The translations under genes were made by a program, and so were the position numbers. Of a DNA stretch of 50,255 bases, positions 1-50,255 are shown in pieces. The DNA is from Verrucomicrobium sp. BvORR034. GTDB lineage: Bacteria > Verrucomicrobiota > Verrucomicrobiia > Verrucomicrobiales > Verrucomicrobiaceae. A model generated the notes under the pieces. The model was not told the origin of the DNA. It did not search any database and worked only from the letters and a program-made list of their open reading frames with translations. The stretch covers positions 1-50,255 of the forward strand of contig NZ_BATQ01000144.1 of NCBI RefSeq assembly GCF_000739635.1, in the 5' to 3' direction. The stretch's first letter is position 1; each line of letters begins with the position of its first letter.

Positions 1-363
1 TGATCCGTCCGTAAAACGAATACCGCCCGGCATGGGCACTACCCGACCATCCACGGTGAGCATGGATCCCGCCGGAATCTTCAGGGGTTGCCCGGTGAAG
101 TCAGTCGCCCCGCTGCTGCTGATGCGCAGCGTTTTCTCCTCGGTCACGGGCACGGCTTGGCCGTTGCTAATCCGATACATTTTTCCATTAAAAAGCGTGA
201 ACCCTTCCGCCGGCGTTTGCACCTCAAGTCGAGGAGCATCCGGGTCGGCAGGGGTGGCAGTGGGTGTCGTTGGACTCTGGGCCAGAGCCGAAAGAGCAAG
301 CATAGGAGTCAGCAGGCAGCCGAAGGCGAAGGCACTGCGACCTGGGAAGAAGCGGTTTTTCAT
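1..363 (-). CDS. Secreted DUF6799-like protein, cut by the window edge
   Basis: The minus-strand frame opens with ATG at 361-363 and runs 121 codons to the edge without a stop, so the C-terminus is missing. The N-terminus has a charged start followed by a hydrophobic stretch and an Ala-X-Ala type cleavage region (LSALAQS), which suggests a Sec signal peptide. A Pro/Thr-rich linker follows. The rest carries the pattern NGKMYRISNGQAVPVTEE and then a glycine-rich MLTVDGRVVPMPGG, which resembles the short repeated DUF6799 domain of Bacteroidota and Verrucomicrobiota. Function is unknown. No clear Shine-Dalgarno sequence precedes the ATG. The family call rests on motif memory only. Confidence 0.6.
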   Translation of the reverse strand, partial: MKNRFFPGRSAFAFGCLLTPMLALSALAQSPTTPTATPADPDAPRLEVQTPAEGFTLFNGKMYRISNGQAVPVTEEKTLRISSSGATDFTGQPLKIPAGSMLTVDGRVVPMPGGIRFTDGS

Positions 364-571
364 GATAGAGGAGGTTTACGGGGTTAGAAGCGTAGCCCGT
401 CCAGACTGGCGCGTGCCTATACATCTTGTCGATGCCATGGGTGAAGCGCATCTCGATCCAGACAGGGGTCCAATGGGGGTTCGGACTGTGCCAATCAGGC
501 GCGCCTAAGAACCTCACCTCTTCACGTATCAGGCAAGACACGGCATTTCCCTTCGTTACCTCCACCGCATC

Positions 572-1651
572 ATGAATGCCGCGTGCCGCCTTACTGTTCT
601 GGTGATGATGGCCGGGAGCTTCCATCTCCACGGCATCGCTGCGGAACCCGCGCCCCATCCTGGTCCATCGCCTGCATCTCCCAGAGCCATTACCGCGCGC
701 AGCCTGCCTTTCCTGAAGGAGAAAGGCCAAGATTGGATCGATGACCGCGGTTGCGTCAGTTGTCACCAGGTACCGTCGATGCTCTGGGGGCTGCATCGGG
801 CAGCGCAGTCAGGGCTACAGGTGGATCAGAAGCATCTGGAAGAAACCTCAAAGTGGGCGGTAGACTGGAAGAACTGGAACCAGTCCGGCGACAAAGAAGG
901 CCTGCAGAAAGTTGCCGCCGCCAACACCGCCACGATGGCGTTTCTATTGCTCGCCCTTCCATCCGAGCTTCCCGCAGCGGCTGACTCCTCGACTGGCTCG
1001 CAGCATTGGGCGGACTCGTTTCGCGCTCTCCTCTTGGAACATCAGCAAAAGGACGGCTCGTGGAAGGCTGGTGGCCAGCTTCCTCTCAGCAAGCGCCCCG
1101 CCCGGGAGAATGATGAAGTGTCCACCATGTGGGCGTTGCTCGCTCTGGAGCCCCTCCCCGTACCAGGAACCGCCAAGCCCTCGACCAATCCAACGCTGAC
1201 CTCCGCCCAGAAACGGGCAGACACTTTCCTCGCCACTGCCGCCTCTGGGCAGAGCATCGAATGGTATGCGACCCGCCTCCTCCTTCACCCTGAGGACGAA
1301 TCCAGACGGGACGCTCTGCTCAAGCTCCAGCATCCCGACGGCAGTTGGGGCTGGCTCGTTGCGGAACCTGGCGACGCCTATGGCACGGGTCTGGCCCTCT
1401 ATGCTCTCGCGAAATCACAGAGTTCCAACCAATCCGATCCCGCCGCTTCAGAGGCGGCACAACGGGCGATCCGCTATCTGAACGATACGCAGCGGCCCGA
1501 TGGCAGTTGGCTCGTACCCAGCACCCGCGGCCGTGACAAAAACAAGCCCATTCCCACCTCCACCTACTGGGGCACCGCTTGGGCGGTCGTCGGCCTGCTG
1601 GAGTGGGCCGCGGGCTCCCAAGCAGCAGCCGCAACCGTTTCCCACGACTGA
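572..1651 (+). CDS. Secreted CxxCH protein with squalene-cyclase/prenyltransferase-like repeats
   Basis: This 359-residue protein starts with a probable signal peptide ending near residue 24. A c-type heme attachment motif follows at residues 61-65 (C-V-S-C-H). The rest is alpha/alpha-barrel-like, with repeated QW-type motifs: QKDGSW near 150, QHPDGSWGW near 255 and QRPDGSW near 310. These are typical of the squalene-hopene cyclase and prenyltransferase repeat fold. The DXDD catalytic motif of true hopene cyclases is not seen and the protein is about half their length, so cyclase activity is unlikely. A periplasmic heme protein using the repeat fold as a scaffold is an inference. A TonB receptor follows 132 bp downstream on the same strand. 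Confidence 0.7.
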   Translation: MNAACRLTVLVMMAGSFHLHGIAAEPAPHPGPSPASPRAITARSLPFLKEKGQDWIDDRGCVSCHQVPSMLWGLHRAAQSGLQVDQKHLEETSKWAVDWKNWNQSGDKEGLQKVAAANTATMAFLLLALPSELPAAADSSTGSQHWADSFRALLLEHQQKDGSWKAGGQLPLSKRPARENDEVSTMWALLALEPLPVPGTAKPSTNPTLTSAQKRADTFLATAASGQSIEWYATRLLLHPEDESRRDALLKLQHPDGSWGWLVAEPGDAYGTGLALYALAKSQSSNQSDPAASEAAQRAIRYLNDTQRPDGSWLVPSTRGRDKNKPIPTSTYWGTAWAVVGLLEWAAGSQAAAATVSHD

Positions 1652-1783
1652 GGAGAGCCCCTTCCTGGCCAAACTTCGGCCTATGGATGCGAGGCAGGGA
1701 ATAAAACTCGCCCACTATTTGCGATTGCTTCTCAGAATCAATTGCACTATGAACCCGGCCGAAATTCAACCATTCGACTCTCA

Positions 1784-3976
1784 ATGAAACTCAAAGCTCG
1801 TGCGATCCCCGCACTCTTGCTCGGCGCGCTCACTCCCGGCGCAGTCGTGGCTCAAGTCACCACCTTGGACACCGTCACGGTGACCGCAGCTTCGGAAGGC
1901 AATGGCTACGTTGCCCCCGCAGTCATCACCAGTGGCCTCAAAACTGAGGTGCCGCTGCTTGAGACCCCCCAGGCCATCTCTATCGTCACCAAAGATCTGA
2001 TTGTGGATCAGGGTGCCAGAAATCTGGAAGATGTGATCAAGAACGTCGCCGGCGTGACCCCAGGCGGCTACTACTCCGAGTGGGACTACTACCGCATCCG
2101 CGGCTTTGACGCGGCCTTCACCACGTATCAAGACGGTCTGCGCGGCGACTACGATGGCACCGGTGCCGAGACGTTCGGTCTGGAGCGTGTGGAGGTGATC
2201 AAAGGCCCAGCCTCAGCACTCTACGGCCAGGCTCCTCTGGGTGGCATCGTGAACCTCGTGAGCAAGAAGCCCAAGCGCGAGTTCGGCGGTGAAGTGGGCT
2301 TCACCGGTGGCATGTGGGACTTCTACCAGGGCACGCTGGATGTGAACATCCCCCTGCTCACGCCCGCGCCAGTGATGGCACCGGTTTCAGGAAAGGACGC
2401 CAAGAACGTCGCCCCGGTGGCTCCCGTCTCCAGCGATGGCCTGGGCATCTATCTCCGCCTCAATGCCCTCTACAAGGAGAGCGGCTCGTTCGTTGACTAC
2501 TATGACTACGATCGTCTTTTCATCGCCCCCTCCCTCACCTTCGAGTGGGGCCAGGATACCAGCCTCACCTTCCTCACCCACTACATGAAGGACGACGGCA
2601 TCTTTGCCATGCCGCTGCCGGCCCGTGGCACCGTGCTGCCGAACCCCAACGGAGAAATCCCGGTGAACCGCTTCATCGGCATTCCCGGCAAGTCGGGCAA
2701 GATTGACATCGAGACGCTGCGCCTGGGCTATGAGTTTAAGCATCGCTTCAACGACACCGCCACCGTGCGCCAGAACCTGAGCTACTACCGCGTGGACCAG
2801 AACTGGGACAACATCCTTTACAACTCCGTCCTCAGCGATGACCTCCGCACGCTCTATGCAAACCCGTATGACTACAACAGCGGGGTGCACCAGCGCATCA
2901 TGGTGGACACAGCGGTGGACTTCAGCTTTGAGACCGGCTCCATCAAACACTCTCTCACCATCGGTACCGACTACTTCCATTCGGAGCAGGACACCACTTA
3001 CCACGAGATCAACTACGATGATTTCCCCGGCTCGTACGTGGCCATCGATCTCTTCCGCCCCAACTACAACCAGCGCATCCCCCAGCCGAAAATCAAAGGT
3101 TCCTTCACCTCCAGTGAGGACAACTTCGGCGTCTATATCCAGGATCACGCGAAGCTCACTGACAAGCTGACGCTCACCGTCGGTGGACGCTATGAGTGGC
3201 TCTGGCTGGATGACTCCGGGTCCTATGGCAGCGTGCCTGCGGATGTGAAGGACGACGCCTTCACCCCCAAGGCCGGCATCACCTATGAACTCATCCCCGG
3301 ACTTGCCGCGTATGCCAACTACAGCCGCGCCTTCAAACCCCAGTGGGGCTCCCGTGACGACAGCGATCTTCCCGTGGCCCCCGAAGAGGGTGAAAACTGG
3401 GAAGGCGGCTTGAAGTATGACCTTCTGGACGGCCGCTTGAGCGGGCTGATCTCCGTGTTCCACCTTACCCGTGAGAACGTGGCCACCAGCAACCTCGCCA
3501 CGGCCAATCCGTTTGATGCCACTGTCAGCGGGGAGCAGCGCAGCCGCGGCTTCGAGTTCGAGACCGCCGCCGAGCTCCTGCCCGGCCTCAAGTTGACGGC
3601 TGCCTACACCTACCTTGACGCCGAGGTCACCGAAGACAACGACATCCCAGTCGGCACCCCGCTCCTCGGCGTACCGGATCACACCGTCAGCGCCTGGCTG
3701 AAGTACACCGTGCAGGACGGCCCGCTCAAGGGCTTCGGCGTGGGTCTGGGAGGCCGCTACTACAGCAGCCAGTCCGGCGACACTTACAACACCTTCAATC
3801 TTCCCAGCTACGGCCTGGTGGATGCCGCCCTCTACTACGAGCGCGACAGCTACCGCGTGCAGGTGAACTTCAACAACGTGTTCGACAAGCGCCACTTTGT
3901 TGGCTCCTATGACGAACTCTACATCCTCCCCGGCGAGCCCTTCAACGTCTCCGCCAGCGTGACCTGGAAGTTCTAG
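1784..3976 (+). CDS. TonB-dependent siderophore receptor
   Basis: This 730-residue outer-membrane receptor probably imports ferric siderophores using energy from TonB. I chose ATG 1784 because it gives a clean signal peptide (MKLKARAIPALLLGA, cleavage near AQ). An in-frame TTG at 1742 would add 14 uncharacteristic residues. The TonB-box-like segment TLDTVTVTA follows the signal. The plug domain spans about residues 60-170, with ETPQAISIVTKDLI, the YRIRGF motif and the ERVEVIKGPASALYG signature. The remainder is a beta barrel ending in Trp-Lys-Phe, the usual C-terminal aromatic. Length matches the family. A strong hairpin terminator follows. No Fur box or siderophore gene is evident nearby. 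Confidence 0.93.
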   Translation: MKLKARAIPALLLGALTPGAVVAQVTTLDTVTVTAASEGNGYVAPAVITSGLKTEVPLLETPQAISIVTKDLIVDQGARNLEDVIKNVAGVTPGGYYSEWDYYRIRGFDAAFTTYQDGLRGDYDGTGAETFGLERVEVIKGPASALYGQAPLGGIVNLVSKKPKREFGGEVGFTGGMWDFYQGTLDVNIPLLTPAPVMAPVSGKDAKNVAPVAPVSSDGLGIYLRLNALYKESGSFVDYYDYDRLFIAPSLTFEWGQDTSLTFLTHYMKDDGIFAMPLPARGTVLPNPNGEIPVNRFIGIPGKSGKIDIETLRLGYEFKHRFNDTATVRQNLSYYRVDQNWDNILYNSVLSDDLRTLYANPYDYNSGVHQRIMVDTAVDFSFETGSIKHSLTIGTDYFHSEQDTTYHEINYDDFPGSYVAIDLFRPNYNQRIPQPKIKGSFTSSEDNFGVYIQDHAKLTDKLTLTVGGRYEWLWLDDSGSYGSVPADVKDDAFTPKAGITYELIPGLAAYANYSRAFKPQWGSRDDSDLPVAPEEGENWEGGLKYDLLDGRLSGLISVFHLTRENVATSNLATANPFDATVSGEQRSRGFEFETAAELLPGLKLTAAYTYLDAEVTEDNDIPVGTPLLGVPDHTVSAWLKYTVQDGPLKGFGVGLGGRYYSSQSGDTYNTFNLPSYGLVDAALYYERDSYRVQVNFNNVFDKRHFVGSYDELYILPGEPFNVSASVTWKF

Positions 3977-3996
3977 GAAAACAGTCCATCCTCCTC

Positions 3997-4032
3997 AAGC
4001 CCGGGACCGGCCACGCCGTCCTGGGCTTTTTT
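3997..4032 (+). terminator. Rho-independent terminator of the TonB receptor
   Basis: An 11-bp stem (AAGCCCGGGAC with GTCCTGGGCTT, one G-T pair) encloses a 10-nt loop and is followed by a run of T residues. It lies 21 bp after the receptor stop codon. Confidence 0.85.
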
Positions 4033-4085
4033 GTGGGAACGCATCTGCCCACTCCACCACTCCGCTTTCCGCATTCGCGATCCCC

Positions 4086-4356
4086 GAACCCGGAGGGTTC
4101 ACCATGAATAGCCTGGGGTCGACCGAGCATAGCGAGGGCTACCCCAGGACGCCCGCCTGCCGCTCTACCGCGCAGCGGTAGGCCCATCGCATCGCCCGCC
4201 CCAGACGATCATCCCACAACTCACGCCGCACGTCATTTGGATCCGCTGGCCTACCGCTCCGCGGTAGAATCCACCCCAGGACATACCATGGGTAGTCCTC
4301 TCCCGCCTTGCGGGATCGGCCGACCCATGGCTACGCATGGCGAACCCTCCGGGTTC
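4086..4356. repeat. Intergenic inverted repeat, AACCCGGAGGGTTC type
   Basis: The arms are 4086-4113 and 4329-4356, 28 nt each, differing at 3 positions when one is reverse-complemented. Each arm contains the small palindrome AACCCGGAGGGTT. The enclosed 215 bp hold further short complementary stretches around CTACCGC...GCGGTAG and CTACCCC. The spacer 4033-4466 holds no credible gene. Confidence 0.75.
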
Positions 4357-4374
4357 ATGAGATAACTCGCAATT

Positions 4375-4458
4375 TGACGCACTGACGCACTGACGCACTG
4401 ACGCACTGACGCACTGACGCACCGTTCAACCGATTTACTGAATTACTGAATTACTGAG
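4375..4458. repeat. Two adjacent 8-bp tandem arrays
   Basis: Six perfect copies of TGACGCAC fill 4375-4422. Twelve bases later three copies of an 8-bp unit, TTACTGAA (the last ending in G), fill 4435-4458, stopping 8 bp before the response-regulator stop codon. The same TGACGCAC word recurs in both orientations around 35.93-36.13 kb. Confidence 0.85.
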
Positions 4459-4466
4459 CCACCGCC

Positions 4467-5222
4467 CTACCCTCCTCCAAACTGCATCCGGTCCCTCAAC
4501 TCCCGCATCGCACAGGTCAGCGGCAGTTCACTCCCATCCGTCAACACCGCTCGTGCCGCCTTCCCGGAATGGCGAATCTCCACAATGCTCTCGATGTTCA
4601 CCAGCGCGGAACGGTTTACACGCACAAATTGCGAGGCCGGCAACATCTGCTCCAGCTTGCCAATGTTTTCCCGGATGAAATGCTTCTCCTTCACACAATG
4701 CAAGTTCACATAGTTGCCATCGGCCTCGACCCACAGGATATGCTCCACCCTCACGATCTGCTCGCGCATGCCAGAGCGCACCAGGATCCTTGCCAGCGAT
4801 GGGGGCAGAGTTCCTGGTGCGGCTTCCAGCGCCGGTTTCACGGGCTGATCCTGCAATGAAGTGAGTATTTTCCTCGCCCTGTCCAGCGCCACATCCAGAC
4901 GCCGGTTCTCGACCGGCTTGAGCAGGTAGTCGATCGCGCTGAATTCAAAGGCGTCCAGGGCGTGCGCACGAGAGGCCGTCACCAAGATGATCACCGGTGG
5001 CTGCACGTTCTTCATCCTTTGCAAAATCTCGAGCCCGCTCAAATCAGGAAGCTGCACGTCCAACAGCATGATGTGCACCTCGTGACTGTCCAGCCAGCGC
5101 ATGGCCTGCGCCCCATCCTCCACCTCCGACACTTCCATGTCAGAATGAGCGGCCAGCAGTCGCCGCATCCGGTCCCGGGCAGGCGTCTCGTCTTCAACCA
5201 CCAGCAGATTCCAGCTCTTCAT
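4467..5222 (-). CDS. LytTR-family DNA-binding response regulator
   Basis: A 251-residue response regulator of the LytR/AlgR class. The receiver domain covers about residues 1-120, with the acidic pair E10-D11, phospho-acceptor D55 in MLLDVQLPD, and the conserved Lys in the LLKPVE segment near residue 105. The C-terminal LytTR DNA-binding domain covers about 150-245 (VEADGNYVNLHC, FVRVNRSALVNIESI). I chose ATG 5222 over the GTG two codons upstream because GGGAGG sits 5 nt before this ATG. The ATG overlaps the kinase stop as ATGA, implying translational coupling. It should act with the upstream kinase. The target genes are not evident. Confidence 0.93.
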   Translation of the reverse strand: MKSWNLLVVEDETPARDRMRRLLAAHSDMEVSEVEDGAQAMRWLDSHEVHIMLLDVQLPDLSGLEILQRMKNVQPPVIILVTASRAHALDAFEFSAIDYLLKPVENRRLDVALDRARKILTSLQDQPVKPALEAAPGTLPPSLARILVRSGMREQIVRVEHILWVEADGNYVNLHCVKEKHFIRENIGKLEQMLPASQFVRVNRSALVNIESIVEIRHSGKAARAVLTDGSELPLTCAMRELRDRMQFGGG

Positions 5223-6406
5223 AGGCACCTCCCATGCGGAATTTCAATCACGGCGATGGAGCCTCCCTCTTCGCAGGGCAGCACCGTGACTCTCTTGTCG
5301 AGCCCCTCCAGATCACCATACGCCGCCCGCAGCCGGGCGCGGGTGTTCTCCAGGCCAATGCCATCGCGGAGCGGCTCCTTGATGCCTACTCCATCATCCC
5401 GCACCTCCAGACGCAGCATCTTCAGCTCGGGTTCGAGCCGCGCCTTGATGGCGATGGTCCCAACGCCTTTGCGAGGTCCCAGTCCATGCCGCACGGCATT
5501 CTCCACCACCGGCTGCAGGATCAACACCGGCACCATCCACATCTGACAGTCCGCCCCGATGTCCGTCGTGAGTTTCAATCCATCACCAAATCTCGCACGC
5601 TCGATCTTCAGATACATCTCCACGAGCTCGATCTCGTGCTCCAAGGTCACCTCACGGTTAAAGTCGCTTTCCAGCGTCTCGTGCAGCAGCACCCCCAGTG
5701 AGGTGACGATACGATCCACCACCTCCGGCTCACGATGCACCAGTGAGGCAATCGTGTTCAGCGTGTTGAACAGGAAATGCGGCCGCAGCTGTGCATAGAG
5801 CATTTCCAACTGGGAGCGGTGCAGCTCCGCAGTGGCTTGCAGCACACGACGCTCCCGTTCCCGCATCTTGACCCTGGCCACCGACATCACGGCAAACGCG
5901 GTGATCCCCAGATAGACAGGCATCCCCACCAATACTTGCGGGACAAACATCGGTGGTTTGGGCGGCGGATTTTCCCGCCAGGACGAGGGCGGCGGACGCC
6001 GTAGATCCCGCGCCTTGTCCCGCGCCTCATCCATGCCTGCTTCTGCCACCACCGCGTAGAATCCCACACACAGCACCATGCCCACCATCCAGGCGAGCAT
6101 GTCCATCGCCAGGTGATGGGGCGTCGTGCACCAGCGCTTCACCCCTCTGACGATGACCGGCGTCAAAAGCATCCACGGCATCCAGAGCATGGCCCCGAAG
6201 AGCAGCGCAAAGGTCCAGGACTGTGCGGCCGAAAACTTGAACTGCGTGGCGAACAGCACCGCCAGCATCGGCCAGAGTATCATATTTACCACCCTGGTCG
6301 TCCGCTCAAACCTGAGGTCATCGTCCAACACTTGAGCTCTTGGATTAGGGCGGCCGGGATCTCCACCAGACACCATCGCAACACTGGCAGAAGCATCAGG
6401 GTTCAT
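5219..6406 (-). CDS. LytS-type sensor histidine kinase
   Basis: A 395-residue membrane kinase. Hydrophobic segments at about 41-60, 64-86, 100-122 and 157-178 predict four membrane spans, with a Pro-rich loop between the third and fourth. The His_kinase domain starts near residue 195 and has the phospho-acceptor H210 in LRPHFLFNTLN. The HATPase region follows, with the N box (PVVENAVRHGLG), a DDGVGI motif and the GIGLENTRARL G box. There is no PAS or GAF sensor domain, so the ligand, if any, is sensed by the membrane part. It is the first gene of a two-gene unit and overlaps the LytTR regulator by 4 nt. Confidence 0.93.
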   Translation of the reverse strand: MNPDASASVAMVSGGDPGRPNPRAQVLDDDLRFERTTRVVNMILWPMLAVLFATQFKFSAAQSWTFALLFGAMLWMPWMLLTPVIVRGVKRWCTTPHHLAMDMLAWMVGMVLCVGFYAVVAEAGMDEARDKARDLRRPPPSSWRENPPPKPPMFVPQVLVGMPVYLGITAFAVMSVARVKMRERERRVLQATAELHRSQLEMLYAQLRPHFLFNTLNTIASLVHREPEVVDRIVTSLGVLLHETLESDFNREVTLEHEIELVEMYLKIERARFGDGLKLTTDIGADCQMWMVPVLILQPVVENAVRHGLGPRKGVGTIAIKARLEPELKMLRLEVRDDGVGIKEPLRDGIGLENTRARLRAAYGDLEGLDKRVTVLPCEEGGSIAVIEIPHGRCL

Positions 6407-6916
6407 GAAATACGTTTTATGTTTCCACCAGCCTTAGCGGGTGGATGTTCCGTTTTACTTTCTGTCACAGACAAAGTGCAACGTGGGCGACGCTATCTCG
6501 TGAACCGCCCCCGAGCATGAGCGAATGCGATTTGCACTTTCCTGTCCGATCCGTCCAGCGCACTCCCGTGCCGACTTCGGATATCAAGCCGTTTCCATCG
6601 GCTCGGTGCAACAGCTTTCTTATGATTCCTGCACCGTCCATCCCGCCCGGGATGTGCTTGGGACGGCGTTGCCGCCAGCGGAGAGGAGTTTGGTTCGTCA
6701 TCATTTTCGAGGCGTCTGCGACATCATTCCCCGGCTTGGTACCAAGAGGTTCGACCTCGTTGATACCCTCCATCATTCTCCGCAACGAGCGAAGCCTTCT
6801 GGCAGGCCGGAAAACTGACTGACACCCATTCACAACACCAAACGGGCAGGTCAGTTGCAACCCGCCTCCGGAATTCGCTCGTCCCAGCCATGTCAATAAG
6901 CCCCAACAACCCAACT
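6407..6916. other. Intergenic stretch without a convincing gene
   Basis: This 510-bp gap separates the divergent kinase gene from the secreted protein gene. Short open frames exist but show no domain, no signal peptide and no ribosome-binding site. A small hairpin (CCACC...GGTGG) lies near 6427-6443. It presumably holds the promoters of both flanking genes. I cannot assign boxes with confidence. Confidence 0.5.
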
Positions 6917-7741
6917 ATGAACCCCCGCCAACAACCCCATCGGAAATCCTCCTTTGCCTGCCTCCTGGCAGGCCTACTCTTCTTGATTAGTCACACCTCG
7001 GCTCAAGCCTGGGTAGGAGGGCCCTTCGACAACGGAGACTACAGCGCGACGCTCGATGACCAGGGCGTCTATCAGGCCTCCATCCGCTACACGAACGGCA
7101 GCGGCTACGTACAATGGGCCAACAACGCAGACCTCGGCCCTTCAGCTTCGTCCGGTTCCTCCTCATCCAGCAGCACGACTACCACGTCCGCCTCATCTGT
7201 AGGCAGCTATCTCAATCGCGCAGTCTTGTATTACAAGGGGGTGGCGTTCTTTGGCAATGCCACGGGCATGTCGGACATGGAGGCAAAAGAGGTCACGTGT
7301 GTGTTCAACTCACAGTCAGAAGTGACGTTGGATGAACAATCCAGCACCAGCTCACAGACCACATCAAATTCCTCGGTGAATGCCTCCAGCAGCGTGGTCA
7401 ACAACGGCGGTCGTGGCTTCGTGGCCAATGGCAACTTTGTGGCCAAGATCACCAAGACCTATCCCCAGCTCCGCTTCAGCGGCACCGGGGAGCTGACCCT
7501 GATCAACCCAGACGCCCAGTCCATCATCGCCAGCCTGGCCCAGCAGATCGCTGAAAGCCTGGCCGATATCAGCGCCGGTGAAGACGGCACCGTGGCAGTG
7601 GGAGACATCTTCGATTTCTTGAGCGATCCGGACTTTCTTGCCGCCATCACCCCCAAGACCATCGACGAGATATCAGAAAGCTCCGAATCCATCAAGATGA
7701 CCGTGACGGGCTCCCGGCGCTACTTCCTGTCCTCCCGCTAG
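6917..7741 (+). CDS. Secreted Ser/Thr-rich protein of unknown function
   Basis: I do not recognise a family. The product starts MNPRQQPHRKSSF, then has a hydrophobic core and an AQA cleavage site, a good Sec signal peptide. An in-frame ATG at 6890 would add nine residues without improving the signal. The mature part begins with a glycine/aspartate-rich segment (GGPFDNGDYSATLDDQG), followed by two Ser/Thr low-complexity linkers (around residues 80-100 and 140-160). It ends with a segment typical of an ordered domain and a basic C-terminus. The secretin gene follows 118 bp downstream on the same strand, so export or surface location related to it is possible but unproven. Confidence 0.6.
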   Translation: MNPRQQPHRKSSFACLLAGLLFLISHTSAQAWVGGPFDNGDYSATLDDQGVYQASIRYTNGSGYVQWANNADLGPSASSGSSSSSSTTTTSASSVGSYLNRAVLYYKGVAFFGNATGMSDMEAKEVTCVFNSQSEVTLDEQSSTSSQTTSNSSVNASSSVVNNGGRGFVANGNFVAKITKTYPQLRFSGTGELTLINPDAQSIIASLAQQIAESLADISAGEDGTVAVGDIFDFLSDPDFLAAITPKTIDEISESSESIKMTVTGSRRYFLSSR

Positions 7742-7859
7742 CTCTTCTACCGCCCCAGTCCCACGCATCGATCCCGCCCCGGCCGCAACACGGCCGCGGG
7801 TTCGATGAAACGCGCCCACCGCTCCATCTGCTTCTGACTTACCATCTCCCGTTCCCCAC

Positions 7860-10331
7860 ATGAATCCCGCCCTCATCTTTTGTCACACCTCCCTCCTGTG
7901 CTGCTGCGCCCTGGCCCCCGCCATGGCCGGCGCTCCCCATGCTGGGGGAGGAGCCACCAGCCTGGCCGAGCGAGAACTCGCCCGACGCATGCAGCGAGAG
8001 TCCGAGGCCCGGGAATGCCTGACCCGGGGGGACGCCCTCATGAAGGACGCAGATTGTGAAGCCGCAGCCCGGGAGTATCAGGCGGCCATCGACCTCCTCC
8101 CCGATGCTCCTAGAACCCAGGCTCTCAGGGAGGAGGCCATGGCCCGATATGGCGATGCCGCCGTATGCCTTGCCAGGGAGCGTGCCAAGAACGGACGCTA
8201 TGCGGAGGCACGCGCCCTTCTGGAGGGAGTGTTGAAACTCAATTCCCCCTCTGAGTCGGCGCGAAAGCTCCTGGCTGATCTCGATGACCCCGCCCGCCAC
8301 GAACCCGCCCTCACACCAGAGCACGTCAAGAACGTCGCTCAGGTGGAGACCACGTTGCAGATGGGTTACAGCTACTACAACATTGGCGACTACGACGCCG
8401 CCATTCGCACGTTTCAAGATGCGCTGCGGATCGACAAGTACAACGGTGCCGCACGTCGCGGCATGGAGCGCGCTGAGCAGAAGCGTGCCGAGTACTACGA
8501 CACCGCCCGCGATCACCAACGCGCCAAGATGCTCAACGCGGTGAACGCCGGTTGGGAGGACCAGGTCCCAGCGGCGGTGACCTCCACCGTCACCGATGTT
8601 TACACCGGTGGCCCCGACGCCTCCCGGTACTACACGGAGAAGATGCAGCGCATCATCTTTCCCGCCGTACAGTTCCAAGGCGCCAGCATTGATGAAGCCA
8701 TCGAGTTCATGCGCATCAAGAGCCGCGACTACGACACGGTGGAGCGCGACCCCAGCCGGCGGGGAGTCAACCTCATCCTCAAAGCGGGCGCCTCGCCCTC
8801 CACCGCACAAATCAGCCTGGATCTCAAAGATGTGCCCATGGTCGAGGCCCTCCGTTATATCACCGAACTCGCGGGCATGAAGTACAAGATCGAGCCCTAT
8901 GCCGTGGTGGTGGTGCCGTTGTCAGATGTGGGCACGGAGCAGTACACCCGCACTTTCAAGGTGCCGCCATCTTTCCTGAGCCTGGGTCAGGACAGTTCTG
9001 CGGCGTCCCCCGCCACTGCGCCCGATCCCTTCGCCAGCGGCGGCACGTCCACCGCCGCAGCCGCGCTCAAGCCCAAGGCCACCGCCCTGGAGATTCTGCG
9101 CAACAACGGCATCAATTTCCCGGAAGGTTCCTCCGCCACTTTCGTGGCCGCCACCTCCCAGCTCATTGTGCGCAACACCCAGCCCAATCTGGACCAGGTG
9201 GAAGCCTTTGTGGAAGGGCTCACCAAGGCCGTTCCACAGCAGATCTACATCACCACCAAGTTCGTGGAAGTGAGTCAGAAGAACACGGACGAGCTGGGCT
9301 TTGACTGGCTCCTAGGGCAGTTTGACATTGGCGGTCGCACCTTCGGTTCCGGGGGCACCTCCGCCACCTCTACTGACTATGCCTTCACCCAGGACGGCAC
9401 CCCTGTGGGACAGAATTCTATCACCTCAGGCAACCGATCGGGCTCCTCAGCAATCGCGTCCGATTCCATCGACGGGCTTATTTCCGGCCAGAGCGCCGCT
9501 TCCAGCGTGGCTCCGGGCATTTTCTCCCTGGCCGGTGTTTTTACTGATCCCCAGTTCCAGGTCACCATTCGGGCGCTCAGTCAGAAGAAGGGGGTGGATC
9601 TGATGAGCGCCCCCAGCGTGACCACACGCTCAGGTCAGCGCGCCACCGTGGAGGTCATCCGTGAGTTCATCTATCCCACAGAGTTCGATCCGCCGCAGAT
9701 CCCCCAGAACTTCGGCGCCACCAGCTCCACCTCCACGACTGGCACCTCCTCCACCTCCTCCTTCCCCGTCACCCCCACGACGCCCACCGCATTTGAGATG
9801 CGCCCCGTCGGCGTCCGCCTGGAAGTGGATCCCGTGATTGGCCCGGATGGTTATACCATCGACCTCAACCTCGCTCCCGAGGTCACCGAATTCGAGGGCT
9901 TCATCAACTACGGCAGCCCCATCAACACCGCTTCGACGGATGCGCTGGGGAACCCCACCACCGTAACGCTCACAGAGAACAAGATCGAGCAACCCGTCTT
10001 CTCCACCCGCAAGGTCACCACTGCGGTGACAGTGTGGGATGGCCAGACTGTCGCCATGGGCGGCCTCATCCGCGAAGACGTGCAGGATGTGGAGGACAAG
10101 GTGCCGATCCTCGGCGACCTGCCCTTTCTAGGCCGCTTGTTCCAGAGCAAGGCCGAAGACCACTTCAAGCGCAACCTCATGATCTTCGTGACTGCCAAAC
10201 TGATTGATCCCTCCGGCGAGCCCGTCCGCAAACCCGCGCCTGCCCCCACAGCGCCCGTGTCTGGCGGAGCGAGCACCACTCCCGTCAGCCTGGATGGCGG
10301 CCCGGGACTGTTGCCCGCGGTGAACCCGTGA
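7860..10331 (+). CDS. Secretin with N-terminal TPR region
   Basis: This 823-residue protein would form an outer-membrane channel of the type II/III secretion and type IV pilus secretin family. A signal peptide ends near residue 24. TPR-like helices occupy about 45-130 and 155-215 (GYSYYNIGDYDAAIRTFQDA). An N-domain-like segment at about 255-365 precedes the secretin core. The core includes IYITTKFVEVSQKNTDELGFDW near 460, LMSAPSVTTRSGQ near 580 and the C-terminal hallmark VPILGDLPFLGRLF near 745. Ser/Thr-Gly linkers interrupt the core. The architecture resembles the TPR-secretins of Akkermansia-like bacteria. No inner-membrane or pilin genes lie next to it, so its machine must be encoded elsewhere. 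A terminator follows directly. Confidence 0.88.
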   Translation: MNPALIFCHTSLLCCCALAPAMAGAPHAGGGATSLAERELARRMQRESEARECLTRGDALMKDADCEAAAREYQAAIDLLPDAPRTQALREEAMARYGDAAVCLARERAKNGRYAEARALLEGVLKLNSPSESARKLLADLDDPARHEPALTPEHVKNVAQVETTLQMGYSYYNIGDYDAAIRTFQDALRIDKYNGAARRGMERAEQKRAEYYDTARDHQRAKMLNAVNAGWEDQVPAAVTSTVTDVYTGGPDASRYYTEKMQRIIFPAVQFQGASIDEAIEFMRIKSRDYDTVERDPSRRGVNLILKAGASPSTAQISLDLKDVPMVEALRYITELAGMKYKIEPYAVVVVPLSDVGTEQYTRTFKVPPSFLSLGQDSSAASPATAPDPFASGGTSTAAAALKPKATALEILRNNGINFPEGSSATFVAATSQLIVRNTQPNLDQVEAFVEGLTKAVPQQIYITTKFVEVSQKNTDELGFDWLLGQFDIGGRTFGSGGTSATSTDYAFTQDGTPVGQNSITSGNRSGSSAIASDSIDGLISGQSAASSVAPGIFSLAGVFTDPQFQVTIRALSQKKGVDLMSAPSVTTRSGQRATVEVIREFIYPTEFDPPQIPQNFGATSSTSTTGTSSTSSFPVTPTTPTAFEMRPVGVRLEVDPVIGPDGYTIDLNLAPEVTEFEGFINYGSPINTASTDALGNPTTVTLTENKIEQPVFSTRKVTTAVTVWDGQTVAMGGLIREDVQDVEDKVPILGDLPFLGRLFQSKAEDHFKRNLMIFVTAKLIDPSGEPVRKPAPAPTAPVSGGASTTPVSLDGGPGLLPAVNP

Positions 10332-10343
10332 GAGAGCAAAGGG

Positions 10344-10383
10344 TGCGGTGGGTCAGCAGGAGTCTCTGGCCCACCGCATTTTT
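10344..10383 (+). terminator. Rho-independent terminator after the secretin
   Basis: The arms TGCGGTGGGTC and GGCCCACCGCA form an 11-bp stem with one G-T pair around a 13-nt loop, followed by TTTTTC. It starts 12 bp after the secretin stop. Confidence 0.88.
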
Positions 10384-10414
10384 CTGACTACAACCAAACA
10401 GGCATCCACCAGGG

Positions 10415-10795
10415 TCAATGCTGCGATACTATGGCCTCATTTAGCGCAACAACCACACGATCAATGAAGGGCCACTTATAGTGCTCCAGGGCTCGCACCT
10501 CTCCACCTGAGGTGACTAGAATAACCGCGAATACCGATCTCTGCCGAACCAACCAGCAAACGCATGCAGCGACTGCTAGCATCGCACAAATGGCTAGCTC
10601 AATAGTATCATACGCAAAGGCAAGCGTGGCCAATGCGCCACAGAATAATAGGCAAACCGCTGGTGTAATACGATTAGGTGGATACTTGACAGGCTTCACT
10701 GAAGTTATGTTTCGCACGGCATACGTCTGCCCTCGCACGATGAATCTTGCGGTGGTGACTGTAACCACATTTTGTTCGAATAGGACGTGTTCCAT
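10415..10795 (-). CDS. Small DUF6232-like membrane protein
   Basis: A 126-residue protein. The N-terminus VVTVTTARFIVRGQTYAVRNITSVK matches the pattern of DUF6232 proteins, a small cytoplasmic beta module followed by two membrane helices (about residues 45-62 and 67-85). A C-terminal segment, SGGEVRALEHYKWPFIDRVVVALNEAI, follows. Function is unknown. I used ATG 10795; an in-frame TTG six codons upstream is possible. The gene is visibly richer in A and T than the GC-rich neighbours and sits next to a stretch of degenerate repeats, compatible with recent acquisition. Confidence 0.7.
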   Translation of the reverse strand: MEHVLFEQNVVTVTTARFIVRGQTYAVRNITSVKPVKYPPNRITPAVCLLFCGALATLAFAYDTIELAICAMLAVAACVCWLVRQRSVFAVILVTSGGEVRALEHYKWPFIDRVVVALNEAIVSQH

Positions 10796-11093
10796 CTGCC
10801 GTTTAGAATACAAGCATTCTGGGTCTCTTCACCAACTATTCATGCTCTATTTTTCCTACGTAATTGCCGAATTCACCTTTACCTAGCATGCAGAGCTCAC
10901 GAAAAGGGACTCTGCGTCCCCGCCAACCTGCCCCCCCAGCCCATTGAATCCCATCTCATCGCAGATGAACTTGAGTACGCAATCAGGCAAGTTGGGGCAC
11001 TGAGACAGAATAGATCCGCTGGAGGTTGACCGGCAATTCTAAACAAGGTGATCGAATGCGTGAGGTCTCAATACTCGCCTTGATGTCTGGCAG

Positions 11094-11158
11094 GGGAGAC
11101 TCGCAGGAGGCTCGTCGACATTGGGCTTGTAGCCACATCCTCTTCGAGGAACAGCTTC
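11094..11158 (-). repeat. Dispersed palindromic repeat, family A, copy 1
   Basis: Read on the minus strand this copy has CTCGAAGAGGA, then GGCTACAAGCCCAATGT, then GACGAGCCTCCTGCGAGTC. It closely matches the copy at 29324-29394 over the whole length. Confidence 0.75.
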
Positions 11159-11290
11159 GACTGAATAGATCCCTTGGTGGCCGCCCCGATGCGCGATTGT
11201 CAGTTCTCAGCACGTCAACAACTGAAGGGTACTGGACGGTTGGGAATCAAGCACCTGCAGGTGGGAATGGATGCGCGAGTCCGAACTCAA

Positions 11291-11354
11291 TCCCCGAAGG
11301 GGATCTGTAGCACAGCCCAATGTTGGACGAGCTTCCAGCGAGTCAACGTTGGGT
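11291..11354 (+). repeat. Dispersed palindromic repeat, family A, copy 2
   Basis: A small hairpin TCCCCGAAGGGGA leads into CACAGCCCAATGTTGGACGA and ends AGCGAGTCAACGTTGGGT. The outer bases CCCAA(T/C)GTTG and CAACGTTGGG pair, so the transcript could fold into a long hairpin. Confidence 0.8.
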
Positions 11355-11607
11355 GTAATGGACAGTATTATCAACGCTGAAAGCGTTGTGCAGAGGCTCT
11401 CGCCGCCCAGGCTCCTTTGCTGCCTGTATCGGATGTCCGGCTCCAAGAGCACGCTCATTGCCGATTAAGACCTCTGTTTCCCGATTAGGGATCAACATCG
11501 AGCTGACTCGGTAGGACTGCTTGAGTAATCTGGAAGGCACCCTATCACGTGCAATTTTCCAGAACCACCTACACACTCCCTACTTAGGCGAGTGGCTGAT
11601 CTTCACT

Positions 11608-11963
11608 TGGTGGAGGCGAGGGGAGTTGAACCCCTGTCCGAACCACCTTCCATGAAAGCGTCTCCATGCTCAGGCAATAATTTGATCTCGATGTCCAGTC
11701 TCCTACTGCCAGGATACCGTCCAACCAGCGGCCTGTAGATCTCGCCTCGGAGCCGGTCGCCCGCTCTTTTGGCCAGCCTGTAAGTAGTCGCCCCTCCAAT
11801 TCACAGACTTCACTGGAGGAACGTCACCGTCAATTAAGCGGCGAGGGCAAGCTCGTTAGAGTTCGCATTTAGTTTGTTTGATCCGAATTGGTAACGCGGC
11901 CAACGAATCATCCGCGGCATGCAGCCTCCACTTCTAGCAATCCGTCGAAACCAGAACGCCCCC
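11608..11963 (-). ncRNA. ssrA: Transfer-messenger RNA (tmRNA)
   Basis: The minus strand gives a 356-nt RNA. Its 5' end, GGGGGCGUUCUGGUUUCGACGG, has the conserved GGUUUCGAC motif. Its 3' end, GGGGUUCAACUCCCCUCGCC followed by UCCACCA, carries the T-arm and encoded CCA. The first seven bases GGGGGCG pair with CGCCUCC just before ACCA, with one G-U pair, forming the acceptor stem. The internal reading frame encodes a tag ending in ALAA. tmRNA rescues stalled ribosomes together with SmpB and marks the product for proteolysis. This is a one-piece, standard-type molecule. Confidence 0.97.
11834..11866 (-). other. tmRNA tag-peptide reading frame
   Basis: From the resume codon GCG the frame reads ANSNELALAA and stops at TAA. 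The ALAA end is the usual protease recognition tail. Assignment of GCG as the resume codon follows the usual ten-codon tag length. Confidence 0.88.
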
Positions 11964-11982
11964 AAGTGAAAGTCACTGACTG

Positions 11983-12010
11983 ATCATAACGCCATGTGAC
12001 AGAAAAGCAA
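11983..12010 (-). promoter_or_regulatory. Sigma-70-like promoter of ssrA
   Basis: On the minus strand TTGCTT (12005-12010) and TATGAT (11983-11988) are separated by 16 nt and lie about 20 nt before the mature tmRNA 5' end. This fits a primary transcript trimmed at the 5' end by RNase P. Confidence 0.7.
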
Positions 12011-12073
12011 GGGGATACAGCAACTTCACACATTTCCCGTCGCTGATCTCGATGCCCCCTTCCAGGGCGTAGC

Positions 12074-12144
12074 TCGTCTCAACCAGCAACGCGTCTCAAC
12101 AGGCCGCTTGCGGTCCCCTCAACCAGCCCGGAACGGGCGTCTCG
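12074..12144 (-). repeat. GTTGAG-type dispersed repeat, copy 1
   Basis: On the minus strand it contains GGTTGAGGGGACCGCAAGC followed by GTTGAGACGCGTTG. The same string of words occurs on the plus strand at 15372-15450, with only the order of the outer units differing. Confidence 0.7.
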
Positions 12145-12158
12145 ACTCCTTAAACTCC

Positions 12159-12572
12159 CTAAATATCGAAGCTCACCGCTCCACGTAGCTGCTCCCGCTG
12201 CATCACATCCGCCAGCGTCATCTTCGTAAGCCAAGCCTGCATTTCCCCCTGGAGTTCCTGGAAAGCTGAGGTCAAGCCTGGGGACAGGGAGTTGCCGTCG
12301 GGCAGCAGTTCGATCGGCCCATCCACAAGCTCAAGAATCTCGCCGACGGTGATCCGGGTGGCGGGACGTACCAGTTGATAGCCCCCACCGGCTCCGCGGC
12401 GACTGTGCATGATGCCGCCCTTGCGAAGAATGAGAAGAATCTGCTCAAGGAACTTCAGGGGAATACGCTCTTCTTCCGCCAGACTCTGGATGGAGAAGAT
12501 CGTGCCCGTAGCGCTGCGGCTCATGGCCAGCACCGCACGGAGGGCGTATTCGGCTTTCTTCGAAATTTTCAC
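12159..12572 (-). CDS. Rrf2-family transcriptional regulator without cluster cysteines
   Basis: A 137-residue winged-helix regulator. The start MKISKKAEYALRAVLAMS, recognition region IPLKFLEQILLILRKGG and wing RRGAGGGYQLVRP are classic Rrf2 features at residues 1-75. A C-terminal helix follows. IscR and NsrR use three cysteines for an iron-sulfur cluster, but this protein has no cysteine at all. It must sense something else, as the cysteine-metabolism regulator CymR does. The start is a GTG at 12570-12572. It is divergent from rarA, with 115 bp between them. Its targets are unknown. Confidence 0.9.
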   Translation of the reverse strand: MKISKKAEYALRAVLAMSRSATGTIFSIQSLAEEERIPLKFLEQILLILRKGGIMHSRRGAGGGYQLVRPATRITVGEILELVDGPIELLPDGNSLSPGLTSAFQELQGEMQAWLTKMTLADVMQREQLRGAVSFDI

Positions 12573-12687
12573 TTTCCGTCGTTAGCGCTGACAGGGATAC
12601 ATTTCAAGATTCCCTATCAATTTTGTCTGGATTTTTCTGCGAGGCGGGCGGCTTGCTTTGCCGTTGCCCTCCCCTGCCCCGTAGGCG

Positions 12688-14088
12688 ATGTTTTCGATTC
12701 CGATGGCCGACTTTTTCAACCCCGAAGACGACGAACCCCCTCGCAAAGTTCGCGGCCAGATGCCGACGAAGGGCAAGCCCGTCTTCTCCCGTCACGCCCC
12801 GCTGGCTGCCCGCATGCGGCCCCGGTCCATGGATGAGTATGTCGGGCAGGAGCACATCCTCGGGGAGGGCAAACTCCTGCGCCGGGCCATCATGGCGGAC
12901 CGGTTCTCCTCCCTCATCTTCTACGGGCCTCCCGGGGTGGGCAAGACCACCCTGGCCACCATCATCTCCAACGAGACGCACTCCCGTTTTGTCACCCTCA
13001 GCGGGGTGGAGAGCAACGTTGCAGAAATCCGCATGGTGGCCGACGCCGCCGAGAAGGAGGAGCGCCTCAATGGCATCGGCACCGTGCTCTTCGTCGATGA
13101 GATCCACCGCTTCAACAAATCCCAGCAGGACGTGCTGCTCCCCCATCTGGAGCGGGGCTCCCTGCGCTTCATCGGGGCCACCACGCACAATCCTTTCTTC
13201 TACATCAACAGCCCCCTTGTGAGCCGGTCCCAGGTGTTCACCCTCGAACCCCTCACCGTCGAGCACCTGGAGCGCCTGATCGACCAGGCCATTGCGGATG
13301 AGGAACGAGGCCTGGGCAAACTGCATGTGGAAATCACCCCCGAGGCCAAACGCCATCTCGCCGTGGTCTGCGATGGCGATGGCCGCAAGTGCCTGAATGC
13401 CCTCGAACTCGCCGCTCTCACCACCCCGGCCGGTGCCGAGGGCAAGGTGCACATCCATCTGGCCGTGGCAGAGGAGTCCGTGCAGCAGAAGACCGTGGTG
13501 TATGACGGCGACGGAGACGCGCACTACGACACCATCAGCGCCTTCATCAAATCCATCCGCGGCTCCGATCCCGATGCCGCCATCTACTGGCTGGCCAAGA
13601 TGCTCTACGCCGGCGAGGACATCCGTTTTCTCTGCCGCCGCCTCGTCATTTCCGCCAGCGAGGACATCGGCATGGCCGACTCCAACGGCCTACGTGTGGC
13701 CGTGGCTGCCCAACACGCCGCCGAGTTCATCGGCATGCCTGAGGCCGCCCACATCCTCGCCCACTGCACCGTGTACCTCGCCACCGCTCCGAAGAGCAAT
13801 CGTACCACCGTCGCCATTGGCAAGGCCATGGACGATGTGAAAAACGGCCGCACCCTCCCCGTCCCCAAGCACCTGCGTGACGGTCACTACAAAGGGGCCA
13901 AGCAGTTCGGCCACGGCGAGGGCTACAAGTACAGCCACGACTACGAAGGCGGCTACGTCCCCCAGTCCTACCTGCCCGAAGGCGAAGGCCGTATCTACTA
14001 CATGCCCAGCGACAACGGCATGGAAGCCCGCGTGCGCGAACGCCTGGAATACTGGAGAAAGCAGTTCGAGGAAAGCAAGAAAGGTTGA
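12688..14088 (+). CDS. rarA: Replication-associated recombination protein A (RarA/MgsA)
   Basis: A 466-residue AAA+ ATPase that acts at stalled or gapped replication forks and interacts with single-strand-binding protein in other bacteria. The N-terminal part holds LAARMRPRSMDEYVGQEH, Walker A GPPGVGKTT at 80-88, Walker B VLFVDEIH with D137-E138, and sensor 1 FIGATTHNP. The C-terminal part carries the family motifs DAAIYWLAKMLYAGEDIRF and SASEDIGMAD, and the conserved GYKYSHDYEGGYVPQ. ATG 12703 (MADFF) is an alternative start. Length matches the family. Confidence 0.95.
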   Translation: MFSIPMADFFNPEDDEPPRKVRGQMPTKGKPVFSRHAPLAARMRPRSMDEYVGQEHILGEGKLLRRAIMADRFSSLIFYGPPGVGKTTLATIISNETHSRFVTLSGVESNVAEIRMVADAAEKEERLNGIGTVLFVDEIHRFNKSQQDVLLPHLERGSLRFIGATTHNPFFYINSPLVSRSQVFTLEPLTVEHLERLIDQAIADEERGLGKLHVEITPEAKRHLAVVCDGDGRKCLNALELAALTTPAGAEGKVHIHLAVAEESVQQKTVVYDGDGDAHYDTISAFIKSIRGSDPDAAIYWLAKMLYAGEDIRFLCRRLVISASEDIGMADSNGLRVAVAAQHAAEFIGMPEAAHILAHCTVYLATAPKSNRTTVAIGKAMDDVKNGRTLPVPKHLRDGHYKGAKQFGHGEGYKYSHDYEGGYVPQSYLPEGEGRIYYMPSDNGMEARVRERLEYWRKQFEESKKG

Positions 14089-14110
14089 CGCGCCTCAGGG
14101 AGAGGATTTG

Positions 14111-14214
14111 GACAGAATTAACAAAATTAACAGAATTGAATTCAGAAGCCCCAATTCTGTTAATTCTGTCTAAACCAATGCCCCGAAGCCCATCTTGTCA
14201 ATCCTGTCTAAAAA
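14111..14214. repeat. TTAATTCTGTC-type repeat cluster, copy 1
   Basis: The left arm 14111-14137 (GACAGAATTAAC words) pairs with 14153-14170 (AATTCTGTTAATTCTGTC). A variant, TCTTGTCAATCCTGTCTAAAA, follows at 14193-14212. The same words recur at 15521-15613, 35332-35355 and 42150-42188. Confidence 0.8.
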
Positions 14215-14222
14215 AGCCCCCT

Positions 14223-15284
14223 CTACCTGGGCTGCTGCTGGGAAATGCAATGCAGCGCGCCGCCTTCGAACACGATGTCCGAGGACTCAATGCCAATGAC
14301 CTCGCGACCCGGGAAACACTCGCGGATGAAGCCCAGGGCATGATCATCGCGCTTGCCTTGATCAAACACCGGCACCAACACGCCGCCGTTCACGATCAGG
14401 AAGTTCGCATAGCTGCCGGGGAGGCGATCCAGGCGCCAGCCTGCCTTGGGCACCAGGGGCTCGGGCATCTCCAGGGTTAATACCTCGACCTTGCCCCCTT
14501 TGGTAGTGCGCAGATCCGCCAGCTTCTCGCGGTTCTCTTCCAGGATCCGGTAGTTGGCATCGCTCTGGCGCTTTTCCACCATGGTCAGCACCACGTCTTC
14601 ACGAATGAAGCGCGTGATGTCATCAATGTGCCCATCCGTGTCATCCCCTTCGATGCCTTCACGCAGCCAGAAGATACTGCTGATCCCGAGGTGCCGTTTG
14701 ATCTCCGCCTCGATCTCCTTGCGCGACCAGTCGCGGTTGCGATTCTTGTTCAGCAACACGGCCTCCGTGGTGAGCAACACGCCATCACCGTTCACCTCGA
14801 TGGAACCGCCTTCCAGAATCATGGGCGAGGAGAAACGCGGCACGTCCAGCGCCCTGGCCACCCGCTCCGGCACCTCGTTGTCCAGATTCCACGGCGGGAA
14901 CTTGCCGCCCCAGGCGTTGAACTGCCAGTCCGTCAGCGCCAGCTTGCCCATCTCCTTGTGCTTCACAAAGATGGGTCCGTGGTCCCGGCACCACACATCG
15001 TTGGTCGGGTGCTCATAGAGCTCCACCTTGGACATGTCACCCTTCTGCGCCTCAATCGCGGCCCAGATGCGCTTGTGCCAGTCCCCTGCCGCATTGATCC
15101 GCACCGGCTCGAACTTCGTGATTGCGGCCGCGATCTCCCCGAACTTCGCCTGCAGCACCTCATGCGTCTCCGGCGCACTGTCACGATTGGCGGGCCAGGA
15201 AAGCCATACGGCCTCCTGTGGCGCCCACTCGGCAGGCATGTAATAGTTCTCGCTTGAATCGGGAGTAGCGTTGCTGGCAGACAT
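14223..15284 (-). CDS. aguA: Agmatine deiminase
   Basis: A 353-residue enzyme of the peptidyl-arginine-deiminase fold that hydrolyses agmatine to N-carbamoylputrescine and ammonia in the cytoplasm. The sequence shows the substrate-binding motif WCRDHGPIF near residue 97, DTDGHIDDITRF near 217, and the catalytic Cys346 in GGALHCISQQQP at the C-terminus. All are hallmarks of agmatine deiminases rather than arginine deiminases. It lies downstream of aguB on the same strand, separated by 337 bp of repeats, so the two may not share one transcript. An arginine decarboxylase is not in the window. Confidence 0.94.
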   Translation of the reverse strand: MSASNATPDSSENYYMPAEWAPQEAVWLSWPANRDSAPETHEVLQAKFGEIAAAITKFEPVRINAAGDWHKRIWAAIEAQKGDMSKVELYEHPTNDVWCRDHGPIFVKHKEMGKLALTDWQFNAWGGKFPPWNLDNEVPERVARALDVPRFSSPMILEGGSIEVNGDGVLLTTEAVLLNKNRNRDWSRKEIEAEIKRHLGISSIFWLREGIEGDDTDGHIDDITRFIREDVVLTMVEKRQSDANYRILEENREKLADLRTTKGGKVEVLTLEMPEPLVPKAGWRLDRLPGSYANFLIVNGGVLVPVFDQGKRDDHALGFIRECFPGREVIGIESSDIVFEGGALHCISQQQPR

Positions 15285-15371
15285 TGTCCCCCTTCCAAAG
15301 CCAGAATCAGGCTCGACTCAATCCCTTTCTGTTGGCAACCTCGCCACATACCATCCCCGCTGGGGAAGGTA

Positions 15372-15450
15372 GTTGAGACGCTGCGCTGGTTGAGACACTT
15401 CGTTGGTTGAGGGGCCCGCAAGCTGGCCGTTGAGACGCCCGCTTCGCAGG
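15372..15450 (+). repeat. GTTGAG-type dispersed repeat, copy 2
   Basis: It contains three GTTGAGACR units and GGTTGAGGGGCCCGCAAGC. It is the counterpart, in opposite orientation, of the copy at 12074-12144. Confidence 0.7.
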
Positions 15451-15520
15451 CTGGAGGAAGTAGGGCTCCGAATTCCCCCCTTCCAACATGGACCGAATCA
15501 GGAAACCCTAATTCCGTAGA

Positions 15521-15613
15521 TTTTGTTAATTCTGTCTAAACCAACCCTCGGAATCAGGATCCGGATCCCATCTTGTTAATCCTTCAAAAATCTTGTCAAT
15601 CCTGTCTCTAAAA
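15521..15613. repeat. TTAATTCTGTC-type repeat cluster, copy 2
   Basis: TTTTGTTAATTCTGTCTAAA at 15521-15540, TCTTGTTAATCC at 15571-15582 and TCTTGTCAATCCTGTCTCTA from 15591 are successive variants of the same word. The last reaches 9 bp before the aguB stop codon. Confidence 0.75.
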
Positions 15614-15621
15614 GGCCGCGC

Positions 15622-16497
15622 TCAATCCCGATCACGCCACCGCTTGGTCACGTCCTCGTAGCTATCAATCCGCCGGTCGCGGAAGAACGGCCAGATGCGG
15701 CGGAAGTCCTCCACCGCCTTCAGGTCGCAGGGCACGATGAGGATCTCCTCTTTGTCCGAGGAAGCCTTGCCCACGAATTCCCCATACGGGCTGGCCACGA
15801 AGGACTGGCCCCAGAACTCCGTCTCCTCCTCCGTCCCCACGCGGTTCACCGCCGCGAGGTAGCAGCCATTGGCTACGGCGTGGCCACGCTGCACCGTTTC
15901 CCAGGCGCAATGCTGGGAGGTGCCCAGGGAGTCTTTCTCCGACTTCAGCCAGCCGATCGCGGTGGGGTAGAAAAGGATCTGCGCCCCAGCCATGGCCGTG
16001 AGGCGGGCCGCTTCCGGGTACCACTGATCCCAGCACACCAGCACGCCGATGCGGCCGAATTTCGTGTCCCAGACCCGGTAGCCCAAGTCTCCGGGGGTGA
16101 AGTAGAACTTCTCGTTGAAGCCCGGATCTTCGGGGATGTGCATCTTCCGGTATTTGCCCAGGTAGGTGCCGTCCGCGTCGATGATCGCGGCCGTGTTGTG
16201 ATACAGACCGGGGGCGCGCTTCTCAAAGAGGGAGGCGATGATCACCACCCCCAGCTCCTTGGCCAGGGCCTGGCACTGCGCAGTGGTGTCGCCCGGCACA
16301 TCTTCCGCCAGATCAAAGAGATCCGTGTCCTCGCGCTTGCAGAAATAGGGGGTCAAAAACAGCTCCTGCAGGCACACGATGTTCGCGCCCTTCGCGGCCG
16401 CGTCCCGGATCAGTTGCAGGGTGCGACGCAGGTTGTCCGCCTTGTCATCCGTGGCGTGGGTTTGGATCAGTCCGAGGTTTACGATGCTCATTGTCAT
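15622..16497 (-). CDS. aguB: N-carbamoylputrescine amidase
   Basis: A 291-residue nitrilase-superfamily enzyme that hydrolyses N-carbamoylputrescine to putrescine, carbon dioxide and ammonia, completing the agmatine route begun by AguA. The catalytic triad is visible: Glu45 in LQELFLTPYF, Lys118 in YRKMHIPED, and Cys155 in VLVCWDQWYPEAAR, the last nearly diagnostic for this subfamily. ATG 16497 (MTMSIV) was chosen; ATG 16491 is equally possible. The same frame stays open far upstream, antisense to glycyl-tRNA synthetase, but that is an artefact of GC-rich coding. It is divergent from glyS with about 100 bp between the starts. Confidence 0.94.
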   Translation of the reverse strand: MTMSIVNLGLIQTHATDDKADNLRRTLQLIRDAAAKGANIVCLQELFLTPYFCKREDTDLFDLAEDVPGDTTAQCQALAKELGVVIIASLFEKRAPGLYHNTAAIIDADGTYLGKYRKMHIPEDPGFNEKFYFTPGDLGYRVWDTKFGRIGVLVCWDQWYPEAARLTAMAGAQILFYPTAIGWLKSEKDSLGTSQHCAWETVQRGHAVANGCYLAAVNRVGTEEETEFWGQSFVASPYGEFVGKASSDKEEILIVPCDLKAVEDFRRIWPFFRDRRIDSYEDVTKRWRDRD

Positions 16498-16599
16498 TGA
16501 ACTGTACGGATTTGGCGGGCGCTGCAAGCAAACAAAAGCCCGTTTGCTTTTCCCCCGAAAGGTGGCTTCTTCGCGGTCCCTTTCAACCCAGACCCCAGC

Positions 16600-18363
16600 A
16601 TGTCCACCGACAAGAAAGACACGTCCTCCATGGAAAAGCTCGTCAGTCTCTGCAAGCGCAGAGGCTTCATCTACCAGTCGAGCGAGATCTACGGTGGCAT
16701 CGGCGGCTTCTGGGACTACGGTCCTCTGGGAGCCGAGCTCAAGCGCAACCTGCGCGACACCTGGTGGCGTGCCATGACCCGCGAGCGTGAAGACGTCGTC
16801 GGCCTGGACGCGACCATCATCATGCACCCGCAGATCTGGAAAGCCAGCGGTCACGTGGACACCTTCACCGACCCCATGGCAGACTGCCTGCTCACGAAGA
16901 AGCGTTTCCGCGCCGACCACGTGGACCTCCAGAGTGGCATGGTGTACCACTTCACCGGCGCAACCGGTGAGGAAAGCACCAAGAGCGATGTGCCCTTTGC
17001 CGTCCTCACCCCCTTCGGCAAGCCCCGGGAATCCGCCCTGAAGGTGGCCAAGCTCTTCTACGAATCCCGTGGTGTGAAGACGCCAGAGCCGACCGGCGGC
17101 GAGCAGGGCGAGAAGGTGGAAAACACCCGCGCCTACAATCCCGAGAACGGTGCCCAGCTCACTGAGCCGCGGCCGTTCAACCTCATGTTCAAGACCTACG
17201 TGGGCCCGACGGCCACGGAGAAGGACGTGGCATACCTGCGCCCGGAGACCGCCCAGGCGATCTTCGCCCAGTTCCGCAACGTGGTGGACTCCTCCCGCGT
17301 GAAGGTGCCCTTCGGCATCTGCCAGATCGGCAAGGCCTTCCGCAACGAGGTGACACCGAAGAACTTCACCTTCCGCTCCCGTGAGTTCGAGCAAATGGAG
17401 CTCGAGTTCTTCATCAAGCCCGACGAGGCCGTCGAAATCCTTGCGGGCTCCGTGGTCACGTGGTCGGAAGGGGCCGACCTCTCCACCCCACAGCCCAACT
17501 GGGGCTGGGACATGTGGCACCGCTACTGGGTGAGCCAGCGCGTGGAGTACTACAACTCCATCGGCCTGGGCACCGATGTGCTGGACTACTACTGGCAGGG
17601 CCCGGACGACCTTGCCCACTACGCCCGTGCGTGCGTGGACATCCTCTTCAAGTTCCCCTTCGGCACCGAGGAGCTGGAAGGCATCGCCGCCCGTGGCGAC
17701 TTCGACCTCAGCCAGCACCAGAAGCACAGCGGCAAACCGCAGGAGTTCTTCGACGACGAGCTCAAGGTGGCCGCCGCCAAGCTCACGGACGGGCAGAAGG
17801 AAGCCCTCATCCAGAAGCGCATCGCTTTCGAGGCCGCCAAGACCAAGGGCACCCCTCTCACAGAGGCCGAAGTCCGCGCCTGGTTCGACCGCCTCTTCAA
17901 GGGCTTCTACGTCCCCCACGTCATCGAGCCGTCTGCTGGTCTCGACCGCCTCGCCCTCGCTGTGCTGGCCCAGGCCTTCACAGAGGAGGAGAAGGCCGAC
18001 GTCAACGGCAAGACGGAAGTGCGCACCATCATGCGTCTGCACCCACGCATCGCCCCCATCAAGGTGGGCGTGTTCCCGCTGCTGAAGAACAAGCCGGAAC
18101 TCGTGGGCAAGGCTCGCGAAGTGTACGACCTGCTCAAGAAGCACATGAACTGCTTCTACGACGAGACCGCCGCTATCGGCCGCCGCTACGCCCGCCAGGA
18201 CGAAGCCGGCACGCCCTTCGGCGTGACGATCGACTTCGAGACCCTCGGCGAAAAAGGCGACGAGCTCAAAGACACCGTCACCGTGCGCGAGCGTGACAGC
18301 AACGCCCAGCACCGCGTGAAGATCAGCGAACTCCTCGGCTGGCTGCTTCAGCGCCTCGCCTAA
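16600..18363 (+). CDS. glyS: Glycine-tRNA ligase, homodimeric type
   Basis: A 587-residue class II synthetase that charges tRNA-Gly. It is the dimeric form also found in Firmicutes, archaea and eukaryotes, not the alpha2-beta2 enzyme. The start region has CKRRGFIYQSSEIYGGIGGFWDYGP, motif 2 has GKAFRNEV near residue 245, and motif 3 has EPSAGLDRLALAV near 445. The anticodon-binding domain lies C-terminal (IAPIKVGVFPLLKN). It is longer than typical bacterial forms of about 460 residues. The extra length lies partly in a region near 380-435 rich in Lys, Glu and Ala. A strong terminator follows. Confidence 0.95.
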   Translation: MSTDKKDTSSMEKLVSLCKRRGFIYQSSEIYGGIGGFWDYGPLGAELKRNLRDTWWRAMTREREDVVGLDATIIMHPQIWKASGHVDTFTDPMADCLLTKKRFRADHVDLQSGMVYHFTGATGEESTKSDVPFAVLTPFGKPRESALKVAKLFYESRGVKTPEPTGGEQGEKVENTRAYNPENGAQLTEPRPFNLMFKTYVGPTATEKDVAYLRPETAQAIFAQFRNVVDSSRVKVPFGICQIGKAFRNEVTPKNFTFRSREFEQMELEFFIKPDEAVEILAGSVVTWSEGADLSTPQPNWGWDMWHRYWVSQRVEYYNSIGLGTDVLDYYWQGPDDLAHYARACVDILFKFPFGTEELEGIAARGDFDLSQHQKHSGKPQEFFDDELKVAAAKLTDGQKEALIQKRIAFEAAKTKGTPLTEAEVRAWFDRLFKGFYVPHVIEPSAGLDRLALAVLAQAFTEEEKADVNGKTEVRTIMRLHPRIAPIKVGVFPLLKNKPELVGKAREVYDLLKKHMNCFYDETAAIGRRYARQDEAGTPFGVTIDFETLGEKGDELKDTVTVRERDSNAQHRVKISELLGWLLQRLA

Positions 18364-18386
18364 GGCCGCCCCATAAGAACTTCCAG

Positions 18387-18418
18387 AACGCCCCGTGGAG
18401 CCATCCCCGGGGCGTTTT
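18387..18418 (+). terminator. Rho-independent terminator of glyS
   Basis: AACGCCCCG and CGGGGCGTT form a 9-bp stem around a 12-nt loop, followed by TTTTGTG, 23 bp after the stop codon. Confidence 0.87.
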
Positions 18419-18722
18419 GTGTTTTAAAGTTCGGGGAGCGCACGCATCCTGTGTGCTGTTCCTGGCATCTTTCCGGGAACCGTTCTGCAATTTCACCTCA
18501 CCCGTGGCGCCCAAGCAACGCGCTCCTCCTCGCTACTTCCTCGAGCCTTTATGCCGTCGAGTGAGAATAAGATACGCCACCGGCATCACCACATGTCCAA
18601 TCCGGACATTTACCGGACTCAACCTGTCACCGGCATCACCTCCGCATCTCTGCTTCCCCAGATCCTTTTCCCGTCCAAATCCTCCACCAGTCTGCGTTTT
18701 TAGATTTCCGCTCAAATCGCCC
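18419..18722 (+). promoter_or_regulatory. Leader region of the flavoprotein gene with a palindromic site
   Basis: No gene lies here. The 17-bp inverted repeat ATGTCCAATCCGGACAT sits at 18593-18609. It is embedded between two copies of CACCGGCATCACC, one just before it (ending at 18590) and one about 40 bp after it. Together these look like a regulator-binding region about 120 bp before the start codon. Which protein binds is unknown. The first part (18430-18480) resembles dispersed repeat sequence (GGGGAGCGCACGCATCCTG). Confidence 0.45.
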
Positions 18723-20438
18723 ATGTCCACCTCCCGCGTCACCCCGATTTTGATCCGTCTTTACCGTGTAGGGGTGCTGGCCATCATCGTCTGGCTGCTG
18801 CACAACCAGCACCAGTGGATGAAGGCGCAGCGGGAGGCCACGATCCCGGTCTCAAAGGTGAAGGACTTCTTCCCTGATGCCGTCTCCATGGGCCCCCGCG
18901 ATCCCGAGACCGGCGTACAGCAGGTGCTCAGCGAGTCCGGCAGCGTCTTGGGCCTGGTCACCCAGACGGCCCCGATTTCTGACAAGATCCTTGGCTACGC
19001 CGGCCCCACCAACTCCCTCATTGTCTGCGATGCTCAAAAGAAGGTCATCGGCCTGCGCATCCTCCACAGCGATGACACCCCGGACCATCTGGCGGAGATC
19101 ATTCGCCATCGCCCATTCTTTGAGGCATTCAAAGGGCTGAAGCTAGGCGATCACGACGCACAGCTCAAGGTGGACGCCGTGAGCGGGGCCACCCTCACCA
19201 GCACCGCGATCGCGGATGGCGTGCGCCGACGCCTGGGCCAGGAGGGCAAGTCCCTGCGATTCCCCCAGGAAATTACTTTGGAGGAGGTGAAGCCGCTCGT
19301 TGAGGGTGCTGCATCCCTCCGTCCCCTGGCGGATCGCGCCGGCATCCTGGAAGTGCTGGATGAGAAAGGCACCCGCATCGCCCACGTCACGCGCACCTCC
19401 CCTTCTGCGGATACGATCATCGGCTACAAGGGCCCCACTGACACCCTCGTCATGCTGGACGCCGCCGGGGAGAAAGTCACCGGCATCCGCCTGCGGAAGA
19501 GCTTCGACACCAAGGACTATGTGGGCTATGTCACGGACGACAGCTATTTCCTAAATCTCTTCAATGGCAAGACGCTGGACGAGCTGGGCAAGATCGACTT
19601 CGCCCAGTCCCACATCGAAGGGGTGTCAGGCGCCACCGAGACCAGCTGGTCCGTAGCTGAAGGACTCAAGAAGCGCGCCGCTGTGCTGAGCGTCCCGCGC
19701 CCTCAGGCCACCGATGCGTTCTCCAGCATCTCCATGAAAGCAGCCGACTGGGGGCTGCTGGCGGTGTTGGTGCTTTCCGCGATCCTCACTTTCTCCCCCT
19801 GGCGTGGGAAGAAGTGGCTGCGCTGGCTGCATCATGCCGTGCTCATCGGCTACGCGGGTGCCTTCAGCGGGGCCATGCTTTCGCAGGGACTGCTCGTGGG
19901 CTGGGCCCGTCACGGCGTGCCTTGGCAGACGGCCCCCATGCTGGTGCTGCTGGCCGCGCTGGCGCTCTCCATCCCCGTCTTCTTCCGCCGTCAGTTTTAC
20001 TGCCATCACTACTGCCCTCATGGCACGCTCCAGATGGTGCTGGCCAACCGCCTCGGCACCAAGGTGCGCTTTCACATCCCGCCCAAATTGGCACGCTGGC
20101 TGGAGCGCATCCCCTGGACGCTCCTGGTGGCCGTGGTGATCATCTCCATGCTGGGGCTCAATGTGAACCTGAACGCCCTGGAGCCCTTTGACGCCTGGCT
20201 CATCCGCGTGGCCGGCTGGGGCACGCTCACCGTCGCCATTGTCGGTCTCGTCGCCTCCCTCTTCATCCCCATGGCCTATTGCAAATACGGCTGCCCCACC
20301 GGCGCCCTGTTCAAGTTCCTCCGCTACGCCGGTCATGGCGATGGCTTCGGCAAGCGCGACATTGCTGCCTTGGTTCTCGTAGCCCTCGCTGCAGTACTCC
20401 TCTGGCAACGAGCGCACATCCTGCCGTTCGTTCAGTAA
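18723..20438 (+). CDS. NosR-like membrane flavoprotein with two FMN-binding domains
   Basis: A 571-residue protein predicted to move electrons across or along the cytoplasmic membrane. After an N-terminal membrane anchor (about 8-27) come two extracytoplasmic FMN_bind domains. Each has a covalent-FMN acceptor motif: DAVSGATLTS (Thr157) and EGVSGATETS (Thr305). The C-terminal half has about five membrane helices and two CxxxCP motifs, CHHYCP at 427-432 and CKYGCP at 520-525, as in the NosR/NirI family. The extra ferredoxin clusters of full NosR are absent. I chose ATG 18723 since the upstream open frame runs through a leader. The ApbE gene downstream supports flavinylation. The electron acceptor is unknown; no nos genes lie nearby. 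Confidence 0.88.
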   Translation: MSTSRVTPILIRLYRVGVLAIIVWLLHNQHQWMKAQREATIPVSKVKDFFPDAVSMGPRDPETGVQQVLSESGSVLGLVTQTAPISDKILGYAGPTNSLIVCDAQKKVIGLRILHSDDTPDHLAEIIRHRPFFEAFKGLKLGDHDAQLKVDAVSGATLTSTAIADGVRRRLGQEGKSLRFPQEITLEEVKPLVEGAASLRPLADRAGILEVLDEKGTRIAHVTRTSPSADTIIGYKGPTDTLVMLDAAGEKVTGIRLRKSFDTKDYVGYVTDDSYFLNLFNGKTLDELGKIDFAQSHIEGVSGATETSWSVAEGLKKRAAVLSVPRPQATDAFSSISMKAADWGLLAVLVLSAILTFSPWRGKKWLRWLHHAVLIGYAGAFSGAMLSQGLLVGWARHGVPWQTAPMLVLLAALALSIPVFFRRQFYCHHYCPHGTLQMVLANRLGTKVRFHIPPKLARWLERIPWTLLVAVVIISMLGLNVNLNALEPFDAWLIRVAGWGTLTVAIVGLVASLFIPMAYCKYGCPTGALFKFLRYAGHGDGFGKRDIAALVLVALAAVLLWQRAHILPFVQ

Positions 20439-20440
20439 TC

Positions 20441-20541
20441 CTCACACAAAGGCACGAAGGCACAAAGAAATGACTCCGTAGCGTTGCCGACTGGAGCAGT
20501 GAGGCATTTCAAAACTTTGTGCCTTCGTGCCCTTGTGTGAG
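20441..20541. repeat. Inverted repeat between flavoprotein and apbE
   Basis: The arms at 20441-20467 and 20515-20541 are 27 nt each and match at 26 positions when reverse-complemented. They are built from the words CACAAAGG and CACGAAGG. The 47-nt loop contains GCGTTGCCGACTGGAGCAG. It could form a long hairpin in the transcript and affect readthrough into apbE. Confidence 0.85.
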
Positions 20542-20558
20542 AATAAATCCATCTGCCC

Positions 20559-21524
20559 ATGACCACCAAGCCTTGCCTCATCCTCCTGGCCTTTGTGTTG
20601 TCACTGACTGCCTGTCGTGACCGCGGCCCGCAGGTAGTCCATGCAGAAGGTCGTACCATGGGCACCACCTGGAGCATCCAACTGGTTAACGCGCCAAGTC
20701 AGGCATCGTCGGCCACGCCCACCAGCTTCATTCAAGGTAGACTCGATGAACTGGAATCCCTCTTCACCAACTGGAAGCCTGACTCTCCTGTCTCCAAGTT
20801 CAATCAGTCCACCAGCACTGAATGGCAGACCGTGCCTAAAGAACTCGCCGAGGTGGTGACGCAGGCCCAGAAACTCAGCCAGGAGACCGGTGGAGCCTTC
20901 GACATCACTCTGAGCCCGCTCATTGATCTCTGGGGCTTTGGAGCCAAAGGCCGTCGAGACACGCCGCCAGATGAAGCCGCCATCATCCAGGCCCAGAGCC
21001 AGTGTGGCTGGCAACGGTTGGAGGTAAAACTCGATCCTCCCCAGCTTCGGAAAACGCACCCTGACCTACAGATCAATGTCTCCGCCCTGGTGGAGGGCTA
21101 CGCCGCAGACGACATCGTGCGCAAGCTGGAGGCTGCCGGATGTCACGACTTTCTCCTCGATGTCGGTGGCGAGTTGGTCGCCCGGGGGAACAAAGCCGAT
21201 GGCTCGCCTTGGCAAGTGGGCATACAGCAACCTGACGCGGTGAAAGGCGAGGCCATGGTCCGCATGCCTTTGGTGAATCAAGCCCTGTCCACCTCAGGCA
21301 CCTACCGCCAGTACTATGAAACAGGCGGGCACCGTTATGCGCATGTGCTGGATGGCCGCACCGGTCGCCCGGTCACGCATCGCGCCGTATCCGTCTCCGT
21401 GGTCGCAGACACCTGTTTTCAGGCCGACTCCTGGTCCACCGCCCTGCTTGCACTAGGCCCCAAGGAGGGAACACCCCTGGCCAAGCGCCTTGGGCTGCAT
21501 GCGTTTTATCTTGAGGAAAAGTGA
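20559..21524 (+). CDS. apbE: FAD:protein FMN transferase, lipoprotein form
   Basis: A 321-residue exported enzyme that transfers FMN from FAD to a threonine in SGAT-type motifs. The signal ends in lipobox LTAC with Cys19, so it should be membrane-anchored outside the cytoplasm. Family motifs follow: GRTMGTTWSI near 31, TGGAFDITLSPLIDLWGFG near 110, NVSALVEGYAADD near 170, LLDVGGELVARG near 198 and HVLDGRTGRPV near 265. Its substrate is very likely the two-FMN flavoprotein 120 bp upstream on the same strand. The stop codon overlaps the 3' end of the convergent gene by 19 bp. Confidence 0.94.
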   Translation: MTTKPCLILLAFVLSLTACRDRGPQVVHAEGRTMGTTWSIQLVNAPSQASSATPTSFIQGRLDELESLFTNWKPDSPVSKFNQSTSTEWQTVPKELAEVVTQAQKLSQETGGAFDITLSPLIDLWGFGAKGRRDTPPDEAAIIQAQSQCGWQRLEVKLDPPQLRKTHPDLQINVSALVEGYAADDIVRKLEAAGCHDFLLDVGGELVARGNKADGSPWQVGIQQPDAVKGEAMVRMPLVNQALSTSGTYRQYYETGGHRYAHVLDGRTGRPVTHRAVSVSVVADTCFQADSWSTALLALGPKEGTPLAKRLGLHAFYLEEK

Positions 21525-22207
21525 TCGTTAAAAAACGGATAGTCCGCTAGTGGCGTTTCTGCCTTCGGCACCATCCAGTCTTCGCGCAGCTCAAAGACAT
21601 CCTCGGCAATGCGCCAGCAACCGTAAGGCAGCTTGGCTCGCAGATAGTAGGTGCCACTGCCCTTTCCAAAGAGGTTTCCAGCCACTTCGCTCTGCTCAGA
21701 GAGAATCACTGCACGCCACCGGGAGGCCTCCGTCACCACGCCTTCACTCCAGCCGACCTCGATGATGGGGGAAGCCACCTTGGACATGGGTGAGGGACGC
21801 TGTAAGCAGAACGTCGCGATCAACCACCGACCGTCCTTGTAGGTCGTGGCAAACCGGATCGCCAGCAGATGATAGTTCCTGGCAGCCAGGGCGCCAGTTG
21901 CCGCTTCCAGCGGGAGGCCCAGCAACCCCGTCAGCGCCCAGTAGTCTGTGTCCACGGACTTGAGACGGTCCAGGCAACGTCCGGCCCACTCCGCGGTGAT
22001 CTGGTCGTCAGAACGCCATTCCTTCCACCACGGCTCCAGGCTGTTGGAGAGCAGCCCCACCTCGTGCATCGCACCGACGAGGTTGATGCGAGCATCCAAC
22101 GAGGACTCATCCGCCATCAGCGCGGAAATGGCCGCAACCACCTGCCATTGGCCCTTTTCCACAGATTTTTTCTGGAGCGCTTTGAGTTTGCTGGAGGTTG
22201 AAGGCAT
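21506..22207 (-). CDS. Unknown protein, 233 residues
   Basis: I do not recognise a family. The protein has no signal peptide or membrane helix. The first 110 residues look helical (KLKALQKKSVEKGQWQVVAAI, then two Leu-rich helices), as in small repeat proteins. The second half has alternating hydrophobic residues and many aromatics (GRWLIATFCLQ, GTYYLRAKLPYGCW), suggesting a beta-rich domain. It converges on apbE with a 19-bp tail overlap, so it is not part of that unit. The start codon is ATG at 22205-22207. Confidence 0.65.
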   Translation of the reverse strand: MPSTSSKLKALQKKSVEKGQWQVVAAISALMADESSLDARINLVGAMHEVGLLSNSLEPWWKEWRSDDQITAEWAGRCLDRLKSVDTDYWALTGLLGLPLEAATGALAARNYHLLAIRFATTYKDGRWLIATFCLQRPSPMSKVASPIIEVGWSEGVVTEASRWRAVILSEQSEVAGNLFGKGSGTYYLRAKLPYGCWRIAEDVFELREDWMVPKAETPLADYPFFNDHFSSR

Positions 22208-22481
22208 ACCGCAAAATAGGTTTTTCCAATCTCACAATAGAGGATCAGGATTGGAAATCACAAAATGCCCTTCCTATTTTCCAAGCGCTGGACGCTCGAC
22301 TGAACAGGCTGAAGCCTGTGACTACTTTGCTTCGCGCTTCGCTGGCACCTCAATCGCCAAGCACTCCAAGTACGTCGAGCCACCAAGTGTAGCGGTAGGC
22401 TTTAGCCTGCCGTCATTCCGCTGGCCACACCTCGCATGAGCCTACTTCACAGGACATGCCTCGAAGCGCCAGCTTCTTGAG
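22208..22481. repeat. Repeat-bearing spacer
   Basis: This gene-free spacer holds several hairpins: AACAGGCTGAAGCCTGT near 22302, and GCGGTAGGCTTTAGCCTGCCG near 22393. At 22361-22396 GCACTCCAAG...GTCGAGCCACCA...AGCGGT is a diverged relative of the inverted repeat at 30127-30329. Confidence 0.6.
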
Positions 22482-22916
22482 TCAACCCGCAATAGATGGG
22501 GCTTCTCCACCTCGATAGCAATCGACATCGATAGAAGCCCCGGTTGCCGCCAGAAAGCGAATCACCCGCTGGGAAAACCCCAAAATGGGAAGAGAAACGT
22601 CCTCTGACTCAGGAAGGTACCGTACCACCTCAAGCACGGCGTCGCCACCGTGGGCGACAATCATTCCTCGAAGCGCTTCCTGGTGCGGCTCCAACTTCTC
22701 CACCACTTTCTCGGCAAGCATGTAGGCGTCAATCAGAGGGTCGTAAGTGGAGACCTCAGCATAGCGCAAAATGGAAATCCGGGGCACTTCGTGCTCCGGA
22801 TTTTGAGAGTGCTTCGCGATGCACTCATCAGGCTGAATTGGAATAGCTCGTGAGGCTTCCAACGGATCGAAGTCCCCTTTAAATCCAAAATAGGCGTAGG
22901 CCGTCGGATCAGACAT
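22482..22916 (-). CDS. DUF4279-like protein
   Basis: A 144-residue cytoplasmic protein. Its layout matches DUF4279: an N-terminal beta strand AYAYFGFKGDFDPLEASRAI, the IQPDECIAKHSQNP segment, a central helix region (LIDAYMLAEKVVEKLEPH) and the C-terminal pattern RFLAATGASIDVDCYRG. DUF4279 genes often occur near toxin-immunity loci, but no toxin is recognised here. ATG 22916 is preceded by GAGG at a suitable distance and lies 7 nt after the stop of the upstream gene. The two are probably co-translated. Confidence 0.72.
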   Translation of the reverse strand: MSDPTAYAYFGFKGDFDPLEASRAIPIQPDECIAKHSQNPEHEVPRISILRYAEVSTYDPLIDAYMLAEKVVEKLEPHQEALRGMIVAHGGDAVLEVVRYLPESEDVSLPILGFSQRVIRFLAATGASIDVDCYRGGEAPSIAG

Positions 22917-22923
22917 TGGAACC

Positions 22924-23316
22924 TCATTCACGCATCTTCCACTTTTCGGCTAACTGAGGAAACCACTCCGGCACCTCGTCATCTGCCACCCGGCGACAGT
23001 GGAACGTCTTGCCACGATTGGCAAACCACAACTCATCCCCTTCCCACCGAAAGCTGATCACCAAGCCTTCAGAGCCTATTCTTGTGCGGATGCGAAATTC
23101 AGTTGGGGACTCTACTTCAAAAAGTAGAAAGGCGAAGAGGGGCAGCGCAGGACGGTGGGCATTGTAAATCGCCTCGAAAGCCTGCCCGTGATCTCCGAAC
23201 CACATGTAAGAGAGCCTGGCATCATCCCCACCATCGGGATAGCACCATGCACCCAGCAGCGACGTGGTGATGGAGCCGACGTCACATGGTTTCATGGCCT
23301 GGCTCTCCGGCTCCAT
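22924..23316 (-). CDS. Unknown 130-residue protein upstream of the DUF4279 gene
   Basis: I do not recognise a family. The protein is soluble, rich in Trp, Phe and acidic residues (YMWFGDHGQAFEAIY, LPLFAFLLFEV, DDEVPEWFPQLAEKW) and shows alternating strands, resembling small immunity-like proteins. ATG 23295 (MKPCDV), preceded by GGAGAG, is an alternative start. Its stop lies 7 nt before the DUF4279 start, so the two likely form an operon. Confidence 0.6.
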   Translation of the reverse strand: MEPESQAMKPCDVGSITTSLLGAWCYPDGGDDARLSYMWFGDHGQAFEAIYNAHRPALPLFAFLLFEVESPTEFRIRTRIGSEGLVISFRWEGDELWFANRGKTFHCRRVADDEVPEWFPQLAEKWKMRE

Positions 23317-23352
23317 CAGCTTTTTGTCCTGAGCACAGCAGAAGCGACGAAC

Positions 23353-23787
23353 TTACTTGCTGCTCTCGGCGTGCGCCTTGAAGCGGTCCAGGATGCTCTG
23401 CCATCCAGCGCGCTGCATCTCGATCGGGAAAGTGTTCTCGGGTTTGAAGGTCTCGGTCACCACCGTGCCGTCGCCGTCCTCCTTGAACTCCACCCGCACG
23501 CCGCGCGCTTCTTCCTCCTCTCCCATACGGAAGGCCAGCAGGGCATGGGGCTCCACCTCGGTATAGATGGCGGAGAAATCAAACCCCATGCTGCCGTCGC
23601 GGGCTTCCATGCGGCTGTTCAGCTCCCCGCCCACGCGAACATCGTTCGAGGCCCGGGGGCAGCACCAATCGTCTGAGGCAGCATTCCACTGGACGATGTG
23701 ATCTGGATTCGTCCAGCATTCCCAAACTTTCGCCACAGGCGCTTCGACACGAGTTGCTACGGTGATGTATTCGACTTCAGAACTCAT
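23353..23787 (-). CDS. SRPBCC family protein (AHSA1-like)
   Basis: A 144-residue helix-grip (START-like) protein. Typical features are EAPVAKVWECWTNPDHIVQW at residues 15-34, the central DVRVGGELNSRM, and the C-terminal helix QRAGWQSILDRFKAH. Members bind hydrophobic ligands or act as chaperone-like stress proteins; the ligand here cannot be read. A second SRPBCC gene lies at 27464-27955. Confidence 0.88.
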   Translation of the reverse strand: MSSEVEYITVATRVEAPVAKVWECWTNPDHIVQWNAASDDWCCPRASNDVRVGGELNSRMEARDGSMGFDFSAIYTEVEPHALLAFRMGEEEEARGVRVEFKEDGDGTVVTETFKPENTFPIEMQRAGWQSILDRFKAHAESSK

Positions 23788-23885
23788 AGGTGCGCCATTG
23801 AAGCGGGTGAATCACGGCAGGGCAAGCTTACAGTGCCCTCGGCGCAAATTACGTTTCGCCAAGAATGGCAACCTCCCACAAGCTT

Positions 23886-23989
23886 GTAGCTGTATCCGTG
23901 AGAATGCGGGTTTCGCCCCCAACACCTTCAGCGGGACTTGTTCCACCAACGTCCCCCCACCCCTTCCACGTTCTCACGAACGCAGCTAC
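23886..23989. repeat. Inverted repeat, GTAGCTG...GTGAGAA type
   Basis: Arms 23886-23905 and 23969-23989 match at all but about three positions when reverse-complemented. The right arm reads CGTTCTCACGAACGCAGCTAC. The spacer 23788-24026 holds no gene. Confidence 0.7.
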
Positions 23990-24026
23990 TTTCCTGACAT
24001 CGGTCCAAATTACCTCCTAGAACCCG

Positions 24027-24950
24027 TCACCCAATGACTCCAACGCCTCCACTGGAAAAATACTTGACCGCAAAATCAATAAATGCGCTCACCCGAACCG
24101 GCAGCAACCGATGCCCGGCGTAAATCACATGCACAGGGAGGTCTTCGGGTTTCCAGTCAGGGAGCACTTGCACGAGACTGCCCTCCCGCAGGTCCCCCTC
24201 GATCATCCATCGTGGCAGCACCGTCACTCCCACTCCAGCAAGCGCAGCCTCCCGACAGCTTGTCACCCCCTCTGAGGTGAAAACCGGGGAGAGGCGCAAG
24301 GTGTGCTCCTTGCCTGATCGGCCCAGCAACGCCAGCTCCCGTGCGTTCCAGAACTGAGCCCCCGCCAGCGCGATCCAGGGCCAGGGCATCAGATCCTCCG
24401 GCTTCTTTGCCGGCGGCAGACGTTTTACGAGGGCAGGAGAGGCGGCCAAAATCAGCGAGAAAGCCCCGACCCGACGGGCAATCACGCTTTCATCCGTGAC
24501 CTTGCCAGGAAGCACGCCCACATCCGCCCCCTCCTGGATCATGTGCAGGGGCCGATTCGTCAGCGCCAGGGAGGCACTCACCTTGGGATGAGCCAGGAGA
24601 AACTGACTGATCATCCGGGTCGCTCCGAACTGGCCGAAGTCGATCGTCGCAAAGAGCCTCAAGTGCCCAGACAGCGTGGTGTGACTTTCCCGCAATCGCT
24701 TGTCGGCCGCCTCCACCTGCGTCAGCAAAGCATGGGCATCTGCGAGCACCCGATGTCCCGCCTCAGTCAAACTCATCTGGTGCGTATCACGACGCAGCAG
24801 GGCCATGCCACAACGCTCCTCCAACGTCTTGAGGTGCCGGCTCAGGGAAGGTTGGGTGATGCGCAACCGCCGCGCCCCTGCAGAGATGCTGCCGCATTCT
24901 ACGATGCTGATGAAAGCACGCAGCAGGGAGAGGTCTTCAAAGGCGGTCAT
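24027..24950 (-). CDS. LysR-family transcriptional regulator
   Basis: A 307-residue regulator. The helix-turn-helix lies at residues 8-65 (LRAFISIVECGSISAGARRL, QPSLSRHLKTLEERCGMALL), followed by the linker helix and a periplasmic-binding-protein-like effector domain at about 95-295 (GHLRLFATIDFGQ, EGVTSCREAALAGVGVTVLP). The ATG at 24948-24950 begins within a perfect palindromic site. It is divergent from the NAD(P)-binding protein gene, 72 bp between starts, the usual arrangement in which the regulator controls both itself and its neighbour. Its inducer is unknown. Confidence 0.94.
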   Translation of the reverse strand: MTAFEDLSLLRAFISIVECGSISAGARRLRITQPSLSRHLKTLEERCGMALLRRDTHQMSLTEAGHRVLADAHALLTQVEAADKRLRESHTTLSGHLRLFATIDFGQFGATRMISQFLLAHPKVSASLALTNRPLHMIQEGADVGVLPGKVTDESVIARRVGAFSLILAASPALVKRLPPAKKPEDLMPWPWIALAGAQFWNARELALLGRSGKEHTLRLSPVFTSEGVTSCREAALAGVGVTVLPRWMIEGDLREGSLVQVLPDWKPEDLPVHVIYAGHRLLPVRVSAFIDFAVKYFSSGGVGVIG

Positions 24951-24963
24951 ACAGAATCTGTAT
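24949..24963. promoter_or_regulatory. LysR-type operator overlapping the regulator start codon
   Basis: ATACAGAATCTGTAT is a perfect inverted repeat around one central base and contains a T-N11-A LysR box. It overlaps the first two bases of the regulator's ATG in the reverse direction and lies about 60 bp before the divergent gene. Confidence 0.7.
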
Positions 24964-25022
24964 AGCTGATAGAGACACGCTGTGGCTACCGATTTCCAAG
25001 CCTCATGGCATGCTGGTGCCAT

Positions 25023-25823
25023 ATGAAAAACCAAACATCCAGCAGCAACTCCACCACCAACGGCAAACTCAAGATCGTCGTCATCGGCGGCACCGGGTTG
25101 ATCGGCACCAAGGTGGTGAACCTCCTCCGCCTTCAGGGTCACGAAGTCACTCCCGCCTCGCCCTCCCTCGGCATCAACGCCGTGACGGGCGAAGGCCTCC
25201 AGGAAGCTCTCACCGGCGCCAACGTCGTGGTGGACGTGTCCAACTCCCCTTCCTTTGAAGACAAGGCCGTGATGGAGTTCTTTGAAAACTCCAATCGCAA
25301 TCTCGTCGCCGCCGAGGTCGCCGCAGGCGTGCAGCATCACGTCGCTCTCTCTGTGGTGGGCACAGAACGTCTCCTCGCCAGCGGGTACTTCCGCGCCAAG
25401 ATGGTGCAGGAGAATTTTATCAAGACCTCCCCCATCCCCTACACCATCGTCCGCGCCACCCAGTTTTTTGAGTTCGTCGGCAGCATCGCCCAGTCGGCCA
25501 CCAGCGGCGACACCGTGCGTCTCTCCCCGGCTCTCATGCAGCCCATCTTCTCCGGCGATGTGGCAGAAGCAGTGGCCGAGGCGGCCCTCGCCCAGCCCCT
25601 GAACGGCACCGTGGAAGTCGCCGGCCCGGAGGCAAAACCCATCCATGAGATCGTTCAGATCTTCCTCACTGCCCATCAGGATCCTCGCAAGGTCGTGGCC
25701 GACGAAGCCGCGGGCTACTTCGGCACGCCCGTGAATGACCAGAGCCTCACCCCTGGAGAAAACCCGCATCTCGGCGTCACCTCCTTTGCCGACTGGCTGA
25801 GCCGCACGGCGCCTGCCCGTTAA
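25023..25823 (+). CDS. NAD(P)-binding NmrA/atypical-SDR protein
   Basis: A 266-residue protein. The Rossmann nucleotide-binding motif VIGGTGLIGTKVV is at about 19-31. It lacks the classic YxxxK catalytic pair, as in NmrA-like and atypical short-chain dehydrogenases. A FRAKMVQENFIKTSPIPYTIVR segment and EVAGPEAKPIHEI follow. ATG 25023 was preferred over ATG 25005, whose extra residues (MACWCH) look non-coding. It is divergent from the LysR regulator and is probably its target. The substrate is unknown. Confidence 0.85.
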   Translation: MKNQTSSSNSTTNGKLKIVVIGGTGLIGTKVVNLLRLQGHEVTPASPSLGINAVTGEGLQEALTGANVVVDVSNSPSFEDKAVMEFFENSNRNLVAAEVAAGVQHHVALSVVGTERLLASGYFRAKMVQENFIKTSPIPYTIVRATQFFEFVGSIAQSATSGDTVRLSPALMQPIFSGDVAEAVAEAALAQPLNGTVEVAGPEAKPIHEIVQIFLTAHQDPRKVVADEAAGYFGTPVNDQSLTPGENPHLGVTSFADWLSRTAPAR

Positions 25824-25879
25824 TGAGGCCTGCCCACAACAACTCGGCAGATGCCAGAGATGCCGAAGTCATCACAGAG

Positions 25880-25985
25880 GGTAGCCGGGGGTCGAGGAAA
25901 CATAGCGACTGACACCCCCGGTTGGCGGTAGGGAATCGCATCCTGAAGGGATGCCAGAGACGTCCGCTTCGGAAAATCCATTGTA
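25880..25985. repeat. Palindromic repeat, GCCGGGGGT...ACCCCCGG type
   Basis: TAGCCGGGGGTCGAGG and GACACCCCCGGTTGG pair around CATAGCGACT. A second hairpin, GCATCCTGAAGGGATGC, follows. The same words occur at 50070-50255. Confidence 0.65.
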
Positions 25986-26013
25986 GGTCCTCGCGCAGCT
26001 GCCGAACCGGTTT

Positions 26014-26463
26014 TCACTTCGGCACCGCCTCTACGCTCTGGTTCGAGGACAAAACCTGCTTTTTCGGCTCCAGCAAATCCCACAGATTGCCATACAGATC
26101 CTTGAATACCGCCACGGTGCCATACACCTCTTCTTTCGGCGGCCTCACAAACTCGATGCCCTGCGCGCGGAACCGCTCGTAGTCCCGCCAGAAGTCATCC
26201 GTGTAGAGGAACAGAAACACCCGCCCTCCCGTTTGATTGCCGATGTGCAACTCCTGCTCCGGGGCTGAAGCGCGGGCCAGCAGCAAGCCGCATCCTTTGG
26301 ACCCGGGAGGCGAGATCACCACCCAGCGCTTGTTCTGCTCCGGCACCGGCTTGTCTTCGATGAGCTCGAAGCCAAGCTTACCAACGAAAAAGGCCAACGC
26401 CTCATCGTAGTCGCGCACGACCAGCGAGACGAGCCCAAGAGATTGTCGAACGGTTGAAGTCAT
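26014..26463 (-). CDS. VOC family (glyoxalase-like) protein
   Basis: A 149-residue protein of the vicinal-oxygen-chelate fold. The first strand-helix unit is LGLVSLVVRDYDEALAFFVGKLGFEL, the middle contains VFLFLYTDDFWRDYERFRAQGIEF, and the end carries VFKDLYGNLWDLLEP, the canonical second module with its metal-ligand Asp/Glu. Such proteins range from isomerases to antibiotic-binding proteins. The substrate cannot be inferred. No operon partner is seen. Confidence 0.9.
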   Translation of the reverse strand: MTSTVRQSLGLVSLVVRDYDEALAFFVGKLGFELIEDKPVPEQNKRWVVISPPGSKGCGLLLARASAPEQELHIGNQTGGRVFLFLYTDDFWRDYERFRAQGIEFVRPPKEEVYGTVAVFKDLYGNLWDLLEPKKQVLSSNQSVEAVPK

Positions 26464-26586
26464 GGCCGTGAAAAAGGAGCGCGCACCACTTTCACGCCGT
26501 CGCGACCTCCGTCAAGATTCCAGGTCAGATTGCAGAGACGCCTTCGACACCAGAATTGAAATGTAAAACAGACCACTGGATACTGA

Positions 26587-26667
26587 GGGCCAAAGGCCCG
26601 GCTTCATACCAGCCTGGGCAACGCCTCAGGTTTAAAGAAACAACAACCTGCTCAGGGCTGAAAGCCC
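26587..26667. repeat. Paired hairpins GGGCCAAAGGCCC and GGGCTGAAAGCCC
   Basis: Two direct copies of a GGGCnnAAAGnCCCGGC element, each ending CTTCAT or CCTCAT, at 26587-26605 and 26655-26674. Between them GCCTGGGCAACGCCTCAGG forms a third hairpin. The second copy runs into the 3' end of the next gene. Confidence 0.7.
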
Positions 26668-26671
26668 GGCC

Positions 26672-26989
26672 TCATTCAGGAGGCACCATCGCTGCACTGA
26701 CTTGATAAGGCTCACCGCGGCCCACCGGGAAAATGGATGGCAAGTTTACCCTCGCGGTGGGCGCCTTGTAGCAGGAGACGAACAGATCCCCCACCCGGAA
26801 GTAAGACTGGTCTCCGATGCTCCCCACGTAGCTAGGTGTTCCGCTGAACCCTTTCAAGGCTGCCATCCAGAGTTGATACCGGTCATCCGACGCAGTGAGC
26901 AGAAAGGCGCGGGAGTGCCTATAGGCAGAGACGCCCAGCCCCGCTCCCACCACCACAATCAATGCGAGCGTCCAAAGCATCCTGCGCAT
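26672..26989 (-). CDS. Small secreted or membrane-anchored unknown protein
   Basis: A 105-residue product. A short basic N-terminus (MRRM) is followed by a hydrophobic segment at about 5-21, either a signal peptide or an anchor. The remaining 80 residues have a YRVGDLFVSCYKAPTARVNLP region with no recognised domain. The stop codon lies next to the repeat at 26655-26674. I do not recognise a function. Confidence 0.55.
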   Translation of the reverse strand: MRRMLWTLALIVVVGAGLGVSAYRHSRAFLLTASDDRYQLWMAALKGFSGTPSYVGSIGDQSYFRVGDLFVSCYKAPTARVNLPSIFPVGRGEPYQVSAAMVPPE

Positions 26990-27061
26990 GGGAAAAGCTC
27001 CCCCAAGCCGCCGAAAACGTCAATGCTCGACTACCCCAAAATCTCCCGCACCCATATCCTC

Positions 27062-27132
27062 AACCAAATAGTTGAATATTACTCTTGCGCTTTCGACAGC
27101 TTCCAGCAATATATAACCATATGGTTGAATAT
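27062..27132. promoter_or_regulatory. Twin operator-like sites before the ArsR regulator
   Basis: AACCAAATAGTTGAATAT (27062-27079) and AACCATATGGTTGAATAT (27115-27132) are direct copies with two differences, 53 bp apart. The second contains the perfect palindrome AACCATATGGTT and overlaps the ATG at 27121, suggesting autorepression. The spacing is close to five helical turns. Confidence 0.68.
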
Positions 27133-27483
27133 AGCTCAGAACTGCTCGACCGGACCTTCGGCGCCTTGGCCGACCCAACCCGACGGCAGATGTTGGCCCA
27201 ACTCTCGGCCGGAGAGACTTGTGTCACCGATCTGGCGCGTCCCCACGCCATGTCGCTGGCGGCAGTATCGAAGCACTTGGGCGTTCTGGAAAAGGCCGGA
27301 CTCGTGAAGCGTCAGCGCAACGGGCGGGTCCATTCCATGACGCTGGATCCCAAGCCCATGCAGGAAGCGCAGGCCTGGCTCGACCAGTACCGGAAGTTCT
27401 GGGATGCCAACCTGGACAGCTTTGCCACTTACCTGGAAAAACTACACAAACAGGAGCCCAAACATGATGACGCAGACCAATGA
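27121..27483 (+). CDS. ArsR/SdpR-type HTH regulator
   Basis: A 120-residue winged-helix repressor. FGALADPTRRQMLAQLSAG at residues 11-29, the recognition helix AMSLAAVSKHLGVLEKAGLV and wing KRQRNGRVHSMTL are typical of the SdpR-like branch of ArsR. The CxC metal-binding motif is absent, so metal sensing is unlikely. ATG 27121 lies within an operator-like palindrome. The gene overlaps the next SRPBCC gene by 20 bp. The ArsR-SRPBCC pairing is common in bacteria, and the SRPBCC partner may modulate or be controlled by it. Confidence 0.92.
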   Translation: MVEYSSELLDRTFGALADPTRRQMLAQLSAGETCVTDLARPHAMSLAAVSKHLGVLEKAGLVKRQRNGRVHSMTLDPKPMQEAQAWLDQYRKFWDANLDSFATYLEKLHKQEPKHDDADQ

Positions 27484-27955
27484 ATTGCAGAAGCCTGATG
27501 ACGCCACCCTCATCCTCCGCCGGGTGCTGAACGCGCCACAGGAGCTGGCCTTCAAAGTGTGGACCTCCCCGGAGCACATCCAGCACTGGATGCAGCCCGA
27601 ACCCGGCATGACCATCCCCTCCGCAAAGATGGATGTGCGTGTAGGTGGTAAATTCCGCATTCAAATGCTGAACCCAGATGGCGAATACTTCACGGCCGCA
27701 GGTGTCTTTCAGGAGGTACAACCACCGGAAAAGCTCGTTTACAGCTGGGACTGGGAGAAAGATGGCAGCGGCGAAGAATTTGGTGAACTGGAAGGCAAGA
27801 CCACCCAGGTCACGGTGGAGTTCATCAAGCGGGGCGAACGCACCGAGATGATCTTCATGCACACCCTGTTCGCCAGTGTGGAAAGCCGGGACAGCCATTC
27901 GCGTGGCTGGGGCAGGATCATCGACTGCCTGGCAGACTTCCTCGAGAAGGCCTAA
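27464..27955 (+). CDS. SRPBCC family protein paired with ArsR regulator
   Basis: A 163-residue helix-grip protein of the AHSA1-like group. LNAPQELAFKVWTSPEHIQHW lies at about 23-43, the centre has DVRVGGKFRIQM, and the end has HSRGWGRIIDCLADFLEKA. AGGAG stands 7 nt before ATG 27464; the adjacent ATG 27467 is an alternative. It overlaps the regulator gene and is translationally coupled to it. Its ligand is unknown. Confidence 0.92.
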   Translation: MMTQTNELQKPDDATLILRRVLNAPQELAFKVWTSPEHIQHWMQPEPGMTIPSAKMDVRVGGKFRIQMLNPDGEYFTAAGVFQEVQPPEKLVYSWDWEKDGSGEEFGELEGKTTQVTVEFIKRGERTEMIFMHTLFASVESRDSHSRGWGRIIDCLADFLEKA

Positions 27956-28108
27956 TCCAGACCGCAGCCCCACTTATACCCGAAATATTTCAGGTGCGCT
28001 TGTCCGGGCGCTGACTGCCCGTTCGTCGTGCCTGTGAACCAAGCAAGATAACCAGAAAAGGGCAGGCCCTCTGGAAAGGGACCACCATGCCCACAACCCA
28101 AGGAAACC

Positions 28109-28957
28109 ATGAGCACCATTGCCACAGCATCCAGACCGCAGAATCTGAAGGACAAACATCGCATCGTCTCCCAGGGCGAATGGGTCACCGCCCGTAAGGA
28201 ACTGCTGAAGAAAGAAAAGGAGTCCACCCGCCTCCTCGATCAACTCAGCGAGCAGCGCCGCAACCTGCCCTGGGTGAAGATCACGAAGAACTACGTGTTT
28301 GACGGCCCCACCGGCAAGGTCACCCTGGCAGACCTCTTCGTCGGCCGCAACCAGCTCGCCGTCTATCACTTCATGTTTGGCACCGACTGGCAGGAAGGCT
28401 GCCCGAGCTGCTCCTACGTGTCAGACCACAATGATGCCGCACTGCCCCATCTCGCCGCGAGGGATGCCACCCTGGTGGCCATTTCGCACGCGCCATTCGC
28501 CAAGCTCGAAGCCTTCAAAAAACGCATGGGCTGGCATTTCAACTGGGTGTCGGCTTATGAGAGCGACTTCAACACCGACTTCCATGTCTCCTTCACACCG
28601 GAGGAACAGGCCAAAGGCAAGGTGTACTACAACTACACCGAGCAGGAGTTCCCCAGCGCAGAAGGCCCCGGCCTCAGCGTCTTCTACAAGGATGACGCCG
28701 GCGACATCTACCACACCTACTCCACCTACGGTCGCGGGCTGGACCAGCTTCTCGGCACCTACCGCATCCTCGATATGATGCCAAAAGGTCGCGATGAAGA
28801 CGACCTTCCCTTTGCGATGGACTGGGTTCGATACCATGACCGCTATGAGGCAAGCCAGCAAGAGTTCGCCGACTCCGACAAGCCCTACTGGCCAGAGGTC
28901 GCCACCGGATCCACCCGCGCCACTGGCTGTGGTTGCGCAACCCCATCCCAGGCGTGA
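28109..28957 (+). CDS. DUF899 thioredoxin-like family protein
   Basis: A 282-residue protein of the DUF899 family. Its fold resembles thioredoxin and redoxins: YHFMFGTDWQEGCPSCSYVSD at about 90-110 contains a CxxC pair at the expected position, and LSVFYKDDAGDIYHTYSTYGRGLD follows near 195. The C-terminal GCGC cluster is an extra. Catalysis is unproven, although a thiol or peroxide role is plausible. AAGGAAA precedes the ATG. The stop overlaps the next start as GTGA, so the two are coupled. The ArsR-SRPBCC pair lies 153 bp upstream. Confidence 0.9.
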   Translation: MSTIATASRPQNLKDKHRIVSQGEWVTARKELLKKEKESTRLLDQLSEQRRNLPWVKITKNYVFDGPTGKVTLADLFVGRNQLAVYHFMFGTDWQEGCPSCSYVSDHNDAALPHLAARDATLVAISHAPFAKLEAFKKRMGWHFNWVSAYESDFNTDFHVSFTPEEQAKGKVYYNYTEQEFPSAEGPGLSVFYKDDAGDIYHTYSTYGRGLDQLLGTYRILDMMPKGRDEDDLPFAMDWVRYHDRYEASQQEFADSDKPYWPEVATGSTRATGCGCATPSQA

Positions 28958-29244
28958 AAGCCTCCTCTTGTTGCAGCCGGGATAAAGCCCCGGCCTCCAA
29001 GTGGAGACGCGGACGCGAGATCGCCAGTTGGCTGTTGCCGACGGCCACCCTGGCCCTCATTCCCAAGTGCCCCGCCTGTGTGGCGGGGTACGTGGCCCTC
29101 GCCACCGGCATTGGCATCTCTCTGCCCACTGCCAGCTTCGTTCGAGGCAGCCTGATCGCCCTTTGCCTGGTTTCTCTGGCGTTCCTGGCGGTCAGGAGAG
29201 TTCGGCGGTTGAATGCGGCAAGAGCGGCAGTGATCCGTCGGTGA
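28954..29244 (+). CDS. Small membrane protein with CPxC motif
   Basis: A 96-residue protein from a GTG start that overlaps the DUF899 stop. The basic N-terminus has a CC pair. Two hydrophobic segments follow at about 29-53 and 64-81, the first containing LIPKCPACVAGY. A CPxC within a membrane helix recalls small heavy-metal transporters such as MerT/MerC, but similarity is too slight to assign transport. Tight coupling to a thioredoxin-like protein suggests a redox or metal-handling pair (inference). The start at GTG 28954 rests on the overlap. Confidence 0.62.
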   Translation: MKASSCCSRDKAPASKWRRGREIASWLLPTATLALIPKCPACVAGYVALATGIGISLPTASFVRGSLIALCLVSLAFLAVRRVRRLNAARAAVIRR

Positions 29245-29323
29245 AAGCCGCGCCCTGACTATTTAACATTGGTCTGACAAACTGCACGGCGAGCCTGCAT
29301 AGCCTATTGAGGCTGAGAACTGC

Positions 29324-29394
29324 GAAGCTCTTCCTCGAAGAGGATAGGGCTACAAGCCCGACGTTGGCGAGCCTTGAGCGAGTCTACGTCGGGT
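29324..29394 (+). repeat. Dispersed palindromic repeat, family A, copy 3
   Basis: GAAGCTCTTCCTCGAAGAGG leads into GGCTACAAGCCCGACGTTGG and ends GAGCGAGTCTACGTCGGGT, where outer CCCGACGT and ACGTCGGG pair. A further hairpin AACTCTACTCCGAAGGAGTT follows near 29408. It matches copy 1 (11094-11158) over its full length. Confidence 0.8.
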
Positions 29395-29441
29395 TGATGC
29401 ATGACGAACTCTACTCCGAAGGAGTTACGGCGGTCTGCGCT

Positions 29442-29957
29442 CTAATCGTCCCTTTGCCCCTCAAGCGCGGGATCGATTCGCTTCAGCAAACTCAAACAAT
29501 AGAACAACGGCACCGCACCGAATACCCCGAACGAGCAATCAATCAGCCGCCAATAGAATGGAATACCCCGCACCGGGCCGCAGATCAGCGCCAGCGGGAT
29601 CACCAGAAAACACGCCGCGATGCCCGTCCAGATTGCGGACCGAGCCTCCTCCGGCTTGATCATGGGGCCGATGAAGAACATGGCGATCACGATGTGCCCA
29701 AACGCCAGCCAGTCCGTGCCATAGGCGATCCAGGGATACTGGCCATACATGTCTTCAAGTCCGCACTTCACCGTGAGGATCCAAAACGTGAGGCCGTCGT
29801 GCCCCGCCGGGGAAACGGCATCCCCCACCCCCAGCCAGTTGACGAGCAACTTCATTTCCGTGAGCAGCGGAAAAGCAGTGACGCCGCTCACGATCAACCC
29901 CACGATGAAAAGGCCAAGAACGATGCGAAAACGGCGGATGGCAGTGGCTGGAGTCAT
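29442..29957 (-). CDS. Integral membrane protein of unknown function
   Basis: A 171-residue protein starting at ATG 29957. Four hydrophobic segments (about 12-31, 77-98, 108-124 and 137-153) predict four membrane helices. Conserved-looking motifs are GLIVSGVTAFPLLTEM and a WLIDCSFGVFG end. I do not recognise a family name. Similar small four-helix proteins occur widely near regulatory genes. It converges on the CPxC membrane protein. Confidence 0.68.
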   Translation of the reverse strand: MTPATAIRRFRIVLGLFIVGLIVSGVTAFPLLTEMKLLVNWLGVGDAVSPAGHDGLTFWILTVKCGLEDMYGQYPWIAYGTDWLAFGHIVIAMFFIGPMIKPEEARSAIWTGIAACFLVIPLALICGPVRGIPFYWRLIDCSFGVFGAVPLFYCLSLLKRIDPALEGQRDD

Positions 29958-30405
29958 AGGCAGGTCCGTTGGTTTGCTTCGAAAGGAACATGCGTCGACA
30001 GTGTTTTGCCAGCAATGCACAAAGTATGAATTGCACGTGAAGGTTTGATGAAGGCTGGGGGAAGCGCGAGCGGTTGAAGTGGGCTTCGCTCATACGTCCA
30101 GCTTGGAGATGCACGATGACGGTGAGAAAGCGGTGTCGAGCCACCAGCACTCCAAGACACTGTCGTGAAGCAAGGGCGTGCCATTCAGCAATGTCACTCA
30201 ATGACAATCGTCAACCAACCTTCCCATCTACCAGCACCTTGCCCCCAAGGTTCTAGGCACTACCATTCCCCAATCGCATCCACAAATTCGCGCCAGCGTC
30301 TTGGAGTGCCGGTGGCTCGACACCGCTTTGTAGCCGGGTACGACGCCCCCTCACAATACGGTTGAGCGAAGGAATCGCATCGCCCGCCCTATCTTCTCTC
30401 ACCCC
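29958..30405. other. Gene-free stretch with a long inverted repeat
   Basis: No gene is supported over 448 bp. The main content is the inverted repeat annotated next. AAGGAACATGCGTCGACAG and a CACGATGACGG word also appear without recognised meaning. Confidence 0.5.
30127..30329. repeat. Long inverted repeat, 32-nt arms
   Basis: Arms at 30127-30158 and 30298-30329 match at 31 of 32 positions when reverse-complemented. Each arm includes GTGTCGAGCCACC and GCACTCCAAGAC. They enclose 139 bp without a gene. A diverged relative lies at 22361-22396. Confidence 0.9.
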
Positions 30406-30687
30406 TCACGGCTTGCGCCTCACCACCCGCGTCGCGCCCCGCTCATCCCAATAGGTCATAGGCTCCTCAAAGCAGGAACCCGAGAGATCTTCGGAGAACC
30501 GGAGCAAGCTCTTCTGCGCATCCTCCACCCCTTGATTGTAGGCAAAGGGAGCGATCTCCTTGAGAATGTAGTCAAGAAAAGCTCCCGCCTGCAGATCACT
30601 CATATCCTGGTCCAGGTGATCACCAGCAAATCGCTGGAGGGAATCGACGACTTTTGCCCGTTGTTCTTTGGTCAGTGAGAGAGCCAT
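30406..30687 (-). CDS. DUF2164 family protein
   Basis: A 93-residue protein. The pattern LSLTKEQRAKVVDSLQRF, LQAGAFLDYILKEIAPFAYN and QGVEDAQKSLLRFSEDLSG is that of DUF2164, small soluble proteins of unknown role. ATG 30687 fits the family start, and an upstream ATG would add ten unconserved residues. It stands alone. Confidence 0.83.
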   Translation of the reverse strand: MALSLTKEQRAKVVDSLQRFAGDHLDQDMSDLQAGAFLDYILKEIAPFAYNQGVEDAQKSLLRFSEDLSGSCFEEPMTYWDERGATRVVRRKP

Positions 30688-30766
30688 GGGTGGGGATATT
30701 TTTCCAATCATGCTCATTCAGCGTGTGACGCGATGCAATAAAATCCAGCAAGCATCCCTCACCCTC

Positions 30767-31003
30767 CTACGACCGAGGCAACCGCCATGCCTGATGCGTG
30801 TAGAATTCCGTGAACCCACAGTCAGCACAAATCCATGCGGACACCGTTGTTTCTACATCCTCTTTGAAAATCAGCGCGTCTGGATTCCCCATGGTTTCGA
30901 CTTTTAGAGGCTGTCTCCAGCTTCCAGACCCACGAGCATGGACCTGAGCATCTTTGACGATCGACTCACTGGCGCATTTCGGACATTTCCCTGTCGCTTT
31001 CAT
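30767..31003 (-). CDS. Zinc-ribbon protein, possible nucleic-acid binding
   Basis: A 78-residue protein with two CxxC knuckles: CPKC at residues 7-10 and CADC near 63-66, about 53 residues apart, and a conserved GFTEFYTH end. This resembles the YpzJ-like zinc-ribbon family, said to bind nucleic acid. ATG 31003 is inferred from the family pattern (MKATGKCPKC). The frame stays open upstream without homology. Function is untested. Confidence 0.72.
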   Translation of the reverse strand: MKATGKCPKCASESIVKDAQVHARGSGSWRQPLKVETMGNPDALIFKEDVETTVSAWICADCGFTEFYTHQAWRLPRS

Positions 31004-31210
31004 GATGTGGATAGGCTCATAAACTATGCCCTGTGGCAACGCCCCGTCCAGCGACCAATTGCCTCTCATGGAAAAACTGAATCGCCCATGAGCATGCACT
31101 ATATGCTCAGCCGATCCCGCATGAGGTTGCCCTACCGTGCCCCATGACAAGAACCGCTCCCGCACGTTCGTAGTCATCCGACATCAATCGCCAACGTTTC
31201 CCCTTCCCCC

Positions 31211-32419
31211 ATGAATTCGCCCACCCGCCGCGCTTTCCTCAAAACCTCCACCACCGCTCTGGCGGCCACTATCAGCGCACGCACCGCCTTTGGCTCGCAG
31301 GCGAACAGCCGCATCAAGGTCGGCATGGTGGGCTGTGGCGGACGCGGCGGACTGATCGCCAAGATGTTTGTCGAGAACGGCTACTTTGAGATCGGCGGTA
31401 CCGCAGACTACTTCGCGGACAAGGCTCAGAAGCTGGGCAGCGCTTATCAACTCGGTGCCGACCGCGCCTTCTCCGGCCTCGAGTGCGCAGAGAAAATGGT
31501 CGCCAAGGGCGGGCTGGATGCCATCGCCATCATCAGCCCGCCCTATTTCCACCCTGCCCAGGCCAAGGCCGCCGTTGATGCCGGGCTCCATGTGTATCTT
31601 GCCAAACCCGTCGCCGTAGATGTGCCCGGCATCCAGAGCGTGCGCACCAGCGGTGAGCAGGCCCGCGCCAAGAAGCGCGTCTTCCTGATCGACTTCCAGA
31701 CCCGCACCGACTCCTTCTTCATGGAGGCCATGAAGCGCGTGCAAGCCGGAGCGCTCGGCGACCTTGCCTTCGGCGAGGCCCGCTACCATGCTGGCCGCCT
31801 CAAGCCCAAAGGCACCGGGACCACACCGGAAGATCGCCTTAACAACTGGGTCTTCGACAAGGCCCTGAGTGGCGACATCGTGGTGGAGCAGAACATCCAC
31901 ACCCTGGACATGATGTCCTGGGCCTTCGGCAACACCGGTCCGCTCAAGGCCACGGCCACCTGCGCCCGCCGGGTCCGGGTGGATGTGGGCGATGCCAACG
32001 ACACCTTCAGCGGGCTGCTGGAGTACCCCAATCAGGTCGGCGTCACCTTTAGTTCCCGCCAGTTCGATGCCCAGGGTGCCCCAGAGGGGATCAAGTTCGA
32101 CCTCTACGGCAGCAAGGGAGCCCTCCTCAGCGAGTACGGCGGCAACGTCATCATCCGCGGCGGGGCGGATACCTTCTACCGGGGTGGCGAGAACCGGGAA
32201 CTCTACCGCACCGGCATCAGCGAGAACATGACCACCTTCCACAAGGCCATCACGGAGGGCGACTTCACCAACTCCACGCTGGAACCCAGCCTCACCAGCA
32301 ACCTCACCTCCCTCCTGGTGCGCAGCGCCGCGTACAAGGGCCACGCGGTCACTTGGCAGGAACTCCTGGCGGACAAGGAGGTCCTCACCCCAGATCTTAA
32401 AGGTTTGTTAAAGGATTGA
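31211..32419 (+). CDS. TAT-exported Gfo/Idh/MocA family oxidoreductase
   Basis: A 402-residue NAD(P)-dependent dehydrogenase. A twin-arginine signal with RRAFLKTS opens the protein, and the Rossmann motif VGMVGCGGRGGLIAK spans about 37-51. The usual EKP motif reads AKPVA near 134, keeping the catalytic Lys. The C-terminal half holds NIHTLDMMSWAFG, a typical substrate-domain motif. Such exported oxidoreductases are numerous in Verrucomicrobiota and Planctomycetota. They may act on sugar derivatives, but the substrate is unknown. A TAT-exported sugar isomerase gene follows 42 bp downstream, likely in one operon. Confidence 0.92.
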   Translation: MNSPTRRAFLKTSTTALAATISARTAFGSQANSRIKVGMVGCGGRGGLIAKMFVENGYFEIGGTADYFADKAQKLGSAYQLGADRAFSGLECAEKMVAKGGLDAIAIISPPYFHPAQAKAAVDAGLHVYLAKPVAVDVPGIQSVRTSGEQARAKKRVFLIDFQTRTDSFFMEAMKRVQAGALGDLAFGEARYHAGRLKPKGTGTTPEDRLNNWVFDKALSGDIVVEQNIHTLDMMSWAFGNTGPLKATATCARRVRVDVGDANDTFSGLLEYPNQVGVTFSSRQFDAQGAPEGIKFDLYGSKGALLSEYGGNVIIRGGADTFYRGGENRELYRTGISENMTTFHKAITEGDFTNSTLEPSLTSNLTSLLVRSAAYKGHAVTWQELLADKEVLTPDLKGLLKD

Positions 32420-32461
32420 CGACCGCGCCCCGTTGTGGTGTAACTAGAGACCATCTCAAGG

Positions 32462-33358
32462 ATGAGACGCCGTCACTTTGTCCAGAGCCTTGCCACGCTG
32501 CCCGTCTTGGGCGCTTGGAATGCCCACGGTGTCGCCGCTCCAGGCGGCAAATGCCAGCTCACCGGCATTGGTGCGTGCGACTGGACCCTGCGCCAAACGG
32601 CCAATCCCGCCTCACTCGACGTCGCCAAGGAGATCGGTCTCGATGGCGTGCAGGTGGATTTCGGCCACACGCCTGCGGCAGATGGCTCTCTCCCGCTGCA
32701 CGATCCCAAGCTCCAGGAGGAATTTCTCGCCAAATCGCAAGCCACGGGGATTGCCATCCCCTCCCTCGCCCTCGGCGTGCTCAATTCCATCGCCTACAAG
32801 AGCGAGGCCAGCGCCGAGAAGTGGGTGCTGGACAGCGTGCCCGTGGCCGTGAAGCTCAAGACCCCGGTGGTTCTGCTCGCCTTTTTCGGAAAAGGGGACC
32901 TCCGCCAGGATGAGGCCGGCATTGCCGCCACCATCGCACGGCTCAAGACCCTGGCCCCCAAGGCCGAAGCCGCTGGCATCACCTACGGAATCGAGTCCTG
33001 GCTCAAGGTCGCCGATCTGGAACGCATCCTCGACGCCGTGAAATCCCCCACCATCAAGGTCTACTATGATGTGGGGAACATGCAGAAGGAGAGCGAGGAC
33101 GTCCACGCCGCCATCCTCCGCCTTGGCCGGGAGCGCATCTGCGAGGTCCACGCCAAGGACTACGACGATTTATATGGCAAAGGCAGCATGGATTTCACCC
33201 GGGTGAAAGAGGCGCTGGACGGAATTAACTACCGCGGCTGGATTCATATGGAAGGGATTAAAATCCCCCATGGCGTGGTCCAGGACATGCAGTTTGACCT
33301 TCGCCATCTGCGATCCATCTTTCAGCCTGAACGACTTTCAAAAACAGCCCCCAGTTAA
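32462..33358 (+). CDS. Exported sugar-phosphate isomerase/epimerase-like TIM barrel
   Basis: A 298-residue TIM-barrel protein of the AP-endonuclease-2/xylose-isomerase-like group. The start MRRRHFVQSLATLPVLG is a twin-arginine signal. The barrel shows DGVQVDFGHT near 60, YGIESWLKVADLERILDAV near 176 with a metal-binding Glu, and VYYDVGNMQKESED and HAKDYDD near 200-240 with Asp and His ligands. The final strand reads GWIHMEG near 260. The function as isomerase or epimerase follows from the fold only. It follows the Gfo/Idh gene directly. Confidence 0.88.
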   Translation: MRRRHFVQSLATLPVLGAWNAHGVAAPGGKCQLTGIGACDWTLRQTANPASLDVAKEIGLDGVQVDFGHTPAADGSLPLHDPKLQEEFLAKSQATGIAIPSLALGVLNSIAYKSEASAEKWVLDSVPVAVKLKTPVVLLAFFGKGDLRQDEAGIAATIARLKTLAPKAEAAGITYGIESWLKVADLERILDAVKSPTIKVYYDVGNMQKESEDVHAAILRLGRERICEVHAKDYDDLYGKGSMDFTRVKEALDGINYRGWIHMEGIKIPHGVVQDMQFDLRHLRSIFQPERLSKTAPS

Positions 33359-33418
33359 GAACCCCGTTTAAACCTCCCAAAGGACCGGTATTATCCCCAT
33401 TTAAACGCCATTAATACT

Positions 33419-33469
33419 TGCGGAATTCCGCAGGTCTGGTAAAAACACGGTTAATATCCGGTTTTTACC
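33419..33469 (+). promoter_or_regulatory. Palindromic control region before a small possible DNA-binding protein
   Basis: TGCGGAATTCCGCA (33419-33432) is a perfect palindrome. GGTAAAAAC (33438-33446) and GTTTTTACC (33461-33469) form an inverted repeat ending 11 bp before the start codon. The stretch is richer in A and T than its surroundings and also contains several TTAA words. Confidence 0.65.
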
Positions 33470-33480
33470 GGCCTTAACTC

Positions 33481-33717
33481 ATGGCGCGGCCCGCAAACAC
33501 GGTTGAAACGGTAAGCATGACCATCTCGGTCACGCCCCAGCTCAAGCACTACCTCGAAGTGCTTTCCGTGCAGGGTATTTTCGGTGGGGGAAGTCCGCAG
33601 GACGTTGCAAAACACCTGCTGAACAACTCCATTCAGGAGCTGGTCCTCAAAGGGCTCCTGAAACCGAAAGAGTGGGTCTCCACGGGTGAAGGCAAGGTGC
33701 AGATCGCGAGCGCTTAA
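33481..33717 (+). CDS. Small protein, possible ribbon-helix-helix DNA-binding type
   Basis: A 78-residue protein. A short strand VSMTISVTP is followed by LKHYLEVLS and a second helix SPQDVAKHLLNNSIQELVLKGL. This strand-helix-helix order resembles ribbon-helix-helix (CopG-like) repressors, but I cannot confirm the family. The palindromes just upstream fit autoregulation. It is followed at 24 bp by another tiny gene. Confidence 0.6.
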   Translation: MARPANTVETVSMTISVTPQLKHYLEVLSVQGIFGGGSPQDVAKHLLNNSIQELVLKGLLKPKEWVSTGEGKVQIASA

Positions 33718-33741
33718 ATTTCCCCTATCACCACCACACTC

Positions 33742-33963
33742 ATGAACAAGGAACTCTGCTCCCCCTTTCCTCCGGTGCTTCAGTTTACGCCGGAAGTTGA
33801 GTCAGGCATGCTGGCTGCTGCCGACCTCACCTTCGAGCCTCGTCTCCAGAGCGAGCCGAGCATGTTCGACCTCGAGATCCTTGCCCACGATATCCTGCGC
33901 TACACTCCGGAGCTCGCTGCCCAGTTGATGCAGCTCGGCATGGAAAAGCTCGCCCGCGCCTGA
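33742..33963 (+). CDS. Tiny unknown protein, 73 residues
   Basis: I recognise no family. The protein is acidic and soluble, with a C-terminal helical region, LEILAHDILRYTPELAAQLM. It follows the possible ribbon-helix-helix gene on the same strand, and the SLBB lipoprotein gene comes next. It may be a small partner of the upstream protein (inference). Confidence 0.5.
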   Translation: MNKELCSPFPPVLQFTPEVESGMLAAADLTFEPRLQSEPSMFDLEILAHDILRYTPELAAQLMQLGMEKLARA

Positions 33964-34047
33964 TCCCCCATTTGATCCGCCTGTTCTGTGATTCCCCGAG
34001 CGGAAACGGGGTGCACAGTTCTGCTTGTCACCTGGGGAAGTCTGTCC

Positions 34048-34731
34048 ATGATGACGGACCGCATGAAGCTTCGCCCCCTCTCTCCGCTCTCGTTGCTCAG
34101 CCTGCCGCTGGCACTCGCCCTCTCCGCTTGTGGCACCTTGGAAAAGCTTCCCAAGGTCTCCATGCCCAAGCTGCCCGACATGAAGGTCAAAGTACCCTTC
34201 GTCGGCGATGACAGCACCGCCCCCTCGAACGATCCAGATATCGTTCCTTTCCGCCTCAACGAGCCACTCCAGACGGGCCACACCCTGGAGATTGCCGCCT
34301 ACGCCGGGCAAATCTCACCGAGCAAGATGTTCGCAGGCCGCGTCATGGTGGATGACAAAGGCCAGGCAGACCTTGGCAAGTATGGCATGGTCAAGCTGGG
34401 TGGGTTGAAATTGCATGAGGCACTCCTTCCCCTTGAGAGCGCCTTCCGCCGCCATCGCGGTCAATCCTTGATCAACGTGCAGATCATCAGGGTGGAAGGC
34501 CTCCCTCTGTTGAGCGTGCGCGGCGCCGTGAAGCAGCCCGGCATCATCCAGTTCGTTGATGGCGCCACCCCTGCCTCAGTGCTCCGCCACGCTGGCGGCC
34601 GCACCGGCGATCCCACGGCCACAGCCGTGTATGTCACTCGCAACGGCCAGCGTGCCTTTCACGTGAACTACTTGAACAGTGAGATCCCGCTGGAGCCAGG
34701 CGATATTGTGACGTTCTCAGACTCGCTCTGA
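34048..34731 (+). CDS. Polysaccharide-export-like SLBB lipoprotein
   Basis: A 227-residue protein. The signal has lipobox LSAC, so it should be lipidated and in the outer-membrane system. After a Pro/Lys-rich linker comes a poly_export-type segment, LQTGHTLEIAAYAGQISPSKMFAG, at about 75-98. A SLBB-like fold follows, with LLSVRGAVKQPGIIQFVDGATPASVLRHAGG near 153. This is a short Wza-like architecture. No capsule gene lies beside it. ATG 34048 was preferred, and ATGs at 34051 and 34063 remain possible. An in-frame GTG at 33988 is less likely. Confidence 0.82.
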   Translation: MMTDRMKLRPLSPLSLLSLPLALALSACGTLEKLPKVSMPKLPDMKVKVPFVGDDSTAPSNDPDIVPFRLNEPLQTGHTLEIAAYAGQISPSKMFAGRVMVDDKGQADLGKYGMVKLGGLKLHEALLPLESAFRRHRGQSLINVQIIRVEGLPLLSVRGAVKQPGIIQFVDGATPASVLRHAGGRTGDPTATAVYVTRNGQRAFHVNYLNSEIPLEPGDIVTFSDSL

Positions 34732-34765
34732 TCCGTATCTCTGCGCAACCTCCACCCCTTTCGGC

Positions 34766-35230
34766 ATGCCCTACGAAACCGCCCCCGGCAGCCCTGAGCA
34801 GCCATTGATCGACGTCATCCCTCTGCGCATCGGCGCAGGGCTCACCCTCCTCTATATGCACGCCTGGCAGCACGCCTTCCTGGCGTGGCGCGCCGTCTGG
34901 CACCAGGAGCCCTGGGAAGTGATCGGCGTGGTGGAGCAGTCAGGCCTCCCCCTGCCAAAAGTTCTCGCCGCCTTCGCCGCCGGCGTGGCCATCTTTACCG
35001 CCGTGTGCTGGATCCTGGGGTTCTTCACCCGGTTCGCCTCCGTCGCCTTCATCCCCGTCACCCTCGGGGCCCTCTGGGTGTGCAATCGCGTGGGGCAGAG
35101 CTTCGGTGCCGAGTCCTGCATCCTCTTCCTCCTCATCGCCATCACGCTCATCATCAAGGGACCCGGCTGGCTCTCCGTGGACGCGCTCTTCTCCCGCGGG
35201 AAGAAACAGCGCAAGGCGATCTACCTCTGA
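34766..35230 (+). CDS. DoxX-like integral membrane protein
   Basis: A 154-residue protein with four hydrophobic segments. IPLRIGAGLTLLYMHAW opens it, LGFFTRFASVAFIPVTLGAL sits in the middle, and CILFLLIAITLIIKG lies near the end, in the layout of DoxX/HVCN-like proteins. Members are accessory membrane redox components in several systems. The role here is unknown. It is 34 bp downstream of the SLBB gene. Confidence 0.8.
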   Translation: MPYETAPGSPEQPLIDVIPLRIGAGLTLLYMHAWQHAFLAWRAVWHQEPWEVIGVVEQSGLPLPKVLAAFAAGVAIFTAVCWILGFFTRFASVAFIPVTLGALWVCNRVGQSFGAESCILFLLIAITLIIKGPGWLSVDALFSRGKKQRKAIYL

Positions 35231-35331
35231 GTGGCAACGGTCTCTGTCTTTTCCTAGAACTTGCGCATGGGGTGTGGACCTGTCCAACTCCCCGTGCCTT
35301 CCTGTTCAAACGAGAGTTGCCTTGGATCAGG

Positions 35332-35355
35332 TAATTCTGTGAATTCTGTCTAAAA
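35332..35355. repeat. TTAATTCTGTC-type repeat, single copy
   Basis: TAATTCTGTGAATTCTGTCT AAAA is one unit of the word family seen at 14111, 15521 and 42150. It lies 48 bp before ruvC. Confidence 0.7.
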
Positions 35356-35403
35356 GATCTCCCCAAGCTTCCTGTTTCGCTTGGGATTTCCTCCACTGTC
35401 TTC

Positions 35404-35928
35404 ATGTCCACCCCAGCCGTCCCCGTCCGCATTCTCGCGGTCGACCCTGCGCTTCGCAATACCGGCTGGGCTGTGCTCCAGCATGAAGGGCGCACCACCA
35501 CGGCTTTGGCCTATGGCGTGATCCAGAACCACGCCAAGCTCCTCACTTCCGGCTGCCTTGTCGCGATTCGGGAACAGTTGAGCGAGGTCATCAAGAAGTT
35601 TGGCCCCACGTCCTGCGCGATCGAGTCCACCATCTTCGTGCAGAGCTACAAGACCGCCATTACCCTCGGCAGCGTCCGTGGTGCGGTCTTGATCGCTGCC
35701 GCCGAACACGGTCTGCCCATCTACGACTACGCTCCTCGCGAAGTGAAACAGGCCGCCGTGGGCAAAGGCGCTGCCGCCAAGGAACAGGTCGCCTTCATGA
35801 TGCGCTCCATGCTCCGCCTCCGCGAAACACCCCCTTCCGATGCCGCCGATGCCTTGGCCGTGGGCCTGGCGCACATTCAAGCGACGGCGGGGGCCTTGAG
35901 CGTGGGACGGGAGAGGGAGCGGGCTTAG
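35404..35928 (+). CDS. ruvC: Crossover junction endodeoxyribonuclease RuvC
   Basis: A 174-residue Holliday-junction resolvase acting as a dimer with RuvAB. The RNase-H-like active site is visible: Asp14 in VDPALRNTGW, Glu74 in AIESTIF, and Asp146/Asp149 in SDAADALAVG. The first motif reads DPAL rather than the usual DPGL. ruvA and ruvB are not in the window. Length matches the family. Confidence 0.93.
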   Translation: MSTPAVPVRILAVDPALRNTGWAVLQHEGRTTTALAYGVIQNHAKLLTSGCLVAIREQLSEVIKKFGPTSCAIESTIFVQSYKTAITLGSVRGAVLIAAAEHGLPIYDYAPREVKQAAVGKGAAAKEQVAFMMRSMLRLRETPPSDAADALAVGLAHIQATAGALSVGRERERA

Positions 35929-35950
35929 CCGGTGCGTCAGTACGTTGGTG

Positions 35951-36110
35951 CGTCAGTGGTCAAGGTGTTGGTCAGTCCAACAAGATCGTAGGTGGCGTCG
36001 GCTTGCCATGTCATCCGGTCCACCCGGCGGGACGCCGGGAGCACGCACCGCATCAGCAAGCGAGTGAAAGGCGCGAGTCACCAAGACTCCCAACACCTTG
36101 ACCACTGACG
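35951..36110. repeat. Inverted repeat with GTGCGTCA words
   Basis: Arms at 35951-35971 and 36090-36110 are perfect 21-nt complements (CGTCAGTGGTC... form). Outside them lie GGTGCGTCA copies on the left and TGACGCAC on the right. The enclosed 118 bp contain a CCGGCGGGACGCCGG hairpin. The word TGACGCAC is that of the tandem array at 4375-4422. Confidence 0.82.
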
Positions 36111-36133
36111 AACTGACGCACCGACGCACTGGC

Positions 36134-37300
36134 TCAAAAGCCTCGCTTCGCGAGCTCACCGAGCGTCCACGCATACTCCGCGCTCAGCTGGTCCACCACA
36201 TCGCCGGTGCGCAGTTCCTCGGGCAGCACTTCCCAGGTGTAGGTCTCCATTTCCAGATGCTGGCAGGCGGTGGGGTGTTTCGCCAGCCAGTCTAGCGCAT
36301 CGAGAATGTGGTCCTTGGTATCGGAGAACCCGCCGCTCGGCTCGGCATGGAGCGGCACGTGGAAGTGCACGCGCCATTCATCGCCGATCTCATACGGCAT
36401 GCTCGCGGCCAGTTCCATGGCATTCGGAATGTCGCGCAGACGGCGCAGGGGCGTGTCGCCCTCGCGGATGATCACCTGGTGGAAATACACCGGCTCATCG
36501 TAACTCTTCAGGCGGGCCAGATTCTCCGGCGTGGGCTTGAGTTTGAGCGCTGAGCTCAGATGCAGCTTGCTCAGGCGGATGCCGGAATCGTGGATGCGGC
36601 TGAGCGCCTCGTTTGCCTCCTCGAACTCGACCGCGAGGTGGCAGCAGTCATAGTTCACCCCCACGCGTTTCAGGAAAGTACGATCGCCTGGGTACTGGTC
36701 CACATACAGGCCAAAGAACTTCAGCAGCTCCCCGCTCGTCTCCACCAGCCCCAGCGGCTCAGGCTCCAGGCCCAGATGCAGATCCTGCCCGGTGCGGTCG
36801 CAGATGCTCTGAATGTGCTCACTGCAGGCCTTGAGGTTCGCGAAGATTGCTTCCAATTCATCAATGCCAATGCCAAATTCCTTGTGTGAACCCGGCAGGG
36901 TGCTCACACTGCCGCTCATGCCCTTGGGCAGAAGCTGGGAAAGGATGTCAAACAGCCGGTTGGTATACTCCAGCCGATCCTTGGAGGTCCAATCCGGCTT
37001 GAAGACCTGCTCCTTCACACGCTCCCCGTGAAAATTGCCGTAGGGGAATCCATTGATCGTAAAGACATAACAATTGTGTTTCTCCAGCCACTCCTGAAAC
37101 TCCGCCATCTGGCAGGGCTCGGCCAGCTCCCGGGAGGCCTGCTCCCCCAAACGCAACCCAATGCCATAGGGCTTGCCCCCGGCCACGCGATCCCTCACCC
37201 TCAGGGTATAGTCCTCCAGGGTGCGCCAGGTCTGCGCCCAAGTTTCGCCGCGGTGAATGTTCGTGCAGTAGCCGAGGTGGATGCCGTGTTGGAGGTGCAT
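36134..37300 (-). CDS. eboE: Metabolite traffic protein EboE
   Basis: A 388-residue TIM-barrel-like protein. The start MHLQHGIHLGYCTNIHRGE, the FTINGFPYGNFHGERVKEQV segment near 85, GLEPEPLGLVETS near 180, and VNYDCCHLAVEFE near 225 are typical of EboE. In other bacteria ebo genes form a cluster thought to move a metabolite precursor to the periplasm. None of eboA, B, C, D or F lies here, so this is a lone member in this window. It is divergent from the ATP-grasp operon, and a palindrome sits between the starts. Substrate unknown. Confidence 0.85.
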   Translation of the reverse strand: MHLQHGIHLGYCTNIHRGETWAQTWRTLEDYTLRVRDRVAGGKPYGIGLRLGEQASRELAEPCQMAEFQEWLEKHNCYVFTINGFPYGNFHGERVKEQVFKPDWTSKDRLEYTNRLFDILSQLLPKGMSGSVSTLPGSHKEFGIGIDELEAIFANLKACSEHIQSICDRTGQDLHLGLEPEPLGLVETSGELLKFFGLYVDQYPGDRTFLKRVGVNYDCCHLAVEFEEANEALSRIHDSGIRLSKLHLSSALKLKPTPENLARLKSYDEPVYFHQVIIREGDTPLRRLRDIPNAMELAASMPYEIGDEWRVHFHVPLHAEPSGGFSDTKDHILDALDWLAKHPTACQHLEMETYTWEVLPEELRTGDVVDQLSAEYAWTLGELAKRGF

Positions 37301-37382
37301 CCCCTCACTCTAGCCAGTCAGTCCCGCCGCTCAAGATCTGAACAGACATCCATTTTCGGACTTGGCCCCTTTTTTGCTTTCC

Positions 37383-37398
37383 GTTAAATACATTTAAC
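37383..37398. promoter_or_regulatory. Palindrome between eboE and the ATP-grasp operon
   Basis: GTTAAATACATTTAAC has 7-bp complementary arms around two bases. It lies 17 bp before the ATP-grasp start and 83 bp before eboE, in the most AT-rich part of the gap, and may bind a regulator. Confidence 0.5.
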
Positions 37399-37414
37399 CC
37401 GCACCCCTCCTCCC

Positions 37415-38866
37415 ATGCCCATGCTGCTGGACAGCTACGATAAGGATAATTTTTTTGACGAAATGTTCGACGAGGAAGCCGCTGTGCGACCTCACTACCG
37501 CAAGGTGCTGGATCGCATGCAGCGCCTGGAGCCGGGGGACTATCATCGAAGGCAGACGGCCGTGGACCTCGCCTTCATGCGCGGTGGCGTGACTTTCACG
37601 GTGTACAATGACAACCAGGGCACCGAGCGCATTTTCCCCTTCGACCTCATGCCCCGGGTCATTCCCGCCGCTGAGTGGGAGCGCGTGGAGAAGGGCCTCA
37701 TTCAGCGCATCCAGGCGCTGAACATGTTCCTGCACGACATCTACCACGAGCAGAAGATCCTGCGCGACCGCGTCATCCCGCCCCACTACATCCTAGGGGC
37801 CAAGCATTTCCGGCGGGAGTTCATGAACTGCAATGTGGCCAAGGACATCTACGTCCACATCTGCGGCACCGATCTCATCCGCGGTCGCGATGGCGAATAT
37901 CTCGTGCTGGAGGACAACCTCCGCTGCCCATCCGGTGCCTCCTACATGCTGGAGAACCGCGCCGCGCTGAAGCGCGCTTTCCCGAATCTCTTCCAGTCCG
38001 CCGGTGTTCGTGGGGTGGACAACTACGCCGCCGATCTGCGGAAGGTGCTCAACTACGTCACCCCGGACAACATCGGGAGCGACAAGCCCAACGTGGTGCT
38101 GCTCACCCCCGGCGTGTACAACAGCGCCTACTTCGAGCACGCCTTCCTGGCCCGCCAAATGGGCATCCCGATCGTGGAAGGTCGCGACCTCCTGGTCCGC
38201 GATCTGAAGGTGTACATGCGCACCACCGCCGGCCTCATGCCGGTGGATGTGATCTACCGCCGCATCGATGACGACTTCCTGGATCCCTCGGTCTTCCGTC
38301 CGGATTCCCTGCTGGGGGTGCCGGGGCTGGTCAATGCCTACCGCGCTGGCAACGTGAGCCTGGCGAACAGCATCGGCACCGGCATCGCGGATGACAAGGT
38401 CATCTACTACTTCGTCCCGCGGATCATCAAGTACTACCTGGGCGAGGACCCCATCCTGCCCAATGTGGAGACCTACCTGGCCAGCGAGCCCCAGGACCGG
38501 AAATTCATTCTAGAGAATCTGGAGAAGCTGGTGGTGAAGTCTGCCAACGAAGCGGGCGGCTACGGCATGCTCATGGGCCCCTGGGCCACGCAGGAGGAGA
38601 TCGAGGAGTTCCGCAAGAACATCATCGCCAATCCCCGCAACTTCATCGGGCAGCCTCCCATCTCCCTGTCCCGCCACCCCACCTGGGTGGGCGATGACTT
38701 CGAAGGTCGGCACGTGGACCTGCGCCCCTACATCCTCTTTGGCGAGAAAATCAAGGTGACCCCTGGTGGTCTCACCCGGGTGGCCCTGCGCAAGGGGTCG
38801 CTGGTGGTGAACTCCTCCCAAGGGGGCGGCTCCAAGGACACCTGGGTCCTCCACGACAACGAATAA
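37415..38866 (+). CDS. Circularly permuted type 2 ATP-grasp protein
   Basis: A 483-residue protein predicted to form amide or peptide bonds with ATP. It shows the family's hallmark segments FNVYND-like [18 protein letters not shown] near 65-82, [14 protein letters not shown] near 145 and [22 protein letters not shown] near 160. It also shows [16 protein letters not shown] near 255 and a [17 protein letters not shown] segment near 370. It is first in a run with an alpha-E protein and a transglutaminase-like protein. This trio is conserved across bacteria, and substrates are unknown. Confidence 0.92.
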
Positions 38867-39007
38867 GATTGACCCCGACCTCCATTCCGCTACCAAAGAC
38901 CTGTCTGCCCAGGTCTTGAATCTCCCGCCTTCCCCAGCGCTTCACCACCTCGCATGTCCCTCCCCCTTTCCCAGCTCCCTGTCACCGCACATCGCGGCAG
39001 CGAAATC

Positions 39008-40036
39008 ATGCTGTCGCGGGTGGCCAACTCTCTCTACTGGATGAGCCGCTACATCGAGCGTGCCGAGAATATCTCGCGCCTGCTGGATGTGAATCTCCAG
39101 CTCATGTTGGACTTCTCCCATCTGGATGATGAGCAACTCAAGGAGCACTGGCTCCCGATTCTCCGCTCCGCCGGAGATGAAGAGACGTTCTTCAAGCACT
39201 ACACGGTGGCGAACAGCCGCACCGTCACGGAGTTCATGACCTTCCGGGAGGAGAACCCCAACTCCGTCATCTCGTGCCTCTTTGCCGCCCGCGAGAACGC
39301 CCGTCAGATCCGTGATCAGATCTCGCTGGAAATGTTCGAGGCGCTCAACGAGTGCTACCTCTTCCTGAAATCGAAGAATGCCCGTGAGATCTGGGACAGC
39401 GGTGCCCACGAGTTCTACGACCAGATCAAGAAGTACTCCCACCTCTTCCAGGGGCTCACGAACTCCACCTTCTCCCGGAATGAAGGCTACGAGTTCATCC
39501 AGTTTGGCAAGTTCCTGGAGCGCGCCGACAAGACCACCCGCATCCTGGACATCAAGTACCACATCCTGCTGCCCAGCGTGTCGGATGTCGGTGGTGCCGT
39601 GGATGCCGCCCAGTGGCAGGCCGTGTTGCGCTCTGCCAGCGCTTTGGAGGCGTATCGCCGCTTCCACATGTCGGACATCCTGCCCAAGAAGGTGGCGGAA
39701 TTCCTCATCTTCTCCCCCTCCTTCCCCCGCTCCATCCGCTACAGCCTGGAGCGGCTCTACCAGTACCTCCATCTCCTCACGGAGACGGAGAACGGCGTCT
39801 GCAACACCCCTGAAGAGGAGGCCTTTGAAAAACTCATCGGCGACATGCGGACGCTCAGCATCGACGACGTTTTCAATCTCGGATTGCACGAGTTCCTCGG
39901 GAACATCCAGCGCACCATCGACCATCTGGATGACTTCATCTATCAGGAGTTCATGTACCATCCCCCCACTGACATGGAGGCGGAGATCCGGCTGCATCAG
40001 CAGGAGATGCAGCAGCAGCAACAGCCGGCGGCATGA
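39008..40036 (+). CDS. Alpha-E domain protein
   Basis: A 342-residue, almost wholly helical protein of the alpha-E family. The start MLSRVANSLYWMSRYIERAE is highly conserved in the family, and near 135 DQIKKYSHLFQGLTNSTF follows. The catalytic role is unknown. Family members always go with circularly permuted ATP-grasp and transglutaminase genes, so it probably belongs to one complex. ATG 39008 is the conserved start; ATG 38954 would add 18 residues. It overlaps the next gene by 4 nt (ATGA). Confidence 0.9.
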   Translation: MLSRVANSLYWMSRYIERAENISRLLDVNLQLMLDFSHLDDEQLKEHWLPILRSAGDEETFFKHYTVANSRTVTEFMTFREENPNSVISCLFAARENARQIRDQISLEMFEALNECYLFLKSKNAREIWDSGAHEFYDQIKKYSHLFQGLTNSTFSRNEGYEFIQFGKFLERADKTTRILDIKYHILLPSVSDVGGAVDAAQWQAVLRSASALEAYRRFHMSDILPKKVAEFLIFSPSFPRSIRYSLERLYQYLHLLTETENGVCNTPEEEAFEKLIGDMRTLSIDDVFNLGLHEFLGNIQRTIDHLDDFIYQEFMYHPPTDMEAEIRLHQQEMQQQQQPAA

Positions 40037-40932
40037 GTGATCCCGCCGAAGGCAGCACCCAAGACTATGAATGGACGGACCCTCTACTGCTGAGTGTCCG
40101 TCATTTGACGCGCTACGACTACCACGATGACGTCTGGGACAGCTTCAATGAAGCTCGCCTCCAGCCGGTCAGCGACACCGCCCAGGAGTGTCAGGATTTC
40201 CATCTCCGGGTCGATCCCACGGCCACCAGCCTGCGGGACTACCCTGACTTCTACGGGAACTGTGTGCACTACTTTGACGTGCCGCAGAAACATGCCCGGC
40301 TCGAGGTGGAGGCCATCTCCCGTGTCGCCACCCGTGCGGACACCCGCGGCTCCATCCCCGCGGTGAATCCCCCCTCCGCCCTGCAGAACCACTCTGAGGT
40401 GGAGGACTACTTCGATTTCCTCAACGACTCCCACTTCGTCTCCCTGGACAAGGAAGTGTGGCGTGAATCCATCGATGCCCTGCCCAATGGCGTGAGCGAC
40501 CTGTGGCAGGACGCGCTCACCGTCGGACGCCACATCTACAAGACCTTCACGTACACCCCGTTCACCACCACGGTGAACACGCGTCCCGCAGAGGTGGTGC
40601 TGAGCCGCCGCGGCGTCTGCCAGGACTTCGCCCACGTCATGCTGGGCATGTGCCGCAGTCACGGCATTCCCGCCCGGTACATCAGCGGTTATTTCTTCAA
40701 CCCCAATCGGCTGCCCGACGAAATCGAGGCCAGCCACGCCTGGGTGGAAGTCTACCTCCCCGGCTACGGCTGGAAGGGCTTCGACCCCACTCACAACCGC
40801 ATCCCCGACACCCGCTACGTGAAACTCGCCGTCGGTCGTGACTACGGGGACATCAAGCCCGTGAGCGGCACTTTCCGCGGCAAAGGGACGAGGGAACTCC
40901 GTGTAGAGGTACAGATTAGGAGAGAGGGTTAA
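40033..40932 (+). CDS. Transglutaminase-like family protein
   Basis: A 299-residue cysteine-hydrolase or transferase. An N-terminal beta domain (residues 15-110) precedes the core with the catalytic triad Cys196 in RRGVCQDFAHV, His235 in EASHAWVEVYLPG and Asp251 in KGFDPTHN. In this operon type it is thought to cut or transfer peptide links made by the ATP-grasp protein. There is no signal peptide, so it acts in the cytoplasm. ATGA overlap with the alpha-E gene shows coupling. Confidence 0.92.
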   Translation: MSDPAEGSTQDYEWTDPLLLSVRHLTRYDYHDDVWDSFNEARLQPVSDTAQECQDFHLRVDPTATSLRDYPDFYGNCVHYFDVPQKHARLEVEAISRVATRADTRGSIPAVNPPSALQNHSEVEDYFDFLNDSHFVSLDKEVWRESIDALPNGVSDLWQDALTVGRHIYKTFTYTPFTTTVNTRPAEVVLSRRGVCQDFAHVMLGMCRSHGIPARYISGYFFNPNRLPDEIEASHAWVEVYLPGYGWKGFDPTHNRIPDTRYVKLAVGRDYGDIKPVSGTFRGKGTRELRVEVQIRREG

Positions 40933-40937
40933 GGTCC

Positions 40938-41014
40938 AAGGGATAAGGGATAAGCAGGAAACAACTGCGATTTTCATCCATCCCTTAACCCTTGACCCTT
41001 TTCCCTTATCCCTT
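40938..41014 (+). terminator. Hairpin-forming inverted repeat after the transglutaminase gene
   Basis: AAGGGATAAGGGA (40938-40950) and TCCCTTATCCCTT (41002-41014) are perfect 13-nt complements around a 51-nt loop, then ATTTTCC. It may act as a weak terminator, though the loop is long. Confidence 0.5.
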
Positions 41015-41026
41015 CATTTTCCTCCC

Positions 41027-42028
41027 ATGCGCCTGACGTTCATCCTATCCCTCCTGGTCGCCCTGCCCCTCCACGCCCAAGCCCCCAAGCAAGACGCTCC
41101 CAAGCCGCCGCCGCCCAAGGCCTATGCGGATCCGGACAAAACGGATGAGGACTTCGCCATTCAGGGCGAGTACGCCGGGGAACATGATGGCAAGAAATTC
41201 GGAGCCCAGATCATTGCTCTGGGTGATGGCAAATTCGAAGCCGTCGGCTATCCCAGTGGCCTGCCTGGCGACGGCTGGGACGGTGACACCACGAAGGTAA
41301 GCCGCACTTCCGGTCAGCGTGAAGCAGGGCAGAACACCGTGACCTTCGAGGCGAAGGACGGCGACGTGCGCGGCACCGTGGATGGCAGTTCCATCACCGT
41401 GTATTCCAAGGACGGTGAGAAGGTGTTCGAACTCTCCCGCGTGCAACGCACCTCCCCCACGCTGGAAGCCGCCCCACCCGCCGGTGCCGTAGTGCTCTTC
41501 AGCGGCAAGGACAAGAACGATTTCGCAGGCTCCCGTGTCACGGAAGACGGCCTGCTCATGGAAGGCGTGACCAGCACCGAGAAGTTTCAGGACTTCACCC
41601 TCCACATTGAGTTCCGCCTGCCCTACACGCCGACTGGTCGCGGCCAAAAGCGTGGCAACAGCGGCCTCTACCTTCAGCATCGCTACGAAGTGCAGATGCT
41701 AGACAGCTTCGGTCTGAGCGGTGAAGACAACGAGTGCGGTGGCCTTTACAAGATCGCCAAGCCCAAGGTGAACATGTGCTTCCCTCCGCTGACCTGGCAG
41801 ACTTACGACATCGACTTCACCGCCGCCAAGTTCGACGCCTCTGGCAACAAGACCGCCAACGCCAAAATGACCGTGAAGCACAACGGCGTGGTCATTCACC
41901 AAGACCAGGAGCTTCCCAAAGTCACCGGCGGAGCCAAGCTCCCAGAAGACGCCAATCCCGGCCCCTTCCACCTGCAAAACCACGGCGATCCCGTGCGCTA
42001 TCGCAACATCTGGGTCGTGAAGAAGTAG
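41027..42028 (+). CDS. DUF1080 (3-keto-disaccharide hydrolase-like) protein
   Basis: A 333-residue secreted protein. Its signal ends near residue 18 (LHAQA). An unusual N-terminal domain (about 30-150) with Gly-Asp strands precedes the DUF1080 domain at about 160-332: FQDFTLHIEFRLPY near 190, NSGLYLQHRYEVQMLDSFG near 213, and the end GPFHLQNHGDPVRYRNIWV. The domain belongs to a concanavalin-like fold found in glycoside hydrolases. Many copies occur in Verrucomicrobiota and Planctomycetota, but the activity of this one is unknown. Confidence 0.9.
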   Translation: MRLTFILSLLVALPLHAQAPKQDAPKPPPPKAYADPDKTDEDFAIQGEYAGEHDGKKFGAQIIALGDGKFEAVGYPSGLPGDGWDGDTTKVSRTSGQREAGQNTVTFEAKDGDVRGTVDGSSITVYSKDGEKVFELSRVQRTSPTLEAAPPAGAVVLFSGKDKNDFAGSRVTEDGLLMEGVTSTEKFQDFTLHIEFRLPYTPTGRGQKRGNSGLYLQHRYEVQMLDSFGLSGEDNECGGLYKIAKPKVNMCFPPLTWQTYDIDFTAAKFDASGNKTANAKMTVKHNGVVIHQDQELPKVTGGAKLPEDANPGPFHLQNHGDPVRYRNIWVVKK

Positions 42029-42149
42029 GACCCGCTGCGCGGGAGACACAAGACAGGAAGACCCAAGACTCAAGACCTGAGGTCCTGGGTGCTCGGCAAC
42101 TCCGCCGCCGCACTCAGGGCCTTTTCATTCCAGCCATCTCCTAAATCCC

Positions 42150-42188
42150 AATCCTGTTAATCCTTCAAAATCCTGTTAATCCTGTCTG
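42150..42188. repeat. TTAATCCTGTC-type repeat cluster, copy 3
   Basis: AATCCTGTTAATCCTTC and AATCCTGTTAATCCTGTCT are two successive units, about 25 bp before the LysM stop codon. Confidence 0.78.
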
Positions 42189-42212
42189 GGGAAGCGTCTC
42201 CCCACCCCTGAC

Positions 42213-43745
42213 TCACCGGATCTTCGCCACCCGGGGGATCATGATCTCGTCCCCGGCCTTCAGCCGCGCCGTGGCGGGCAGGCGGTTGTATTCATAGAGC
42301 TGCTCCTTGGAGATGCCAAAGGCCTCACAGATGGAGCCCTCCGACTCGCCATCGCTCACAATGTAGGAGCGAATCACGCCATCGTTGCCGACCGTGTTGG
42401 ACTGCGGTTTGCCTGAAGCCAGTTCATGGGGGGCACTGGCGGCAGCGACTGGCTTCACTGGAGCAGGCGGGTTCGATGAAGCCGACGCTTCACTTCCCTT
42501 GTTCGCCACTGGGGCATGCTCATCTGAAGTCTTTTCCTCGTGCTTGTCAGCCTTGGCCATCACCGGCGCGGAGGGAGGGGCGTCTGCCGCAGTTGATGCG
42601 GGCGGATTCACCGTCACCTTCGGCTTGGTCTCTGGCGGGGGCACGTTCGGAGCGGCAATCACCACGGGCGAGGTGTTCCCATTCGTTCCCTTCTTGTCAC
42701 TCACCGGGTTGACGATCTGCTTTTTCACCTGCTCAGAGGCCAGGGCAGTCACTTTCGGCTTGGGGATCGGCAATGTGTTCGGCGCTGGAATGGACGGCAG
42801 TGGCTTCGTGATCTTGGCCACCGTCGTCGGCGCGGGAGCGGAGGGCTTGGCGGCCGGAACTGAGGCGGGCTCAGTACCAGGCTTGGAGCCCGCGTGCCCC
42901 TCCTCTGCTGGCGCAGTCCCTGTGGGAGACTTGACCGGCTTGTCCACCTTGTCAGGGATCACGATCTTGGTGCCATTCTTCATCCGGCGGGGATCCACCT
43001 GGGGGTTGGCCGCCAGAATGGCCTCCATGGAGACTCCGAACTTCCGGCCCAAAGCGTAGAAGGTGTCGCCCTCCTCAATGACGTACTCCTTGCCCGATGC
43101 CGGAGAAGAGTTCGCCAGCGCCGTGCTGGCAGGCTTGGCCGTCGGTTTGACCTCACCAGGCTTCACGGGTGACTTGTCTGCCGGGCTCTCGCCATCGGGA
43201 TCTTTGAGGGTCACCGCTGGCTTCAGGGGTGTGCCTGGCTTGGCCGTTTTGCTCCCGTCGGAAGGAGGGATGATGAGCTCCATGTCCGGGTGCAGCCGGT
43301 TGGGGTTCACATTCGGATTGGCATTGGCCAGAGCTTCTGGGGTGACGTTGTAGGTCCCCGCGATGCTCCAAAAAGTCTCGTCATCATCCACCACGTGGAC
43401 CTTGCGCCGCTCTGTGCGAGGATCCACCAGCCCCCCCTTCGGCGGAATCTTGAGCTTCATGCCCTCCCGCACGTACTCCTTGGGCAGCTTGTTGAGCTCC
43501 ATCACCTCGCCCACGCTGGTGCTGTATTTCTGGGAGATGCTCCAGAGCGTCTCCCCCTTTTTCACGACATGTTCCGTCGCGTCGGAGTCCTTTCCAGACT
43601 TCGACTTCGCGGTATCGGCCTTCACCGTACTGCTCTTTGCCGGGGTTTTGGGTTTGGCAGAGGAGCTTTTGCTGGCGGCATGAATCGGGCTGACCATGAA
43701 CGCCAGAGCCACGATGCCGCAAAGGTGGAGACCAGGCGGACGCAT
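42213..43745 (-). CDS. Secreted protein with four LysM domains
   Basis: A 510-residue periplasmic or cell-wall protein. A signal peptide ends near residue 23. LysM modules lie at about 58-101 (HVVKKGETLWSISQKY), 115-160 (HVVDDDETFWSIAGTY), 220-264 (YVIEEGDTFYALGRKF) and 462-506 (YIVSDGESEGSICEAF). Pro/Ala/Lys-rich linkers separate them, one about 190 residues long. LysM modules bind peptidoglycan. No catalytic domain is seen. The gene diverges from an N-acetylmuramoyl-L-alanine amidase gene across an AT-rich gap, suggesting a joint role in wall remodelling. Confidence 0.9.
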   Translation of the reverse strand: MRPPGLHLCGIVALAFMVSPIHAASKSSSAKPKTPAKSSTVKADTAKSKSGKDSDATEHVVKKGETLWSISQKYSTSVGEVMELNKLPKEYVREGMKLKIPPKGGLVDPRTERRKVHVVDDDETFWSIAGTYNVTPEALANANPNVNPNRLHPDMELIIPPSDGSKTAKPGTPLKPAVTLKDPDGESPADKSPVKPGEVKPTAKPASTALANSSPASGKEYVIEEGDTFYALGRKFGVSMEAILAANPQVDPRRMKNGTKIVIPDKVDKPVKSPTGTAPAEEGHAGSKPGTEPASVPAAKPSAPAPTTVAKITKPLPSIPAPNTLPIPKPKVTALASEQVKKQIVNPVSDKKGTNGNTSPVVIAAPNVPPPETKPKVTVNPPASTAADAPPSAPVMAKADKHEEKTSDEHAPVANKGSEASASSNPPAPVKPVAAASAPHELASGKPQSNTVGNDGVIRSYIVSDGESEGSICEAFGISKEQLYEYNRLPATARLKAGDEIMIPRVAKIR

Positions 43746-43824
43746 GGGACCATTTTATAAAATTTAATCATCAAATCCACCGGAAATTTTGTAAGCTCCC
43801 ATCGCGCTTAAGTCTTCCCCCTTC
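43746..43824. promoter_or_regulatory. Divergent promoter region of the LysM and amidase genes
   Basis: The 79-bp gap is clearly AT-rich in a GC-rich window. It holds TTTTATAAAA, a 10-bp palindrome at 43752-43761, and an AATTTAATCATC stretch. It must supply promoters for both directions, though individual boxes are not certain. Confidence 0.6.
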
Positions 43825-44790
43825 ATGTCACCCCGTGGTGTCATCCGCCTGATCCTGTCGTCCAGCGCTCTGCTGGGGGCAATTGCCTGCCTGTGGATGG
43901 TGGGACAGAGCTGGGACCGGGACCAGGAACGACTGGTAAAGCAGCTGAGCGAGGCCGCAGCGGCGGATCCTCTGCCCTTTCTGGTCGTGGTGGACGCAGG
44001 CCACGGTGGGAATGACGGGGGCACCCAGGGCTTTGGCCAGTTGGAAAAAGAAATCTCCCTGGATCTGGCGCTCCGCCTGGAGAAACTCCTGCAGGAGGCG
44101 GGCTGTCGGGTGCTCATGACCCGCAAAGATGACACCTACCTCACCCTGGAGCAGCGTTGCGAGGTGGCCAACCAGGCCAAGGCAACAGTTTTCGTCAGTC
44201 TGCATCTCAACGCAGATCCCAAGTCGGACGAGACTCACGGCGTCGAGACCTACTACAGTTCTCGCAAAAAGCTGGGCAGCATGGCCCCTCTCAGAGAGCT
44301 TCTGGGCTTGAGGCATGACATCCCGGTGCGAGACGTGCGCAGTGAATGGCTCGCCGGAATGGTTCACAGCCGGGTCTGCCGTACCACCGGGGCGCCGGAT
44401 CGGAATGTGCGGGACAGCCAGTTCATCGTGGTGATGCAGACGGAATGCCCCGCCATCCTCGTGGAGTGCGGCTACCTCACCAATCAGGCAGAGTCGCTCT
44501 GTTTCACGGACAACGGGTACAAAGACGGCGTGATCGGGGCCGTCGCCAGCGGCGTCGTGCAGTACCTGCGCGCCATCCAGATGAATCCCCGTCGGGGACT
44601 GCGGTTCGAGCCCCCACCTGTACTGGTGGACGAACGAGACCCCGCCATGGAACCGGAGCCCAAACCTGATCCAGAAAACCCCGCTACGCCGGAACCGCCG
44701 GTGTCCCCGCCAGAAGGAACCCCTTCGCCAGGGGCGTTGCCCCCCGTGGCAGCGGGTGCCTCTCCGGTGCCCGAGCCCCCGCCCCCTTGA
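43825..44790 (+). CDS. N-acetylmuramoyl-L-alanine amidase (Amidase_3)
   Basis: A 321-residue zinc amidase that cleaves the bond between muramic acid and the stem peptide. An N-terminal hydrophobic segment (7-27) is signal or anchor. Zinc ligands are visible: His60 in VDAGHGG, Glu74 in QLEKEISLDLA, and His127 in SLHLNAD. The catalytic Glu214 sits in ILVECGYLTN. The tail from about 260 is a Pro-rich, acidic linker that may span the wall. AmiC-type localisation and regulatory domains are absent. The gene is divergent from the LysM protein, and the ABC permease gene follows 49 bp downstream. Confidence 0.93.
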   Translation: MSPRGVIRLILSSSALLGAIACLWMVGQSWDRDQERLVKQLSEAAAADPLPFLVVVDAGHGGNDGGTQGFGQLEKEISLDLALRLEKLLQEAGCRVLMTRKDDTYLTLEQRCEVANQAKATVFVSLHLNADPKSDETHGVETYYSSRKKLGSMAPLRELLGLRHDIPVRDVRSEWLAGMVHSRVCRTTGAPDRNVRDSQFIVVMQTECPAILVECGYLTNQAESLCFTDNGYKDGVIGAVASGVVQYLRAIQMNPRRGLRFEPPPVLVDERDPAMEPEPKPDPENPATPEPPVSPPEGTPSPGALPPVAAGASPVPEPPPP

Positions 44791-44839
44791 ATCGCTTGAC
44801 CATCCGCCGGGCCAACTTCACCGTGGCCCGCCTTCCTTC

Positions 44840-45604
44840 ATGAGCCCAGAAACCAAACCTCGAACCCTTCTCGCAGAGGTTTTCTGGAACCTCCTTCTGG
44901 GCTTGGGAATGCTCCTCGGAATCTGGTTCGTCTTCCACGCCATCAAGTACAACTGGCACTGGGAATCGCTGTGGAAGTGGCGGTGGCTCATTCTCCGTGG
45001 CTGGGGTGCCACCGTCGTGGTCTCCGCACTGGCCCTCATTGTCAGTGTGCCCTTGGGGCTGCTCCTCATGTTTGGGCAGCGTAGCCGGTGGATCCCCGTG
45101 CGACTGGCCTGCCGGGGATGTGTGGAGCTGGTGCGTGGCACCCCGCTGCTCGTGCTGCTGCTCATCGGCTATTATGGGGTGGCCAATGCTCTCGGCATCG
45201 CCAAGCCCTGGCTGCCCGGGGTCTGCCTCCTAGCACTGTTCCACAGTTCCTACCTCTCCGAGATCTTCCGCGGTGCTTGGGAGTCCATCGGCGCTTCCCA
45301 GCTGGAGGCGGCTCGCGCCGTCGGCTTCAATCAGCAGCAGACCTGGCGCTTTGTCATCTTTCCCCAGGCCTTCCGCCGCGCCCTGCCGGGCACCGCCGGC
45401 CAGATGGTCTCGCTCATCAAGGACTCCTCCTTGCTCAGCGTGATTGGCGTCGAGGAGCTAACGCAAATGGTGCGTGCCGCCAACGCCCAGGCCTACACGG
45501 CGCTGGAGGGGTTCATCCCCCTGGCCGTGCTCTACATCCTGCTCACCATCCCCCTTTCCTGGTGGACCCGTCGGATCGAGGAACGCTACAAGTTTGAAAC
45601 CTAG
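44840..45604 (+). CDS. Amino-acid ABC transporter permease
   Basis: A 254-residue inner-membrane permease of the HisM/GlnP group. Hydrophobic segments span about 15-35, 55-78, 95-120, 155-175 and 225-245. The EAA loop reads GASQLEAARAVGFNQQQTWRFVIFPQ near 154, and GQMVSLIKDSSLLSVIGVEEL near 191 follows. Start ATG 44840. It pairs with the ATPase gene 38 bp downstream. There is no substrate-binding protein gene here, so the substrate is not identified. Confidence 0.92.
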   Translation: MSPETKPRTLLAEVFWNLLLGLGMLLGIWFVFHAIKYNWHWESLWKWRWLILRGWGATVVVSALALIVSVPLGLLLMFGQRSRWIPVRLACRGCVELVRGTPLLVLLLIGYYGVANALGIAKPWLPGVCLLALFHSSYLSEIFRGAWESIGASQLEAARAVGFNQQQTWRFVIFPQAFRRALPGTAGQMVSLIKDSSLLSVIGVEELTQMVRAANAQAYTALEGFIPLAVLYILLTIPLSWWTRRIEERYKFET

Positions 45605-45642
45605 GTCCCGCTCGCCGCTCCCGACCCACCACCTTTCGCTGC

Positions 45643-46380
45643 ATGCACATTCAGGTCAGCCAGCTCGTCAAACGCTACGGCAGCCACGTCGCTCTCGACG
45701 GGGCCTCTTTTGAGGTGCCCGCTGATGTGGACTGCCTCGTCCTGCTGGGGGCTTCCGGCAGCGGCAAGTCCACCCTGCTTCGAGTGCTCGGCTCGCTGCT
45801 CACTCCCGACTCGGGCAGCATCCACATCAACGGAACCGCCCTGGGTTGGACAGACGAGGCCATGCTCAGGCAGCGACGCGGCAATGGGTTCGTCTTCCAG
45901 AGTTTCAACCTCTTTCCCCACCTCAGCGCCGAGGAAAATGTCGCCCTGCCGCTGCGGGAGGTTCACGATATCAACGCCCGGGTGGCCCTTCACCAGGCCC
46001 ATGAGACGCTCGAAAAGTTTGGCCTGGCCGAGCATGTGAAGAAGCGGCCAGCAGAAATGTCCGGCGGCCAGCAGCAGCGCGTCGCCCTGGCCCGTGCCAT
46101 CGCTCCCAAGCCCGGCCTGCTCCTGCTGGATGAACCGACCTCCGCGCTCGATCCGGTCATGACGCAGGAGGTTCTCGACCTCATCCTCCGCCTGGCGGAA
46201 GACGGCCAGCGCACCGTGCTCTCCACGCATGAGATCACCTTTGCCCGCAAGGTTGCAGACTGGGTGGTGTTTCTTGACCACGGTGTTGTCGTCGAGTCGG
46301 CACCTGCCAGCCAGTTCTTCGACCAGCCCGGAACCGACCTGGCTCGTCATTTCCTCGAATCCCTGACCCGATACCGGTAG
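45643..46380 (+). CDS. Amino-acid ABC transporter ATP-binding protein
   Basis: A 245-residue ATPase of the polar amino-acid transporter group. Walker A is GASGSGKST near 34, the Q-loop reads FVFQSFNLFPHLSAEENV, the signature is MSGGQQQRVALARAI near 139, Walker B is LLLLDEPTSALDP near 162, and the switch is STHEITFARKV with the conserved His. It couples ATP hydrolysis to the permease encoded just upstream. Confidence 0.94.
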   Translation: MHIQVSQLVKRYGSHVALDGASFEVPADVDCLVLLGASGSGKSTLLRVLGSLLTPDSGSIHINGTALGWTDEAMLRQRRGNGFVFQSFNLFPHLSAEENVALPLREVHDINARVALHQAHETLEKFGLAEHVKKRPAEMSGGQQQRVALARAIAPKPGLLLLDEPTSALDPVMTQEVLDLILRLAEDGQRTVLSTHEITFARKVADWVVFLDHGVVVESAPASQFFDQPGTDLARHFLESLTRYR

Positions 46381-46418
46381 GCACTCACAGCCCTCCGGTC
46401 CGCCACGCTCTTCCCGCC

Positions 46419-47204
46419 ATGTCCACCTCATCCTCCGCCCCCCGCCCCTGGATCATCGCCGAGACCAACTGGAAGCAGGTCCAGTCCACCAAGTATGAAG
46501 TGGCCGTCCTCCCCATGGGAGCCACTGAGGCCCACAACTGGCACCTTCCCTACGGAACCGACAGCTATCAGAACGTCGCCCTCTGCTCTGAAGCCGGTCG
46601 ACAGGCCTGGGAACAAGGCGCTCGCGTCGCCATCCTGCCCAACATCCCCTTCGGCGTGCAGACCGGCCAGCTCGACATCCCCTTCTGCATCAACATGAAT
46701 CCCAGCACCCAGCTGGCCTTGTTGAACGATGTCATCGCCTCGCTGGTCGGCGTAGGCATCCCCAAGCTGGTGGTCTTTAACGGGCACGGTGGAAATGACT
46801 TCAAGCAGATGCTTCGTGAACTCCAGGCCAAGTGGCCCCAGATCTTCCTCAGCACCGTCTTCTGGCCCAACATCGACAGCGGCGCCGGCATCTTCGACGT
46901 GCTGGGCGACCACGCCGACGAACGCGAGACCAGTCTCATGCTCCACTTTCATCCCGAGCTGGTGCTGCCCAAAGAGACCTGGGGCGACGGCAAGGCCAAC
47001 GCCTGGAAGCTCCAGGCCATGAAGGAGAAGTGGGCCTGGGCCCAACGCGCCTGGACCCAGGCCACGCACGACACCGGCAGCGGCACTCCTGCGGCATCCA
47101 CCGCTGGAAAAGGCGCCCAATACGCCGCCCTGCTCTCCAGCCGTCTTGCGAGTTATTTAGTCGAACTCGCCGCGGCGGATGCGGCGGATTTGTATGAGCG
47201 GTGA
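46419..47204 (+). CDS. Creatininase family protein
   Basis: A 261-residue metal-dependent amidohydrolase fold. Metal-binding motifs MGATEAHNWHLPYGTD near 33, VFNGHGGND near 119 and DHADERETSLML near 162 fit the creatininase / mycofactocin-type amidohydrolase family. The true substrate is uncertain, since members hydrolyse creatinine or other cyclic amides. It follows the ABC ATPase gene by 38 bp on the same strand, so the three may be one transcript. Confidence 0.9.
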   Translation: MSTSSSAPRPWIIAETNWKQVQSTKYEVAVLPMGATEAHNWHLPYGTDSYQNVALCSEAGRQAWEQGARVAILPNIPFGVQTGQLDIPFCINMNPSTQLALLNDVIASLVGVGIPKLVVFNGHGGNDFKQMLRELQAKWPQIFLSTVFWPNIDSGAGIFDVLGDHADERETSLMLHFHPELVLPKETWGDGKANAWKLQAMKEKWAWAQRAWTQATHDTGSGTPAASTAGKGAQYAALLSSRLASYLVELAAADAADLYER

Positions 47205-47213
47205 GGCGCCGTT

Positions 47214-47280
47214 ATCCCTGAAAGGGATATTTAACGCAGCCCAGGGTTGGACGAGCCCTAAGCGAGTCTACCCTGGGTAC
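47214..47280 (+). repeat. Dispersed palindromic repeat, family A, copy 4
   Basis: The hairpin ATCCCTGAAAGGGAT leads into CGCAGCCCAGGGTTGGACGA and ends AAGCGAGTCTACCCTGGGT. Outer CCCAGGGT and ACCCTGGG pair. Confidence 0.8.
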
Positions 47281-47426
47281 CGCCCACCGCACATCGTCAG
47301 GTGTGGAGGCCGACAACATATTCTCCCGATCCTGACAAACTCTGGAACCCATCGCGAGTGCGTCGAGGGTGTCTGAGAAACAACCACCCCCGCATTTCCA
47401 CTGTTCCAGCCACCCGATCAGGCACA

Positions 47427-47807
47427 ATGGCTATCTTCTATTCCATCGAACCGACCATTCAATGCTCCTACCTCCTTCGATCAGTGGAATTCTACCAATT
47501 GCTGTCGTTCAAGCTGGATAGCCCACTTGAGCCGGAGCACCAAGGTGCCTGGATGAGAACAGGCTACATCACGGAAAACCACACCCTCATTCACCACGGA
47601 ATCACCATCATACTCAAAGAGGTTTACAACAAGATCTCACCTCAAAAGTTTCGGATTCACGTTTCTGACGTGAAAGCATTCCACAACGCCTGCAAACTGT
47701 CAGAACATCCCTCCGTGGCGCAGATCACTCATTGGCCACACGGCTACTCATGCTTTGAAGCCACCGACCCTGACGGTCACGAAATCACATTCTACAGCCT
47801 TAGCTAG
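47427..47807 (+). CDS. VOC family protein
   Basis: A 126-residue glyoxalase-like protein. The N-terminal MAIFYSIEPTIQCSYLLRSV and C-terminal SCFEATDPDGHEITFYS match the first and last strands of the vicinal-oxygen-chelate fold. Metal ligands are not confirmed. Its base composition is poorer in G and C than the neighbouring genes. It lies between two repeat stretches, which suggests a recent insertion (inference). ATG 47427 is the natural start, as the upstream frame overlaps repeat copy 4. Confidence 0.75.
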   Translation: MAIFYSIEPTIQCSYLLRSVEFYQLLSFKLDSPLEPEHQGAWMRTGYITENHTLIHHGITIILKEVYNKISPQKFRIHVSDVKAFHNACKLSEHPSVAQITHWPHGYSCFEATDPDGHEITFYSLS

Positions 47808-47814
47808 CCCCTCG

Positions 47815-47845
47815 TTCCTAATTCCTAATTCCTAATTCCTAATTC
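47815..47845. repeat. Short tandem repeat, CCTAATT unit
   Basis: About four copies of the 7-bp unit CCTAATT (TTCCTAATTCCTAATTCC) run from just after the VOC stop codon toward the SDR gene end. Confidence 0.8.
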
Positions 47846-47862
47846 ATCATTCTAATTCCCCC

Positions 47863-48660
47863 TCACCCCTGCAACAACGACTGCGCCCCATCAATATAGA
47901 CCTCCGTCCCCGTAATGTGGGAAGACAAATCCGAGGCTAGAAACCACACCAGCTCCGCCACCTGGCCCGCAGAACCCGCCCCCCCTCCTGTCAACGGCAC
48001 ACTCCCCTGCGGAAACTCGACCGGCAGATGGATCCCTTCAAGCTCCCGCTTCTCGGTTGACTCATCGATCCTGCTCTCAATAGCTCCGGGGCAGATCACA
48101 TTCACCCGGATGCGGTGCCGCGCCAGCTCCAGCGCCAGCATCTTCACCAGCGCCACCTGCCCCGCCTTGGAGCACGCATAGGCCGTGGCTCCGGAGTTGC
48201 TGAAAATACGGGTGCCGTTGATCGACGCCGTCACCACCACGGACCCGCCCTCTTGCTTCATGAAGGGCACCGCATGCTTGATCGTCAGGAAGGTCCCCTT
48301 GAGATTGATCGCCAGGGTCTCGTCCCATTCCTTTTCCTCAATCAGCTCAATGGGTGCCCAGACGCCATTGATTCCGGCGTTGGCAAACACCGCGTCAATC
48401 CGCCCCTCCATCCCTGCCGCTTGAGCCATGGCGGCCTTCACTTCCGCGTCCTTGGCCACGTCCGCCACGATGGGCACCGCCTCGCCGCCATTGTGGAGAA
48501 TCTCCTCTGCCGTACACTGAATCTCATCTGGGGTGCGTCCCAGCACCATCACTCTGGCCCCGGCATGTGCCAGGATCTTTGCGGCGGCCTTGCCCAGTCC
48601 GGAACCGGCCCCCGTCACCACGGCGACTTTTCCCTTCAAGCTGTCTGCTGGAATGACCAT
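47863..48660 (-). CDS. Classical SDR family oxidoreductase
   Basis: A 265-residue NAD(P)-dependent dehydrogenase. TGAGSGLGKAAAKIL near 16 is the cofactor motif, NAGING near 93 follows, and the catalytic Ser is in TASING near 144. Tyr and Lys are in AYACSKAGQVAL near 160. The end has DLSSHITGTEVYIDGAQ, also typical. Substrate unknown. It stands alone, convergent with the VOC gene. Confidence 0.93.
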   Translation of the reverse strand: MVIPADSLKGKVAVVTGAGSGLGKAAAKILAHAGARVMVLGRTPDEIQCTAEEILHNGGEAVPIVADVAKDAEVKAAMAQAAGMEGRIDAVFANAGINGVWAPIELIEEKEWDETLAINLKGTFLTIKHAVPFMKQEGGSVVVTASINGTRIFSNSGATAYACSKAGQVALVKMLALELARHRIRVNVICPGAIESRIDESTEKRELEGIHLPVEFPQGSVPLTGGGAGSAGQVAELVWFLASDLSSHITGTEVYIDGAQSLLQG

Positions 48661-48709
48661 AGTCTCAGTGGGTCAAGTTTGCCTTTCGTGAGTACTCTGT
48701 CCTCGCTGC

Positions 48710-48756
48710 AAAAAAAAGCCCCCTCACCAATCACTTATGCAGATCAGCAAGGGGGC
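48710..48756 (-). terminator. Rho-independent terminator candidate after the DUF4142 gene
   Basis: On the minus strand GCCCCCT and AGGGGGC form a 7-bp stem around a long loop, followed by eight T residues. It lies about 55 bp after the DUF4142 stop. A separate palindrome, CTGGCGATATCGCCAG, sits at 48780-48795. Confidence 0.6.
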
Positions 48757-48809
48757 CGGGGAATTTTATCTACGGAAGCCTGGCGATATCGCCAGACTCT
48801 GAGGAAGCG

Positions 48810-49331
48810 TTAAAGCTTCGCTTCCAGTGCCTGAGCTTCTTCGAGGTGCGACTTCAACGTCGGGAGGGTTTTGTCCACCCAGGCTTTCAGCTCACCATCC
48901 TTGGAGTCTGCGGAGGCATTCTCAAAGTTCTTGATGGATTTTTTGTGGCTCGAGATCAAGCCCTGGAGGAACTCCTTGTCGAAGTTCTTGCCGCTTTGTT
49001 TCTCCAAGCCCTGCACCTTGTCTGAGGCATCTGCCGGGGCGGCAGCAGAGAGCTGTACACCCTTTTTCTCGGCGAAAGATGTCAACTCGTTGTTCACGGC
49101 GGTGTGATGTTTGATCAGCGTCTCGGCGAAGGCCTTCACATCGGCATGTTCCGCCTTCTTCACGCCCAATTCGGCAACCTTCACTTCGCTCATACCGCTC
49201 TGCGCGGCAGTCTTCACGAATTTCTGGTCAGCAGCGTTCAGCGCGCTCTTCTCGTCGGCAGAAGCCGTGGCGAGCATGGCAAAGCCGGCAAGCATAGCTG
49301 CGGCGATAGTAGGTAGGGTCAGTGTTTTCAT
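48810..49331 (-). CDS. DUF4142 periplasmic protein
   Basis: A 173-residue protein. A signal peptide ends near residue 25 (ATASA). The mature part is helical, with DQKFVKTAAQSGMSEVKVAE near 35, ADVKAFAETLIKHHTAVNNEL near 65, and a C-terminal LKAWVDKTLPTLKSHLEEAQ. These form a four-helix bundle of the DUF4142 family, found in stress-related periplasmic proteins. The ligand, if any, is unknown. Confidence 0.9.
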   Translation of the reverse strand: MKTLTLPTIAAAMLAGFAMLATASADEKSALNAADQKFVKTAAQSGMSEVKVAELGVKKAEHADVKAFAETLIKHHTAVNNELTSFAEKKGVQLSAAAPADASDKVQGLEKQSGKNFDKEFLQGLISSHKKSIKNFENASADSKDGELKAWVDKTLPTLKSHLEEAQALEAKL

Positions 49332-50255
49332 GGGTCAGTCTGTTTTGGTGTTGTTGACGTCATCGACAACACCCGGGGATCGCCCTCTTGCCTCCGCATG
49401 GATGGATCTATCCCACATTTTTTTGAGCGAGGCTTATTGGTTGCCAGCCACAATAGATGCCCCCGCGAACGGAGTCTTTGATCAACTTATATTCGTCAAT
49501 TCCTTTAACCTGATGGCCGGCTCAGGGAAAAGTCCGACGTGTATTCCACCTCCTGCCAGTAGTCTGTCGCTTCCTCAGAATAGCCTGTGCCGGGGAAGTT
49601 TGGGGAGCGCATGCAGTGCGCGACATCGCATTCGCCAGACGTGGGTGTTGATCGCGGTGGGGAGAAGGCGAATGCTGTCGGCTTTCCCACCTGACTGTCC
49701 TCCGCGGAGGTACCCAGAGTTGACTTGTCTAGGACTCGTCCAACACTGGGCTGTGGTAGATATCCCCTTCAGCGTCGATAACTGATTGAAATCGGAGCAG
49801 TGACCTGGGAAGTAGCCTGCTCCAGCGTCCTGCGCGTGGAGGACCAGAGCCTGTCGAAACTTGGTGACATCGGCGAGGAGGCGAAGCTTGCAGACGCTTC
49901 AGCTAGTGCCTGCCAAGGAACCTCGGGGGGACTGACGTGGAGGTGTTGATGGCGCTGGGGAGGAAGCGGATGCTGTGGGCTTTCCCCACCCGACCATTCT
50001 CTACGCAAGGCACCCAACGTTGACTCGCTTAACCGATTACGATCGGAACAGTGTGACAGGGAAATTGGATGCCGGAGGCATCCCAGCCCTTAGCCGGGGG
50101 TTGAGCGTAGCGATACCCCCGGAAAGCAACAACCTCGCGTTCACCCCGGAGGGGTGACAGCCATAGGCGCCTGCAAAGGGACGTCGCTGGCATCCGCTCC
50201 GGGATGCAATTCCTATGCTGATCATCCGGAGGTGTCAGTCGCTACGCTCCTTCAA
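49332..50255. other. Degenerate repeat region at the window edge
   Basis: No gene is supported across 924 bp. A composite sequence occurs twice in direct order: 49638-49695 and 49934-49994 share GACGTGG, GGTGTTGAT and GCGGTGGGGAG-like words. Each is followed by a family-A repeat in reverse (49711-49774 and a truncated one at 50012-50032), and then by an ATCGGAGCAGTGAC-like word. The last 200 bp hold GCCGGGGGTT...ACCCCCGG hairpins like those at 25880-25985. Confidence 0.6.
49711..49774 (-). repeat. Dispersed palindromic repeat, family A, copy 5
   Basis: On the minus strand it reads CTGAAGGGGATATCTACCAC, then AGCCCAGTGTTGGACGAGTC, then AAGTCAACTCTGGGTAC. It matches copies 2 and 4 closely. A truncated sixth copy lies at 50012-50032. 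Confidence 0.78.

Follow-up and report, generated by a model that had tools for sequence, protein, structure and literature searches.

Described systems approach the protein analyzed here from two sides. Toroids of the alpha/alpha type generally have a face that opens on a cavity, and classical cytochromes that transfer electrons retain a His or Met as the sixth ligand. Among the literature that we searched, the nearest published idea is dnHEM1, a heme enzyme designed into a closed helical toroid in which, going by the accessible part of its report, heme was bound by titration and not via CxxCH (PMC10326885). Our literature searches, with most subscription journals outside their reach, recognized no description of a family of toroids that carry CxxCH. 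This family is apparently uncharacterized, and its members are probable heme proteins.

Here, we describe a member encoded in a window of 50,255 nucleotides (i.e., the whole stretch of Verrucomicrobium sp. BvORR034 DNA that was analyzed). We consider it somewhat probable that a widespread family uses the squalene-cyclase-type alpha/alpha toroid as a c-type heme-binding fold, monoheme and with an open ligand site at the toroid mouth, for redox chemistry on, or binding of, a small molecule.

A single-toroid protein with QW-type repeats and CxxCH

The gene and its features are as follows.

572-1651, plus strand: coding sequence (359 aa from ATG) of a single-toroid protein with CxxCH and QW-type repeats, probably exported
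572-643, plus strand: signal-peptide-like N-terminus (residues 1-24), read by eye
752-766, plus strand: CVSCH (residues 61-65), presumed heme c attachment site, placed by the model in the turn between helix 37-59 and helix 67-79
1043-1063, plus strand: QW-type repeat QQKDGSW (residues 158-164), followed by a GQLP..KRP loop
1328-1348, plus strand: QW-type repeat QHPDGSW (residues 253-259)
1490-1510, plus strand: QW-type repeat QRPDGSW (residues 307-313)

The first-pass annotation had read this ORF as a C61-x-x-C64-H65 motif combined with QW repeats lacking DXDD, and both readings hold: the motif is C61-V-S-C-H65 (codons 752-766), the repeats are three QxxDGSW motifs, and the D.DD pattern of the acid motif is absent from the whole 359-aa protein. 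The N-terminus shows a hydrophobic stretch followed by GIAA/E, which by eye has the appearance of a signal peptide, and the only cysteines of the protein are C5, within that N-terminus, C61, and C64.

SQHop_cyclase_C, matching residues 248-351 at 27.1 bits (cutoff, 26.1), is the sole Pfam family over its cutoff. The NCBIfam cyclase models all fall far under their cutoffs, with TIGR01507 reaching 29.1 bits against a cutoff of 431.1. The missing DXDD and the single domain deny the protein membership in the squalene cyclases; together with the score far below the NCBIfam cutoff, they led us to reject a true squalene cyclase. In addition, at E values up to 1, the whole protein matched no cytochrome family and its motif segment matched no Pfam family. 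Among the motif segments of nine members, one matched Cytochrom_C (E 0.16) and one matched CCP_MauG (E 0.21), both weakly. Membership in classical cytochrome c is denied by the missing family match and by the missing conserved distal ligand described below.

Conservation of the motif in three phyla

The conservation of CxxCH among homologs, which the first-pass annotation had put forward as a check, was assessed at several depths. In an alignment of the window protein with nine homologs from Verrucomicrobiaceae and relatives, Planctomycetaceae, and Pirellulaceae (37-77% identity), C61, C64, and H65 are invariant (10/10), with M70 and W72 among the further invariant residues. The same three residues are invariant in 26 of 26 wider sequences, at identities down to 23%, and the x-x residues vary (VS, AS, LS, NS, NG, FT, FS, IS, SQ, and VT). 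Shuffling of residues 26-359 produced CxxCH in 33 of 200,000 shuffles; this frequency and the conservation among homologs rule out a chance origin of the motif.

We also searched genomes with profile A3, which was built from residue 110 onwards, without the motif region, so that the motif plays no part in retrieval. At a threshold of 1e-15, A3 matched at least 2 of 268 genomes of the window's own phylum, Verrucomicrobiota, and at least 32 of 246 genomes of Planctomycetota, the phylum of locus L009; in Armatimonadota, the phylum of L012, profile matches were found in at least 17 of 121 genomes (threshold, 1e-12). These counts are lower bounds, given that only part of the candidates in each genome was scored (8 to 23 of them where the list was full). 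An in-frame CxxCH occurs 44-119 residues upstream of the A3 match, with no intervening stop, in 32 of the 34 Verrucomicrobiota and Planctomycetota loci, a count that leaves out matches listed without a locus. In the two exceptions (L117 and L149), the contig ends after only 14 and 36 codons of upstream sequence. Four of the 34 loci (L063, L125, L128, and L129) hold genes that went into A3, these genes being from the window, L008, L009, and L013, and 28 of 30 loci carry the upstream motif once they are set aside. As for Armatimonadota, CxxCH is present in all 8 loci examined, 13 further listed matches, several of them in very long frames, having been left out. The CxxCH-toroid family, which we regard as widespread, was thus found in Verrucomicrobiota, Planctomycetota, and Armatimonadota.

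Some match to the window protein occurs in 31 of 68 genomes of the window genome's own family; in several of these it covers the repeats only, and in one the signal peptide only. The ORF set used for the ligand alignment comprised 134 ORF matches (redundant across loci), 17 of which lack CxxCH. Fifteen of these are long ORFs of 565-730 aa in which 292-598 residues align with the profile, a span that two-toroid cyclases would be expected to give; the remaining two are occurrences of the same gene, truncated at the end of a contig. The window genome itself (G000) contains two longer ORFs (~600 aa; C185:90702-90911 and C145:70291-71283) whose repeats match the profile and which have no CxxCH; they are perhaps true cyclases.

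A maximum-likelihood tree built from 64 domains places the window protein in a group with seven sequences from Verrucomicrobiaceae and relatives (8 rows; support, 100/100). Planctomycete sequences stand next to this group, with the long row L074 making the deep forks unsure. One record titled Akkermansia muciniphila (L006) apparently encodes the same toroid protein as G334 (L030), a genome placed in the window's own family, and its title may be wrong.

Predicted fold and placement of the motif

The AF2 model of the window protein (mean pLDDT, 82.1; pTM, 0.82) consists of one toroid, made of six helical hairpins between about residues 31 and 354, and the model of the planctomycete homolog at L009 (pLDDT, 83.5; pTM, 0.84) agrees with it; each was built on 10 sequences and contains no heme. 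CxxCH forms the first hairpin turn in both models, lying between helices 37-59 and 67-79 in the window protein and between helices 32-56 and 65-77 in L009. The first-pass annotation had spoken of a heme motif joined to an alpha/alpha-barrel. The two do occur in one protein, but the motif is not a separate part, since both models place it inside the first helical hairpin.

Structural matches were taken from a Z-scored comparison instead of from Foldseek, whose rows had rmsd values above 6. The best PDB match is a cyclase for both the window model (8pak; Z 22.2, rmsd 3.4, 267 aligned) and the L009 model (Z 24.3, rmsd 3.6, 276 aligned). Among solved structures, squalene-hopene cyclases and further class II cyclases come closest, and the related PDB toroids include GH105, GH76, and epimerases. 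No cytochrome was seen among the 50 PDB structures listed per model, which does not in itself speak for their absence.

Helix order and charge, the odd helices being mostly more charged than the even ones, led us to assign the odd helices as outer and the even helices as inner. Residues invariant in the 10-sequence group occupy 29 of 85 positions in the odd-to-even loops versus 0 of 48 in the even-to-odd loops (Fisher p 3.6e-7), and the comparison without the CxxCH loop gives 25 of 78 versus 0 of 48 (p 1.3e-6); for this count, helix stretches 110-117 and 119-128 were joined by hand, and the last helix was cut at 347. Every invariant interhelix-loop residue thus lies on the motif's side, making the motif part of one highly conserved face. 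From the general build of alpha/alpha toroids, this face would open on the cavity, and the topology of the models suggests that a heme attached there would have access to it.

Candidate heme ligands, fusion proteins, and maturation genes

We analyzed potential iron ligands in 64 non-redundant domains, a row choice that sets C, C, and H to 100% by construction and leaves only the other columns informative. No His, Met, Lys, or Cys column besides the motif reaches 50%. The H66 column stands at 41%, with CxxCHH marking some subfamilies; position Y270 is a tyrosine in 55% of the domains; and the invariance of M70 is limited to the close group of 10. In L009, the motif His is the sole His from 25 residues before the motif onwards. 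As neither a further His nor a Met is conserved, a heme with six-coordinate His/His or His/Met ligation throughout the family appears unlikely from the alignment, and Y270 could be a ligand in part of the family.

These columns bear on the idea of a monoheme cytochrome for electron transfer, in which the toroid would be a mere scaffold and the heme would exchange electrons with partners, perhaps PSCyt-domain proteins. The family lacks the conserved sixth His or Met that such cytochromes keep, and one toroid face is strongly conserved, which suggests that it binds a ligand. On the other hand, the toroid is fused to the planctomycete cytochrome c domain PSCyt1 in L103 (1384-2880), and the protein of L053 (1-2487) unites ankyrin repeats, toroid, and PSCyt1, which speaks for electron transfer. 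A further point in its favor is the DUF1501 gene found near homologs in L005, L006, L010, and L029 (and, in a diverged form, in L095 and L096), DUF1501 presumably being one of two unknown families that adjoin PSCyt2/PSCyt3 genes. Against this, DUF1501 genes are abundant in such genomes. The adjoining of PSCyt2 and PSCyt3 genes to two families of unknown genes is described in the accessible part of a published report (PMC5615132). Taken as a whole, we regard electron transfer as an unlikely role.

Other fusions join the toroid to ankyrin repeats (L100 and L101), and in Armatimonadota (L159-L163), the CxxCH toroid occurs with ankyrin-like repeats in either order, as read by eye. A profile of the motif segment, compared with PDB sequences, found its best match in no more than 13 residues of a cytochrome c555 construct (E 1.6e-4). 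This match and the PSCyt1 fusions count against a protein without heme, in which CxxCH would provide a structural disulfide or a metal site and the toroid would bind polysaccharide or lipid. The absence of cysteines other than C61 and C64 after C5 would suit such a protein, as would the GH105, GH76, and epimerase structures among the related toroids. Yet a disulfide has no need of the His, which is as invariant as the cysteines, and the two residues between the cysteines are variable. We therefore consider a heme-free protein improbable.

The first-pass annotation had also pointed to cytochrome c maturation genes as a check on the genome, and ResB and CcsA-like genes are present; neither of the two conditions that it had named as refuting its reading has thus come about. 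ResB is over its cutoff (60.3 bits, scored together with neighbors in its frame), and the adjoining CcsA-like frame, which runs into a contig end, reaches 26.4 bits against a cutoff of 29.9. A CcsA piece at the start of contig C136 (61.5 bits, over the cutoff) may be the other end of this frame, and C40 carries another piece (52.5 bits). Judging from these genes, the window genome can probably make heme c. Cytochrom_C_asm was found in 40 of 41 family-positive genomes, the one without any being G472, and in 36 of 39 family-negative genomes; the positives were all 32 Planctomycetota found plus 9 of the 17 from Armatimonadota, the 8 with weaker matches being omitted, and the negatives came from the two listings. 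Being near-universal in the compared genomes, maturation genes permit heme c and do not support it.

Gene neighborhood

Two features lie directly downstream of the toroid gene.

1724-1742, plus strand: inverted repeat ATTGcTTCTcAGAAtCAAT (19 bp) between the toroid gene and the receptor gene, seen by eye
1742-3976, plus strand: neighboring ORF for a TonB-dependent siderophore receptor (TIGR01783), with a probable ATG at 1784

The receptor ORF scores 349.6 bits against TIGR01783 (cutoff, 223.5), which bears out the iron-uptake receptor that the first-pass annotation had placed next to the gene. A pattern search for ATTGcTTCTcAGAAtCAAT returned one occurrence in the window, with a chance figure of 0.06 that is not independent, the pattern having been drawn from the site itself. 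A dyad search did not report the window repeat and found a similar dyad in L002 at 6137-6161. The repeat is possibly an operator of the receptor gene.

On the upstream side, the minus strand at 1-363 holds a divergent gene, beginning ~210 bp from the toroid gene, whose product starts with a signal-peptide-like stretch and matches no Pfam family; its relatives, at 87-91% identity, are also found in L002 and G349.

The neighborhood is the setting for another explanation, namely a sensor, heme-based or ligand-responsive, whose target would be a neighboring regulator or iron uptake. It could draw on the adjoining siderophore receptor and on congener G349 (L120), in which window positions 642-4451, comprising both the toroid gene and the TonB receptor, have no counterpart and about 405 bp stand instead. 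What is left there of the toroid gene is about its first 25 residues, and the absence looks like a deletion; this joint loss is a single event and proves little. The pair is kept in congener L002. By tblastn, receptor relatives beside the toroid gene were found in L002 and L121 (a stretch of G347) only, and none was found at 1e-8 in the flanks, up to 5 kb, of L003-L010. Functional pairing with a TonB receptor as a family trait was rejected on this last result, and the restriction of the receptor linkage to the window genome and one congener leaves an iron-uptake sensor unsupported.

In three planctomycete loci (L007:977-2569, L008:3434-4849, and L091:20-1432), the gene directly upstream encodes a sigma-54 response regulator, which would also suit a sensor. 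Nevertheless, the neighbor linkages of the toroid gene are lineage-specific, the possible operator precedes the receptor gene itself, and a Pfam search of the 359-aa protein found no signaling domain. We accordingly give a sensor little credence. The suggestion of a sensor next to an iron-uptake receptor finds little support in a linkage that is genus-specific. As for the wider proposal of a binding or sensor protein, which is partly supported, the highly conserved face and the unconserved distal ligand are no less compatible with a heme that binds or converts a ligand than with a sensor.

Proposed mechanism and significance

Under the open-site heme reading that we favor, the protein would be exported, and the system II machinery (ResB/CcsA) would then attach one heme to C61 and C64, a step that we regard as likely. 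H65 would serve as the proximal iron ligand. Because the motif sits in the first hairpin turn, the heme would be held at the toroid mouth, on the face built by the other conserved loops. With no other His, Met, Lys, or Cys conserved family-wide, the second axial site would probably stay open or carry a weak ligand, and the iron could be reached by a small molecule from within the central cavity. The likeliest role would be periplasmic redox chemistry on, or binding of, this small molecule.

In this scheme, export, heme attachment, five-coordination, cavity access, and catalysis are what we infer, the open-site, substrate-facing heme being suggested by conservation and by model topology; our preference for catalysis over electron transfer or sensing is a guess. 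More specifically, and tentatively, these proteins may be natural c-type heme enzymes in which a terpene-cyclase-like toroid carries a covalent open-site heme at its mouth and oxidizes a hydrophobic (perhaps isoprenoid) or carbohydrate periplasmic ligand.

To family models, proteins of this kind look like squalene cyclases and nothing else, and a probable family of heme proteins is thereby hidden. If the heme is confirmed, the alpha/alpha toroid would become one more fold known to carry heme c, and its apparently open iron site would sit on a pocket, a geometry that was built on purpose in dnHEM1, according to the accessible part of its report (PMC10326885). Confirmation would also provide a handle on many uncharacterized cytochrome-domain proteins of Verrucomicrobiota, Planctomycetota, and Armatimonadota. 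If true, the proposal would supply a natural counterpart of designed toroid heme enzymes in a fold that is undescribed for heme c within the literature searched.

Relation to described proteins

With dnHEM1, as far as the accessible part of its report goes, the window protein would share the concept of a heme that is ligated by His and whose open site faces the pocket of a toroid; dnHEM1 is artificial, and the likeness is one of architecture only (PMC10326885). The thioester domains (TED) of complement/A2M, GH88/GH105, and GH76 belong to the same toroid fold class as the window protein, which scores below the cutoffs for TED (20.6 bits; cutoff, 22) and GH88 (19.3 bits; cutoff, 26.6). We know of no CxxCH feature in the complement/A2M thioester domains, GH88/GH105, or GH76.

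The c-type cytochromes, including PSCyt1 (PF07635), have in common with the window protein the CxxCH motif, a signal-peptide-like start, and maturation genes, and PSCyt1 is fused to two of its homologs. In contrast to them, the window protein has no cytochrome family match, and its modeled motif lies in a toroid hairpin and not in a cytochrome fold. Squalene-hopene cyclase and the class II terpene cyclases (PF13243, TIGR01507) are its best structural and sequence matches and resemble it in the alpha/alpha toroid and in the QW-type repeats. Unlike squalene-hopene cyclase, the window protein is one toroid of 359 aa, probably exported, which lacks DXDD and carries CxxCH.
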